A stretch of 53,469 bases of DNA from Desulfotomaculum sp. GTDB lineage: Bacteria; Bacillota; Desulfotomaculia; Desulfotomaculales; Desulfallaceae. Under the pieces are notes generated by a model, which worked only from the letters and a program-made list of their open reading frames with translations, did not search any database and was not told the origin of the DNA. Both the position numbers and the translations under genes were made by a program. Location: positions 1-53,469 of the forward strand of contig JAENYQ010000015.1 in NCBI GenBank assembly GCA_016841675.1, in the 5' to 3' direction. Shown one piece after another: positions 1 through 53,469 of this stretch (its first letter is position 1; each line of letters begins with the position of its first letter).

Positions 1-888
1 GGCGGCCCCGGCGCAGGCGGTTAGCCACTCCTGACCACCCAACACCATTTCTCCGTTGGTGCCGATGTCTACAAAAAGAGCCACTTCGGGTTTCTTGTGC
101 ATGCCGCTGGCCAGCACACCCCCGATGATATCTCCGCCCACGTAACTGCCCACGCCGGGCAGGCAATAAAGAGGAGCTTCGGGATTTACGGTTAAGCCGA
201 TTTCAGACGCTTTTATGTACCCGGGTCGATTAACCATTGGAGTATAAGGAGCCATACAAATCCGCCCCGGGTCCAATCCCAGCAACAAGTGTACCATAGT
301 GGTATTGGCTCCCACTGTCACTGCGCTTATTTTTAGGTTATCTATTTGCTGCTGCTCGGCCAAACGCTTGATAATATCATTAAGTGTCTCGACCACTGCG
401 TATTGCATGGCCTGCCTGCCCAATGGATCGCCGGCTGCCTGAATCCTTGACAAAATATCATCACCAAAACGGATTTGGCCGTTGTAATCCGCGGCAGTGC
501 CCAGCACTCCCCCGGTTGTAAGGTCTACTAGATAGCCAACTACGGTTGTGGTCCCAATGTCTACAGCCAGTCCGAACTGGCTGGTCGTTTGATTGCCCGG
601 CTCTACGTCGATGACCTGCCATTGCCCCCCGAACAGAGCCAGGGTAAAGGTGGCTTGCCAGTTAGCCTGGTGCAAAACCTCACTGGCTTTATTCATTAAA
701 CCCAGCGGGAATGTAACATCGGCCTGGTTTTTATTTAGTTCATCCATAACCCTGTCCAGTTCCGCCTGGTTATCTGATAGACTAGGTGGTTCAATTTCGA
801 GGTAAATCTTGCGGCTAATCGGGTCCAGCTCTACATCCACCAGCACCCTGTTTTTTAATATGGCTGTCCCATTGTCATTGACCGGCAA
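1..888 (-). CDS. ASKHA-domain (DUF4445) corrinoid-activator-like protein, C-terminus off the window
   Basis: Partial gene; about 296 N-terminal codons are visible. The reading frame carries the ATPase motif AVDIGTTTVVGYL near residue 108 and a second VDIGTNGEMVLGG near residue 276, the signature of the DUF4445 family that includes RACo, the ATP-dependent reductive activator of corrinoid/iron-sulfur proteins. The start is probably TTG at 886-888 because AGAGG lies 9 nt upstream. Family members usually begin with a [2Fe-2S] ferredoxin domain of about 90 residues. Here the protein begins directly in the linker (VDVELDP, then YLEIEPPSLSD) and the upstream DNA is non-coding, so the ferredoxin domain is absent. 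Function in corrinoid reactivation is inferred from family; without the Fe-S domain the electron donor would have to be another protein. Confidence 0.85.
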   Translation of the reverse strand, partial: MPVNDNGTAILKNRVLVDVELDPISRKIYLEIEPPSLSDNQAELDRVMDELNKNQADVTFPLGLMNKASEVLHQANWQATFTLALFGGQWQVIDVEPGNQTTSQFGLAVDIGTTTVVGYLVDLTTGGVLGTAADYNGQIRFGDDILSRIQAAGDPLGRQAMQYAVVETLNDIIKRLAEQQQIDNLKISAVTVGANTTMVHLLLGLDPGRICMAPYTPMVNRPGYIKASEIGLTVNPEAPLYCLPGVGSYVGGDIIGGVLASGMHKKPEVALFVDIGTNGEMVLGGQEWLTACAGAA

Positions 889-919
889 TTTTGCACACCT
901 CTTTTGACTGTTAACTATG

Positions 920-960
920 TTTGTCACACTTCATCATCCAATATATCATAATGTGACAAA
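920..960. promoter_or_regulatory. 9-bp inverted repeat upstream of the ASKHA gene
   Basis: TTTGTCACA (920-928) and TGTGACAAA (952-960) are perfect inverted copies separated by 23 bp, directly upstream of the ASKHA gene. The half-sites resemble Crp/Fnr halves, but in the opposite order to the usual TGTGA-N6-TCACA. It could be an operator or a weak hairpin. Confidence 0.3.
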
Positions 961-990
961 ATACTAAAGGGATACCTCACGGTATCCCTT
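960..990 (-). terminator. Hairpin terminator of the coiled-coil gene
   Basis: On the minus strand a 10-bp stem (AAGGGATACC / GGTATCCCTT) with a GTGA loop overlaps the stop codon of the upstream gene and is followed by TTTAGTATTTTG, a moderately T-rich tail. Confidence 0.6.
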
Positions 991-2386
991 ATAACGCCTG
1001 GTGCGGATTGCGCCTGAACTTGGCTACCAGTTTCGCAAAAAAACGCACCAGCGGATGGGCCAACTGTACTTCCATTGCTTTGTGCCGGTTTTTCATTTCC
1101 ACCACTTCCTGCTGGGCCAGCCTCATCACCCGATTAAGCCTTTCAGCCTCGGACATAGAATGTTTTAAATCGGTGCTTAAAGTGTTAACTTCCTCGCGCC
1201 ATATTTTTTCTTCTTGCTCTCTAACATCCTGCAATCTTTCTATTTTCTGACGCAGGTTGACAATAGTAGTTTGCAACTCGGCTACCCGCTCGGCGTGCTG
1301 CTCCTTAATCTCCATAATTTTGGTTTTATTTTCTCTGTCCCGCTCCTTGTACTGCTGTAGTTTGCTAAACAGCGTTTCCAAGCTTTGCTGATTTTTTTGC
1401 AATGCCTCCTGCATATTGTTTTTTTCCTGCTCACCATCTCTGGCCCTTCTCACCCACAGCCGGCATTGGTATAAAATAGCGTTGACTTTAGACTCCAGCT
1501 TTTGCAGATGCTCCTTGTAGCGGTAAATTTCTTTTTTGCGCAGCGCCAACAATAAATCCTTTTCGGCCATCTGGGTGACAATTTGGTCATAGCGGTTCAC
1601 GTCATCCCTGCGTAGAGCCAACGCAGCGGCGGCTTCCCGCTGGGCCGCAGAAACTTCGTCCAGTTGCTTTTTCATTCCTTCCACGCGGCGATTCCAGCGT
1701 TCCTGATCCCTGTGCCACCGCTGCCGCTGCCTTTTTAATGCTTCCAGGTACCGTTTCAAAACTCTGTCGTGGATCACCCTGGTATCGGCATTATAGCACC
1801 AGACGCCGTTGCCAATTTCCTCGAAGTATGGGAATTTGGTCAGCACTCCTCTGATTTCATTAACTTCTGATCCCCTCCATTGACCTACCACATCACTCAG
1901 TTGGGCCTGGGACAGGCCGGTGGGGTGCAGTTTTAGAGCCTTTACGATTAGGTGTCGCAGCGAGTAATGCCCCGTTTCTACTTCCCACTCAGTGAGGCCC
2001 CAGTAACCATTGGTCAGTTGCACAAACCTCCCGTCACTAATTAGGCTCGCCGTTTCAGAAACCGGTTTGCGCTTTTTCTTACCACCGGTACCGTTTTGGG
2101 TCATTTCGTTCAGGCTTAGTGGCTTTTGTTTTTTCAAAAGCAGATTGTACAGTTTGTCGTTATCCCTTTGACCTTCCAGATTTAAAGTCCAGATACTCTG
2201 ATCTTCACTGGTGAAACACTCGTGCTGCACCAAGCACAGATGCACCTTTTCCTCCACCTGTTCCGCACTGTAATCCGCCAGCATTTGTCGGTGCACATAA
2301 GGAATTAATTCGGCCACCGACAATGTTTCAAAGAAAAACAACGTCTTTTTTAGCACATCCGTCAGAGAGTTCAATTTGCCGCTCAA
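989..2386 (-). CDS. Coiled-coil protein with two winged-helix-like N-terminal segments, function unknown
   Basis: I do not recognise a named family. Residues 1-75 and about 110-205 each look like a small winged-helix/HARE-HTH-type fold; the second holds GLSQAQLSDVVGQW followed by a GNGVWCYN wing-like turn. They are separated by a lysine-rich linker (GGKKKRKP). Residues 210 to about 440 are a long, charged, heptad-rich coiled coil, and the tail is basic (RFFAKLVAKFRRN). No membrane segment or signal peptide is visible. AGGTGG sits 8 nt before a TTG at 2384-2386, which I prefer to the in-frame GTG at 2398 that overlaps the Shine-Dalgarno. A DNA-binding, oligomerising protein is a reasonable inference but unproven. 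The gene stands alone, with an AT-rich leader and its own terminator. Confidence 0.75.
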   Translation of the reverse strand: MSGKLNSLTDVLKKTLFFFETLSVAELIPYVHRQMLADYSAEQVEEKVHLCLVQHECFTSEDQSIWTLNLEGQRDNDKLYNLLLKKQKPLSLNEMTQNGTGGKKKRKPVSETASLISDGRFVQLTNGYWGLTEWEVETGHYSLRHLIVKALKLHPTGLSQAQLSDVVGQWRGSEVNEIRGVLTKFPYFEEIGNGVWCYNADTRVIHDRVLKRYLEALKRQRQRWHRDQERWNRRVEGMKKQLDEVSAAQREAAAALALRRDDVNRYDQIVTQMAEKDLLLALRKKEIYRYKEHLQKLESKVNAILYQCRLWVRRARDGEQEKNNMQEALQKNQQSLETLFSKLQQYKERDRENKTKIMEIKEQHAERVAELQTTIVNLRQKIERLQDVREQEEKIWREEVNTLSTDLKHSMSEAERLNRVMRLAQQEVVEMKNRHKAMEVQLAHPLVRFFAKLVAKFRRNPHQAL

Positions 2387-2398
2387 TCGTGCCACCAC

Positions 2399-2575
2399 CT
2401 ATTAAATATTAACTACCAAATTTTGCTTATATATATAATTCATTATAATCTTCGTAAATCCTTCCCATTTTTATATATAATTGTTATTATTTTCCTTAAA
2501 ATATAATACTATATAATTTACTTATAAAAATTTTGCTTATGTAAAACATTTTTCAAAAGTTTAAAGAAATAAAGG
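2399..2575. other. Very AT-rich intergenic region with a direct repeat
   Basis: About 175 bp composed almost only of A and T, far from the composition of the neighbouring genes. AAATTTTGCTTAT occurs twice in the same orientation (2418-2430 and 2528-2540), 110 bp apart. Several TATAAT-like hexamers are present on the minus strand, so it probably contains the promoter of the coiled-coil gene; a single promoter cannot be picked. Confidence 0.55.
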
Positions 2576-2578
2576 GAC

Positions 2579-2611
2579 ACAAAAAACCGGCCTCAGATGC
2601 GTGAGACCGGC
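2579..2611 (-). terminator. Intrinsic terminator of guaB
   Basis: Minus-strand stem CCGGTCTCA / TGAGGCCGG (one G-T pair) with a 6-nt loop (CGCATC), followed by six T residues, 29 nt downstream of the guaB stop. Confidence 0.85.
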
Positions 2612-2639
2612 CAGCTTACTGTTGATTAGTTAATTTCCT

Positions 2640-4103
<1,464 letters not shown>

Positions 4104-4144
4104 TCACTCCCCTCATGTAAGTTGTTTGCAAAGTATATTTTTTA

Positions 4145-4153
4145 ATTATAGCA
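4145..4153 (-). promoter_or_regulatory. Extended -10 promoter of guaB
   Basis: Minus-strand TGCTATAAT (4145-4153), an extended -10 element, about 48 bp upstream of the proposed guaB start. No good -35 lies at 17 bp, as is usual for extended -10 promoters. Confidence 0.55.
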
Positions 4154-4216
4154 TACCTGAGCGGGACAAGGGGATCTAATTTGCTTGTTAAAAAAGCCTG
4201 TTTGGAGGTAGTCCTG

Positions 4217-4441
4217 TCAGTCCTGGCCCATGATGGAACCCAGCCCATGACGCATAAAATGGTCACGTAGGTTTTGAATCAGTGTCTCGGTTACGTCAAA
4301 TTCTTCTGCCATTTCAACATCGGATTTGCCGACTTTAATTCCTTCAATTAAATCATCATGGTCGATGCCAACTTCAGAAGCCTTAAATTTTAAACTTGGC
4401 TCGGTGCTCCAGGGTACCCTTGAACGAATGAATTCTTCCAT
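4217..4441 (-). CDS. Small HTH-like protein of unknown function (74 aa)
   Basis: Not recognised as a named family. The C-terminal half (SDVEMAEEFDVTETLIQNL) has the spacing of a helix-turn-helix, so it may bind DNA or a partner of the sporulation genes upstream. The frame is well supported: AAGGAG lies 8 nt before the ATG and codon use matches the neighbours. It follows ytrI by 52 nt and precedes guaB, so it may be the last gene of the ytrH-ytrI transcript. No membrane segment. Confidence 0.7.
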   Translation of the reverse strand: MEEFIRSRVPWSTEPSLKFKASEVGIDHDDLIEGIKVGKSDVEMAEEFDVTETLIQNLRDHFMRHGLGSIMGQD

Positions 4442-4493
4442 TTGGCGGACACTCCTTTTTTCAGATAGAATGCCCGAACCGGCCTTTCATTAT

Positions 4494-4970
4494 TTACAAC
4501 CGTTCTTTAACCGGTATAATTTCAATGTACACCAGCAGGTTTTCAGAAATAACGACCAGCTCGACTTGAAGACCTATTTTTTTACCATCCACTTCAATCT
4601 CCCTGTTATCGACGATTCGGGGTACCAATTGGTAGTTAACTGTGTCCAGGTCCTGCCCCAGAATAAGTTGCAGCCATTCCCGTACGTTTTGATCTACTTT
4701 TAGCTCGGCAGTGCTTTTTTCATAATCAGTTAAATCGCATGCCTCGGAGAACGTTAACCGGGTACTTATTTTGGTTACCACTCGCTTGGGGGTTTGTTTT
4801 TTTTCCTCCAACTGTTTCAAATCATTTTCAATTGTGGTGAGCTGCTGTTTTAATAATCTGTTTTCCATATACAGCGCGTCCACCGTGTCCCCTAGAAAAA
4901 GGCTGGTGGAAGAAGCGCCGACGATAATTCCCAGGACAAATATCGCCACCTTGGGCATTAATCGTTTCAC
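4494..4970 (-). CDS. ytrI: YtrI-type sporulation membrane protein
   Basis: 158 residues with one N-terminal membrane segment (about 6-27), a short coiled coil (35-60) and an extracytoplasmic domain to the end. This layout, and its position directly behind ytrH with a 4-nt ATGA overlap, match YtrI, a forespore/mother-cell membrane protein needed for efficient sporulation in Bacillus. Sequence similarity to YtrI was not measurable here, so the name rests on context and architecture. It is likely co-translated with ytrH. Confidence 0.65.
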   Translation of the reverse strand: MKRLMPKVAIFVLGIIVGASSTSLFLGDTVDALYMENRLLKQQLTTIENDLKQLEEKKQTPKRVVTKISTRLTFSEACDLTDYEKSTAELKVDQNVREWLQLILGQDLDTVNYQLVPRIVDNREIEVDGKKIGLQVELVVISENLLVYIEIIPVKERL

Positions 4971-5293
4971 CTTGTTTCACCTGATATGGTTAGCAGCAGG
5001 AAGTGCCCAAACTGCGCACCGGCCAAGGCACTGATAATATAAAGCAGTTGTTTAACCATGGCACGCACTTCACCCTGGAAAAGGCCGGACTCCAAAACTT
5101 CAAAAGTAGAAAAGGTACCCCCTATCGCCGCTACAATGGCCCATATTTTAATCTCCCGGGCCAACTTAAGCAAAGTACCTATAGGCGGCTCTCCCACCAA
5201 CAATGCGGCAAGGGATCCCACCACCGAGGCGCCCAGCATCATACCCAGAGATGTAAAAAAAATCAGCACGGTTTTATGACCAAAGGTTTCCAT
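4967..5293 (-). CDS. ytrH: Sporulation membrane protein YtrH
   Basis: 108-residue integral membrane protein with about three hydrophobic helices (12-34, 48-62, 82-102) and the glycine-rich pattern of YtrH. In Bacillus the ytrH-ytrI pair is expressed during sporulation and affects spore formation. GGGAGGG lies 6 nt before the ATG. It overlaps ytrI by 4 nt. Upstream there is no gene for more than 500 bp, so it should have its own promoter; none was clear. Confidence 0.85.
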   Translation of the reverse strand: METFGHKTVLIFFTSLGMMLGASVVGSLAALLVGEPPIGTLLKLAREIKIWAIVAAIGGTFSTFEVLESGLFQGEVRAMVKQLLYIISALAGAQFGHFLLLTISGETR

Positions 5294-5405
5294 TTGTTAC
5301 CCTCCCCGGCAAAGATCACCTTGTCCCAATATATGTGCCAGGATGCAAGTGAATTACCAAAAAAGGCATACAAAAAGCAGTTCCCGTTAAGAGCATTGCC
5401 CATAA

Positions 5406-5432
5406 GGAAACCGGGCTATTGGCCCGGTTTCT
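5406..5432. terminator. Perfect 10-bp hairpin GAAACCGGGC / GCCCGGTTTC
   Basis: A strong stem with a 5-nt loop between the cob operon and ytrH. The downstream tails (TTTCCTTATG on the minus strand) are only modestly T-rich, so termination strength is uncertain. Confidence 0.5.
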
Positions 5433-5456
5433 AAGATTAAATAATCATGGTTATAC

Positions 5457-5750
5457 CGTTAATACAGTAAGTGGTACAGCGTCGTGTCATTGCTACGAAT
5501 ACTACGGATCTGTCATTCTGAGCGCAGCGAAGAATCTTAAAGACTAGATCCTTCGCTGCGCTCAGGATGACAAGCTTAATCTTTGACGAAGGTAAATTTT
5601 ATTCGTTTATCGTGGTGTGGGTACGACGTGACAATTCTGAACGAAATGAAGAATCTAGATCCTTCGCTAACGCTCTTAGATGACAGCTTTCCCCCCACGG
5701 TGCACAATTGTTTATAAGAATGTTTATCTCATCAATGGGGATTAATTGAC
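5457..5750. repeat. Two adjacent copies of the GTCATTCTGAGCG palindromic repeat family
   Basis: The first hairpin (5511-5572) pairs TGTCATTCTGAGCGCAGCG with its inverted copy around an AGAATCT/AGATCC core. A second, longer copy (about 5590-5750) includes CGAAGGTAAATTTTATTCG, a central AGAATCTAGATCCTTCGC palindrome and the tail CACAATTGTTTAT, ending near CATCAATGGGGATTA. The second copy is repeated in inverted orientation at 53300-53469 and partly at 17655-17800. Together with the hairpin at 5406 this is what the 5294-5849 gap holds. Confidence 0.85.
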
Positions 5751-5794
5751 TAACTTCTTGCCCATTAGATTTATTTCGGAAATATCAATGTATG

Positions 5795-5837
5795 GGTCTT
5801 TAATTCTGACTCCTGAATCCTGACTTCTGAATTCTAG
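5795..5837. repeat. CTGACTCCTGAATTC-type short repeat
   Basis: ATTCTGACTCCTGAATCC followed by TGACTTCTGAATTC is a tandem of the same motif that forms the inverted repeat at 45425-45530. It lies just downstream of cobC. Confidence 0.6.
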
Positions 5838-5849
5838 CATTTAACGTTA

Positions 5850-6491
5850 TCAGGGCACCGGGGGTACCAATCCCGACCCCAAGTGGCTGATATCGTTATA
5901 CAGCATCAGGATCGGTTTATTCCAACCGTAAAATTCAATAATTGTCAGTGAAGCGTTATCCTGGCGCAGACGCCAGTAATGATTCAAGTCCAGGCCCAGC
6001 ACCGTGCTCACAACACTCCTGATGGTACCTCCGTGAGCAACCACCACCACATGTTCATCGGGATGTTTATCTACAATTCCCTTTAAAGCAGCAGTAGCGC
6101 GATCTGCTAGTTCAGCAAGAGTCTCACCGCCTGGGACTCTTGTGTCAAGCGGCTTGGCCCACCAGGCCGCTAATTCATCGCTGTATCGTTCCTGGATCTC
6201 CTTAAAGGTTAAACCTTCCCAATCACCAAAACTGAGTTCATCCAGCCCTTTGGCAACCTCAACCGCAACCGATTGGCCATGCGGTTCGGCTACTAGTTCA
6301 GCGGTTAGCTTGGCCCGGGATAAACTGCTGGAGAAAAATGCACCAAACTTATGCCCCTTTAGACGATTACCCAGCGCCCGGGCCTGCTCCATACCCTGCG
6401 GACTGAGCGGAACATCCGCCCGGCCCTGAAACTTGGCGTCCTTATTCCAAATCGTTTGACCATGCCTGATTAAATATATTCTGCAACCCAT
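5850..6491 (-). CDS. cobC: Alpha-ribazole phosphatase / histidine phosphatase
   Basis: 213-residue phosphoglycerate-mutase-fold phosphatase. The RHG motif (LIRHGQTIWN, His-10) and the second histidine in VVVAHGGTIRSV near residue 155 are present, with ELSFGDWEGL typical of this branch. Family members at the end of cobalamin operons remove the phosphate from alpha-ribazole-5'-phosphate or adenosylcobalamin phosphate. It is the last gene of the cob operon and starts 1 nt after the cobD stop, with AAGGGG as Shine-Dalgarno inside the cobD end. The operon position favours the cobalamin role over a general phosphatase. Confidence 0.85.
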   Translation of the reverse strand: MGCRIYLIRHGQTIWNKDAKFQGRADVPLSPQGMEQARALGNRLKGHKFGAFFSSSLSRAKLTAELVAEPHGQSVAVEVAKGLDELSFGDWEGLTFKEIQERYSDELAAWWAKPLDTRVPGGETLAELADRATAALKGIVDKHPDEHVVVVAHGGTIRSVVSTVLGLDLNHYWRLRQDNASLTIIEFYGWNKPILMLYNDISHLGSGLVPPVP

Positions 6492-6492
6492 T

Positions 6493-7587
6493 TTATACCC
6501 CTTCCATGACCCCTCTCAGGGCTTCAAGCAACACCACGTTCTCCCGACGCGACCTGACCGCCACCCTGATGTATCGATCGCCCATACCGCTAAACGTAGA
6601 GCAATCCCTTACCAGCACACCCCTTAGGGCGGTTGCAGCCGCTAAATGGATGGAGTTTATGTTATCCCGGGTAATTTTAACCAGCAGGTAGTTGGCTTCA
6701 GCTTTAAATGCCGACAGCCCCGGTATTAGTGATATCGCCCGATATAGGAATTCCCGTTCCCCTTTCACCAACTGTCTGGTTTGGACCATGTATTCCCTGT
6801 CCGACAGGGCGGCCGCTCCCGCCACCTGAGCCAGTAGATTAACGCTCCAAGGGTCTTTTAAAGTCTCAAGCTGCTTAATCAAAGGCACTGAACCAATCAG
6901 CACGCCTAGCCGCAGGCCGGGAATAGCAAAAAATTTGGTCAACGAATACAGCACCACCAGACCCGGATTCTCTTTCAGCAGCGGCAGTACGGTACACTGG
7001 TCGGCATCCGTTACAAAATCCATAAAGGCTTCGTCTACCACCACTGTTTTACCTTCAAGGGTGGCTTCTTCGACAATTGACCGGAGCACGGCGGTCTTTT
7101 CCACTCGGCCGGTGGGATTGTTGGGGTTGCAGATAAATATCGCATCAGCCTTTTTTAGTTCCCGTTTAAGGCTCACCACCGGTAATGCAAATCCGTTATC
7201 CTCACGCAGGGGAACCGCAGCTACCGTACCCCCGGCAGCAGTAACCGCCTCGGCATACTCAATAAAAGTTGGTTGGGGCACTACCACCCGCCGGCAGCCA
7301 ATTGCTCTGCCCAACAGGTAGATCAATTCCGATGCGCCGTTGCCGGGCAACATGTTTTCCTCGGGTATGCCCAGGTAAAGAGATAGGGCCCGCCTCAATT
7401 CGCTGCAGCGCGCATCAGGATAATGTTGAATTAGATCAAGGTTGTCCTTAATGGCAGCCAACGCCGCCGGCGGAGGACCCAGCGGATTGATGTTGGCACT
7501 GAAATCATGAATATCTCCAACCGAACTGCCCAAATTGCGGGCCGCTTCGAAAATATCCCCCCCGTGGCGATATTCCATATGGATCAT
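6493..7587 (-). CDS. cobD: L-threonine-O-3-phosphate decarboxylase
   Basis: 364-residue PLP enzyme of the aspartate-aminotransferase fold, related to histidinol-phosphate aminotransferase. The N-terminal HGGDI and DFSANINPLGPP signatures mark CobD, which decarboxylates threonine phosphate to (R)-1-aminopropan-2-ol phosphate, the linker of the nucleotide loop. NPNNPTG and VVDEAFMDF are present and SLTKFFAIPGLRLG holds the PLP lysine. AGGAGG lies 12 nt before the first ATG; a second in-frame ATG follows at 7576-7578. It sits between cobS and cobC. Confidence 0.9.
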   Translation of the reverse strand: MIHMEYRHGGDIFEAARNLGSSVGDIHDFSANINPLGPPPAALAAIKDNLDLIQHYPDARCSELRRALSLYLGIPEENMLPGNGASELIYLLGRAIGCRRVVVPQPTFIEYAEAVTAAGGTVAAVPLREDNGFALPVVSLKRELKKADAIFICNPNNPTGRVEKTAVLRSIVEEATLEGKTVVVDEAFMDFVTDADQCTVLPLLKENPGLVVLYSLTKFFAIPGLRLGVLIGSVPLIKQLETLKDPWSVNLLAQVAGAAALSDREYMVQTRQLVKGEREFLYRAISLIPGLSAFKAEANYLLVKITRDNINSIHLAAATALRGVLVRDCSTFSGMGDRYIRVAVRSRRENVVLLEALRGVMEGV

Positions 7588-7621
7588 AAAATATGCTTAC
7601 CTCCTTAAGGCTTTCGAGTAA

Positions 7622-8395
7622 CTACCAGTACAGTCCAGGCTGGCGCAAAACGGCAGGTAGCAGGCCAAACACGGGAAAGACAAGCAGGTAAATTAAAAGT
7701 TCCGTTAGTTCGGCTGTAGCCCCGTACACATCACCGGTCACACCACCCAACCCGGCGGTTATCCAGCGCCCGAACAAGTGCGCCCAGCACCAAGCACCAA
7801 GCAGCAGTATCAGTCCAGCCAAACCAGCGGCCGCAATACAAATGACTACCGTACAGGCAGTCGCTATGAGCAGTTCCCGGTTACCTGTGTATTTGGCCAC
7901 CAATTCGCCCAGGCCTTCCCGCCGGGCGTATGGAAATTGAGCCACCACATACACCATTGCCCACCTGCTTATAACAGTGGCCATGATCATGGCCGCAACC
8001 AAATACTCTCCAGGCATCGTCATCAGGGCAGTAAACTTGAGCAGCAGCAGGCAGACCAGGCTTAGCGCACCAAACGCACCCACCCGGCTGTCCCGCATGA
8101 TCTCCAGTTTTTTTTCCCGCGGACGGCCGCTTAAAACGCCGTCCATGGTATCCATGAAACCGTCCAGGTGAATACCCCCGGTCAGCACCGCCATAGTCAC
8201 CACTAAAAGTGCGGCCACCAACGGGTCGGGGAAAACCAAATCGAAAAACACCTTGGCCAGCCATAGCAACAAGCCCAGGATCAAACCCACGGCGGGAAAA
8301 AAAACCGGTGAACGACCGAAGGCTCGGTCGTCAAAGGCACCTTGATATAATCTTATTCTGGTCAAATGTTGAAGGGCAAAGAAAAAACTTTTCAA
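7622..8395 (-). CDS. cobS: Adenosylcobinamide-GDP ribazoletransferase (cobalamin synthase)
   Basis: Integral membrane enzyme that joins adenosylcobinamide-GDP and alpha-ribazole (phosphate). The conserved metal-binding signature GGIHLDGFMDTMDGVLSG, followed by EIMRDSRVGAFG, is intact and several hydrophobic helices follow. The start is TTG at 8393-8395, with GGAGG 8 nt upstream. The TTG overlaps the cbiA stop (ATTGA), so translation is coupled. This gives 257 residues, the normal size; the open frame extends further upstream but only inside cbiA. Confidence 0.92.
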   Translation of the reverse strand: MKSFFFALQHLTRIRLYQGAFDDRAFGRSPVFFPAVGLILGLLLWLAKVFFDLVFPDPLVAALLVVTMAVLTGGIHLDGFMDTMDGVLSGRPREKKLEIMRDSRVGAFGALSLVCLLLLKFTALMTMPGEYLVAAMIMATVISRWAMVYVVAQFPYARREGLGELVAKYTGNRELLIATACTVVICIAAAGLAGLILLLGAWCWAHLFGRWITAGLGGVTGDVYGATAELTELLIYLLVFPVFGLLPAVLRQPGLYW

Positions 8396-9777
8396 TTTTC
8401 CATCCTCCGTCGGCGATACGAGGCACACGATTCTAATAATCCCCGGGCGGCCCCGGGTGAGCCTGCGAAATGAATGTGCAGATAGGTAGCCAATAAGTTG
8501 CCGGTGACATGGCCGTCCCGATGTCCGGCATTGCTGCCGGACTTGCACAGGTTATAAGCCGGCGTAAGCCCGGTTCCTTCAATTTTGGAGTAATGGAACT
8601 CGTGCCCCCGCAGCTGGGTCCCTGCGTGTACCAGTACATTATTACGCAGTGCAGTGGCCGTTACGTAGCCCAAGGCCACCCTTTTCTTTTCCATGCGGCA
8701 GCTAACCGGGAGGATTCCTGCACCCTGCCATTGCCGCCCGGCAAAATCAATAATGTTATGACAAAGGTACATTAACCCCCCGCATTCAGCAAAAATCGGC
8801 AGGCCTCGGGCAACCCTAGCCTTAAGATCGGCTACAAAAGAACGGTTGTCTCCGAGCTGCTCCAGGAACATTTCCGGAAAACCACCGCCAATGTATAAAC
8901 CATCTAGCTCCGGCGGCAGCGCCTGGTCATCAAGGGCACTGCAGTAAACCAGCTGGGCTCCCAGGGCTTCAAGCAGATTCAACCCGTCTTGATAATAAAA
9001 ATTAAAGGCCCTGTCCCGGACTATGCCCAGGCGCACGCGCTCACCCGGTTCCACGGCAAAAATTTGGGGCTTAACCGTGGTGTGCCGAACACTTTTGGCC
9101 ATCCGGACGATATTTTCCAACGCCAGGTGCGGTGTCACCCGGTGGGCAAGTGTTTGCACCAGTTGTTGCACGGTGCCGGTTTCCACACTGGGCACCAGCC
9201 CCAGATGCCTTTCCGGCATCTGGAGATCCAGGTCCCTGGGGATTCCACCTACCACCGGCACGCCGGTTTGGCCTTCGATGGCAGTTGTAAGCACTTCCAG
9301 GTGACGTGGACTGGCTACCCGGTTCAATATCACGCCGGCCAGAGGCACACCCCCGGGCAAATGAGCGAAACCCCATACCACCGCCGCAGCACTGGCCGCC
9401 ATGGAACGGGCGTCCACAACCAACAGCACCGGGCACTGCAGTAATTCTGCCACCCGGGCTGAACTGCCCTCACCGCCCGAGCCAATACCGTCGTAAAGGC
9501 CCATTACTCCCTCAATGACACTGATATCAGCGTCGGCAGCCGAACGTTGGAAAACTTCCCGCACCCCGGATGCGCCAAGGAAAAAAGTATCCAGGTTCCT
9601 GGATGTTCGCCCGGTGGCCACCTGGTGAAAACCCGGGTCAATGTAATCCGGCCCTACCTTGTAGGGCTGTACTTTTAAACCCGAGCCGCTTAGCATAGCC
9701 ATCACGGCGGTAGCTATAGTTGTCTTGCCCGCTCCACTATGGGTGCCGGCAATCAGTATGCGTGGATAATCACCCAC
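8392..9777 (-). CDS. cbiA: Cobyrinic acid a,c-diamide synthase
   Basis: Glutamine-dependent, ATP-using amidation of the a and c carboxylates of the corrin ring. The N-terminal dethiobiotin-synthase-like domain has a P-loop (GTHSGAGKTT) and KVGPDYIDPGFH; the C-terminal class-I glutamine amidotransferase-like domain has IYIGGGFPE and the nucleophile region FAECGGLMYL. 461 residues is normal. The start is GTG, with GGAG 9 nt upstream. It is 21 nt after cbiB and overlaps cobS. Confidence 0.93.
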   Translation of the reverse strand: MGDYPRILIAGTHSGAGKTTIATAVMAMLSGSGLKVQPYKVGPDYIDPGFHQVATGRTSRNLDTFFLGASGVREVFQRSAADADISVIEGVMGLYDGIGSGGEGSSARVAELLQCPVLLVVDARSMAASAAAVVWGFAHLPGGVPLAGVILNRVASPRHLEVLTTAIEGQTGVPVVGGIPRDLDLQMPERHLGLVPSVETGTVQQLVQTLAHRVTPHLALENIVRMAKSVRHTTVKPQIFAVEPGERVRLGIVRDRAFNFYYQDGLNLLEALGAQLVYCSALDDQALPPELDGLYIGGGFPEMFLEQLGDNRSFVADLKARVARGLPIFAECGGLMYLCHNIIDFAGRQWQGAGILPVSCRMEKKRVALGYVTATALRNNVLVHAGTQLRGHEFHYSKIEGTGLTPAYNLCKSGSNAGHRDGHVTGNLLATYLHIHFAGSPGAARGLLESCASYRRRRMEN

Positions 9778-9798
9778 TGGTTAATACTCCTTTCCGCA

Positions 9799-10779
9799 TC
9801 AGGGCACCAGGCCTGTCCAAAGCCACCGGGCCGCCAACCAAAAAACCGGTGCCCCCAGCGCTGCAACCATTGCGCCCAGGTATAGCATATCGATCGCCCG
9901 GTTAACATGGTCCGGTCGTATTGCTTCAATTTGCTCACCCATGAATGCGCGGTGGGAAACTGCCCCGCCGTATACGTTTCGGCCGCCCAGTTGGATGCCC
10001 AGCGTACCGGCCATCACTGATTCCGGGATGCCGCTGTTGGGGCTGGGGTGGGCGGCAGCGTCCCTGCGCCAGGCCCGCCAAGCCTGCTTCCAGTCCCGGT
10101 TGGAAAGCCAAGCGGCGAACAAAAGCAAACCGCCCGCCAGGCGGGCCGGCACATATCCGGCCAGGTCGTCCAGCCTGGCTGATGCCCAGCCCAGGTGCTT
10201 ATATTTTTCATTTTTATATCCCAGCATCGAATCCAGAGTGTTAATGGCCCGGTAGGCCATAGCCAGCGCCGGGCCGCCCAAACAGGCATAAAAAAGGGGA
10301 GCGGCCACGGCATCTACATAATTTTCCGCTACAGTTTCTACGGTAGCCCGGGCCACCTCTCCGCTATCCATGTCACCGGTATCCCGGCCCACAATCATGC
10401 CCACCTGTCGGCGGGCCCCCGCCAGGTCACCCCGGGCCAACAACTGTTTTATTTCCCGGGCTGCCATAGCTAGCCCCTTGGTAGCAATAGTTGTAGACAC
10501 CAGCCAGGCGCCTGCCAGCAGAAACAGTAAATAACTTACCTCCTGCAAAACATACAGGAGCAGGGCGGTTACCGCAAAACTGCCCACCGTGACCGTAGCG
10601 GCCAGAATTACACCGGCGATTTTTAGCCCCTCGGCCGAATTAAAGTTTTTTCTGGCCACACTTTCCAGTCGAGCTATGCTGTTACCGATTAACACCACCG
10701 GGTGCGGCAGCCGGGGCGGATCTCCAACCACAATATCAATTATGTATCCCAGTAGGGCTTGCCAATAGAATATTTCCAT
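9799..10779 (-). CDS. cbiB: Adenosylcobinamide-phosphate synthase
   Basis: Membrane enzyme that attaches aminopropanol (phosphate) to cobyric acid. It opens with a hydrophobic helix and DIVVGDPPRLPHPV, then has the conserved DTGDMDSGEVARATVETVAE and AYRAINTLDSMLGYKNEKY segments; about four or five membrane helices are visible. 326 residues is typical. The ATG start lacks a strong Shine-Dalgarno, but the frame starts 5 nt after cbiP, so coupling is likely. Confidence 0.93.
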   Translation of the reverse strand: MEIFYWQALLGYIIDIVVGDPPRLPHPVVLIGNSIARLESVARKNFNSAEGLKIAGVILAATVTVGSFAVTALLLYVLQEVSYLLFLLAGAWLVSTTIATKGLAMAAREIKQLLARGDLAGARRQVGMIVGRDTGDMDSGEVARATVETVAENYVDAVAAPLFYACLGGPALAMAYRAINTLDSMLGYKNEKYKHLGWASARLDDLAGYVPARLAGGLLLFAAWLSNRDWKQAWRAWRRDAAAHPSPNSGIPESVMAGTLGIQLGGRNVYGGAVSHRAFMGEQIEAIRPDHVNRAIDMLYLGAMVAALGAPVFWLAARWLWTGLVP

Positions 10780-10784
10780 CTGCT

Positions 10785-12320
10785 TTACAACCCAAGCAAA
10801 TGATAGACCATTTTGATGTCCAGGCTGGTGCGTACCAGCTCAGCCAACTGGTCGTAACCTTGCTGCCGCCGGGCCACAGCACTTACCACCGGCTTATGGG
10901 CCATATCGTCAATACCTTTCCTGTGCTTCAGCAGGCTAATTATATGGCGTCTGAAGTTGTCTTCATCGAATACGCCGTGTATATAGGTGCCCCACACAGT
11001 ACCTGCGGCGTTTTCGGCCCCGTCGGGCAGGTTAACTTCCATGCCGGAGCGGGTGCTGATTAGAAAGGCGTTTTTCACGCCGGGGCCCAGGTCGGTGCGT
11101 CCCATATGTATTTCGTAACCAACCAGCTCACCGGTGTAACCACCCAGGAGTTCACCTGCCCCGGATACCCGGGCGCGCACCTGGGAGGTAACCTTATCCC
11201 GGGCGAATATTGTCTTCATGTCCAGCAGACCCAGCCCGGACATGCTCTCTACGGCTGATTCGGTGCGGTCCGGATCGGAAAGTTCGGTGCCCAGCATCTG
11301 GAAACCGCCGCAGATACCAACCACCGGCACCCCCCGGCGGGCTAATCGCACAATTTCGCCCGCCAGGCCTGTCTGCTTAAGGTACTTTAAATCTTCAATG
11401 GTATTTTTGCTGCCCGGGATAATCACCATATCCGGCTCACCCAGCGAATTATCCCGGCCCACGTAGCGCATGTGTACATCGGGTTCACTCTCGAAGGGAT
11501 CAAAATCGGTAAAATTAGATATCCGGGGCGTGCGCAGCACGGCAATTTCCACCTGGTTACTTGCTCCGACGGCCTGGTAGTTCTTTCTTTCCATGGACAC
11601 CGAATCCTCGTCCATGATGTACAGATCCTGAAAATGAGGCACTACGCCCAATACCGGCACCCCGGTCCGGTGTTCCAGAAATTCGACGGCGGGTTGGAAC
11701 AGTCTGACATCGCCACGAAATTTGTTAATAACAATACCCTTGACCCGTTTACGGTCATCCGGCTTCAGCAACTCCAGGGTGCCCACCACAGAGGCCAGGG
11801 CACCTCCCCGGTCAATATCCGCTACCAGCAGCACCGGCGCACCAGCTTCCCGGGCTACCCGCATGTTCACTATATCGGTATCCTGCAGATTAACTTCCGC
11901 CGGGCTGCCGGCCCCCTCGATAACCACTATATCGAATTTTTGGCGTAATGAATTCAGGGTTTCGGTAACCACAGGCCACAATTTACCGGCCAACTCATTA
12001 TGGTAGCTTTGGGCAGTGTAATTATCCAGCGGTCGGCCCAGGAGCACCACTTGTGAAGACGACTCCCCGGTTGGTTTCAGTAGTATGGGGTTCATTTCCA
12101 CCGTTGGTAGAATACCAGCCGCTTCGGCCTGAACCACCTGGGCCCGGCCCATTTCACCGCCGTCGGCGGTAACAAAGGAGTTCAAGGCCATGTTCTGCGA
12201 CTTAAAAGGCGCTACCCGGTAACCATCCTGAGAAAAAATGCGGCACAGCGCCGCGGTCAGGATACTCTTACCGGCGTGTGAAGCCGTCCCCTGCACCATG
12301 ATTGTTTTAGCCGGCATCAT
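10785..12320 (-). CDS. cbiP: Cobyric acid synthase
   Basis: Glutamine-dependent amidation of the b, d, e and g carboxylates of adenosylcobyrinate diamide (also called CobQ). The N-terminal P-loop region is VQGTASHAGKSILTAAL, with FKSQNMALNS next to it; the C-terminal amidotransferase half has VVGICGGFQMLG with the catalytic cysteine and ends with TYIHGVFD. 511 residues is normal. GGAGGAG precedes a double ATG that overlaps the cobU stop. Confidence 0.95.
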   Translation of the reverse strand: MMPAKTIMVQGTASHAGKSILTAALCRIFSQDGYRVAPFKSQNMALNSFVTADGGEMGRAQVVQAEAAGILPTVEMNPILLKPTGESSSQVVLLGRPLDNYTAQSYHNELAGKLWPVVTETLNSLRQKFDIVVIEGAGSPAEVNLQDTDIVNMRVAREAGAPVLLVADIDRGGALASVVGTLELLKPDDRKRVKGIVINKFRGDVRLFQPAVEFLEHRTGVPVLGVVPHFQDLYIMDEDSVSMERKNYQAVGASNQVEIAVLRTPRISNFTDFDPFESEPDVHMRYVGRDNSLGEPDMVIIPGSKNTIEDLKYLKQTGLAGEIVRLARRGVPVVGICGGFQMLGTELSDPDRTESAVESMSGLGLLDMKTIFARDKVTSQVRARVSGAGELLGGYTGELVGYEIHMGRTDLGPGVKNAFLISTRSGMEVNLPDGAENAAGTVWGTYIHGVFDEDNFRRHIISLLKHRKGIDDMAHKPVVSAVARRQQGYDQLAELVRTSLDIKMVYHLLGL

Positions 12321-12901
12321 ATCTCCTCCCGCCCAATTTTTGCCGCCACGGACTTAAGCTCTACCGGTATCCCGGCTGTAACCAGGTAAACCCGGTCAGC
12401 CAGAGCAGCTACCTGCTGGTTAACCCGCCCGGCAACATCACGAAACAACCGACCCAGTCGATTGTCGGGTACCACACCACAGCCAACCTGGTTACTGACC
12501 AGGATCAAGAGCAACTCTCTGCTGCGGGCCGTTTCCATCACTCGCACAGTCTCGTTAATTATGTATTCTTCCTGCTCCACTTCCGCTGCCCCTTGGGGAG
12601 GCAGGGAGTCATCAAGCAATAAATTGGTAATCCATAAAGTTAAACAGTCTACTAATACGCAGGAGCCACAGGGCACCGCCATTAACGCTCGGGCCAGCCA
12701 GTGGGTCTCCTCCACTGTAACCCAATGAGCAGGCCGGCGTGACTGGTGTTTTTCTACCCGGTGAACCATTTCATCATCGTACACCCCGGCGGTAGCTAAA
12801 TAGATTACCCGGCCTGAAAAAGCGGCCGCCAACTGCTCGGCCACTTCACTTTTACCGCTACGCGCGCCGCCAGTAACCAGAACAATTTTTCCGGACGCCA
12901 A
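12317..12901 (-). CDS. cobU: Adenosylcobinamide kinase / adenosylcobinamide-phosphate guanylyltransferase
   Basis: Bifunctional enzyme making adenosylcobinamide-GDP. The P-loop GGARSGKS (about residues 11-18), KHQSRRPAHWVTVEE with the guanylylated-histidine region, and VLVDCLTLWITNLL are typical. 194 residues is normal. The start is TTG at 12899-12901, with GGGGGA 7 nt upstream. It overlaps cbiP by 4 nt. Confidence 0.93.
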   Translation of the reverse strand: MASGKIVLVTGGARSGKSEVAEQLAAAFSGRVIYLATAGVYDDEMVHRVEKHQSRRPAHWVTVEETHWLARALMAVPCGSCVLVDCLTLWITNLLLDDSLPPQGAAEVEQEEYIINETVRVMETARSRELLLILVSNQVGCGVVPDNRLGRLFRDVAGRVNQQVAALADRVYLVTAGIPVELKSVAAKIGREEI

Positions 12902-12943
12902 AATTCATCCCCCATTCAAGACATTAAAAACCGGCCTTGTTTT

Positions 12944-13357
12944 TTAAAGAAGCACAAATTCCTTGACCTTTCGGACCAGCTCGTCCACCAAGTGGGGCAG
13001 TGGTTCAGCCTTCAGCCCTACAATATTAACCCCCGCCCTGGCCAGGGGAAGCAGAACCTTAAGGGCGGGACTGGCAGAAACAGCTTCGGCCATGGCTGGA
13101 GTCAGTTCGCCGGACATGGCATGGGGAAACATGATGCTAACCGGCCCTACGATAATATCCACTCGCGGGGCGTTAAATATCACGGCATTTTCTCCGGTGG
13201 CCCCTTCATTAGCCCCGGAGCGCAGCATGACCGAAGTAGCCAGTGCGTTGGTCCCCAAGGCTAAAAACTCAGTGTCATCGGGCAGTTCCCGCCTGAGCCT
13301 GTCCATGATATGCTTACCGATACCGCCACCCTGGCCATCTATTACAGCAATTTTCAT
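12944..13357 (-). CDS. DUF3842 family protein
   Basis: 137 residues starting with KIAVIDGQGGGIG, a Rossmann-type glycine-rich loop, and containing VDIIVGPVSIMFPHAM and a C-terminal LKAEPLPHLVDELV, as in the DUF3842 family of Clostridia. The function is unknown. The ATG at 13355-13357 is preferred over an in-frame GTG 12 nt upstream because GAGAGG precedes it by 11 nt. It is the first gene of the cob operon, 43 nt before cobU, and could act in corrinoid metabolism or handling; this is inference from position only. Confidence 0.75.
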   Translation of the reverse strand: MKIAVIDGQGGGIGKHIMDRLRRELPDDTEFLALGTNALATSVMLRSGANEGATGENAVIFNAPRVDIIVGPVSIMFPHAMSGELTPAMAEAVSASPALKVLLPLARAGVNIVGLKAEPLPHLVDELVRKVKEFVLL

Positions 13358-13380
13358 TGTAATTAACACCTCTCCCGGAT

Positions 13381-13389
13381 ATTATATCA
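13381..13389 (-). promoter_or_regulatory. Extended -10 element before the DUF3842-cob operon
   Basis: Minus-strand TGATATAAT (13381-13389), about 24 bp upstream of the first gene. No cobalamin riboswitch B12-box is recognisable in the leader, which is too short to hold one. Confidence 0.45.
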
Positions 13390-13482
13390 TAGACAACAAG
13401 GAAATCGCGTGCAAACCCCAACGGCCCAGTACAAAAACACTCCATATTATATTGCCACCCGGGCCCATTTATTAGGCAAAAA

Positions 13483-13510
13483 AAAAGACCCCTCGTCGGG
13501 CGGGTCTGTA
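13483..13510 (-). terminator. Intrinsic terminator after the 92-residue coiled-coil gene
   Basis: Minus-strand stem AGACCCGCCC / GAGGGGTCT followed by nine T residues, 12 nt downstream of the stop. Confidence 0.85.
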
Positions 13511-13521
13511 TTATCATTAGA

Positions 13522-13782
13522 CTAATGGCAATGCTCTTCAAGTTTAGATTTCAGTTCTACCAGTTGGCTGTTCTTTATTAACAGCCGGCGTGCATATTTG
13601 TTGTTATCCCTATGCAAACGGCGGTTTTCTGTTTCTAACCGCGCCAGGATGCACGTTTTCTCCTTTTCCAGTTTCTCCACCAGGTTCATAAGCACCCTCC
13701 TGCTTAGTCGGAGCTGCTCTACCTTATCCTCTAGTTCCCTGACCCGGTATTGAAAAAACTTTAGGTCCGCATAATGCTCCAC
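13522..13782 (-). CDS. Short coiled-coil protein, unknown function
   Basis: An 86- to 92-residue protein that is almost entirely one charged coiled coil (ELEDKVEQLRLSRRVLMNLV, later NSQLVELKSKLEEHCH). I do not recognise its family. A GTG at 13780-13782 has GGTGG 7 nt upstream and is preferred; an earlier GTG at 13800 is possible. It has its own terminator and lies between the aminotransferase and the cob operon. No membrane or DNA-binding motif is evident. Confidence 0.6.
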   Translation of the reverse strand: MEHYADLKFFQYRVRELEDKVEQLRLSRRVLMNLVEKLEKEKTCILARLETENRRLHRDNNKYARRLLIKNSQLVELKSKLEEHCH

Positions 13783-13887
13783 CGCATCACCACCCTGCAC
13801 GTTGTATCTTTAATAGCATATGCTGAGTGACTTTTAAATAGACATGGCGGAGTCTAGTTCGTACAGGCAGGACTGCGCTCTCGCCTG

Positions 13888-15069
13888 TTAGCCGGCACCT
13901 ATGAGCTCACCTATACGTTCCACTGCTTCTTTTAGGATATCCTCGTCCCTGACCAGCGCAATACGCACGTAACCTTCTCCCTGCTCCCCAAATGCTGTTC
14001 CCGGAATTACCAACACTCCGCTGCGGTTTAATAATCCCAGGGCAAATTCCCGGGCCGATTTTTGATACCCAGGAGGCAGCGGGGCCCACAGGAACATTGA
14101 CGCACCCGGACTGGGTACAGGCCAGCCAAGCTTGGCCAAACCATGCACCAGCACATCACGTCTTCGCCGGTAAGTATCGGCGTTTTGCCGTACGCATTCT
14201 TGCGGGCCTTCCAGAGCTGCAATACCCGCTTCTTGGATTACGTTGAACACACCGTAATCAATGTTTGACTTAACCTGATTCAAGGCAGACAGTACCATTG
14301 GGTTGCCCACGGCAAACCCGAGGCGACAGCCCGCCATGTTATAAGTCTTGGATAATGAATAGAATTCAATGCCCACATCCCTTGCGCCAGGCGTTTCCAA
14401 AAAACTTACCGGTTTATAACCGTCAAAAGCCAGTTCACAATAAGCCACATCATGACAAACCAGGATGTTAAAGGCCTTGGCAAATTCAACCACCCGGGCA
14501 AAAAAATCCGCACTTGCCACCGCCGCCACCGGGTTATTGGGGTAGTTAATCCACATTAGTTTGGCCTGCCGGGCAATATCTTCGGGTATGGCTTGCAGGT
14601 CTGGCAGAAATTCATTTTTAGCAAGCAGAGGCATAGGATAAATTTCGCCCTCAGCCAATAGAATACTGGCATAATAGATAGGGTAACCAGGGTCGGGAAC
14701 CAGCACGATGTCACCAGGATTGACAAAAGCCATGGCAATATGCGCCAATCCATCCTGAGTTCCCATCAACACCAGCACTTCGGTAACAGGATCCAGTTCC
14801 ACCCCGAACCGCCTCTGGTACCACCGGGCTAACGCCTGGCGTAGTTCAATTTTCCCCGTCAGGGGGTAAACGTAGTTATCTGGCTTGTCCAACGCCCTGT
14901 GCATAGCCTCAATGATATGAGGAGCTGGAGGCTGGTCGGGACTACCCAAGCCCAGATTGATCACCGATACTCCCCTTTGCTCAACTTGTTCTTTTAATTC
15001 GTCCATCTCGTTAAATATTGCCGATGACAGTTTATGCAATCTTGATGCTTTTTCCAATTTAACGTTCAC
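13888..15069 (-). CDS. DapL-like class I/II aminotransferase
   Basis: 393-residue fold-type I PLP enzyme. The whole chain follows LL-diaminopimelate aminotransferase (DapL): LGLGSPDQPPAPHI, ARWYQRRFGVELDP, LVPDPGYPIYYAS, LMWINYPNNP, and YSLSKTYNMAGCRLGF with the PLP lysine. DapL converts tetrahydrodipicolinate to LL-diaminopimelate in one step. Two normally invariant spots differ: NNPTG reads NNPVA, and the KPYNMTGWRLG type reads KTYNMAGCRLG. Substrate may therefore have changed. The start is GTG overlapping the PHP gene stop (TAGGTG); a TTG four codons later has AGGTGA at better spacing. Confidence 0.8.
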   Translation of the reverse strand: MNVKLEKASRLHKLSSAIFNEMDELKEQVEQRGVSVINLGLGSPDQPPAPHIIEAMHRALDKPDNYVYPLTGKIELRQALARWYQRRFGVELDPVTEVLVLMGTQDGLAHIAMAFVNPGDIVLVPDPGYPIYYASILLAEGEIYPMPLLAKNEFLPDLQAIPEDIARQAKLMWINYPNNPVAAVASADFFARVVEFAKAFNILVCHDVAYCELAFDGYKPVSFLETPGARDVGIEFYSLSKTYNMAGCRLGFAVGNPMVLSALNQVKSNIDYGVFNVIQEAGIAALEGPQECVRQNADTYRRRRDVLVHGLAKLGWPVPSPGASMFLWAPLPPGYQKSAREFALGLLNRSGVLVIPGTAFGEQGEGYVRIALVRDEDILKEAVERIGELIGAG

Positions 15070-15924
15070 CTACACAGTTTTAATATTCTCGCCGTTCAAA
15101 CGACGGTTATTGGCTGCCTGTTCCCGTAGCTGCAATACGGCCCCATAAGGGATTACAGCTTCACCCAAAACCCCGTGACCAGCCACACCGGCCCCATGGA
15201 AATCAGAACCGCCAGTGGCAATTAATCCGTGGTTGCGGCAAAGCGCACGGTATTGCCTCTCCATCTCCCGGGTGTGTTTGGGGTGAAATACCTCCAAACC
15301 CTGCAGCCCTGCATCTATTAACGCTAGGATCAAGTCATCCTTGCAGGTAATGCCCGGGTGTGCCAGAACCGGTACCCCTCCGGCCTCAATGACAGCCTTA
15401 ATCATCTCCTCCGGCCTGTATTTCAGGCGTGGTACATAAGCAGCCTTGCCAAAGCCAATGTACCTGTCAAAAGCCTCGGCCATCCTACTGATCTGGCCGG
15501 TTTGCATCAGCGCCCGGGCAATATGCGGCCGGCCTACCGAGCCGGTGCCCGCCAGCGCCATGACATTTTCGAAGCTTATGTTTATCCCCAGCTCGCGCAG
15601 TTTGTTAACCATTTTTTCTGCGCGTGCCAATCTGGCATTCTTGAAGGCGCTCAGATAGGACTGGAAAACGGAATTGGCCGGTTCAATACAGTAACCTAGT
15701 ATGTGGACCTCCAAACCAGCGTAATCGGTGCTTAGTTCCACTCCACCCAGGACGTCTACGCCAATTGAACCAGCCGTATCTCTAGCATTATCAATGCCTT
15801 CCATGGTATCATGGTCCGTGATGGCCAAAGCACATAACCCGGCCAAGCCAGCCAACTGGACAACTTCCGCCGGAGAACTTGTACCGTCTGAGGCACTGGT
15901 ATGCACGTGCAAATCAGCAAACAT
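15070..15924 (-). CDS. PHP-domain phosphoesterase
   Basis: 284 residues. It begins DLHVHTSASDGT, with metal ligands His-6 and His-8, then ITDHDTMEG, VEHILGYC-like (EVHILGYC), VLAHPG and GGSDFHG, the full set of PHP metal motifs. The closest class is the YciV/RNase AM group, which hydrolyses 3',5'-nucleotide bisphosphates or trims RNA 5' ends; exact substrate is not deducible. It abuts the aminotransferase with no gap, so the two are probably translated together. Confidence 0.85.
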   Translation of the reverse strand: MFADLHVHTSASDGTSSPAEVVQLAGLAGLCALAITDHDTMEGIDNARDTAGSIGVDVLGGVELSTDYAGLEVHILGYCIEPANSVFQSYLSAFKNARLARAEKMVNKLRELGINISFENVMALAGTGSVGRPHIARALMQTGQISRMAEAFDRYIGFGKAAYVPRLKYRPEEMIKAVIEAGGVPVLAHPGITCKDDLILALIDAGLQGLEVFHPKHTREMERQYRALCRNHGLIATGGSDFHGAGVAGHGVLGEAVIPYGAVLQLREQAANNRRLNGENIKTV

Positions 15925-15970
15925 AATTAATCACCCGTATCAGTTTTTTTAGCAGTATTTTGCCGCGCTG

Positions 15971-16924
15971 CTAGAGCAAAACCTTTTCCAGTAGCCGCAT
16001 CCAATTTCCTCCCATTATATCAGAAACGTTATCATAACTGTAACCCCGGGCTAGTAATTCTTCGGCCAGTCGGGGAAGGCAGTTGGCGTCTTCCAACCCG
16101 GTTAAATACTCATCCATACCGTCAAAATCGGAACCCAGCGCGATACATTGGGTGCCGAAACGCGACGCAATATGGTCAACATGACCGATCAACCCTTCCA
16201 GATCCGGTTTAGTAGAATGAACAAATGCCGGCACAAATGACAGACCTACAACACCGCCTGTTTTGGCCAGGTGTTCAATTTGAGTATCGGTGAGGTTACG
16301 CTGGTGGTTGCACAGAGCGTAGCAATTGGCGTGAGTAGCGGCAAAAGGCTGTTCGGATACTTCAGCCACATCCCAAAAGCCCTTTTGGCTGAGGTGGGAA
16401 ACGTCCACCAGCATACCTAACCGGTTCATTTCCCTCACCACCGAGCGGCCGAAAAGACTCAGTCCCCCGGCCTCGTCACCCTCACCAACTCCGTCTCCCA
16501 GTTCATTACGCCCATTCCAGGTTAGCGTAATAGAACGCACCCCTAATCGGTGCAACATCCTCAACACGGCAAGGTCTCCGGTCAGAGGCTCGCCTCCTTC
16601 CACCGCCAAAAGAGCGGCAATCTTCCCTGCACCGGTAATTGCTTTGATACCACCTGCATTAAAGGCGGGCTCAATTGTTTCCTTATTTTTTTCCATCAGC
16701 AAGTAAAACGTGTCTATGTATTGAAGACATTTTTTAAGCGCCCAGTCTTTAAACCGTGGCGAGATAAAAGCAGCAAAAATTTGAACATTGACACCACCGG
16801 AAACCATGCGCGGCAGATCCAACTGCCCGTGCCGGGATAACTGACCGATGTCCCGGTTTTGTCCTGGAGCCGCGGTGAGAGTATCACAGTGGCCGTCCAC
16901 CACCAGTTTGAATGAAGTACCCAT
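15971..16924 (-). CDS. Membrane dipeptidase-family zinc enzyme (peptidase M19)
   Basis: 317 residues of the renal dipeptidase fold. The zinc-site pieces DGHCDTL (near residue 10), LLAVEGGEP (near 120), DVSHLSQKGFWDV, TMAN-type ATHANCYAL and LGSDFDGMDEY near the end are all present. No signal peptide is visible, so it is likely cytoplasmic. Bacillus carries a related gene in the same neighbourhood. GGGAGG lies 6 nt before the ATG. It is followed by the PHP and aminotransferase genes in a probable three-gene unit. The natural substrate (D/L-dipeptides) is inferred from family. Confidence 0.88.
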   Translation of the reverse strand: MGTSFKLVVDGHCDTLTAAPGQNRDIGQLSRHGQLDLPRMVSGGVNVQIFAAFISPRFKDWALKKCLQYIDTFYLLMEKNKETIEPAFNAGGIKAITGAGKIAALLAVEGGEPLTGDLAVLRMLHRLGVRSITLTWNGRNELGDGVGEGDEAGGLSLFGRSVVREMNRLGMLVDVSHLSQKGFWDVAEVSEQPFAATHANCYALCNHQRNLTDTQIEHLAKTGGVVGLSFVPAFVHSTKPDLEGLIGHVDHIASRFGTQCIALGSDFDGMDEYLTGLEDANCLPRLAEELLARGYSYDNVSDIMGGNWMRLLEKVLL

Positions 16925-16957
16925 TGTACACCTCCCATTCGAAGGTCAGGCGTTATT

Positions 16958-17132
16958 GGGGTTTGGTGTTAATCGGAGGGTTATGTAGGAGCCAAATTCA
17001 AAGAGCGAGAGAGCCCGCGGAAAAGCGCCGGTGCATGTTTGAACGCAGGGCGTGAGTTCTCCGGCGCCCGAGGGCGAACGAGCTCGTTCAAGCATAATGG
17101 CGAGTGTAACCCGTAGATTAACACCAAACCCC
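16958..17132. repeat. Structured inverted-repeat element, copy 1
   Basis: 175 bp bounded by perfect 17-bp terminal inverted repeats (GGGGTTTGGTGTTAATC and its complement). Inside are three further self-complementary pairs: GGGTTA/TAACCC next to the ends, GCGCCGG (17025-17031)/CCGGCGC (17061-17067), and the palindrome GAACGAGCTCGTTC (17076-17089). The same architecture with different but still complementary bases occurs in the copy at 51282-51513. It fills the gap between spoVS and the M19 gene. It has no coding capacity. Confidence 0.85.
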
Positions 17133-17169
17133 TCTCCCCAAATTTTATAGGATGCAAAGCCTAACTCAA

Positions 17170-17212
17170 AATTAAAAACCTGTCTATTCCGCTTTTAGAA
17201 GAACAAACAGGC
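17170..17212 (-). terminator. Terminator of spoVS
   Basis: Minus-strand imperfect stem CCTGTTTGTTC / GAATAGACAGG followed by TTTTTAATTTT, about 45 nt downstream of the spoVS stop. Confidence 0.7.
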
Positions 17213-17255
17213 TTTGTAATCATCTATCCATGCCCAGGTTAACATTACTTTAAAT

Positions 17256-17516
17256 TTATCGGGGTTCGACAATAAGCTTAATCGCTGTTCTTTCTTCCCC
17301 GTCGATAATTATGTCGGTAAACGCAGGAATGCAGATTAAATCCACTCCGCTGGGGGCCACGAACCCCCTCGCAATGGCCACTGCCTTAACTGCTTGGTTT
17401 ATTGCGCCTGCGCCAATGGCCTGCATTTCACAACAGCCTCGCTCCCTAAGAACTCCGGCGAGCGCACCTGCTACAGAATTTGGGTTGGATTTTGCTGCAA
17501 CTTTTAACACTTCCAT
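17256..17516 (-). CDS. spoVS: Stage V sporulation protein S
   Basis: 86 residues, an almost complete match to the Alba-like SpoVS pattern: MEVLKVAAKSNPNSVAGAL, ECEMQAIGAGAINQAVKA-type core, and PSGVDLICIPAFTDIIIDGEERTAIKL. In Bacillus it is required for spore coat and core maturation after stage V. AAGGAGG precedes the ATG. A good sigma-H-type promoter lies about 55 bp upstream, as expected from the Bacillus gene. The gene appears monocistronic, with its own terminator. Confidence 0.97.
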   Translation of the reverse strand: MEVLKVAAKSNPNSVAGALAGVLRERGCCEMQAIGAGAINQAVKAVAIARGFVAPSGVDLICIPAFTDIIIDGEERTAIKLIVEPR

Positions 17517-17569
17517 ATCGAACCTCCTTCTTCGCTGGAAAGACTCTTGCTACATCATTCCTTAAAAAT

Positions 17570-17598
17570 ATATTCTTCGGACTGTATAAAATTCCTTT
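17570..17598 (-). promoter_or_regulatory. Sigma-H-type promoter of spoVS
   Basis: Minus-strand AAAGGAATT (17590-17598), 11-bp spacer, then GAAGAATAT (17570-17578). Both fit the sigma-H consensus (RNAGGAWWW and RNNGAATWW) at every fixed position. spoVS in Bacillus is a sigma-H gene. Confidence 0.75.
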
Positions 17599-17654
17599 TT
17601 CAGGATTCAATTTTTTTAATATTTTTGAATTTTTAATTTGTAATACACGAATTA

Positions 17655-17800
17655 TACCCTTAACTAAGTAAGTGGTAATGCATCATGTCATTGTAGAAAG
17701 AAGCGAAGAATCTAGATCCTTCGCTAACGCTCTTAAATGACTGCTTCCCTTTGAGGTGCACAATTGTTGATGAAAAATGATTTGCCCATTAATGGGTTTA
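17655..17800. repeat. GTCATTCTGAGCG repeat family, third copy
   Basis: Contains AGTAAGTGGTAATGCATC, AAGCGAAGAATCTAGATCC, TTCGCTAACGCTCTTAAATG and GGTGCACAATTGTTGATG, in the same order as 5468-5745. It lies between ymdB and spoVS. Confidence 0.75.
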
Positions 17801-17814
17801 CTGAGTAATGTTAA

Positions 17815-18600
17815 TTACTCATAATTCTGAATGCGTTTTATATTGGTTGCCGTCCCTGTTTGAGTATCGATGTCAATAATAACAGCATTAAACTGATATG
17901 GTCCGTTAGCTACTTCAAATTTTCTCGGCATCTGGGTGATGAACTTTTCCAGCACCGCTTCTTTTTTAACGCCGATAACCGAGTCCATCGGCCCAGTCAT
18001 GCCAACATCGGTAATATAAGCCGTACCTCCGGGAAAGACCCGCTCATCGGCGGTTTGTACATGGGTGTGGGTACCGCATACCGCCGACACCTTGCCTTCC
18101 AGGTGGTAGGCCATAGCAATTTTTTCAGACGTAGCTTCGGCATGAAAATCCAACAGGATAATTTTGCTCCAATCCTGCAACACCGGTATAACTTCGTCGG
18201 CTTTCCGAAACGGACAATCCAGATCTGGCATGAAAACACGACCGGACAGGTTGATTACCCCGACCTTGATACCGTTTTTTGTTTGGTACCGACCGTATCC
18301 TGCACCCGGTGCCCCGGGAGGATAATTACCTGGCCTGATGATCCTGTCTTCCTTGGCGATTAAGTTATATATCTCTTTTTTATTCCAAACATGGTTACCC
18401 ATGGTGATGACTTCCACGCCGGCCGAAAAGAGTTCACCGGCCACTTCTCGAGTGATTCCGTTACCCCCGGCGGCGTTTTCACCGTTGGCTATGGTCAGGT
18501 TTATTCTTTCGTCCCGTACCAACCCCGGGATATTCTCAATGAGCGCCCGACGTCCCGGGCGCCCCACAACATCACCAATCATTAATATTCTTATACTCAA
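17815..18600 (-). CDS. ymdB: YmdB-family metallophosphoesterase
   Basis: About 261 residues. Metal-site motifs GDVVGRPGR, ANGENAAGGNG, ITMGNHVWNKKE, LLDFHAEATSEK and GTHTHVQTADER, and the ending GMTGPMDSVIGV, mark the TIGR00282/YmdB family, dinuclear-metal 2',3'-cyclic nucleotide phosphodiesterases that influence biofilm and sporulation decisions in Bacillus. AGGTGG lies 8 nt before a TTG at 18598-18600, which I take as the start; the GTG at 18612 overlaps the Shine-Dalgarno. The upstream gene stops 12 nt away, and rny lies beyond it, the conserved rny-ymdB pairing. Confidence 0.93.
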   Translation of the reverse strand: MSIRILMIGDVVGRPGRRALIENIPGLVRDERINLTIANGENAAGGNGITREVAGELFSAGVEVITMGNHVWNKKEIYNLIAKEDRIIRPGNYPPGAPGAGYGRYQTKNGIKVGVINLSGRVFMPDLDCPFRKADEVIPVLQDWSKIILLDFHAEATSEKIAMAYHLEGKVSAVCGTHTHVQTADERVFPGGTAYITDVGMTGPMDSVIGVKKEAVLEKFITQMPRKFEVANGPYQFNAVIIDIDTQTGTATNIKRIQNYE

Positions 18601-18612
18601 AATAGAAACCAC

Positions 18613-19131
18613 CTATTTGTTGAAAACAAGAACCCTTCCCTCTTCCCGAAACGCGTAAAGTTTTTTATTTCCTTCCGAAACCCTTACACTCTCCAACATA
18701 TGTTCGATAATCTCATCCTGGACCACCAGGTCTTCCTCGATCAGGTTGTCCCCCAGATCAGATATTAAATCCTTTTCCCAAAACTGACAAAATACTTCAA
18801 CCACTAGATTAATTTCGTCTTGAGCCAGTGTTTCTACATCTCTTCTAATTTCAATCACAGTTAGATCTTCAAAAACCTGGTATGTAATTTCAACCAGAGG
18901 AGTTTCTTTTTTCTCAAGGTAATTAAATGCCCGTATGTGATCAAGGATATGCGTTTCAAAATTTTGCATTTCCTCTTCACTAACAGCCCGAGAACAAATA
19001 AAATTAAATTTTAATAAATGTTCCTCCGGGTCAAAATTGATTGTGGCAACCTCGGGATACCTAACCAATATTGAAATTAGAAGCCCTACGCTGTCAGTAA
19101 CATCTTCCCCGACCTTTAACCGAGTCTGCAA
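18613..19131 (-). CDS. Conserved hypothetical protein between rny and ymdB
   Basis: About 172 residues, acidic, no membrane segment, no family recognised. It has an alpha/beta look: VGLLISILVRYPEVATINFDP and LLKFNFIC near the N-terminus, then a helix, VEITYQVFEDLTVIEI, and an acidic helical end. AGGTG precedes TTG at 19129-19131; an upstream GTG at 19161 is also in frame. It is encoded between two RNA-metabolism genes, so a role there is possible but only by context. Confidence 0.65.
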   Translation of the reverse strand: MQTRLKVGEDVTDSVGLLISILVRYPEVATINFDPEEHLLKFNFICSRAVSEEEMQNFETHILDHIRAFNYLEKKETPLVEITYQVFEDLTVIEIRRDVETLAQDEINLVVEVFCQFWEKDLISDLGDNLIEEDLVVQDEIIEHMLESVRVSEGNKKLYAFREEGRVLVFNK

Positions 19132-19257
19132 AAAGCACACCTTCCTTCCAATCAGGCACACATAATCAAATAAAACTTCTTTGTAACTTTATATATTCCT
19201 GCCTGGTTGGTTCTTTTAGCTAATTAAAAAATTTTCCATTCTTAAAAATCCATTAAA

Positions 19258-19308
19258 TATAAAAAACGATCTCTTCCTTAAAATATATTTTCGGTAAGAG
19301 ATCGTTTG
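19258..19308 (-). terminator. Terminator of rny
   Basis: Minus-strand stem AAACGATCTCTT / AAGAGATCGTTT with an AT-rich loop, followed by six T residues, starting a few bases after the rny stop. Confidence 0.85.
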
Positions 19309-19313
19309 TTTGC

Positions 19314-20861
19314 TTATTTAGCGTAATCTACAACTCGTGTTTCCCGGATAATCATGACCTTAATTTGCCCTGGGTAATCCAGCTCATTTTCGATCCTCTT
19401 GGCTATTTCTCTGACCAGTTTAACTGCACCAAGATCGTCAACTTTATCAGGCTTGACCATAATCCTAATTTCACGGCCAGCCTGGATGGCGTATGATTTT
19501 TCCACACCTTCAAATGCTCCGGCAATCTCTTCAAGCTTTTGCAGTCGCTTAATGTAAGTCTCCAAGGTTTCCCGCCTGGCTCCAGGGCGAGCCGCAGATA
19601 TAGCATCTGCCGCCTGAATCAGTCCGGCTACAATGGTTTTTGGTTCCTCGTCTCCATGGTGAGCAGCAATGGCATGAATAACATCTTTGTTTTCCCTATA
19701 TTTCTGGGCCAGCTCCACGCCAATGGTCACATGAGGTCCTTCCACCTCGTGGTCCACTGCCTTGCCGATATCGTGCAGCAGTCCTGCCCGCTTGGCTAAC
19801 TGAATATCCACTCCAAGTTCTGCCGCCATCAGCCCACCCAAATGAGCCACTTCAACAGAATGCTTTAAGACATTTTGCCCATAACTGGTGCGGTATTTTA
19901 GCCGACCCAGCAAATAAATCAGTTCCGGATGCAGTCCATGGACGCCGGTATCGAATACCGCCTGTTCGCCAGCTTCGCGAATCTGTTGTTCCACTTCCTT
20001 GCGTGCTTTTTCAACCATTTCTTCAATTCGGGCCGGATGAATACGCCCATCCACAATAAGTTTTTCCAGTGCGATCCTGGCTGTTTCACGGCGGATGGGG
20101 TCAAAACCCGAGAGTATTACTGCCTCGGGGGTATCATCAATAATTAAATCTATACCGGTAGCCGTCTCAAAGGCTCTGATGTTTCTGCCCTCCCGACCAA
20201 TAATCCGCCCCTTCATCTCGTCATTGGGGAGCGGAATCACCGCTACGGTGGTCTCTGCCACGTGGTCGGCCGCACATCGCTGAATGGCCGAGGTAATTAC
20301 TTCCCTGGCCCGCTTCTCGCCTTCTTCCTTGGCTTTGTTTTCAATTTCTTTAATCATAATTGCTGCTTCATGCTGTATTTCTTTTTCAACATCGGAAAGC
20401 AGGATTTGCCTTGCCTCATCGGATGATAATCCCGATACCCTTTCCAGTTCAGCCACTTGGCGGGCACATAGAGAGGATAACTCTGCTTTAAGTTTCTCGG
20501 CGTCAGCATCCTTACGGCTAAGCTGTTCTTCCTTTCTTTCGATGCCTTCAGTCTTACGGTCCAGCGATTCCTCTTTCTGAATCAATCTGCGTTCGAGCCT
20601 TTGCAGCTCGTTCCTTCGTTCCTTATTTTCCCTTTCCATTTCGTTGCGCTGTCTGAGTATTTCCTCTTTGGCTTCCAGCACGGATTCCCGTTTTTTCCGT
20701 TCGACTTCCTTGTTCGCTTCATCCAATATGTTTTTAGCTTGAATTTCAGCAGAAGCGATTTTGCCTTCGGCAATCGTTTTTCTAATCAAGTAACCGGCCC
20801 CAAAACCAAAGATGCCCAAAATACCAGCTATAACTATCGTTAATATTAAATCAGGGCTCAA
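19314..20861 (-). CDS. rny: Ribonuclease Y
   Basis: 515-residue membrane-anchored endoribonuclease that starts bulk mRNA decay. It has an N-terminal membrane helix (about 4-25), a long charged coiled coil to about residue 200, a KH domain ([19 protein letters not shown]) and an HD phosphohydrolase domain ([30 protein letters not shown]). Length and order are normal. The start is TTG, with GGAGG 8 nt upstream. The gene has its own promoter, an unusual terminator in its leader (20909-20937) and a terminator of its own. Confidence 0.97.
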
Positions 20862-20908
20862 GTTTTCACCTCCAATGCTTAAAAAATAAGCTTATTTTCG
20901 CCGGCAAC

Positions 20909-20937
20909 AAAAAAAACACCGAGCGTTATTCTCGGTA
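20909..20937 (-). terminator. Terminator hairpin within the rny leader (possible attenuator)
   Basis: Minus-strand ACCGAG / CTCGGT stem with a 7-nt loop, followed by eight T residues. It lies between the promoter at 21017-21045 and the rny start at 20861, so transcripts from that promoter must read through it to reach rny. Confidence 0.7.
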
Positions 20938-21016
20938 AGAAAAAGAATCGGACCTTTTAATATAGTTTGTCCGCCAACGGCTGTAAGAAAACATACATTC
21001 CCGCATCATCGCGCAT

Positions 21017-21045
21017 AATATACCAGTATAAAATATACCAGTCAA
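21017..21045 (-). promoter_or_regulatory. Sigma-A-type promoter upstream of rny
   Basis: Minus-strand TTGACT (21040-21045), 17-bp spacer, TATATT (21017-21022). It lies after the recX terminator and drives a leader of about 150 nt in front of rny. The rest of the 20862-21185 gap holds no gene. Confidence 0.65.
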
Positions 21046-21105
21046 GTAAACACGGGCATACATTTTCCTTGATTGTTCAGTATAATATATTTTTTTTAGA
21101 AAAAT

Positions 21106-21131
21106 ATATATAAAAAACCCGAAGCCCGGAT
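21106..21131 (-). terminator. Small terminator after recX
   Basis: Minus-strand short GC-rich stem within CCGGGCTTCGGG followed by six T residues and an AT-rich run, about 55 nt after recX. Confidence 0.5.
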
Positions 21132-21185
21132 GGTTCCAATTCAACTTTCTCCCGAATGTAATTTTACTTTTTTTCCGGTACCCTG

Positions 21186-21659
21186 TCAAGATATATCAAA
21201 CCGGCCATCTTCAACTATGGTGCGGTATACCTTATTTATTACAGTACCCGAAAAACCGCGCCGAGATAATAAACCAGCTATCCGGCACCATTTAATTCCA
21301 GTGCCCGGATTCATTTTTCTATAAGCCAAGCGCCTAGCCGCCTCATATTCGCAATCTTCATCATATCCAAGCAGCTCATCGGCAATAATTTCTCTATTTA
21401 TACCTTTTTGAAGCAGTTCGGCCCACAAGTACCTGGCCCCCACCGATTTAGTGGCCAGGCGTTGTTTAATCCAGTCCTTGGCAAATAACTTGTCGTCCAG
21501 AAATTTTTGTTCCTTCAACTGGGCTAATACCGTTTCTATAACCGACTCTTCAAACCCGGCCCTCGCCAGCCGGGTTTGAAGTTCATATGCGGTTCTTGAT
21601 CGATAGGCTAGCAGTCTGTAACACTTGTCTTTGGCCTGTTTGAAAACAGTTTCGGTCAT
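21186..21659 (-). CDS. recX: Regulatory protein RecX
   Basis: 157-residue all-helical protein. LLAYRSRTAYELQTRLARAGF, the repeated three-helix units and the KFLDDKLFAKDWIKQRL segment are the RecX pattern. RecX binds RecA filaments and limits their growth. It starts 8 nt after the recA stop and so shares the SOS-controlled transcript. Confidence 0.93.
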   Translation of the reverse strand: MTETVFKQAKDKCYRLLAYRSRTAYELQTRLARAGFEESVIETVLAQLKEQKFLDDKLFAKDWIKQRLATKSVGARYLWAELLQKGINREIIADELLGYDEDCEYEAARRLAYRKMNPGTGIKWCRIAGLLSRRGFSGTVINKVYRTIVEDGRFDIS

Positions 21660-21666
21660 GTCAGAG

Positions 21667-22710
21667 TTACTCCACCTCGGTGGCGTTTGCTACTGCGGCT
21701 TGGGATTTGGTATCTTCATTGTACGGTAATCCAACCTGACGCCGCACTTGGTTTTCCACATCATCGGTCATTTCGGGCCGTTGCGCAAATAATTCCTTGA
21801 CATTTTCCCGTCCCTGACCCAGCCTCTCATCCCGGTACGAATACCAGGCACCGCTTTTATTCACGATACCTAGTTCCACCGCCATGTCAAGAATGCAGCC
21901 TTCCCGGGAAATGCCGGTGCCGTACATAATATCAAATTCAGCTTGTTTAAAAGGAGGAGCTACCTTGTTCTTGACCACCTTTACCCTGGTTCGATTGCCA
22001 ATGATGTCGCTTCCATTTTTTAAACTCTCGATCCGGCGCACGTCTAGGCGAACGGAACCATAAAATTTGAGCGCTCTGCCCCCCGGGGTAGTTTCCGGAT
22101 TACCAAACATAATGCCAACCTTTTCCCGTAACTGGTTGATAAATACAGTAGTACAACGAGACTTGCTAATCACACCGGTAAGTTTGCGAAGCGCTTGGGA
22201 CATCAACCTGGCCTGCAGGCCCACATGGGCATCGCCCATTTCACCCTCTATTTCGGCACGGGGCACCAGCGCTGCTACGCTGTCAATTACCACCACGTCT
22301 ATGGCGCCGCTGCGCACCAGGTGTTCGGCAATTTCAAGCGCCTGTTCCCCGGTGTCGGGCTGAGATATGTACAAGTTGTCTATATCCACGCCGATTCTGC
22401 CTGCATAGGCTGCATCCAGAGCGTGTTCGGCGTCAATAAATGCTGCGGTGCCTCCAGCCTTTTGAGCCTGGGCAATTACATGCAATGCTACAGTGGTTTT
22501 ACCCGAGGATTCAGGGCCAAATATCTCTACCACCCGCCCGCGGGGCAAACCGCCCACCCCTAGAGCAATATCCAGGGACAGCGCCCCGGTGGGAATGACT
22601 TCCACGTTAGCTCTGGCCGCATCCGCACCCAGTTTCATAATTGAACCTTTACCGAACTGTTTTTCGATATTCAAAAGAGCGTTATCCAGCGCTTTCTGTT
22701 TTTCCTGCAT
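21667..22710 (-). CDS. recA: Recombinase RecA
   Basis: 347 residues. [12 protein letters not shown] at the N-terminus, Walker [27 protein letters not shown], and the L2 region [22 protein letters not shown] are all present. Strand exchange, homologous repair and SOS co-protease. The frame is open for 28 codons upstream, but GGAGG (22718-22722) is 7 nt from ATG 22708-22710 and 4 nt from ATG 22711-22713, so the start is one of these. A sigma-A promoter and a LexA box lie just upstream. Confidence 0.98.
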
Positions 22711-22726
22711 CATCAGACCTCCAACT

Positions 22727-22740
22727 AAAACATATGTTCG
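22727..22740 (-). promoter_or_regulatory. LexA (DinR) box of recA
   Basis: Minus-strand CGAACATATGTTTT fits the Gram-positive SOS operator CGAACRNRYGTTYC except for the last base. It sits just downstream of the -10 element, where bound LexA would block transcription. Confidence 0.75.
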
Positions 22741-22747
22741 CTTAATC

Positions 22748-22776
22748 ATTCTAAACTTATTTCCTGTTTGTGTCAA
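22748..22776 (-). promoter_or_regulatory. Sigma-A promoter of recA
   Basis: Minus-strand TTGACA (22771-22776), exactly 17 bp, then TAGAAT (22748-22753). Confidence 0.8.
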
Positions 22777-22778
22777 TA

Positions 22779-22825
22779 CTTTAATTGGGGACATTCATAC
22801 ATTGGGGGTCCCGGTCCCCTTTCCT
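22779..22825. repeat. GGGGACA-type repeat fragment
   Basis: TTGGGGACATTCATACATTGG followed by GTCCCGGTCCCC resembles parts of the repeats at 35610-35695, 38690-38815 and 43750-43830. It lies between cinA and the recA promoter. Confidence 0.6.
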
Positions 22826-22826
22826 T

Positions 22827-24068
22827 TTACCCCTGATGTAGCCCTAATAAAAACTGCCGAACCATATTTAGGGCTGTATTAGTGGCCCCGGCACGTACCC
22901 CCGTGCGTAGCCCGGGAAAAATGCGCCGTTTACAGAACACCTTGTCGCCGGCAGCCAGGGCTATGTAAACAAGGCCCACCGGTTTCCCGGGCGTCTCGCC
23001 TTCCGGGCCGGCAATACCGGTTACACCCAGTCCAAAGGATGAACCAGTCACCCGGCAAATGCCTTCAGCCATGGCTCTGGCAGTTTGTTCGCTGACTGCG
23101 CCATAACTGGCGATAACCTCACCGGGGACACCCAGCAGGTCGGTTTTTAACTCGTTACTGTAAGAAACAATCCCACCCAAAAAATAGCGTGAACTACCTG
23201 GGACATCAGTCAACAGTTTCATAACCTGGCCTCCGGTACAAGACTCGGCTGCCGAGATTGTAAGACCCCGTTCAAGAAGCAATGAACTTACCGTTTCATT
23301 TAGTAATTCATCGTCTTGGCCGAACACATAATCGCTAAGCTCAGCTGCTATCCGCAGCGCCGTTTCTTCCGCCATCCGGCGGGACTGACTGCCTGCGCGG
23401 GCTGTTACCCGTACGTGTACTTCACCGGGAATAGCCACATATGAGATGGTTGGATTTCCCGGCACATGCATTTCCTGCAGTCGGTCCTGCACTTGTGACT
23501 CGGACAGACCGGTCACTTTAAGCACGATGGAATGCATTGCCACCCCGCTAGCTGCGAGTTTATTCAGATAACTCTTAACATGGTTCTCAAACACCACTTT
23601 AAGTTCTCTTGGGGGGCCTGGCAGTAATATAATTATTTTTCCCCCGCTCCGTATCATCAGTCCGGGAGCGGTGCCGGCAGAGTTTGGTAATACCATGGCT
23701 CCGCGAGGAACAAACACCTGCTTTTTTATGCTTGCCGGCAACGGTAATCCGCGGTGGGCAAAAATTTGGTTTAATTTATGTAGAGTATTATCGTCCTGAA
23801 CCATTTCCAGGCCCAGTAGTGCGGCTACTGTTTCGCTGGTCAGGTCATCCTCGGTAGGTCCCAGGCCACCGGTAACAATAAGCAGGTCTGTACGGGCCAA
23901 CGAGTCTTGCAGTATGGCCTTTAAAGCTTCACGGTTATCGCCCACGGCAGTATGTAAAGTGACCTCAATACCAAGTGCGGCCAATTCACGTCCCAGGAAC
24001 TGAGCATGCGTATTGACAACTTCCCCCAGCAATAATTCTGTGCCGGTAAAAACAATTTCTGCCTGCAA
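22827..24068 (-). CDS. cinA: CinA: molybdopterin-binding/NMN amidohydrolase protein
   Basis: About 413 residues in two domains. The N-terminal MoaB/CinA-like domain has VFTGTELLLGEVVN and LIVTGGLGPTEDDLTSE; the C-terminal CinA (PncC) domain has ISAAESCTGGQVMKLLTDVPGSS in the form ESCTGG and GVTGIAGPEG. The latter deamidates nicotinamide mononucleotide. The start is TTG at 24066-24068 (GGGG 8 nt upstream), giving an N-terminus QAEIVFTGTELLLG that matches the family; the GTG three codons earlier is too close to the Shine-Dalgarno. It lies upstream of recA, as in many Firmicutes. Confidence 0.95.
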   Translation of the reverse strand: MQAEIVFTGTELLLGEVVNTHAQFLGRELAALGIEVTLHTAVGDNREALKAILQDSLARTDLLIVTGGLGPTEDDLTSETVAALLGLEMVQDDNTLHKLNQIFAHRGLPLPASIKKQVFVPRGAMVLPNSAGTAPGLMIRSGGKIIILLPGPPRELKVVFENHVKSYLNKLAASGVAMHSIVLKVTGLSESQVQDRLQEMHVPGNPTISYVAIPGEVHVRVTARAGSQSRRMAEETALRIAAELSDYVFGQDDELLNETVSSLLLERGLTISAAESCTGGQVMKLLTDVPGSSRYFLGGIVSYSNELKTDLLGVPGEVIASYGAVSEQTARAMAEGICRVTGSSFGLGVTGIAGPEGETPGKPVGLVYIALAAGDKVFCKRRIFPGLRTGVRAGATNTALNMVRQFLLGLHQG

Positions 24069-24185
24069 TTCTTCCACCCCACATTTTATATTGTGCTTAT
24101 TCGTGTTTAACTCGGCTATTCCCTGCCAGTATTTTATAAGTATGCTCTATTTTTAAGTCTCATTGCAAATAAGAAAGTAAAAAAC

Positions 24186-24242
24186 AAAAAGGGGACAGGC
24201 ATCTTTTTTCAAAAGCCGAAAAAAGCAGCCTGTCCCCTTTTT
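24186..24242. repeat. GGGGACAGGC long hairpin
   Basis: AAAAAGGGGACAGGC (24186-24200) and its exact inverse (24228-24242) enclose CTTTTTTC/GAAAAAAG, so nearly the whole 57 bp folds. A similar hairpin is at 30777-30837. It may also terminate transcription in both directions. Confidence 0.8.
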
Positions 24243-24257
24243 GGTATACTTTCCTTA

Positions 24258-24290
24258 ACAAAAAAAAACAGTGCATTAACATGCACTGCG
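24258..24290 (-). terminator. Terminator of the FtsH-like protease gene
   Basis: Minus-strand CAGTGCAT GTTA ATGCACTG followed by nine T residues, about 10 nt after the stop. Confidence 0.9.
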
Positions 24291-24300
24291 TCTCTTGCCG

Positions 24301-25782
24301 TTAATGGGCAATATATTTTTTGCTCAGGGAACGAAAATATTCACCTGATATCTTTTCCTCTGTCAGGAGAATATGCACCACCTGATTTATGACTCCTCCG
24401 ACACGCCCCAGGAATTCGCGCACCTTTTTTTCTTGGCTCTTGATGATACCGGTAACAGCCCGGTATCGTAAATCCGCCGGCAGAATATCCGGATCCACCA
24501 CGCCAAGTTCGGACATGCCGCAACGAATAATTTGCCCCGCCGTGCGCATTGCCTGTTCGAAATCATTGCCGGCACCTGTGCTGCGACCACCTAATATCAG
24601 CTCTTCAGCTATAGACCCGGCAAGCATAACCTGAATTTGGTTCTCCAAGTACTCCCGGGTGTGCATGTAGGTGTCATCTTCCGGCACTTGGCGCATATAA
24701 CCAAGCGCCTCACCACGCGGGGTAATGGTGAGCATGGCCACCGAGCCCGGCCGTATTCTTTCGCTAAGAAGGGCATGTCCCACCTCATGTACGGCCACTC
24801 GTTCCAATTCATCCTTCGACGGGCGCCGGTCCAGTTTTTCGCCCATCATAACCTTATCTACAGCCTCCAAAAAGTGAACCTGCTTTATTTCGGTCCTGTC
24901 CTCACGCATGGCCAGGATAGCTCCCTCGTTAGCCAGACTCTCCAAGTGTGCCCCGCTAAAACCAAATGTTTCTTTGGCTATTTCCTCAAGGATAACGTCA
25001 TCTGCCAGCGGTTTGTTACGGAAGTGCAGCTTTAGTATTTCCAATCGACCGGCCTTGTCGGGCAAGTCAACTTTAACCTGACGGTCAAAACGGCCCGGCC
25101 GTAAAAGAGCCGGGTCAAGCATATCCACCCGGTTGGTGGCCGCCACCACCAACACCAGTACACGGTCATTTGTTTTCATGCCGTCCATCTCTACCAGCAA
25201 CTGGTTAAGTGTCTGGTCGTATTCATGATGGCTTGAATTCTGCCCTCTTTTACCACCTAGGATGTCAATTTCATCAATAAAAATGAGGGCACTGCGCTTT
25301 TTTTGTTTTTGGGCGTTGTTTCTGGCAGTCTGAAAAAGCTGCCGTACCCGCTGGGCGCCAACACCCGCGTACATTTCTATAAACTCCGAACCACTGCAGG
25401 ACACGAACAACGAATCGGTATACCCGGCTGCAGCTTTGGCCAACAGAGTTTTCCCTGTGCCAGGTGGCCCAGTCAGTAAAATCCCCTTGATCGGTCTAAT
25501 ACCAAGCCTAATAATCTTTTCCTGGTCTTTAATAAAGTCAAGGGCCTCTTTGAGTTCATTGATCGCCGTGTTCTGCCCCCCGACATCACCAAACGCGATG
25601 CCCGGCCTGGCCTTCATTGGTGCGGTGTTGAAATTCTTGGTCAACATGCCCCGGGACCGAGCCAGGTAAAATAGCACTCCGGCAGCCAAAGCAATGATAA
25701 AAATCGGGGTAATGTCGTAACCGGCCAGCAACAGAAATAATACCAGCGCCAATCCTATACCCAAGCCAACTTCTTTTAGCAC
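24301..25782 (-). CDS. FtsH-like AAA+ metalloprotease lacking the extracytoplasmic domain
   Basis: About 493 residues. Two membrane helices at the N-terminus (about 6-23 and 28-48) are separated by only a few residues, whereas FtsH has about 70 residues between them. The AAA domain is intact: FGDVGGQNTAINELKE, Walker A GPPGTGKT, Walker B ALIFIDEID, and LRPGRFDRQVKVDLP. The zinc protease has HEVGH and the third-ligand region STGAGNDFEQA. GTG at 25780-25782 has GGAGGGAGG upstream. It starts 5 nt after the stop of a single-pass membrane protein. It is a paralogue-type FtsH rather than the housekeeping one, judging by size and lack of the ectodomain. Confidence 0.88.
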   Translation of the reverse strand: MLKEVGLGIGLALVLFLLLAGYDITPIFIIALAAGVLFYLARSRGMLTKNFNTAPMKARPGIAFGDVGGQNTAINELKEALDFIKDQEKIIRLGIRPIKGILLTGPPGTGKTLLAKAAAGYTDSLFVSCSGSEFIEMYAGVGAQRVRQLFQTARNNAQKQKKRSALIFIDEIDILGGKRGQNSSHHEYDQTLNQLLVEMDGMKTNDRVLVLVVAATNRVDMLDPALLRPGRFDRQVKVDLPDKAGRLEILKLHFRNKPLADDVILEEIAKETFGFSGAHLESLANEGAILAMREDRTEIKQVHFLEAVDKVMMGEKLDRRPSKDELERVAVHEVGHALLSERIRPGSVAMLTITPRGEALGYMRQVPEDDTYMHTREYLENQIQVMLAGSIAEELILGGRSTGAGNDFEQAMRTAGQIIRCGMSELGVVDPDILPADLRYRAVTGIIKSQEKKVREFLGRVGGVINQVVHILLTEEKISGEYFRSLSKKYIAH

Positions 25783-25786
25783 TGTT

Positions 25787-26344
25787 CTACCTCCCTCCAG
25801 TATCAGCATCACCCGAGATGTAACCTGATAATTGTGGTCTGTGAATTACTTCATACAGATAGTACTGCCCGTGACTCATCTGCCAATAGATATTGTTTTC
25901 ATCTATAAATACTTTGGACTCCACATCGACATGACCGGCAGACTCATTGAGCTCATCAGCCATGTCCCGAAAATTACCCTGCACCAAGGCTTCTTGAATG
26001 GCAAATTGCCCCTGGTAATATAAATTTACTAGCTTATCGTCTCGTTTATCAACTAATTCTATTGAAAACCGGTCACTACCCATGACCTCTTTTACTGCAT
26101 CATTAATCTGAGAGTAGGCAAGCATCAGGTTTTCAGTTTCCTTCATGGTAACTGAAACCTGATACAAGCCGGTATCCGAATCCTCAATCCTGTATTCAGT
26201 CACCAAAGGGTTGGCTTCCAGTTCTTTCTTCAACGGCTCTTTAAAGTTAAGGCTGTTATACAGCCAATGCGCCCCTAAAAAAGCGGCCAGCGCTATACCT
26301 AACACCACTACGACTACATGTATTTTAATGCCCTGCCACTGCAT
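25787..26344 (-). CDS. Single-pass membrane protein encoded with the FtsH-like protease
   Basis: 185 residues, no family recognised. One hydrophobic helix (about 8-30) is followed by an acidic extracytoplasmic domain of about 150 residues rich in beta-type segments (YRIEDSDTGLYQVSVTM, RFSIELVDKRDDKLVNLYY). Its stop is next to the Shine-Dalgarno of the protease gene, so the two are co-translated. It may supply the outside domain the protease lacks; this is inference. The ATG start has no strong Shine-Dalgarno (AGGATGATAAA). Confidence 0.7.
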   Translation of the reverse strand: MQWQGIKIHVVVVVLGIALAAFLGAHWLYNSLNFKEPLKKELEANPLVTEYRIEDSDTGLYQVSVTMKETENLMLAYSQINDAVKEVMGSDRFSIELVDKRDDKLVNLYYQGQFAIQEALVQGNFRDMADELNESAGHVDVESKVFIDENNIYWQMSHGQYYLYEVIHRPQLSGYISGDADTGGR

Positions 26345-26562
26345 TTTATCATCCTTCCTACATATGTAGCTGAATGAATTCCGATGCCATGCTTGTGCGG
26401 GATATTCGACACTTTCAAATTTAAAGACCCGTACAACGAATTATTATAACATGCCCCGCCTGTTAAACGTTCAGGGAAATGTCGCCATTGACTAGCCAAA
26501 CTCCGGCCCGTTGACACCACGTCCTCCATTATCGGTATGGCACGGCACCAGCCCTATAAATG

Positions 26563-26591
26563 TAAAAAACCCCGCCTAAGTCAGCAGGGTC
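26563..26591 (-). terminator. Terminator of pgsA
   Basis: Minus-strand ACCCTGC / GCGGGGT stem (one G-T pair) followed by six T residues. Confidence 0.75.
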
Positions 26592-26603
26592 TGTCATTTA
26601 CCC

Positions 26604-27158
26604 CTATTTATTCTTATTTCCCTGATCTCCGATCAGGAAACCTGCCTTTTGGAAATAATCCATGCCTGACCACAGAGTGAAAAAAACGGCCACTCCCATG
26701 GCCAGATTACCGAAAGGAATATTGACCAGGGTGAAAGACAGGTCGCGAAGCAGCATGGCCACAATGGCCACTATCTGGGTGATGGTTTTAACCTTCCCCA
26801 ATTTGCTAGCCGAAAGAATAACCCCCTCTGCCGCGGCCAAGGACCGCAGACCGGTAATAGCAAACTCTCGACCAATAATCAGTACAGCCACCCACCCGGA
26901 AAGTCGGTCCAACTCAACCAGAGCAATTAAAGCGGCGGAAATGAGCAATTTATCGGCGAGCGGGTCCAAAAGCTTACCCAGGCTGGTAACTTGTTTTTTC
27001 TTGCGGGCAATATAACCGTCCAACCCGTCAGTGCAGGCTGCCAGCACAAAAACGCCTGCGGCTATATAATCACCCATTGGCAGGCGCAACGTGATCACCG
27101 CCAGCAGTACCGGAACCATTAAGATACGCAGCAGGGTCAACTGATTGGGCAGGTTCAT
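26604..27158 (-). CDS. pgsA: CDP-diacylglycerol-glycerol-3-phosphate 3-phosphatidyltransferase
   Basis: 184-residue membrane enzyme making phosphatidylglycerol phosphate. The CDP-alcohol phosphotransferase signature is intact: DGLDGYIARKKK followed by GKLLDPLADK, with its aspartates. About five hydrophobic helices. It overlaps rimO by 4 nt (ATGA), the usual rodZ-rimO-pgsA order. Confidence 0.95.
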   Translation of the reverse strand: MNLPNQLTLLRILMVPVLLAVITLRLPMGDYIAAGVFVLAACTDGLDGYIARKKKQVTSLGKLLDPLADKLLISAALIALVELDRLSGWVAVLIIGREFAITGLRSLAAAEGVILSASKLGKVKTITQIVAIVAMLLRDLSFTLVNIPFGNLAMGVAVFFTLWSGMDYFQKAGFLIGDQGNKNK

Positions 27159-28486
27159 TGCATTTGTACTCCCGTCAAATCATATTCACCGGCGTCCAGC
27201 ACCTTGACCCGCACAAAATCACCAGGCGCAACTTCGTCCGCCGATGCAAAATAAACTTTGCCGTCTATTTCCGGCGCATCGCCTTCCCATCTGCCCCAAT
27301 ATAAGTTTTGTTGATCATCCCAGCCTTCTGTAAGAACTGCAAGTTCCCGGCCAATCATAGCATTGTTATGTTCCAGCGAAATAGTCTGTTGCAATGCCAT
27401 AACCCTGTCCACTCTTTCTTTAATTATTGATTCCTCAATCCGATGCGGCAGCGCTGCCGCCGCAGTACCTTCTTCAGGTGAATAACCGAAAACACCAGCC
27501 CTTTCAAACCTGGCTGCAGCTATAAAATCTAGCAATTCGCCAAATTCCGCTTCTGTTTCGCCCGGGAATCCCACCAGAAAAGTGGTGCGCAACGTTATAC
27601 CCGGTACGACCTGGCGCAAATGCTCTAACAAACCAAACAGTTCTTCCCCTGAGCCTTTCCTGTTCATCAAACGCAAGATGCGCTTGCTGGCATGCTGCAG
27701 GGGCAAATCGATATAACGGCATATCTTCTCTGAACCTGCCAACAGTTCAATTAATTCCCGGGTAAGGGAATCAGGGTGGCAGTACATTAGCCTGATCCAA
27801 CGGCATTGCTCAATTTTCTCTAGTTGCATCAGCAAATCGACCAGTTTATACCGGCCGTAAAGGTCAATTCCGTATCGAGTGGTTTCCTGAGCCACCACCA
27901 CTAGCTCACGCACACCATGCGCGCACAATTCCTGTGCTTCGGCAATAATATTCTCCTGTGGCCGACTATGGTACGGGCCACGTATACCGGGTATGGCGCA
28001 ATAAGTGCAGCGGTTATCGCAGCCTTCGGCAATTTTAAGGTAAGCGCTATGGGCAGGTGTAGTCAATACTCTGGCTCCGGGACCGGGATATTCATATCCG
28101 GCGCTCCCCAGCATCATTGGCCTTTCCCCTGCTAACATTTGATCTAAAACACCAACAATCTCAGGCACCGAGCCGGTACCCATCACTCCGTCGATTTCTG
28201 GAATTTCATCAAGTAATTCCTGGCCATATCGCTGAGCCAGACAGCCGGCAACCAGTATCTTTTGGCATCGACCGGTATCTTTTAAATGGGCCGCATCCAG
28301 AATGGCCGCAATGGACTCTTCTTTGGCAGTGGTTATAAATCCACAGGTGTTAACAACAATAATTTCGGCTTTCTCTACTACACCTGTTACATTGTACCCC
28401 GCCCGTTGCAGGAAGCCCAACATAATCTCCGAGTCCACCCTGTTTTTTGCGCACCCCAGGCTTGTAAAACCAATATTTAACAACAT
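27155..28486 (-). CDS. rimO: Ribosomal protein uS12 methylthiotransferase
   Basis: 443 residues. The UPF0004 domain carries three cysteines (GCAKNRVDSE, VNTCGFI, VAGCLAQRYG), the radical-SAM domain CDNRCTYCAIP, and a TRAM domain ends the protein. RimO adds a methylthio group to an aspartate of ribosomal protein S12. ATG at 28484-28486 has AGGTG 7 nt upstream; an earlier GTG at 28504 is in frame but its position does not suit the Shine-Dalgarno. Upstream is rodZ. Confidence 0.95.
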   Translation of the reverse strand: MLLNIGFTSLGCAKNRVDSEIMLGFLQRAGYNVTGVVEKAEIIVVNTCGFITTAKEESIAAILDAAHLKDTGRCQKILVAGCLAQRYGQELLDEIPEIDGVMGTGSVPEIVGVLDQMLAGERPMMLGSAGYEYPGPGARVLTTPAHSAYLKIAEGCDNRCTYCAIPGIRGPYHSRPQENIIAEAQELCAHGVRELVVVAQETTRYGIDLYGRYKLVDLLMQLEKIEQCRWIRLMYCHPDSLTRELIELLAGSEKICRYIDLPLQHASKRILRLMNRKGSGEELFGLLEHLRQVVPGITLRTTFLVGFPGETEAEFGELLDFIAAARFERAGVFGYSPEEGTAAAALPHRIEESIIKERVDRVMALQQTISLEHNNAMIGRELAVLTEGWDDQQNLYWGRWEGDAPEIDGKVYFASADEVAPGDFVRVKVLDAGEYDLTGVQMQ

Positions 28487-28556
28487 CCACGCACACCTTT
28501 TCACTTTTTAAGATATAATACATACTACAAAACAAACTGTATAACCTTCTAGGATA

Positions 28557-28604
28557 AATAAAAAGTGCGTCAATTCGTTCTTTATTGACGCACTTTTTAT
28601 TTAC
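28557..28604. terminator. Bidirectional hairpin between rodZ and rimO
   Basis: AAAAAGTGCGTCAAT and its exact inverse with a 9-nt loop (about 28559-28602), with A/T runs on both sides. On the minus strand it lies between rodZ and rimO, so it would separate or attenuate the two. Confidence 0.8.
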
Positions 28605-28626
28605 CTTAAAGCAGATAGCGGAAAAA

Positions 28627-29403
28627 CTACCCTCCAATGGCATTACCGCCGCCATCCTCCCCTATTGCAAAAGATTTGGTCACAACCCTACCCCGCTCAC
28701 CCAAAAATCCGTAGTCACTGCCGTTAACCAATACCCTAACAGCACCGGCATCACCTAGTTTCAGCCAGATACTGTCATTACCCCGAAACTCTTTTGTTAT
28801 CCCAGGTCCCACTAACCCCTCGAAGGCACTGTTGTCGTCCACCACCACTTGCATCCAGCAATCCTTGTCGGTAACCTGGAGTACCACGTTTACACCACGC
28901 TGTGACGGTTCTATCCCAGGCGAGACAGTATCCGGTTCTTCCAGTGAAGGGTCTTGTGCACCAGCCTTCCGGTTGTCTTCACCGGCGGGCATGTTTTGTT
29001 TCTGGCCCCTTTCCGATAAATCACCCTGCGGTGCGGTGCCGGCAAACCCCAACCAATAAAACATCAAGCCGACAAATAACACAGCCACAACAGCAAGCAA
29101 GCCCCGGCTTGTTTTAGCCGGCTTTTTGAAATTAGTGGGTTTTACTTTTTCCAATAAAGGATCAATCTTTGGCTCATGAAATAGAACTTCATATTCTTCA
29201 ACCAGAGCATTACCGTCTAATCCCAGAAAACGAGCATAATTTTTTAAGAATCCCTTAACATAAACTTTACCCGGCAGCACATCAAAATCTTCGTTTTCTA
29301 GGGCCACGATGTATTTACGGCGAATTTTGGTCTCGTTTTCCACCTCGGTTAGGGTAATTCCATTCTCTAACCTGGCATTACGCAACTTTTCGCCTATAGT
29401 CAT
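28627..29403 (-). CDS. rodZ: RodZ-type cell-shape protein
   Basis: 258 residues: an N-terminal xenobiotic-response-type HTH (IGEKLRNARLENGITLTEVE, KYIVALENEDFDVLPGKVY), a membrane helix near 103-122, a proline/acidic linker and a C-terminal beta-rich DUF4115 domain (VTDKDCWMQVVVDD, VRVLVNGSDYG). RodZ links MreB filaments to the cell-wall machinery. Located upstream of rimO-pgsA, as in B. subtilis ymfM. Confidence 0.9.
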   Translation of the reverse strand: MTIGEKLRNARLENGITLTEVENETKIRRKYIVALENEDFDVLPGKVYVKGFLKNYARFLGLDGNALVEEYEVLFHEPKIDPLLEKVKPTNFKKPAKTSRGLLAVVAVLFVGLMFYWLGFAGTAPQGDLSERGQKQNMPAGEDNRKAGAQDPSLEEPDTVSPGIEPSQRGVNVVLQVTDKDCWMQVVVDDNSAFEGLVGPGITKEFRGNDSIWLKLGDAGAVRVLVNGSDYGFLGERGRVVTKSFAIGEDGGGNAIGG

Positions 29404-29543
29404 TATTTAGTCCGTCACCCCCTGCTGCTTATAAAGGAAAAAACACCAAGTCCGCGACATGCACACCACATTTAACTTTTAGTAAACTAGTTCCGGCCCA
29501 AATTATGACAAGGTCGTAGAAATATTGTGCTCCTTTTCGAACA

Positions 29544-30593
29544 TTACTTGTATTCAGGCAATTGATCCAGCCATTTGCCGATAACTTCGGCAGCTTGCAC
29601 CGGGTCCTTAATCTGCACAGATAGATCATAATTGTTATCGGGACCGCAAGGATATTTATAAAGGGGATCGTAGTAGTATTCCAGCAAAAATTCAATAACC
29701 AGTTCTACTTCACCACGGTCAAGCCACTGGTTCAATTCCTCAACCTTGCTTTTGCCCAGATATTTGGCGAGCCGTTTGACAGCCTCGCGCAGCGCTTGTG
29801 GATTCCCTTCCGTTTCTGTATAGTAATCTCTCTTGATCCGCTGTACCCTTAAATCAAACGGGGCATATGTAAGCACGCGGTATCCACGACGCATTGAATC
29901 AAGCACTGTATCCGGCACAAATAAATTACCCAGTCGTTTACTCTCACATTCTACTAGGAAAACACCAACGTTTTCTGCCCGCCTCAAATTATCCTGAATC
30001 AAGGCTTCAAACATTTTTTGACTCGGGGATGGGGGTTGGCCAATTTTCCCGAAAACGGAACCCCGGTGCAAAGCCAGTCCCTCTAGGTCTAATACCGGAC
30101 GGCCATTGCGCTTAAGTTCTAAAAGCAGATCAGTTTTCCCCACCCCGGTTAAACCATGTATTACAATGGCTCGGTGGGGTAATTCCCTGTCCAGGTATTC
30201 AATAATGTAATGCCGATAAGATTTGAAACCACCTTTGATACGATTGACTTTCATACCCATAGCGTCAAGAACGCAGCCTGCAAAGTGGCTTCGGTCGCCG
30301 CCGCGCCAGCAAAAAATGTTTACTTCACCCTTGGGAGCAATTTTTTTAATGTTATAAACAAATAACGGCAAACGGGGGGCCACAATTTCCATGGCCAATT
30401 CCCTGGCCCGGTCAGAACTTTCCAGTTTATGCGCCTTGCCTACCAACGATCTCTCAACATTGTTCAAAAGTGGAACGTTATAGGAATTCGGTATGGTTGC
30501 CTCTAAAAATTCCCCGGGTGAACGGAGATCCACCAACGGGATCTGACTCCTGGATTCATTTATGATTTCCCTTATATCTATGTCTTTGTACAT
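29544..30593 (-). CDS. mnmH: tRNA 2-selenouridine synthase
   Basis: 349 residues: a rhodanese domain with the active-site FCWRGGDRS (Cys-95) and a P-loop domain (IHGLTGVGKTDLL, near 145-157). MnmH (SelU/YbbB) replaces sulfur by selenium, via geranylated 2-thiouridine, in the wobble uridine of Lys, Glu and Gln tRNAs. The protein implies that the organism makes selenophosphate. The ATG has only a weak, distant GGAG. It stands between ftsK and rodZ, flanked by repeats, and appears to be an insertion into an otherwise conserved block. Confidence 0.93.
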   Translation of the reverse strand: MYKDIDIREIINESRSQIPLVDLRSPGEFLEATIPNSYNVPLLNNVERSLVGKAHKLESSDRARELAMEIVAPRLPLFVYNIKKIAPKGEVNIFCWRGGDRSHFAGCVLDAMGMKVNRIKGGFKSYRHYIIEYLDRELPHRAIVIHGLTGVGKTDLLLELKRNGRPVLDLEGLALHRGSVFGKIGQPPSPSQKMFEALIQDNLRRAENVGVFLVECESKRLGNLFVPDTVLDSMRRGYRVLTYAPFDLRVQRIKRDYYTETEGNPQALREAVKRLAKYLGKSKVEELNQWLDRGEVELVIEFLLEYYYDPLYKYPCGPDNNYDLSVQIKDPVQAAEVIGKWLDQLPEYK

Positions 30594-30776
30594 TTAAGAT
30601 TCTAACTCCAGACTAAGAATGATTCCTTTAAAATTAACGTTCCCTTCGACACGGTGGATTATTTATCCTCTTTTTATCATACAGTTAAGCTATTCTGCCC
30701 TATTGAAGAAGAAAAAATAGCTTTGTAGTTATCATTCAGGTATTCATAATTTAAGAGTTAGAATTCTGAAAGTATA

Positions 30777-30837
30777 CCCATAAGGGGACTGGTTGCTTTT
30801 TCAGTTTTTAAAAAAAAGCAGTCTGTCCCCTTATGGG
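30777..30837. repeat. GGGGAC-type hairpin with 13-bp arms
   Basis: CCCATAAGGGGAC (30777-30789) and its exact inverse (30825-30837) around an A/T-rich core containing TTTTTAAAAAAAA; related to the hairpin at 24186. The right arm overlaps the next element. Confidence 0.75.
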
Positions 30838-30983
30838 CACTGAAAAAGTCAATTAATATGGCAAATAGACAATATTTTACATTATGAGCGTAACGAAGAA
30901 TCTAAGTATTCAGCGGCTTTATAAATTCTTCATTTCACTTCGTTTTATTCAGAATGACACTGACCTAGACTTTTTCAGTGCCC
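30835..30983. repeat. 149-bp element with 16-bp terminal inverted repeats
   Basis: Bounded by GGGCACTGAAAAAGTC (30835-30850) and its exact inverse (30968-30983). The interior holds a GTCATTCTG-family hairpin (TGAGCGTAACGAAGAATC to ATTCAGAATGACA). No coding capacity. It has the form of a miniature inverted-repeat element. Together with the 30777 hairpin it occupies the gap between ftsK and mnmH. Confidence 0.8.
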
Positions 30984-31003
30984 TTTTTGTCCCTTTTTGT
31001 TTT

Positions 31004-33310
31004 TTATTTATCATTACCTGCTTGAGCACTGCTCCGGCCATGGAATAACTGCTGGTATTCCTCGGTATTGATTAAAACTGTACGGGGCTTACTACCCTCA
31101 TGCCCGCTGACATAACCTCTCCTTTCCATCATATCCATCAACCTGGCAGCCCGGGCGTAACCGATGTGCAGCCGCCGCTGCAGCAAAGATATGGATCCGT
31201 GTCCGGTTTGGACAAATATTTGTAATGCTCTGGCCAGCAGCTTATCGTCATATTCAGGCTCATCCTCTGCTGCCGCCACCTCCTGCTCCAGATTTTCGTC
31301 ATAATCCGGATAAGCTTTCTTTTTCCAAAAATTAACTAGCAGTTCCACTTCACGGTCTGAAAGAAAGGCTCCCTGCACCCTGATTGGCTTGGTAGCGCCT
31401 ACCGGGTAAAAAAGCATATCACCGCGGCCCAAAAGCTTTTCGGCCCCGCCCATGTCCAATATAGTGCGGGAATCAATTTGTGACGATACTGCGAAACTGA
31501 TGCGCGATGGTATATTGGCTTTAATTAACCCGGTAATGATGTCCACCGACGGCCGCTGAGTCGCTACCACCAGGTGTATGCCCGCAGCTCTGGCCATCTG
31601 GGCCAACCTGCAGATTGCATCCTCCACATCCGCAGGGGAAACCATCATTAAGTCGGCCAGTTCGTCAATAATAATTACCAACTGCGGCAACGGCACCTTG
31701 CCTTCCCGCCGCATCATGTTATTATAACGGGTCAGGTCTCGCACTCCGGCACCAGCGAATAATTCATAACGGTATTCCATCTCCTTAACAGCCCAGCGCA
31801 GCGAAGTGGCGGATTTCCTGGGATCGGTAACCACCGGTGACACTAGGTGGGGAATACCGTTAAAGGTCGCCAATTCTACCATTTTAGGGTCAATAATTAG
31901 AAACTTAACCTGTTCAGGCGTTGACTTGTACAAAATGCCGGCTATCAGTGTATTTAGGCAAACGCTTTTGCCCGCTCCCGTAGCCCCGGCAATTAGCAAG
32001 TGCGGCATGCGAGACAGGTCATCCAAGATAGGGTTCCCTGCTACGTCCTTACCCAAAGCAATAGTTAAATATGATGCAGATTGCTGAAACTCAACTGTTT
32101 CCACCAGCTCACGCAGGTATACCGTGGCAACCTCTCTGTTGGGCACCTCGATGCCCACTACTGCCTTGCCCGGTACCGGTGCTTCAATACGCACATCCGA
32201 AGCCGCCATTCCCAAAGCAATATCGTCAGCCAGGCTTACAATGCGGCTGACCTTGACGCCAGGTGGAGGTTGAACCTCGTACCTGGTTATTACTGGTCCC
32301 TTGGATACCTTGGTCACTCTGACTCTAATACCGAACGAGGCCAAGATTTCTTCCAGTCTTTTAATATTATCGGCAATATCCTGATTATTTTTACTTATTT
32401 TACCCCTTACTGGCTTGGTTAAAATGGATAACGGAGGTAGTTTGCCGCCGCGTCCGGTTTCATCAACCGGCGCAGTAAATTCCTTGATGTCCCCTGTTTC
32501 AAACGGTTGGGTTAATTCCTTGCTTTGTTCATCTTCCACAAGTTGCTCTATGTTGCGTTCTTCATCGGGATGCATGAACGGGCGGTAATAAACAACATTG
32601 GATTTTTTTTCTTTACCCGTTCTATTAGTCGTTTTAATAGGGGCATAAGATTGCATGTCAAGTTGGTTATTTAAATTATCTTCCTTACTCTTTCGATCAT
32701 CACCGGAAGCTTGCGACTGGTCAACTATTTCCGGACGGTCTACCAATTCCTCAACAGCAGTGGTAAAAAGAAATTCATCCACCGTGTGTATCGTTTTTTT
32801 TAGCGCATCTGTGACTCTACGAGTCATATTTCGAAACAGCACCGCCACTGACTGGTTGGTCAACAAAAGCACAGCAACCAGCATCAGGGCTGACAGGACT
32901 ATATACATGCCCAAAGCACCAAATGAGTTCAGCAGTACATAATAAATGATACCGCCGATTACTCCGCCCCCGTCACCCTGCATACCGGCCTTTAAAATGT
33001 ATTCCTTCGGTATGGGCATGTGCAGTAAGGTTAGCGCCACCATCAAGCAAATTACAGCCCCGTATATATTAACGTTTTTTTTGATTTTACTTTTTAGATA
33101 CAACATTTTAAAACCGAATACCGCCAATAATACCGGAAAAAGATATCTGCCTTCACCCGCGAGGGTCAAAATAGCCCTGTTAATCAGACCGCCCACCAGC
33201 CCTACTGACGGGTTCAGTACGCTAATTAATGTCAGCGCCGCCAGGGCCAGCAGCGTAATACCGATTATTTCACAGCGGATTTCTTCCTGTATATTTTTCG
33301 CCGGTGGCAT
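31004..33310 (-). CDS. ftsK: FtsK/SpoIIIE family DNA translocase
   Basis: 768 residues. Four or so membrane helices in the first 170 residues, a linker, then the alpha/beta motor with Walker A GATGAGKSV and the translocase core (LIIDPKMVELATFNGIPHL, IDELADLMM), and a C-terminal gamma winged-helix domain (HGSISLLQRRLHIGYARAARL) that reads orienting DNA sequences. Moves chromosomal DNA through the division or sporulation septum. AGGAGG precedes the ATG by about 10 nt. Its genome position matches B. subtilis spoIIIE. Confidence 0.95.
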   Translation of the reverse strand: MPPAKNIQEEIRCEIIGITLLALAALTLISVLNPSVGLVGGLINRAILTLAGEGRYLFPVLLAVFGFKMLYLKSKIKKNVNIYGAVICLMVALTLLHMPIPKEYILKAGMQGDGGGVIGGIIYYVLLNSFGALGMYIVLSALMLVAVLLLTNQSVAVLFRNMTRRVTDALKKTIHTVDEFLFTTAVEELVDRPEIVDQSQASGDDRKSKEDNLNNQLDMQSYAPIKTTNRTGKEKKSNVVYYRPFMHPDEERNIEQLVEDEQSKELTQPFETGDIKEFTAPVDETGRGGKLPPLSILTKPVRGKISKNNQDIADNIKRLEEILASFGIRVRVTKVSKGPVITRYEVQPPPGVKVSRIVSLADDIALGMAASDVRIEAPVPGKAVVGIEVPNREVATVYLRELVETVEFQQSASYLTIALGKDVAGNPILDDLSRMPHLLIAGATGAGKSVCLNTLIAGILYKSTPEQVKFLIIDPKMVELATFNGIPHLVSPVVTDPRKSATSLRWAVKEMEYRYELFAGAGVRDLTRYNNMMRREGKVPLPQLVIIIDELADLMMVSPADVEDAICRLAQMARAAGIHLVVATQRPSVDIITGLIKANIPSRISFAVSSQIDSRTILDMGGAEKLLGRGDMLFYPVGATKPIRVQGAFLSDREVELLVNFWKKKAYPDYDENLEQEVAAAEDEPEYDDKLLARALQIFVQTGHGSISLLQRRLHIGYARAARLMDMMERRGYVSGHEGSKPRTVLINTEEYQQLFHGRSSAQAGNDK

Positions 33311-33375
33311 CCCGCTACACCTCCTTATTAAGTATACTTATTCCATATATTACATATAATTCCTTCTACGATAAA

Positions 33376-33423
33376 AACTAAATTTTGGTGGGGTTTAGTA
33401 TTATCGGAGGGATGTATAGGTGC
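33376..33423. repeat. Fragment of the structured inverted-repeat element
   Basis: AACTAAATTTTGGTGGGG and the following GTTTAGTATTATCGGAGGG, ATGTATAGGTGC match the left part of the copy at 51282-51513 (read in reverse) with few changes, then similarity stops. A truncated copy. Confidence 0.65.
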
Positions 33424-33447
33424 ACTGACACTTAAAATAAATAAAAA

Positions 33448-33470
33448 AAGACCGGTCCGAGACCGGTTCT
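33448..33470 (-). terminator. Terminator of uppP
   Basis: Minus-strand ACCGGTC / GACCGGT stem followed by seven T residues, about 30 nt after the stop. Confidence 0.85.
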
Positions 33471-33498
33471 GCATAAGACATTGTATTTCATTGAATTG

Positions 33499-34287
33499 TT
33501 ACCTAACTAGGTAAAATCCAATTACTAGCGTGCCTAGTATCAGGCGATACCACACAAACAAAGCGTAACTGAAGCGGGCCAGATATTGTAGAAGGAACTT
33601 GATAGCAAAAAAGCCAACCACGGCAGATACTGCAACACCGGTAAAAAAAGGAATAGTCAAATCCGCGGCGGTTATTTCCAGCAGTTTCTTTAACCCTGCA
33701 CCGGCAATGATTGGGGTAGCCAGCAAAAAAGAAAAACGGGCCGAGGTTTCCCTGGTCAGGCCGAAAAGCCGCCCGGCGGTCATGGTAATACCGGAACGGG
33801 AGACGCCGGGTATTATTGCCAAGGCTTGGGACACCCCGATTAACAGGGTTTCCTTCAATCCCATATCAGGCAATTTTTTTGTGGCTGGTGACCGTGTGTC
33901 AACGAAGTGCAAAATTACGCCCATCACCATCAGCATAATGCCAATTAATAGCGGATGGCGCAAAGCGGTTTCTGCCATATCTTCAAGCATATAACCGGTA
34001 ATAGCACCAGGTATAGTAGCCAGTACCAGGTACCAAAACATTCGGCCTTCGGTGTTTTTCTTGCGCTGCAACCCGTTGGACACTAGCTCTAGCCAATCGC
34101 GCCAAAAAAAACCACCGATAGCAAAAAGTGAACCTACATGCAGAGCCACGTCGAAAGTAAGTCCGGCGTAAACCCAGCCCATCAGCCAAGGCACCAGCAC
34201 CAAGTGTGCTGAGCTGGAAATTGGTAAAAACTCGCCCAAACCCTGTATAATACCTAGTACTATTGCTTGAAAAAGATCCAATTTCAT
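33499..34287 (-). CDS. uppP: Undecaprenyl-diphosphatase
   Basis: 262-residue membrane phosphatase (BacA/UppP) that recycles the lipid carrier of cell-wall synthesis and can confer bacitracin resistance. The two conserved motifs GLGEFLPISSSAHL (about 16-29) and PGVSRSGITMTAGRL (about 159-173) are intact, with about seven or eight hydrophobic helices. AAAGG precedes the ATG. It separates ylzJ from ftsK, which are adjacent in Bacillus. Confidence 0.95.
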   Translation of the reverse strand: MKLDLFQAIVLGIIQGLGEFLPISSSAHLVLVPWLMGWVYAGLTFDVALHVGSLFAIGGFFWRDWLELVSNGLQRKKNTEGRMFWYLVLATIPGAITGYMLEDMAETALRHPLLIGIMLMVMGVILHFVDTRSPATKKLPDMGLKETLLIGVSQALAIIPGVSRSGITMTAGRLFGLTRETSARFSFLLATPIIAGAGLKKLLEITAADLTIPFFTGVAVSAVVGFFAIKFLLQYLARFSYALFVWYRLILGTLVIGFYLVR

Positions 34288-34425
34288 CCCAACCTTTATC
34301 TCTCAAAATCAAACAGCATCATTATATCACAGTGACAAGCAGTTCTACTACCAGAACAAAAGATCACAATAATTAATAAAGCCAAGTGTTATTCAAATAT
34401 ACCGGTGTGAATGGCCCTGTACACG

Positions 34426-34463
34426 CAAAAAGCGTGTACCTAATATTTGATACACGCTTTTTA
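34426..34463 (-). terminator. Terminator of the tepA-ylzJ unit
   Basis: AAAAAGCGTGTA and its inverse with a 12-nt loop; T runs on both sides, just after the ylzJ stop. Confidence 0.85.
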
Positions 34464-34475
34464 CTAATCTTAAAC

Positions 34476-34694
34476 CTAACTATCCGCCTTAACTAGCGCA
34501 CCGGGATATAATTCGCTGCGCAAGAAATCCATCGGGTTCGTGCTTAAAATCTGCACCAGTTCCATTTTGCCACCACCGATATCCTTTACAATGGCAGGTA
34601 CTCCGTTAACGGTAACTTCCCTCTCCGAAGAACGGTCCAATTTTTCAAACCCGGCCAACACCAGTTCCAACTGCATTGGTGTGTATAAAATCAA
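34476..34694 (-). CDS. YlzJ-like small protein
   Basis: 72 residues: [17 protein letters not shown] at the N-terminus, a beta-rich centre ([30 protein letters not shown]) and GALV near the end, as in the YlzJ-like family of spore formers. Function unknown. It overlaps the tepA stop by 4 nt. Context as in B. subtilis tepA-ylzJ supports the call. Confidence 0.8.
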
Positions 34695-35509
34695 TGCTTT
34701 AGCCCCCCGTCCCCGGCTTTCCGTTCATCAATAAGTTGCTTTAGCTTATTGATAGCCTGGCTCATACCCCCCACCTCGTCAACCAAATTGCAGTCCACAG
34801 CATCCTGCCCGATCAGTACGGTACCGATATCCCGGGCCAGTTCACCAGTTCGGAACATTAAATCACGAAATCTTTCTTCTGTAACTCTGGAATGGGATGT
34901 AATAAACCGGACAACCCGATCTTGCATTTTATCCAAATACTCATAAGTTTGGGGCACACCGATAACCAGTCCAGTCAGGCGGATGGGATGGATGGTCATG
35001 CTTGCAGTTTCGGCGATAAACGAATAGTTTGTTGAGACGGCAATGGGAACACCAATACTGTGCCCTCCCCCTAGCACCAAAGACGTGGTTGGCTTGGAGA
35101 GACTAGCAATAATTTCGGCGATAGCAAGACCCGCTTCCACATCACCGCCCACCGTGTTTAAAACAATGAGCACGCCCTCAATTTCAGTGCTTTGTTCTAA
35201 TGCTACCAACTGGGGAATCAGGTGCTCGTATTTGGTGGTTTTGTTTTGTGGCGGCAGCACCAAGTGTCCTTCAATTTGGCCCACAATGGTCAGGCAGTGA
35301 ATGTTGCTTTTAATCTCAGGTACTTGAGTGGTGCCCATTTCCTTTACGGCCTCAATGGTATTTTTGGACTTGCCTGTAACCCTGGTCCGATCCCCGGGGT
35401 CATGGTTGGGATTATCGGTACGCTCAGGGTAAGTTTCCGGGTCTGGGCGTGAAGGTGGCTGGTAAGGAAAAACACCGGGTACTTCGTCGAAAGACTGGTA
35501 GTAAGACAT
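34691..35509 (-). CDS. tepA: TepA-type ClpP-fold serine protease
   Basis: About 272 residues: a low-complexity N-terminus with prolines, then a ClpP fold with [27 protein letters not shown], and the serine region [13 protein letters not shown] followed by [11 protein letters not shown] with the histidine. In B. subtilis TepA is required for germination-related protein processing. ATG at 35507-35509 has GGGAGG 7 nt upstream; an earlier in-frame start at 35545 is unsupported. Confidence 0.9.
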
Positions 35510-35570
35510 ATTAAACCTCCCCGTTCCATGAACATAATTTAGCAATTGTCAGTTTAGTATGTATTACTAC

Positions 35571-35608
35571 CGCAAAAAAAATACACAGGCGCTTGCCTGT
35601 GTATTTCG
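35571..35608 (-). terminator. Terminator after the RNase J gene
   Basis: Minus-strand AAATACACAGGC / GCCTGTGTATTT stem, loop AAGC, then eight T residues. Confidence 0.9.
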
Positions 35609-35610
35609 TT

Positions 35611-35690
35611 CAATCGGGGACATTCCTCGACCCCAAAGTCTTTTTTACCCCAAAGCTGAGGTGTGTCCCCTTTCACAAGTTGGGGACATC
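35611..35690. repeat. GGGGACATTCCTCGACCCC repeat
   Basis: ATCGGGGACATTCCTCGACC, CCAAAGCTGAGGTGTGTCCC and TTGGGGACAT follow each other between the RNase J stop and its terminator. The first two segments recur almost unchanged at 38708-38770. Confidence 0.75.
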
Positions 35691-37354
35691 TATACTTCCA
35701 TTATGATGGGTAGAATCATGGGCCTTCTCCTGGTTTTCTCGTAAAGAAATTTGCTTAAATCATCTTTGACCTGGGATTTAATGGACGCCCATTCTGACAA
35801 TTTTTTAGTTGAACATTTTGTCAGTGCAGCGTTAACCTTTTCCCTGGCTTGTTCCATTAGTTCCTCGGATTCACGAACATAAACAAACCCTCGGGATACA
35901 ATGTCCGGCCCGGAAACAATCTGACCGCTATCCCGGCTCATAGTCACCACCACGATCAAGATCCCGTCCTGGGACAGCTGTCGGCGATCACGCAGCACAA
36001 TATTGCCCACGTCACCAACACCCAATCCGTCAACCAGCACCCGACCGGCGGTCACCCGACCGGCATAGTGCCCGCTGCGCTTGGTCAATTCCAAAACCTG
36101 ACCATTTTCTGATACAAAAATGTTGGATTCCGGGATACCCATGTCTTTGGCCAACTCGGCGTGCCTAATCAGCATGCGGTACTCTCCGTGTACAGGTAGA
36201 AAAAACTTGGGTTTTACCAAGTTGAACATCAGTTTCAATTCTTCCTGGCTGGGATGACCACTTACGTGGATACCAGACACCGCTTCATAAATGACGTTGG
36301 CCCCCAGTTTGAAAAGCTGATCTATAATCCGGGCCACCAGCTTTTCGTTGCCGGGAATAGGAGTGGCGGAAATTATAATCGTATCTCCGGGCATAATCTC
36401 CACCTGCCGATGGTCCCTGCTGGCCATCCTGGTCAAAGCGCTCATCGGCTCTCCTTGACTGCCCGTAGTCAAGTATACCACCTGGCTCCGGGGTAGCCTG
36501 CCCGCTTCATCCAATTCCACAAGCACTCCGTCGGGCACCTTCAAATAACCAAGTTCACGAGCAATATTGACCACGTTAACCATGCTGCGTCCGACCACAG
36601 CCACTTTCCTGTTGTATCTGTGGGCGGTGGTAATAGCCTGCTGCAGGCGATGCACGTTGGAGGCAAAAGTGGCCACGATGATCCGTTCGCCGGCCTTTCG
36701 GAAAGTATCGTCAAAAGTTATCCCCACTACGCGCTCGGACATAGTATAGCCGGGTCGCTCCACATTTGTGCTATCGCTTAACAAAGCCAGCACACCCCGA
36801 TCACCCAACTGTGCCAACCTGTAAAAATCGGTAACTTCTCCGTCCACAGGGGTCTGGTCAATTTTAAAATCACCGGTATGCACAATTACACCAACCGGCG
36901 TTTCTATGGCCAGGGCTACTGCGTCAGGGATACTGTGTGAAACCCGGATAAACTCAATTTTAAACGGTCCGACCTGGATTACGTCCCGGGGCTTTACGCA
37001 ATGCAACTTGGCACTGTCCGCCAGGTTTCGCTCCCGTAGTTTTTCCCGTAATATACCCAGAGTCAACCTGGTTCCGTATACCGGGACGTCCAACTGCTTT
37101 AACACATAAGGCAAGGCACCGATATGATCCTCATGACCATGGGTTAGCACAATGCCCCGTACAATGTTTTTATTTTCCAGCAGGTACGTTATGTCAGGAA
37201 TTACAATGTCAATGCCTAGTAGGTCCTCTTCGGGGAACATCAACCCCGAATCGATTACCAGAATATTCTCCCCGTATCTCACCACCATCATGTTTTTACC
37301 GATCTCTCCCAGTCCCCCAAGGGGGATCAAAGAAATCTTAGGTTCTCGCGCCAT
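35690..37354 (-). CDS. rnj: Ribonuclease J
   Basis: 554 residues. Metallo-beta-lactamase/beta-CASP fold with LTHGHEDHIGA (His-72, His-74, Asp-76, His-77), SHSIPDAVALAIETPVG, HTGDFKIDQTP, STNVERPG and PVHGEYRML, then a C-terminal domain. It has 5'-3' exonuclease and endonuclease activity on RNA. In B. subtilis rnjB sits at this place between dapA and tepA. A promoter lies about 120 bp upstream. Confidence 0.95.
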   Translation of the reverse strand: MAREPKISLIPLGGLGEIGKNMMVVRYGENILVIDSGLMFPEEDLLGIDIVIPDITYLLENKNIVRGIVLTHGHEDHIGALPYVLKQLDVPVYGTRLTLGILREKLRERNLADSAKLHCVKPRDVIQVGPFKIEFIRVSHSIPDAVALAIETPVGVIVHTGDFKIDQTPVDGEVTDFYRLAQLGDRGVLALLSDSTNVERPGYTMSERVVGITFDDTFRKAGERIIVATFASNVHRLQQAITTAHRYNRKVAVVGRSMVNVVNIARELGYLKVPDGVLVELDEAGRLPRSQVVYLTTGSQGEPMSALTRMASRDHRQVEIMPGDTIIISATPIPGNEKLVARIIDQLFKLGANVIYEAVSGIHVSGHPSQEELKLMFNLVKPKFFLPVHGEYRMLIRHAELAKDMGIPESNIFVSENGQVLELTKRSGHYAGRVTAGRVLVDGLGVGDVGNIVLRDRRQLSQDGILIVVVTMSRDSGQIVSGPDIVSRGFVYVRESEELMEQAREKVNAALTKCSTKKLSEWASIKSQVKDDLSKFLYEKTRRRPMILPIIMEV

Positions 37355-37474
37355 ATTACACCTCCCGAATTTTAGATAAATGTCGTCATGTATAGTGCGT
37401 AAATTTTGGTGAGAATCAGGAGAAGGCGGGAAAATATTCTGTTTTTAATCAGGCCGCTCAGTACTCGCTAATCC

Positions 37475-37503
37475 ATTATACTTTATCCAAAGGCGTTGGA
37501 CAA
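37475..37503 (-). promoter_or_regulatory. Sigma-A promoter upstream of the RNase J gene
   Basis: Minus-strand TTGTCC (37498-37503), exactly 17 bp, TATAAT (37475-37480). The remaining 37355-37770 gap holds this, the dapA terminator and no gene I can support; TAAATTTTGGTG at 37400 may be a scrap of the structured repeat. Confidence 0.65.
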
Positions 37504-37637
37504 GAAAGGCACACCTAGATCTGCCACCCAAGGATGCTAATTTTAGCAATCTAATCTAGGATTGAATATAAGTACGGAACAGATTGTAATTTAATCATGT
37601 CCAGAAAAGGAACGTTTTTAACAGCATCAAACTAATT

Positions 37638-37675
37638 TTAAAAACGAAAAGGAGCCACCTGGCTCCCTTCGTTAA
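37638..37675 (-). terminator. Terminator of the dap operon (after dapA)
   Basis: Minus-strand AACGAAGGGAGCCA / TGGCTCCTTTTCGTT hairpin followed by five T and an A/T run, about 100 nt after the dapA stop. Confidence 0.8.
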
Positions 37676-37770
37676 CTAGTGTCCCTAGCAAACACCATAC
37701 CACTTCGCAATGTAATATTTTTAGAACAAATTTTTATATAAAGCCTGTCAAAGAACAAGCAGCCCAGGTG

Positions 37771-38655
37771 CTAAAGGAGCTGGGCATCTGAAAGAACTTT
37801 TTTCAGAGCTTCCCGCTCCGATTCATTGACATCCACCATCGGCAGCCTGGGTGCGCCTACCTTCCAACCCAGCATGTTCATGGCGGCTTTTACCGGCACC
37901 GGGTTAGTGGTTATAAAAAGAATCTTGAATACGGGATATAGACTACTGTTTATCTTGGTGGCCATGGTAACGTTACCGGAAGTAAAAGCGTTAATCATCT
38001 CCTGAATTTTAGAACCTACTATATGGGCTGCTACACTGACTACGCCCTTACCGCCCAGCGACAAAATTGGTAAAGTCATGGAGTCATCACCACTGTAGAT
38101 AGCAAAATGGTCTGGTAAAGCCCTCCTGAGTTCGCTAACCTGATCGAGACTGCCCGATGCTTCCTTAATAGCAGTAATGTTTTCTATTTCGGCCAGGCGT
38201 ATTACTGTTTGGGGCAAAATATTCACTGCCGTCCGCCCCGGTATATTGTATAGCATAACAGGCAAGTTGGTACTTTCGGCAATCGCCTTAAAATGCTGGT
38301 ATAAGCCTTCTTGAGATGGTTTGTTGTAGTAAGGGCTAACCTGCAGAACACCGTCGACGCCCACCTTCTCTGCCGCCCTGGTAAGCTCCACACAGGCTGC
38401 TGTGTTGTTACCACCGGTACCGGCAATTACAATGGCGTCCCCGCCTACCTCTTCAACCACCACCCTAAATAATTCAACCTTTTCATCCTTACTCAGTGTG
38501 GGCGATTCACCTGTGGTACCAGCCAGGACTAACCCGTCCGAACCATATTGAACCAGGTGCCGGGCCAGTTTTTTGGCCTGCTCAAAGTTTATAGTTTGAT
38601 CCTTGTTGAAAGGAGTAACCATTGCCGTTAGCACTCGACCAAAATCTGTAACCAA
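37771..38655 (-). CDS. dapA: 4-hydroxy-tetrahydrodipicolinate synthase
   Basis: About 294 residues. Condenses pyruvate and aspartate semialdehyde. TAMVTPFN and [10 protein letters not shown] at the N-terminus, [10 protein letters not shown] with the catalytic tyrosine, TAIKEASG with the Schiff-base lysine and IYSGDDSM are all present. TTG at 38653-38655 has GGAAGG 8 nt upstream and gives the family N-terminus; the GTG at 38664 overlaps the Shine-Dalgarno. It follows dapG across a repeat of about 110 bp. Confidence 0.95.
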
Positions 38656-38689
38656 AACTATCACCTTCCTTTCAGCTTAAACCATACGT

Positions 38690-38815
38690 TGGGAACATTC
38701 CTCGACCCAATCCAATCGGGGACATTCCTCGACCCCAAAGCTATGACCCTTAAGCTGAGGTGTGTCCCCATTCCTTGTTACCCATTAGCAGAGGGGTGCC
38801 CCCTATCCTTTATTG
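38690..38815. repeat. GGGGACATTCCTCGACCCC repeat between dapG and dapA
   Basis: Contains a degenerate (GGGAACATTCCTCGACCC) and a complete (CGGGGACATTCCTCGACCCC) copy, then AAGCTGAGGTGTGTCCCC and a further GAGGGGTGCCCC. Nearly identical to 35611-35670. Confidence 0.75.
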
Positions 38816-40039
38816 GCCGGACAGCATGAACTTAGTGTGCAATGCCCGAACAGCCGTCTCCATCTGTTCACGGCTAACCAGCACCCACACAGTGGTATGG
38901 GAGTCGTTACATTGTAAAATCTGTACCCCTTCGCCAGCCAGCGCCTCAACAATATCTGCAATGACGCCGGGTACGCCGGACATTCCCGCCCCCACGGTAG
39001 ATACCTTGGCGCACCCGGAGATTACCTCAGCCTGATACCCGGCGTTTTCCAGCACCCGGGTCGCCTTTGTGGACAGTTCATCATTAACAGTAAACAGAAC
39101 CGTTTCCTGCACAATGTTAATAAAATCTATACTAACACCGGCCAGCGCCAATGCCCTGAACATGCGTTTTTGCTGTTCCAGCCCCCCGGTGCCGGGTTCA
39201 GTACGTACCTTGAACTGGGTGATACCGGAAATATAAGCGATACCGGTAATAATCCGGTCCCTGGTAATGTCAATGGTTCCCTTATATACTTCACCCGAGG
39301 TTGTCACCAAGGTACCGGGCGAATCGCTGAAAGTTGGACGCACTCGCAGCGGCACCCCTTTTTGCATGGCAATTTCAACTGCCCTGGGATGGATTACCTT
39401 TGCGCCTTCATGGGCCAGGTGGCAGATTTCATCATAAGTAATAGCGTCCAAAGCCCTGGCCTCGGTCACAATACGCGGATCGGCAGTCATAATGCCCTCA
39501 ACATCGGTGTAGATATCCACATATGCCGCGTTTAAGGCCACACCCAGGGCGGCTGCCGTGGTATCACTGCCACCACGTCCAAGAGTCGTAATCTCACCGT
39601 CTTCGGTAGCTCCCTGGAAACCCGCCACTACAACGATGTAACCTTCCTGCGCGTAAGTGCTAACCTTATGAGGGTTAACCTGTAGTATCCTGGCCTCGGC
39701 AAAATTTTTATCGGTAACGATACCCGCCTGGGACCCGGTCAAAAAAACGGCCGGCCGTCCCAAGGACTGCATAGTAGCTGTCAACATAACACCCGAAATA
39801 ACCTCACCACAGGTCATTAACAAATCCTTTTCCCGTTCCGGCAAATCATGGTAAGTATTTTTAATCAGGCTGAGCAATGTATCAGTTGCGTAAGGATCTC
39901 CCTGCCGACCCATAGCAGAAACTACCACTACAGGCAGATAACCCTCATCCATAGCGGCAATTACTTTTCCAGCCGCATTTTCCCTAAGTTCGGGTGTGTT
40001 AAGAGAAGTACCCCCAAACTTAAGTACTAAAAATCTCAT
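38810..40039 (-). CDS. dapG: Aspartate kinase (DapG type)
   Basis: 409 residues. The kinase domain begins LVLKFGGTSL and has VVVAGFQGATEDGEITTLGRGGSDTTAAALG split over the conserved FQG and GRGGSD motifs; two ACT domains form the C-terminal 130 residues. In B. subtilis DapG is the diaminopimelate-controlled isozyme linked to dipicolinate and cell-wall supply. It lies 8 nt after asd in the dap/dpa operon. Confidence 0.93.
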   Translation of the reverse strand: MRFLVLKFGGTSLNTPELRENAAGKVIAAMDEGYLPVVVVSAMGRQGDPYATDTLLSLIKNTYHDLPEREKDLLMTCGEVISGVMLTATMQSLGRPAVFLTGSQAGIVTDKNFAEARILQVNPHKVSTYAQEGYIVVVAGFQGATEDGEITTLGRGGSDTTAAALGVALNAAYVDIYTDVEGIMTADPRIVTEARALDAITYDEICHLAHEGAKVIHPRAVEIAMQKGVPLRVRPTFSDSPGTLVTTSGEVYKGTIDITRDRIITGIAYISGITQFKVRTEPGTGGLEQQKRMFRALALAGVSIDFINIVQETVLFTVNDELSTKATRVLENAGYQAEVISGCAKVSTVGAGMSGVPGVIADIVEALAGEGVQILQCNDSHTTVWVLVSREQMETAVRALHTKFMLSGQ

Positions 40040-40046
40040 GCCAACC

Positions 40047-41066
40047 TTACCTCTTTCTTAGGCAACCGTACTTAATTACTAGTTCTGCTATCTGCACAGC
40101 GTTGGTGGCAGCCCCTTTGCGGAGTTGGTCCGATACCACCCACATATTTAGCCCATTTTCCAGGGTATTATCTTCTCTGACCCGGCCTACAAAAACCTCG
40201 TCCCGCCCCGAAGTAAACAAAGGCATAGGATATTTTTTATTAACCGGGTCGTCCTCCACTATAACACCAGGGAATTGGCCCAGTACTTCCCTGGCCTGCA
40301 CGGCGGTAATTTTTCTTTCTGTTTCCACGTTTATTGATTCGGAGTGACTACGGTAAACCGGAACCCTGACCGTGGTGGCAGTTATTGCCAGGTTATCGTC
40401 ATGCATAATCTTCCGGGTTTCTTTCACCATCTTCCACTCCTCCTTAGTGTAATCCATTTCTTGGAATACATCAATATGTGGAATCAGGTTAAAAGCAATT
40501 TGGTATTGGAACTTGGCCGGAACCACTTCGCGCCCTTCCAGTGCTGCCCTGGCGTGCTCGGTTAATTCATCTATACCTTCAGCTCCGGCGCCACTGACTG
40601 CCTGGTAGGTTGATACAACCACCCTTTTTACTCCGGCGGCATCGTAAATAGCCTTTAGCGGCACCACCATAATAATAGTGGAGCAGTTGGGGTTGGCGAT
40701 AATACCCCGGTGTAATTTAACATCTTCAGGGTTAACCTCCGGAACCACCAGCGGTACTGCCGGATCAAGACGGAAGTGACTGCTGTTGTCAATAACTACG
40801 ACGCCCTTTTCAGCAGCCAGCGGCCCAAACTCCTGGCTGGCCGCACCCCCGGCAAACAGAGCAATGTCCATACCGTCAAAGGAAGCGGGCGTAGTTTCTT
40901 CAACAGTATAAGATTGGCCTTTGAAATACATTTCTTTACCGGCGGAACGGGAGGTGGCACATAGTTTTAACTCACCCACCGGGAAATTCTTTTCATCCAT
41001 AACATTTAATATTTCCTGTCCGACTGCTCCGGAAGCGCCTACAATCACTACTTTGTACTGAGTCAA
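40047..41066 (-). CDS. asd: Aspartate-semialdehyde dehydrogenase
   Basis: 339 residues. VVIVGASGAVGQEILN is the NADP-binding loop, ANPNCSTI carries the catalytic cysteine and STYQAVSGAGAEGIDEL and RVPVYRSHSES (His) complete the site. Reduces aspartyl phosphate to the semialdehyde. TTG start with GGAGGGG 7 nt upstream. It lies between dpaB and dapG. Confidence 0.96.
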   Translation of the reverse strand: MTQYKVVIVGASGAVGQEILNVMDEKNFPVGELKLCATSRSAGKEMYFKGQSYTVEETTPASFDGMDIALFAGGAASQEFGPLAAEKGVVVIDNSSHFRLDPAVPLVVPEVNPEDVKLHRGIIANPNCSTIIMVVPLKAIYDAAGVKRVVVSTYQAVSGAGAEGIDELTEHARAALEGREVVPAKFQYQIAFNLIPHIDVFQEMDYTKEEWKMVKETRKIMHDDNLAITATTVRVPVYRSHSESINVETERKITAVQAREVLGQFPGVIVEDDPVNKKYPMPLFTSGRDEVFVGRVREDNTLENGLNMWVVSDQLRKGAATNAVQIAELVIKYGCLRKR

Positions 41067-41115
41067 AAATCTACCCCTCCAATCTTTTTATCTCGACCTC
41101 CGCCGGTCCATATCG

Positions 41116-41706
41116 TTACTCGTAGGCCACTAAAACAGGCTGAATTTGTTTACTCTGCAGTGCACACACAATGGTTTCTACTAACAGGTTCATCCTGGCT
41201 TTTAGCGAGTTTGGTTTACCGGCGGGATTATCCTGGCCGAATGGAACCATATATATATTCTTGGCGTTCAACAATAGGCCTATATTCTTAGCATTCATGC
41301 TTAAACCATCGTTGGTGGATAAACCTATTACAACGGGCCTCTGGTTCCGTAAATGGGCCTTGGTGGCCATTAAAACCGGCCCGTCGGTAATGGCGTTAGC
41401 CAGTTTGGCCAGCGTATTGCCGGTACACGGCACCACTACCAGCACATCAAACAGTTTTTCCGGCCCAACAGGTTCTGCTCCGACGATACTACTGATAATT
41501 TCTTGATTGGTTATTTCTTCAATCCTCGTTTTCCAATCAGCCGATGCGCCAAATCGGGTGTCGGTTTCATCAACGGAATTACTAATTATAGGATACAGAA
41601 TGGCGCCCTCTTGGGCAACCTTTTTTAACTCCACCAACACTTCATCAATGGTGCAATGAGATCCCGTTAGGGCAAACCCCACCTTAACACCTTCGAGCTT
41701 TTTCAT
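41116..41706 (-). CDS. dpaB: Dipicolinate synthase subunit B
   Basis: 196-residue flavoprotein-like subunit (SpoVFB): KVGFALTGSHCTIDE at the N-terminus, VVVPCTGNTLAKLANAITDGP and ATKAHLRN match the flavoprotein/phosphopantothenoylcysteine-decarboxylase-like fold of this family. With DpaA it makes dipicolinic acid in the mother cell. 27 nt after dpaA. Confidence 0.95.
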   Translation of the reverse strand: MKKLEGVKVGFALTGSHCTIDEVLVELKKVAQEGAILYPIISNSVDETDTRFGASADWKTRIEEITNQEIISSIVGAEPVGPEKLFDVLVVVPCTGNTLAKLANAITDGPVLMATKAHLRNQRPVVIGLSTNDGLSMNAKNIGLLLNAKNIYMVPFGQDNPAGKPNSLKARMNLLVETIVCALQSKQIQPVLVAYE

Positions 41707-41733
41707 ACAAGCACCTCCCCTAAAACCGGTCCG

Positions 41734-42615
41734 TCAACGGGTTACCATTTGCAAAAGCACACGGGGTACCACCCGGGCCAGCAGCAGACCGGCTGTCCTG
41801 GGCGCCACTTTACCGGGCAGGCCTGGAGCAAGCAAAGCCTCAATGCCAAGCCTTTGGGCCGCGGTAAAATCTGTACCACCGGGTGCAGAAGCCAGATCGA
41901 TGATTAGGGTTGTCGGCGTTAGCCTCGTCAAAATATCTACAGTAATTACCGGTGCGGGAATGGTGTTGAATATGACATTCGGTTGCTGCAAGCAATTTCC
42001 TAATTCACTGATGTGAATTGTATGCAGACCCATAGCCTCAGCCCTGGCAAGCTGGGCGGGGTTCCGTGCCACCACCGTGGTTTGGGCGTGCATGGCATCA
42101 AGAAGTTGCGCCAGGGTTTGGGCGGTACGACCGAAACCCAGAACCAGGCATCGGCTACCGTGAATTGTTATCGGCAGCTTCTCCATGGCCATTTGCACAG
42201 CACCTTCGGCGGATGGAATGGAATTCAGGATAGCCACATCATCCATTTGCATCAACTCTACCAGACTTAACCCCGCGTGCTGCACCAGACGGCGCAATGG
42301 TTCCTTGGCTATACCCACCAGCACTGGTGCCCCTTTAGGCAACAGAGCCAGTAATTCCCCAGTGATTTCCGGTGGATGCTCAAGGTAAACTGAAACCAGC
42401 CGCATGTTTTCTTTTACCCCCGGCACTGGTAGAATTAAGGCGTTTGCTCCATTCAGGCATTCCTCCGGCATGCTGCAGGCGATAATGTTTTCGCCCTCCG
42501 CCGGTAAACCCATGGTCTTAACGGTCGCACCGAGTGCAGCTAACTCTTGGGCCAGACTCAACTCTCTGGCGTCCCCACCCAGCATGGCCACCGTAAAGCC
42601 TTTAAGGTTATACAC
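41734..42615 (-). CDS. dpaA: Dipicolinate synthase subunit A
   Basis: 293 residues (SpoVFA) with an N-terminal substrate domain (MLGGDARELSLAQELAALG) and a Rossmann dehydrogenase domain (LVLGFGRTAQTLAQLLDAM). GTG start with AGAGGGG 6 nt upstream. It follows dapB after 143 nt and leads the dpaA-dpaB-asd-dapG-dapA series, the same order as in B. subtilis. A sporulation (sigma-K) promoter is expected by analogy but I could not identify one. Confidence 0.94.
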   Translation of the reverse strand: MYNLKGFTVAMLGGDARELSLAQELAALGATVKTMGLPAEGENIIACSMPEECLNGANALILPVPGVKENMRLVSVYLEHPPEITGELLALLPKGAPVLVGIAKEPLRRLVQHAGLSLVELMQMDDVAILNSIPSAEGAVQMAMEKLPITIHGSRCLVLGFGRTAQTLAQLLDAMHAQTTVVARNPAQLARAEAMGLHTIHISELGNCLQQPNVIFNTIPAPVITVDILTRLTPTTLIIDLASAPGGTDFTAAQRLGIEALLAPGLPGKVAPRTAGLLLARVVPRVLLQMVTR

Positions 42616-42758
42616 GGTCGGTCAACCCCTCTCTACTCACCTTCCTGTATTTAAGCGGATGCTCAATAAGAGTGTACTTTAGAGCCACTTTGAACACACA
42701 CTTAAATCAATATATGAAGAGCCGGTTTTATAGGTGCTTGTATGAAATTATTGGAGTA

Positions 42759-43562
42759 CTATTCAAACATAAGGTTTTCTAGACCGTATACCACTCCTTC
42801 CAAGCGCATTACCGTACGCACTGCAATCAGCACGCCAGGCATAAAAGATTCTCTAGCTATGGAGTCGTGTTTAATAGTCAGCGTTTGTCCCACGCCTCCG
42901 AAAATTACTTCTTGATGAGCGACTAGTCCCGGCAGCCGCACACTGTGTACTCGCATGTTACCGGTCATTTGGCCGCCCCTAACCCCTTCAATTTTCTCTT
43001 CTTCCAGGAACGGTCCCTGCCGGAAATCACCACGCTGCTCCAGGATAGCTTCGGCAGTTTTGATAGCGGTTCCGGATGGTGCGTCAAGCTTCTGGTCGTG
43101 ATGCTTCTCTATTATTTCAACGTTGGGGAAATACTTGGCGGCCTCAGCGGCAAACTTAATCATCAACAGTGCCCCGATGGCAAAGTTTGGAGCAATTATG
43201 CACCCCAGTCTTTTAGAACTCGCCAATTCAGATACTTCCTGCAATTGTTCCTTTGACATGCCCGTAGTCCCAACCACCGGGCGAACTCCCACCTGCAGCG
43301 CCTTTTTAACGTTCTCCGCCACTGCCTGCGGTCGGGTGAAATCTACCAGCACGTCAGCCCCGGACGTAACCAGAGCCTCATTTAGATTATTAGTAATCAA
43401 TACACCAAGAGGTTCGTCCCCGCCTAGAAGAACACTGGCGTCCTGCCCCTCGTATTGTAGGTCGACAGCTGCACATAACTCTGTGTCATTAGCATTAACA
43501 ATGGTTTTGAGTACCTCTTGACCCATCTTTCCTGCAACACCACAAATTGCTACTTTAATCAA
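42759..43562 (-). CDS. dapB: 4-hydroxy-tetrahydrodipicolinate reductase
   Basis: 267 residues. VAICGVAGKMGQEVL is the dinucleotide loop; VGTTGMSKEQL, APNFAIGALLM, EKHHDQKLDAPSGTA with the catalytic His/Lys and GVGQTLTIKHDS are all present. The start is TTG at 43560-43562 without a good Shine-Dalgarno, which is unusual here. It is placed in front of the dpaA series, whereas in B. subtilis dapB is elsewhere, and competes for the DpaAB substrate pool. Confidence 0.95.
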   Translation of the reverse strand: MIKVAICGVAGKMGQEVLKTIVNANDTELCAAVDLQYEGQDASVLLGGDEPLGVLITNNLNEALVTSGADVLVDFTRPQAVAENVKKALQVGVRPVVGTTGMSKEQLQEVSELASSKRLGCIIAPNFAIGALLMIKFAAEAAKYFPNVEIIEKHHDQKLDAPSGTAIKTAEAILEQRGDFRQGPFLEEEKIEGVRGGQMTGNMRVHSVRLPGLVAHQEVIFGGVGQTLTIKHDSIARESFMPGVLIAVRTVMRLEGVVYGLENLMFE

Positions 43563-43739
43563 AATGGATTACCGGTCAACAATGTGGAAGAATTATCTAT
43601 TGCTCTTATTCCTCCGGTTACCGGCTATACCCCCTTTCATTAATTCTTTCAAACCAAGATGGTGCAGCGGGAAACAAAAACCCGGCCCAATTTAACACCA
43701 ATTGGATGCTAAACCGGTGGGATTTGGCATGCTACACCA

Positions 43740-43852
43740 TGTACACTAACTGGGGACATCACTCCATTGGGGACATATGGGACATTCATACGTTGGGGAC
43801 TTTCCTCCGCAGGAGGTGTGTCCCCTTTCCTTAAACGGAGGCATGCCCTTTC
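43740..43852. repeat. GGGGACAT repeat cluster
   Basis: CTGGGGACATCACTCCATTG, GGGACATATGGGACATTCAT, ACGTTGGGGACTTTCCTCCG and AGGAGGTGTGTCCCC follow one another. This and a poorly defined hairpin near 43680-43720 (CCAATT/AATTGG followed downstream by TTTTT) fill most of the 43563-43941 gap. Confidence 0.7.
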
Positions 43853-43941
43853 CGCTATAATAAATTTTATTTTCTTATATCTCTTTATTGATGTCAAGAT
43901 AAAAACCTTTACTAAACAAATTAGCTGTTTAAACCGTGAAA

Positions 43942-44127
43942 TTAAACTCTGATATCTCCTGAATTATCCCAATCACGCTGTACAATTACACCTCCGCGCG
44001 TATTGCCACTCGGATAAAGAAAATCTGCTGCGGGTAAACCGGAGCTTTCGCTAACCACGTAATACTTTCTACCCACAATATTAAAATTAATCCTGTCCGT
44101 AACAATTCGCTCGTCATTTTTAACCAT
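43942..44127 (-). CDS. Small protein of 61 aa, possibly related to the tail of the neighbouring SDH protease
   Basis: A strong AAAGGAGGAG lies 7 nt before the ATG, which makes the frame credible despite its length. The sequence KYYVVSESS ... GGVIVQRDW has the same layout as the end of the protease encoded next upstream (DYYIFSGAV ... GGQINVNINKQGW). It could be a free copy of that C-terminal module. Function unknown. Confidence 0.55.
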   Translation of the reverse strand: MVKNDERIVTDRINFNIVGRKYYVVSESSGLPAADFLYPSGNTRGGVIVQRDWDNSGDIRV

Positions 44128-44153
44128 AGGCCAGCTCCTCCTTTGAGACGGGC

Positions 44154-44299
44154 ATACTAAAATCCGGTGTGTTTTGGTGTTAACGGAAAGTTATTTAGAA
44201 GCTTGGTTTAATAGCGAGAGGGCTTGAGGAAAAGCACCAGCGCGTGTTTTAAACATCCCTCGGGGTTCTCCCGCGCCCTTTAAGCAAACGGGTAGATTA
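44154..44299. repeat. Structured inverted-repeat element, copy 3 (truncated)
   Basis: Begins ATACTAAAATCCGGTG, TTTTGGTGTTAACGG and contains GCGAGAGGGCTTGAGGAAAAG, GGGGTTCTCCCGCGCCC and AAACGGGTAGATTA, in the order of the copies at 16958 and 51282. The right terminal repeat (ACACCAAACC) is missing, so the element is decayed. Confidence 0.75.
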
Positions 44300-44348
44300 G
44301 GGACCTTCTTACGTTGGGGAGATTTATCAAAATTTTCTCAACGATACC

Positions 44349-45335
44349 CTAGATAGCGGTACACCAGCCCTGCTTGTTAATATTAACGTTAATCTGCCCG
44401 CCGTCCGTGTAATCCTTCCTTTCCACAGCACCGGAAAATATATAGTAATCTGTTCCAAAATCCGATTCAACGATACCACTGGCCACTTCAAATTCAGTCC
44501 GCTCACCCCTGTATATCTCGCTAGGATTAAATGGATCCCTGAGTTTTAACTCGTTGGCCAGGTCTTCATGCAACCCCCACATTAGATCGTCAAGCTCGTC
44601 GTCCGCATAAACAACCGGCAACCCAATTTCTTCTACGGCTTCCCGTCTGGCAATCATGTGATTATGGGCATAAAGTTTCTCCGTCAGGTAGTCCACTATA
44701 TTTTGTTCCTGCTCATCAGCCAGTCTTCCACTGCGCAAACCCAACATCTTGTTAGCCAGAGATCTGATTAGCATCCAGTTTCGGTGCACATTACCCAAAG
44801 CCAGTGGGTGAATCTTTTCGGCCAACACCATAAAAGCCCGGGCCATGACCTCCTCGTTGTAAATACCCATCTTTTCGACAATTAATGCCATATAAGAATA
44901 TACGTCCTCAATGTTAACCGGCAACCTGGCGCAAGCGTTGGCAGGATCCTGGGGATTAAAAGCGTTGACCACACTAGGATCAATAGGACCTAATTCACCC
45001 ATTTTACTCATGACTATTTCATCAGCGCCCAAACACAACAAAGTGCCGGCGCTGTATGCGCGGAACGGCACCAGTACACAAAATCGATCGGTAAATTCGC
45101 GAAACAGGTTGACCAGCCGCCACGGGGTCAAAACATCTCCACCCCTGGTATACAAAAACAAGTCTATTTGCGGCCTGCCACCAATCATTTTAAGGTGCCT
45201 AAAAATTATACGCACCACGTCGGGGGCAATCCTTGTGCTAACGTTTTCACGATCTCCAGTCACATAGGAAATAACCACCGAACCACGTTTCTGGCCTATA
45301 TTTTTCATTAACTCCATTCTTTGCGGCCGGGCCAT
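44349..45335 (-). CDS. SDH-family Clp-fold serine proteinase
   Basis: 328 residues. LFLYTRGGDVLTPWRLV and VPFRAYSAGTLLCLGADEIV carry the oxyanion glycines and the putative catalytic serine; MGELGPIDPSV follows, as in the serine dehydrogenase proteinase (SDH/Sah) family. No membrane helix; probably cytoplasmic. GGGGAGG lies 7 nt before the ATG. It is inserted between ymxH and dapB, breaking the usual ymxH-dpaA adjacency. Substrate unknown. Confidence 0.85.
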   Translation of the reverse strand: MARPQRMELMKNIGQKRGSVVISYVTGDRENVSTRIAPDVVRIIFRHLKMIGGRPQIDLFLYTRGGDVLTPWRLVNLFREFTDRFCVLVPFRAYSAGTLLCLGADEIVMSKMGELGPIDPSVVNAFNPQDPANACARLPVNIEDVYSYMALIVEKMGIYNEEVMARAFMVLAEKIHPLALGNVHRNWMLIRSLANKMLGLRSGRLADEQEQNIVDYLTEKLYAHNHMIARREAVEEIGLPVVYADDELDDLMWGLHEDLANELKLRDPFNPSEIYRGERTEFEVASGIVESDFGTDYYIFSGAVERKDYTDGGQINVNINKQGWCTAI

Positions 45336-45424
45336 AAACAGCCTCCCCGTTTTTCCATATTATGACCCGAAAAGGAGTACTTTATCTAAGTATTAAACCG
45401 ACCACTAAAAAACTGTAACTATCA

Positions 45425-45531
45425 GGTATTTAGAATTCAGGAGTCAGAATTCAGAATTCAGAATAATTCAAGATGATAAAGCGTTCTTGCATTCTGGCTC
45501 CTGACTCCTGACTCCTGAATACTTTAAACTT
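45425..45531. repeat. CTGACTCCTGAATTC inverted-repeat element
   Basis: AGAATTCAGGAGTCAGAATTC with a second GAATTCAGAAT on the left and TTCTGGCTCCTGACTCCTGA, CTCCTGAATACTTT on the right pair with each other around a 30-bp core. Same motif at 5795-5837. Confidence 0.7.
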
Positions 45532-45799
45532 AAACCATATACTTGCCCATCCTCGGAGTAGCTTGGTCCAGGGTAACAATAATCACTTCCATACCAATTT
45601 TTTTAACTGCTTCCCAGGGGATCACCAACTCCTGTTTTTCGGACAGAAAGTTTAGCATACCGCCCTTGCGCGGTAAGATAATCGATTGTATGGTCCCGGT
45701 TTCCATATCTATGGCCAGGTCAGTTTCACCTACCACCCCTAACCGAGCACCATCGTTAATGTTAATTATTTCTTTTCCCGCCAGTTCGGCCATTCGCAA
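45530..45799 (-). CDS. ymxH: YlmC/YmxH-family PRC-barrel protein
   Basis: 89 residues with the family pattern ELAGKEIININDGARLGVVG, DLAIDMETGTIQSIILPRKG and VIPWEAVKKIG. Members are sporulation-associated small proteins of unknown role. TTG start with AGGAGG 9 nt upstream (an ATG two codons later is spaced too far). Close to mlpA in B. subtilis as here, though two genes now separate them. Confidence 0.9.
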   Translation of the reverse strand: MRMAELAGKEIININDGARLGVVGETDLAIDMETGTIQSIILPRKGGMLNFLSEKQELVIPWEAVKKIGMEVIIVTLDQATPRMGKYMV

Positions 45800-45812
45800 T
45801 TGTTTTTTCCTC

Positions 45813-46154
45813 CTAACGCCTTCTTTTTGCCAGACTTAAAAAACGTATGGCAAAAGGCTGTAATATTGCAATGGCAATTGATGCCGCCGCCAGGGGTTCC
45901 AGACCTATACTACCCAATTGAACATTAGTTGGTAACTCCAATTCTAAAAATGTTTGCATCAGTACCAAAGACAGATAGATACCTCCGGCAGTCCCTACAA
46001 GTCCTGTTAGTGCGCGGGACATGGGTGAAGTCTTTGCCTCGCCGATAACGTCCCACTCTTTGTTCCTCCTGTTCATAAGCCGTACCCGCTCACGAATCGA
46101 TAAAACAACCAACATAATAACAATTAGTATGAACAAAAGTAACCCTATTTTCAT
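45813..46154 (-). CDS. Membrane protein of 113 aa, unknown function
   Basis: Three hydrophobic segments (about 2-21, 47-68 and 84-102) with a basic loop between the first two (RERVRLMNRRNKEWD). No family recognised. GGGAGG lies 9 nt before the ATG. It directly precedes ymxH (13 nt), so the two probably form one transcript. Confidence 0.7.
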   Translation of the reverse strand: MKIGLLLFILIVIMLVVLSIRERVRLMNRRNKEWDVIGEAKTSPMSRALTGLVGTAGGIYLSLVLMQTFLELELPTNVQLGSIGLEPLAAASIAIAILQPFAIRFLSLAKRRR

Positions 46155-46330
46155 ATGACCACCTCCCGTACCAAAGTATATTTACGATCTTGCAAAATAT
46201 TCCTGGGACGGGCTGATTTATAGAAACAAAAACATATCATATTTAACTCGGCTAACTTATAGCCATTATACTCACCTAAATGCAGCCAATTCTTGATTTA
46301 AATACCTGGTTGAATGAAGCTATTTTCTCA

Positions 46331-46372
46331 TTAAAAAAGCACGCTGATTTAAGGTTTTTAAATACGTGCTAT
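46331..46372 (-). terminator. Terminator of dut
   Basis: Minus-strand AGCACG / CGTGCT stem with an extended AT-rich paired loop (ATTTAAA / TTAAAT) followed by six T residues, about 70 nt after the dut stop. Confidence 0.75.
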
Positions 46373-46437
46373 TTTTAAGTATTATATGATCGTAGTTATG
46401 CAGTTTTAGTAGCAACGAGCCTTGGCAGCCTAACCCA

Positions 46438-46887
46438 TTATTTACCGGTTGAACCGAAACCACCATTACCACGAACGCTGCTGGTAAGTTGATTGGTATA
46501 CTCTATATCTACTTGCAAAACCGGCACAAATACAAGCTGGGCTATCCTGTCGCCCGGCTTTATCTCGTACGGTTTTTGTCCGTTATTTTGCACCGGACAA
46601 ATTATTTCTCCTTTGTAATCGCTGTCAATTACACCTACGGCATTGGCCATAGCAATACCATGCTTTGCCGCCAAGCCGCTGCGGGGGAAAACAAGCCCCA
46701 CCAAATCACTGCCGGGTATATCCACCGCCAGACCGCTGGGAATCATTACCCTTTCCTGGGGATGTATCACAACCGATTCCCTGATTGACGCCGCTAGGTC
46801 AATTCCTGCCGCTCCGTCGGTGGCATAAGCCGGTGCCGGTATATTAACCCCAATATCAGGGTTTAACTTTTTAAACTTGACCCGCAT
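46438..46887 (-). CDS. dut: dUTP diphosphatase
   Basis: 149 residues of the trimeric all-beta dUTPase. GAAGIDLAA, FPRSGLAAKHGIAMAN, GVIDSDYKGEI, GDRIAQLVFVPV and the C-terminal RGNGGFGSTG motif V are all present. Hydrolyses dUTP to dUMP. ATG at 46885-46887 has GGAG 6 nt upstream; an earlier ATG at 46899 has none. It lies 29 nt after mlpA. Confidence 0.95.
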   Translation of the reverse strand: MRVKFKKLNPDIGVNIPAPAYATDGAAGIDLAASIRESVVIHPQERVMIPSGLAVDIPGSDLVGLVFPRSGLAAKHGIAMANAVGVIDSDYKGEIICPVQNNGQKPYEIKPGDRIAQLVFVPVLQVDIEYTNQLTSSVRGNGGFGSTGK

Positions 46888-46916
46888 CATTTTCTCCATT
46901 CATTTGACCGTAAACT

Positions 46917-48170
46917 TTACCCGGACACTTCTCTGAAAATGTGTTCTTCATGCCATGGACCCACACTGGCCAGACTAAAGTCTTCAGGTTTCAGTATATT
47001 TCTAGTCAATTCCATGATGTCATCATTTGTAACAGCCATAATTCGACTTACAATCTCTTCCGGAGGGGTTATCTTACCCAGATATAACTGTGATTTACCT
47101 AATCTACTCATTCTGGTACTAACACTTTCCAGGCTAAGCAAAAGGTTACCCTTCAACTGGTCTTTAACCCGCTGCAGTTCAGCCGGGCTTACCCCTTGTT
47201 TTTGGATGTCCCTAATTTCCTTAACTATTAGCTCCAGCGCTTCGCGTACGTTCTGCTTACTCAAGCCTGCATAAACGCAAAACAGCCCGGAATCATGATA
47301 TGAGCTATGATAAGAAAAGACCGAATAAACTAAACCGCGCTGTTCCCTAATTTCCTGAAACAACCTTGAGCTCAGCCCACCACCCAAAATGGTGTTAATA
47401 AGCTGAAAAACGTATATTTTTTCATGATCTAAGGGCAGTCCCGTCGTACCAAGACATAGGTGCACTTGCTCGGTATCTTTGGTTCGACAAAAGACATCCT
47501 TGTTAGGTTCAGGAACAACAAACAACCGTTCCTTTTTACCTCCTATCAACTGGCCAAAAGTTGCGTTTAACATCTCCAGGAGTCGCCCATGTTCAAAGTT
47601 ACCGGCAGCGGCCACCACAATGTTACCTGGAATATAATATTTTTGGTAGAATGCCAGCAAATCAGCCCGGGACAAATTACGCACTGATTGCTCACCACCA
47701 ATAACAGGGCGACCCAGCGGATGAGAACGCCAAATAGTCCCCGCAAAAATATCGTGCACTAGTTCATCCGGGGCGTCCTCGTACATTTTTATTTCCTCTA
47801 GGATAACATTCCTTTCCCTGTCAATATCCACTTCATCGAAACGGGAGTGGAAGAGCATGTCACCAAGCAAATCCACAGCCAACGGCAGGTGTTCGTCCAG
47901 TACCCTGGCATAATAACAAGTATATTCTTTAGTGGTAAATGCGTTTAACTGGCCTCCTACAGCATCCAATTCTTCCGCTATATCCTTGGCGCTTCGCCTT
48001 TGTGTTCCCTTAAACATCAGGTGTTCTATAAAATGCGTGATGCCGGCCTCGTGATCGTTCTCGTCCCTGGATCCCACATCCACCCAAACACCGATCGAAG
48101 CTGAATGCACATGGGGGATTTTCTCTGTAAGTACTTTAATCCCGTTGGCCAGTTCGGCTATTTCGATCAC
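46917..48170 (-). CDS. mlpA: M16-family zinc peptidase (MlpA/YmxG)
   Basis: 417 residues. The inverted zinc motif HFIEH (His-46, Glu-49, His-50) and the distal glutamate in NVILEEIKMYED are intact; a second M16 domain follows. Soluble processing-peptidase homologue. GTG start with GGGGAGG 7 nt upstream. Placed between the ylxY-type deacetylase and (beyond dut) ymxH, as in B. subtilis. Confidence 0.93.
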   Translation of the reverse strand: MIEIAELANGIKVLTEKIPHVHSASIGVWVDVGSRDENDHEAGITHFIEHLMFKGTQRRSAKDIAEELDAVGGQLNAFTTKEYTCYYARVLDEHLPLAVDLLGDMLFHSRFDEVDIDRERNVILEEIKMYEDAPDELVHDIFAGTIWRSHPLGRPVIGGEQSVRNLSRADLLAFYQKYYIPGNIVVAAAGNFEHGRLLEMLNATFGQLIGGKKERLFVVPEPNKDVFCRTKDTEQVHLCLGTTGLPLDHEKIYVFQLINTILGGGLSSRLFQEIREQRGLVYSVFSYHSSYHDSGLFCVYAGLSKQNVREALELIVKEIRDIQKQGVSPAELQRVKDQLKGNLLLSLESVSTRMSRLGKSQLYLGKITPPEEIVSRIMAVTNDDIMELTRNILKPEDFSLASVGPWHEEHIFREVSG

Positions 48171-48323
48171 ATATTTGCCTCCCCGCTAATAATAGTTGCA
48201 ATATTATATGTCATATTGCATAAATCTTCTTGATTATTTAATAAAGTCCTTGTTTTTTGACCAATATTTTATACTTTTAAAAATTTTAGATCTCAGTAAA
48301 CCATAATCAAAATACCGCAACAA

Positions 48324-48351
48324 TCAAGAGTTCTCTTACTAACTCTTAACT
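48324..48351 (-). terminator. Weak hairpin after the deacetylase gene
   Basis: Minus-strand AAGAGTT / AACTCTT with an 8-nt loop just after the stop; the following sequence is only moderately T-rich. Confidence 0.45.
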
Positions 48352-48355
48352 CCTA

Positions 48356-49084
48356 TTAATTATTATCTGGTGCAGCCTGGAGCATTTCGCCCACAGTAAT
48401 CAACTTATATCCCTGACCGCGTAGATCATCTATGATCCCAGGTAGTGCTTTAACTGTAGGCGCTGTGGGATGCATCAATACGATGCCTCCATTATGGGCC
48501 TTGCCCGATACCCGGTCTTTAATTACTTGTGGGCCGGGACGCTGCCAATCAATAGTGTCAATACTCCATAATATAGTTTGATATCCCAATTCCTCTGCAG
48601 TCTGCAATACCACCGCCCCCCTCTCCCCGTATGGCGGGGCGAACAGGGCTGGTTTTTTTCCTGTAATATTTTCTAAAATATCCTGAGCTCTAGTTATATC
48701 CCTGCGATTGGCCTCCCTGGATATACGGTCCGGGTGGGGATGTGAATAACCATGACTGCCTATCTCGTGGCCCAGGCTTTGCATTTTCTTAACCAGCTCA
48801 GGAAAATTCTCAGCCCAAGTGCCCCCGATAAAAAAAGTCATCAACACATCTTTATCTGTCAGAATCTCCAGCATCGGTCCAATATATTCCTCACCCCAAA
48901 AAACGTTGCAAGTCAGTGCAATGACTTTTTCATCGGTGCCCCCGTGGTAAACAGGCTCTGCTACTGTTGGTATTATCCCCTTCCCGACACGGCTTAAAAA
49001 CAACAGCAACAAAAAAATAACTATAAAAAAAAGAAACAGCTTGCGTATACCTGTGCGCCTGAGCAATATAAATATAACCATCAC
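48356..49084 (-). CDS. YlxY-type polysaccharide deacetylase-family protein
   Basis: 242 residues with a membrane anchor (about 15-33) and a NodB-type domain: SHGYSHPHP (metal histidines), FAPPYGERG, TILWSIDTIDWQRPG and IVLMHPTAPT. The first motif, usually TFDDGP, reads TCNVFWGEEY, so the catalytic aspartate is not at the usual place; this is known for the YlxY sporulation subgroup. It probably acts at the spore or cell wall outside the membrane, or has lost activity. Next to mlpA as in Bacillus ylxY, but pnp is not upstream here. Confidence 0.8.
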   Translation of the reverse strand: MMVIFILLRRTGIRKLFLFFIVIFLLLLFLSRVGKGIIPTVAEPVYHGGTDEKVIALTCNVFWGEEYIGPMLEILTDKDVLMTFFIGGTWAENFPELVKKMQSLGHEIGSHGYSHPHPDRISREANRRDITRAQDILENITGKKPALFAPPYGERGAVVLQTAEELGYQTILWSIDTIDWQRPGPQVIKDRVSGKAHNGGIVLMHPTAPTVKALPGIIDDLRGQGYKLITVGEMLQAAPDNN

Positions 49085-49343
49085 CTACCTTGGTTTTACT
49101 TATTTCTATTCCGTTGCCCAACAGTAAATACACACTCTACAACACCAACCACCATGGGGATACCGGCCCAAAATTTACTATAATAAGCTAAAGCACCCCG
49201 ATATCGCTTGACTTCATATCAAAGATGGTGTTTTAATATCATCAAATCTATAATTTGGTATAGTCAGCCCAAACGGTTTAGGTTACCTCTCTTTTCAGAA
49301 TAGATTGTTTAAAAAATTACCGGAATTGATGAGGAATTATAAG

Positions 49344-51284
49344 ATGAGTACAGACGTAATCAAGACATTAAAATCGGTTACGCCTTTTAATTCCCTAACA
49401 ATTGATGTACTTAACGAACTAATACCAAAACTAAAAATAAAAGATTATTTACCGGGTGACTATGTCTTTAAACAAGGAGAGCTCAGCCAGCGCTGTCTGT
49501 TCATTATCAGCCATGGTTCAGCGGAAATAACGGTAGCGAACGAAAAAGGCATTGAAGCTGTGGTTGGTTTCCGCCAACAACTTGATTTTTTTGGTGAGAC
49601 CGTAGTCCTCACCGACCTTACATACCCTGCATCTGTAAGGACCAAGGAGCAAATGACCTGCTTTTTGCTGGCCAGAAAGGACCTTGAACATCTAATTAAC
49701 AACCACTCTGACTTTGCTGGCTTTTTTAGCCTGATTCTTTCTGAGCGCATGCGTGTACTTTATGAGGAGATTGTGACCGAACAATCCTTTGAAGCATACA
49801 GTAGCGTTGATACCCCGCTGTTCAGTAAGCGAGTTAGCGAAATAATGTCGACACCGGTGCTCACCTGTCATCCCCGGCAACCAATAAAGTCTGCTGTTGA
49901 CATGATGCTCAAGAAAAATATCAGCTCGCTGGTAGTTACTGATGATAACTTTAAACCCCTGGGTATGATTACAGAAAAGGGGTTACTTAAAAGCATTGTG
50001 ACAGGGAACATCACTACCATAGAGAATTACACTGCCGGGGATATTATGGAGCATACTCTGGTAACCATCAGCCCTAAATCTTTGTTCAATCAAGCCCTGC
50101 TGGCCGTAATTAAGCATCAAGTTAAATACCTTATCGTGGTGGACCGTGAAAAACTGGTTGGTATTGTCACCCTCATGGATTTAGTTAAAGCGCGAAATAC
50201 GGGTACTCTATTACTCACCAGTGAGATTGACAATAAGCACACCATTGATGAACTAGTTGTTATCGGTCAGCAAATAAACAGCATACTATATGGTTTGGTA
50301 GCAGAAAAAGCGGCAGTCTCTACAAGCATGGAAATTATGACCGAACTACATGACCGCCTAACCCGTAAGATTATTATGATCTGTGAAAATGAAATGATAA
50401 ACAAGGGGCGGGGCAAACCGCCCGTGGATTACGCATGGATACATATGGGAAGTGCCGGTCGACGCGAAATGACTTTACGCACTGACCAGGATAACGCCAT
50501 TGTTTACGCCAACCCTGATGAGCAACAGGCTCAAAAAGTGACTGCTTATTTTCATGAACTAGCCGTAAGTATAGTGAATAGTCTGGAAAGATGCGGTTTT
50601 GCTAAATGCAAAGGCGGTGTTATGGCATCAAACTCGCTGTGGTGCCAATCGCTTAACGGATGGCGGGAAACAATACACGAATGGATGAAAAAAGGTATTC
50701 CCGAAAATGTCAGAGCACTAACCATATTCCTGGATTTTCGATATATCTATGGCTCAAGCGCTCTAGTCAATAAGTTGCAGGACATTGTTAAAACAATTGA
50801 CCCAGGAAGCGAGACCACCGTTATGGTTTCTCATCTGCTAACCCAGGACGATATCAAGTTTAAAGTCCCTTTAAACTTTATAGGAGGATTCATGACCAAT
50901 AAAAACGGGTCCCACAGGGGCGAAATAAATTTAAAGAACGCTGCCGCCATCCATATCGTAAACTGTATTAGGGTTTATGCTGTTAAGTACGGGATCCCCT
51001 TTACGTCGACCTTTGATCGAATTAGAATTCTAAGTGAACAAAAAATTATCCCCCCCGATGATGCCGAGCTGGTCAGCGCGGCTTATGAAACACTAATGAT
51101 GTTTCGCATTAGGGAAAATGTTAAAAAATTTAAACAAGGACAACAGCCAGATAACTACGTTAACCCATACCGGCTCAGCAAACGAGAACAGGCTCTATTA
51201 AAGGATGCTTTTACGGCCATCACCAGGCTGCAAAAGTTAACCAGCAACAGGTTCAGCATTTATTGGTTGAGTTACCTTAGTTAG
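49344..51284 (+). CDS. cNMP-binding/CBS/DUF294 nucleotidyltransferase-like protein
   Basis: About 646 residues, one of two plus-strand genes. Residues 10-130 are a cyclic-nucleotide-binding beta roll (PGDYVFKQGELSQRCLFIIS), 160-290 a CBS pair (VSEIMSTPVLTCHPRQPIKSA, IVGIVTLMDLVKA), 320-460 a DUF294 nucleotidyltransferase (GSAGRREMTLRTDQDNAIVY with the metal aspartates) and the rest DUF294_C. Such proteins are thought to be GlnD-like signal transducers. ATG at 49344 has AGGA 7 nt upstream; in-frame starts at 49305 and 49329 are possible. The stop codon TAG is the first three bases of the inserted repeat at 51282. Confidence 0.9.
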   Translation: MSTDVIKTLKSVTPFNSLTIDVLNELIPKLKIKDYLPGDYVFKQGELSQRCLFIISHGSAEITVANEKGIEAVVGFRQQLDFFGETVVLTDLTYPASVRTKEQMTCFLLARKDLEHLINNHSDFAGFFSLILSERMRVLYEEIVTEQSFEAYSSVDTPLFSKRVSEIMSTPVLTCHPRQPIKSAVDMMLKKNISSLVVTDDNFKPLGMITEKGLLKSIVTGNITTIENYTAGDIMEHTLVTISPKSLFNQALLAVIKHQVKYLIVVDREKLVGIVTLMDLVKARNTGTLLLTSEIDNKHTIDELVVIGQQINSILYGLVAEKAAVSTSMEIMTELHDRLTRKIIMICENEMINKGRGKPPVDYAWIHMGSAGRREMTLRTDQDNAIVYANPDEQQAQKVTAYFHELAVSIVNSLERCGFAKCKGGVMASNSLWCQSLNGWRETIHEWMKKGIPENVRALTIFLDFRYIYGSSALVNKLQDIVKTIDPGSETTVMVSHLLTQDDIKFKVPLNFIGGFMTNKNGSHRGEINLKNAAAIHIVNCIRVYAVKYGIPFTSTFDRIRILSEQKIIPPDDAELVSAAYETLMMFRIRENVKKFKQGQQPDNYVNPYRLSKREQALLKDAFTAITRLQKLTSNRFSIYWLSYLS

Positions 51285-51513
51285 TTCCCCCTGAAAAAGT
51301 CTGTGCAGGGTTTGGTGTTATCTACAGGATGCTACTCGCTTTTATACATGAACGAGCTCATTCGCTTACGGACGCCGGAGAACTCGCGCCCTTCGGGCAC
51401 GAAAGTCTAGCTCCGGCGTTTTTCCTCCAGCTCTTTCGCTCTTTCAATTAAGCTCCTATGCATCCTTCCGATAACACCAAACCCACCGAAGTTTAGTTTT
51501 TCAGGGGGAACTA
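51282..51513. repeat. Structured inverted-repeat element, copy 2 (232 bp, complete)
   Basis: Outer 17-bp repeats TAGTTCCCCCTGAAAAA (51282-51298) and its inverse (51497-51513); inner 15-bp repeats GGGTTTGGTGTTATC (51308-51322) and its inverse (51470-51484); then AGGATGC/GCATCCT, ACGCCGG/CCGGCGT and GAACGAGCTCATTC (51350-51363). Read in reverse it aligns with 16958-17132 over its length. The pairs differ from copy 1 by compensating changes. It sits between two plus-strand genes of one putative operon. Confidence 0.85.
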
Positions 51514-51533
51514 GTTAGTAAGGAGGCAGTATA

Positions 51534-52283
51534 TTGTTTACGCCGCTAATTAACAGGTTAAATTTAACCGGAAAATACAGTTATCCCGGTCCGCCACCCA
51601 GTGAAGCAACAGTTAAAGAAATTAAAGAATTAGCAGAAAAGGCCAAAAATTTTAAAAACCTTAACACCCCTATGGATGAACTAATTTTTACCGTTTTAGA
51701 CACTGAAACCACTGGTTTTTGTGCCCATCAGGGCGATGAAATTATTTCTCTTGGAGCTGTGAAAATGTCCGGGACCCAAATTATAACTGCTAAAAAATTT
51801 CACCGATTGGTCAACCCATACCGACCGATACCCGAATTAATAACCCAGCTAACCGGCATCGACAATAACATGGCCGACAACGAGGAAGATGTATTTAGTG
51901 CGTTAAGGGAAATGTTGGGCTTTCTCGGTAACACCATCATGGTTGGTCACTCCCTGGGTTTGGATCTGGCCTTTATTAACCGCAAATTGAAACATTTTTG
52001 TAATACCAGGGTGCACAATATTATTATCGATACCAAAAATATTGCCAATGCTATGTATCCGCCTGATAGTGCAACAGATCTGGACACGTTGCTGCAATTG
52101 CACGACATCGAACCCCAAGGCCGCCATACCGCCATAGGCGACGCCCTCCTTACAGCTAAGCTGTTTGGGATATTTATTAAAAAAATGCGCAAAAATCAAA
52201 TTAGAACCGTTAAGGAACTATACGATTTTATTTATCACGGTGACACTGTACACAGCATTAACCGCGTGTTTTTTCACTGGTAA
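51534..52283 (+). CDS. DEDDh 3'-5' exonuclease (DnaQ/PolC-epsilon type)
   Basis: 249 residues. After about 50 charged residues the exonuclease domain begins: TVLDTETTGF (Exo I), VGHSLGLDLAFI (Exo II) and RHTAIGDALLTAKLF (Exo III with His and Asp), the complete DEDDh set. TTG start with AAGGAGG 7 nt upstream. DUF294/CBS proteins are often encoded with such exonucleases, so these two probably form an operon, now separated by a 232-bp repeat. The actual substrate (DNA or RNA) cannot be told. Confidence 0.88.
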   Translation: MFTPLINRLNLTGKYSYPGPPPSEATVKEIKELAEKAKNFKNLNTPMDELIFTVLDTETTGFCAHQGDEIISLGAVKMSGTQIITAKKFHRLVNPYRPIPELITQLTGIDNNMADNEEDVFSALREMLGFLGNTIMVGHSLGLDLAFINRKLKHFCNTRVHNIIIDTKNIANAMYPPDSATDLDTLLQLHDIEPQGRHTAIGDALLTAKLFGIFIKKMRKNQIRTVKELYDFIYHGDTVHSINRVFFHW

Positions 52284-52390
52284 GTTTCATAATTTTCTTA
52301 ATCTTCATACCGTTTATTTTAGGCCCATAATTTGGGGGCAAGTTATAACATGGTTTTATGATCATGAGAAAACTGCCTGGCTCGCATAAG

Positions 52391-52420
52391 CTAGTTCCCC
52401 TGAACAAAACACCAAACCCT
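52391..52420. repeat. Scrap of the structured element after the exonuclease gene
   Basis: CTAGTTCCCCTGAACAAAA followed by CACCAAACCC joins the outer and inner terminal repeat sequences of the element at 51282-51513. It suggests a deleted or decayed copy. The surrounding 52284-52487 holds an imperfect inverted repeat (CTGGCTCGCATAAGCTAGT and its counterpart) and no gene. Confidence 0.55.
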
Positions 52421-52487
52421 AACCAAACTTTTTCTGCGAGTACTAGCTAGAGTTAGCGCTGCCAGGCTATTTGGGGATAGATTTTGA

Positions 52488-53168
52488 TTAAATCGAATCT
52501 TTCTCAAAGATATACACTTTGGAGTGTCTCCACCACAGGTCTGGTCTTTCAAAGTCAACCCCGTTGTCCAATCGACAGAGCGACCATTTATTCGGACCCA
52601 TTAAAACCCTGCTCCGCCAACCCGCCGGTTCAGTACGGGGCAACCAATCGGCATCACCAATTAAAATGTAAGCTTGCACTGAATCGCAGGCCATAAATTC
52701 TTCGGTCCAGTTTTCGTCATCCGGCATCCAGCTGCAGAGCACCAATTTTGGTTTATAGCATTTCAGCGCTTCGCGATAATCCATTTTCTCCGGTTGGTGC
52801 TCGTTAATTAGTGCTCTTTCGGGTAAAGGTTCTGAATAATTATCGACCGCTTTTAAATCGATGCCTCTGGTGTGCAATGCGGCAGCCAGTTCACCATTGC
52901 CGGCACCAACTTCCAACAAGGGCCAAATGTCAAGCTTTTTTATCTCATCCGCCAAAGCATCATTAAACTCTCGATTCAAAATTTGGTAGATACCGAACGT
53001 TTTACAATAAGGCAGAAGAAGAGATAACCGGCAGATCACTGCATTGTCGCGCCAAGCAAACTCCGAGTTATACTTGATCGGACAGTCGGCAAACTTATTA
53101 TGCATCCACTTCTTTTCCTGCTCCACCTTTCCCTGAATGCTTTGATAGCCAAATAGTTTAAGAGACAC
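52488..53168 (-). CDS. SAM-dependent methyltransferase-like protein
   Basis: 226 residues, no precise family. LLEVGAGNGELAAALHTRG near residue 86 is a class-I SAM-binding loop and LKAVDNYSE the acidic end of the next strand. LVLCSWMPDD takes the place of the usual NPPY-type motif. Start GTG at 53168, with GGGGGG 7 nt upstream. It stands between repeats, with no partner gene visible; codon use looks similar to the neighbours. A methylation role is inferred from one motif only. Confidence 0.6.
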   Translation of the reverse strand: MSLKLFGYQSIQGKVEQEKKWMHNKFADCPIKYNSEFAWRDNAVICRLSLLLPYCKTFGIYQILNREFNDALADEIKKLDIWPLLEVGAGNGELAAALHTRGIDLKAVDNYSEPLPERALINEHQPEKMDYREALKCYKPKLVLCSWMPDDENWTEEFMACDSVQAYILIGDADWLPRTEPAGWRSRVLMGPNKWSLCRLDNGVDFERPDLWWRHSKVYIFEKDSI

Positions 53169-53299
53169 ACAAATACCCCCCGAATCTTAAAATTTAAGAC
53201 TAAAATTAATAGCACCAAACTGGAGTTTGTAACATCCCATTTAAGTAGTTTTAGAATAAGTTGGTCTTCGAAAATCCCTCTATTAAAAAACATGATTAT

Positions 53300-53469
53300 T
53301 CCCTTTACTCAGTAATCCCATTGATGAGATAAGCATTTTTAATAAACAATTGTTCAACGCGGGGGAGAGCTGTCATCTAAGAGCGTTAGCGAAGGATCTA
53401 GATTCTTCACTTCGTTCAGAATTACCACGCGTACCCGCACTACGATAAACGAATACAACTTACCGGTTG
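53300..53469. repeat. GTCATTCTGAGCG repeat family, inverted long copy
   Basis: The reverse complement of this segment follows 5590-5750 base by base with scattered changes: TTCGTTTATCG, TAATTCTGAACGAAGTGAAG, ATCTAGATCCTTCGCTAACG, CTCTTAGATGACAGCT, CAATTGTTTATT and CATCAATGGGATTACTGAG. It reaches the window end, so its left end is not seen. Confidence 0.8.

Follow-up and report, generated by a model that had tools for sequence, protein, structure and literature searches.

A near-palindromic element found in two good copies in the window analysed here (the whole stretch of 53,469 nucleotides of contig JAENYQ010000015.1, Desulfotomaculum sp., GCA_016841675.1) is probably a non-autonomous DNA transposon (MITE) built around a conserved rod-shaped hairpin that is selected mostly in the transcript. 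The element duplicates 4 bp of target on insertion, is amplified genome by genome and becomes shorter through internal deletions. Cutting at its ends would be done by a DDE-type transposase whose gene lies elsewhere or has been lost. The rod is a series of 2-5-bp helices with symmetric purine loops rich in tandem GA/GA between them and a GC hairpin cap, and has been retained for long in many Firmicutes families, the outer arms and ends being replaced in each lineage.

Copies in the window

The regions 16958-17132 (plus strand) and 51307-51485 (minus strand) are two copies of one near-palindromic element, and match each other in inverse orientation. Copy 1 (16958-17132), of the TTAATC/GGGTTA subfamily, comprises P1 arms at 16958-16983 and 17107-17132 with 88% complementarity and a conserved core at 16990-17102 (plus strand) that matches the core model R2. 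Its outer inverted ends are unrecognisable, the copy being older or truncated, and no open reading frame of at least 90 aa overlaps the rod. The second rod (P1 arms and core, 51307-51485, minus strand) has its arms at 51308-51332 and 51460-51484, also with 88% complementarity, and lies within a complete element with inverted ends at 51283-51512 (minus strand). The terminal inverted repeats AGTTCCCCCTGAAAAA (left, 51283-51298, plus strand) and TTTTTCAGGGGGAACT (right, 51497-51512, minus strand) are flanked by the 4-bp target duplication AGTT at 51279-51282 and 51513-51516. Both copies matched the model at E <= 1e-40, gave folding z scores of -8.9 and -10.5 against shuffled sequences, and are oriented against their flanking genes. 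The neighbours of the complete element are a gene for a CBS-domain protein (49305-51284) and one that resembles an exonuclease gene (51534-52283), both named from a reading of their translations without database search. The insertion overlaps the 3' end of the upstream reading frame (window 51279-51284), whose stop codon lies partly in the target duplication and partly in the first bases of the element.

An earlier note, made from the letters of the window, had listed three copies, at 16958, 44154 and 51282. The first and third stood, the third with its strand changed to minus and its limits set at 51283-51512 for the whole element with ends; at the second, only a decayed remnant was found (44169-44335, plus strand, 23.5 bits, E=3e-4), in which many pairs are broken and the 3' half and most pairs are gone. 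A 52-bp internal-deletion derivative with the same ends lies at 52393-52444 (plus strand) between AGCT duplications at 52389-52392 and 52445-52448. The paired differences that the same note had read between copies are present in the alignment, as TTAATC/GATTAA versus TTATC/GATAA in the outer stem, GGGTTA/TAACCC versus GGATGC/GCATCC in the next pair and GCGCC/GGCGC versus ACGCC/GGCGT in the third, and they separate two subfamilies, both of which also occur in a sister genome. The GAACGAGCTCGTTC hairpin, taken there as a shared part of the fold, proved to be a local palindrome peculiar to this lineage; in the family as a whole, the same letters pair with an upstream GARC instead.

Ends, target duplications and mobility

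Comparison of the flanks of many copies gave a full element of about 230 bp, in which inverted ends AGTTCCCCCTGAAAAA...TTTTTCAGGGGGAACT of about 16 bp enclose the rod. A perfect 4-bp target duplication was found in all seven elements of the own genome (G000), which are 230, 230, 108, 91, 53, 53 and 52 bp long and have the duplications AGTT, ACCT, AGTT, ATAT, AAAT, AGTT and AGCT, respectively; the target is mostly ANNT. Short elements (52-108 bp) are internal deletions of the long one and have their ends in common with it. Outside the own genome, five more duplications were found in copies of relatives and six in family f7, beside one imperfect case and several ambiguous ones. The site of the element at 51283-51512 is empty in the sister genome G001 (G001:C28), where it reads GTTACCT-CGGTC-AGTAAGGAGG, and uninterrupted matches in G001 run across two other joined sites with less clean junction alignments. 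Mobility is well supported because of the inverted ends, the perfect duplications and the empty site, and with dispersed copies that carry no transposase gene the element is classed as a MITE. The earlier view of a folded, dispersed, protein-free element that moves was thus borne out by the ends, the duplications, the empty site and a fold kept across many families. Tandem arrays occur on C45 (period 229) and C140 (period 288).

The ends differ between lineages. Those of f1 are AGTTCCCCCTGAAAAA and those of f7 are AGATTCCGCTGAAAAAGTC, where six duplications of 4 bp are perfect. In f15 and f18 the ends are of other sequences, with a TGAAAA motif retained outside P1, and in f31, f39 and f16 they differ again. 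Judging from their ends and 4-bp duplications, f1 and f7 were probably moved by related transposases. The mobilising IS would have ends of the form AG(A/T)T...CTGAAAAAGTC and produce 4-bp duplications. End-pattern searches of G000, G001 and G003 yielded neither an autonomous element with the same ends nor a pair of matching ends at 1-3 kb spacing with signs of a transposase; a 3.7-kb pair of ends was found in G042, and a transposase was absent from the stretches examined.

Distribution and amplification

With the core covariance model, 18 copies were found in the own genome (model R2), and copies were present in 35 of the 113 genomes of the class and in 31 of 398 genomes sampled across the phylum (about 20 genera), with a maximum of 33 per genome. 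A BLAST search with a divergent own-genome copy gave hits to 32 of the 113 genomes of the order, some of the hits being confined to the 26-nt motif flanking the query. Of 190 distinct copies, 120 had their nearest relative within their own genome, 62 elsewhere in their family and 8 outside it, which points to repeated amplification within lineages. The searches run against viruses, phages and plasmids gave no match. G001 corresponds to Peptococcaceae bacterium BRH_c8a and G003 to MAG.313 (coordinates and sequence in common).

Fold and covariation

Single-sequence folds of divergent members gave the same rod, with purine-rich loops between the helices. P1 (about 15 bp, of lineage-specific sequence) is followed inward by P2, P3, P4 (GARC/GYTC) and P5 (4 bp), and the inner rod consists of P6 (GG/CC), P7 (GC/GC) and an apical GC hairpin. 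The symmetric purine loops are among the most conserved letters; at one step, GCGAGG/CCGAGC, f15 and f16 have a tandem GA where Watson-Crick pairs stand elsewhere. The fold of one member (L146) agrees only in the outer helices and the apical hairpin. At three loci of G003 (C483, C225 and C233; L119, L123 and L126), the apical hairpin is swapped for a longer arm, CCCGGCACTCAGGCT...CCTGAGTGCCGGG, of about 50 nt more, and the tip of the rod is therefore exchangeable too.

Covariation, which the earlier note had read from three copies, is not demonstrable at that sample size; it is weak in 17 close copies, where double changes were found in 6 of 50 pairs (15 cells versus 4.7 after shuffling), and clear in the wider family. 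In alignment A3, double changes were found in 10 of 19 core pairs (43 cells versus 16.5 after shuffling, and at most 11 in slid controls). In a sequence-only alignment of 45 divergent cores, the eight strongest covarying pairs all fall in one nested rod; two of them have E<0.025 and a third 0.075, the rest of the eight being not individually significant, by an in-house test used in place of R-scape (G statistic with APC, 40 tree-based null alignments, a small null). Covarying pairs beyond phylogeny, as in a structured RNA, were thus found, and conservation of the fold over many families is well supported.

These data bear on the rival reading of an ordinary MITE, in which the fold is a by-product of a palindromic origin and the rod has no function. 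Many copies are decayed or truncated, and recent copies within the genus show little beyond drift (the 6 of 50 pairs above), as this reading expects, but the letters of the core and its nested covariation are found from family to family even where arms and ends have been replaced, and the copies are biased in orientation (see below), so that a functionless rod is decidedly unlikely. The narrower alternative raised in the earlier note, plain divergence of a MITE lacking conserved internal stems, does not fit the covariation across the family and is rejected. It is also conceivable, but in our estimate unlikely, that the rod functions as an RNA module, probably by binding protein through a ladder of sheared GA pairs, and that transposons with different ends have carried or recaptured it across Firmicutes. 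This would be a bacterial counterpart of SINEs, with the structured RNA as the lasting part and the DNA ends as the exchangeable one.

Orientation and the level of selection

Between co-directional genes, as assigned by a simple ORF rule that may err in single cases, 87 of the 190 distinct copies run along the genes and 38 opposite (p=1.4e-5). With both genes within 300 nt the counts were 70 and 22; after merging of orthologous sites they were 83 and 33 (p=4e-6), and 66 and 23 after lenient merging. The bias is strong in f15 (28:4), f1 (16:6) and f31 (7:0); f16 (11:13) shows none, and in f39 (2:6) it runs the other way. Action in the transcript is suggested by this bias, and is likely but unproven. 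In the MITE with a transcript-selected rod that we favour, selection would act mostly after insertion, and copies whose purine-loop strand is transcribed between co-directional genes would persist about twice as often as those in the other orientation; the transcribed rod would be rigid and possibly protein-bound or processed by RNase between the cistrons, where it might be tolerated or be useful for differential mRNA stability.

Two other causes of the orientation were considered and rejected. Where the flanking genes converge or diverge, the element did not favour the regional majority strand (23 of 42, low power), a preference that insertion by replication strand would produce. Runs of T beyond the rod are no commoner on the forward than on the reverse side (50 versus 52 of 190 copies), which speaks against an intrinsic terminator. 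The equal T-runs also weigh against the reading as a non-coding RNA gene in its own right (a discrete sRNA or something like a riboswitch) that spreads just now and then. A copy at G000:C47 in which the outer stem is followed by TTTTTT resembles an intrinsic terminator and would suit such a gene, as does the fact that Rfam holds no such gene; but up to 33 copies occur in single genomes in unrelated neighbourhoods, the target duplications are perfect, and the reading is very improbable. A parental gene was sought among the terminator-like copies in G000, G005 and G008 and rejected: these have different neighbours and fragments elsewhere, and are therefore apparently mobile copies too.

Departures from pairing in the arms were about equally often G-U (30) and A-C (23), and in recent copies 22 and 16, so that strand-specific pairing, with G-U tolerated and A-C not, was not observed. 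Since G-U is not in excess over A-C, the complementarity of the arms may be kept at the DNA level, which argues against strong RNA-only selection on the arms. It might then be proposed that the whole element is a palindrome acting as DNA, either recognised as a cruciform or as single-stranded DNA by a transposase or host protein, or re-matched in its arms by intrastrand templated repair, the transcript being irrelevant. The arms, nearly perfect in Watson-Crick pairing, and the new arm sequences of each lineage, which match in both arms, agree with this. The purine loops, symmetric and highly conserved, would be lost under templated repair; the orientation bias relative to genes is unexpected if DNA alone matters, and at the 42 convergent or divergent sites (low power) no sign of replication-strand bias was seen. 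We consider the proposal possible but somewhat unlikely. As to the choice between structured RNA and folded DNA in the earlier note, RNA is favoured by the orientation bias, and DNA is allowed by the missing G-U excess.

Other repeats in the window and relatives

The window also holds repeated copies of a REP-like hairpin, GGGGACATTC...GTGTCCCC, at 22788-22807, 35611-35677, 38713-38810 and 43753-43832. In two genera, it has landed at no fewer than three sites inside rod copies (G000:C140:8501-8577, G000:C5:7409-7456 and G005:C60, L120), which gives the rod the look of a favoured target. Many genomes of the order contain the 26-nt sequence TTTTTTATTGTTAAGGAAAGTATACT, whether or not the rod is nearby and often directly 3' of a terminator-like hairpin (L021/L139, L156, L158, L159, L162-L165 and L167). 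A second dispersed inverted-repeat element, unrelated to the rod, is present at 5511-5739, 17696-17815 and 53298-53464, with arms of 120, 69 and 35 nt shared between the sites. Near-perfect short hairpins such as CAAAAAGGGGACAGGC...GCCTGTCCCCTTTTTG (24185-24243 and 30777-30837) probably form another REP-type family, and short direct and inverted repeats of the type AATTCTGACTCCTGAATCC lie at 5793-5835 and 45432-45523.

Relation to known repeat families

A search of 4227 Rfam families at gathering and permissive thresholds (up to E=1) gave no match to the element; HEARO (RF02033), the IS605-linked RNA that the earlier note had named among the models to search, is thereby excluded. In the literature searched, subscription papers excepted, no description of the rod family was found, and nothing matched among the repeats of Desulfotomaculum-like genomes.

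By its behaviour, the element groups with bcr1, ERIC, YPAL, Correia/NEMIS and similar repeats. The bcr1-bcr18 repeats of the Bacillus cereus group are MITE-like, about 150-170 bp long and intergenic, with a conserved fold, and are frequent in UTRs or operon gaps (PMC3446304, PMC2267715). The rod element is likewise MITE-like and dispersed between genes with its fold conserved, but bcr1 is by description specific to the B. cereus group whereas the rod core occurs in about 20 genera and many families. ERIC and YPAL of enterobacteria and Yersinia are palindromic mobile intergenic repeats, as the present element is, and ERIC acts in mRNA depending on orientation (De Gregorio work reviewed in PMC2229807); they belong to another phylum, and the ladder of tandem GA loops of the rod was not found in their descriptions. 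Correia/NEMIS elements of Neisseria are MITEs of about 107-155 bp with inverted ends; they fold in transcripts, and RNase III cuts them at their ends (PMC2229807, PMC10969869). The rod element is also a MITE with inverted ends, but they are Neisseria-specific, and it has a 4-bp target and conserves its internal rod instead of its ends. REPs are 20-40 bp long with a GTAG or CGTC tag (PMC3733652). REP/REPIN sequences with RAYT transposases are dispersed intergenic hairpins like the rod element, but have no target duplication; identity with them was rejected by the 230 bp, inverted ends and 4-bp duplications of the rod element. Set against these descriptions, the element is distinguished by the depth of conservation of the rod and by the exchange of ends around it.

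Significance

The palindromic repeats compared above have been described as bound to one genus or group; the rod fold is traceable across many families. Since this large structured family is absent from Rfam, Rfam-based annotation overlooks the rod in many Firmicutes genomes. With ends that can be exchanged and an orientation that tends to follow the genes, the element offers a testable case for repeats that are kept for a role in the transcript.
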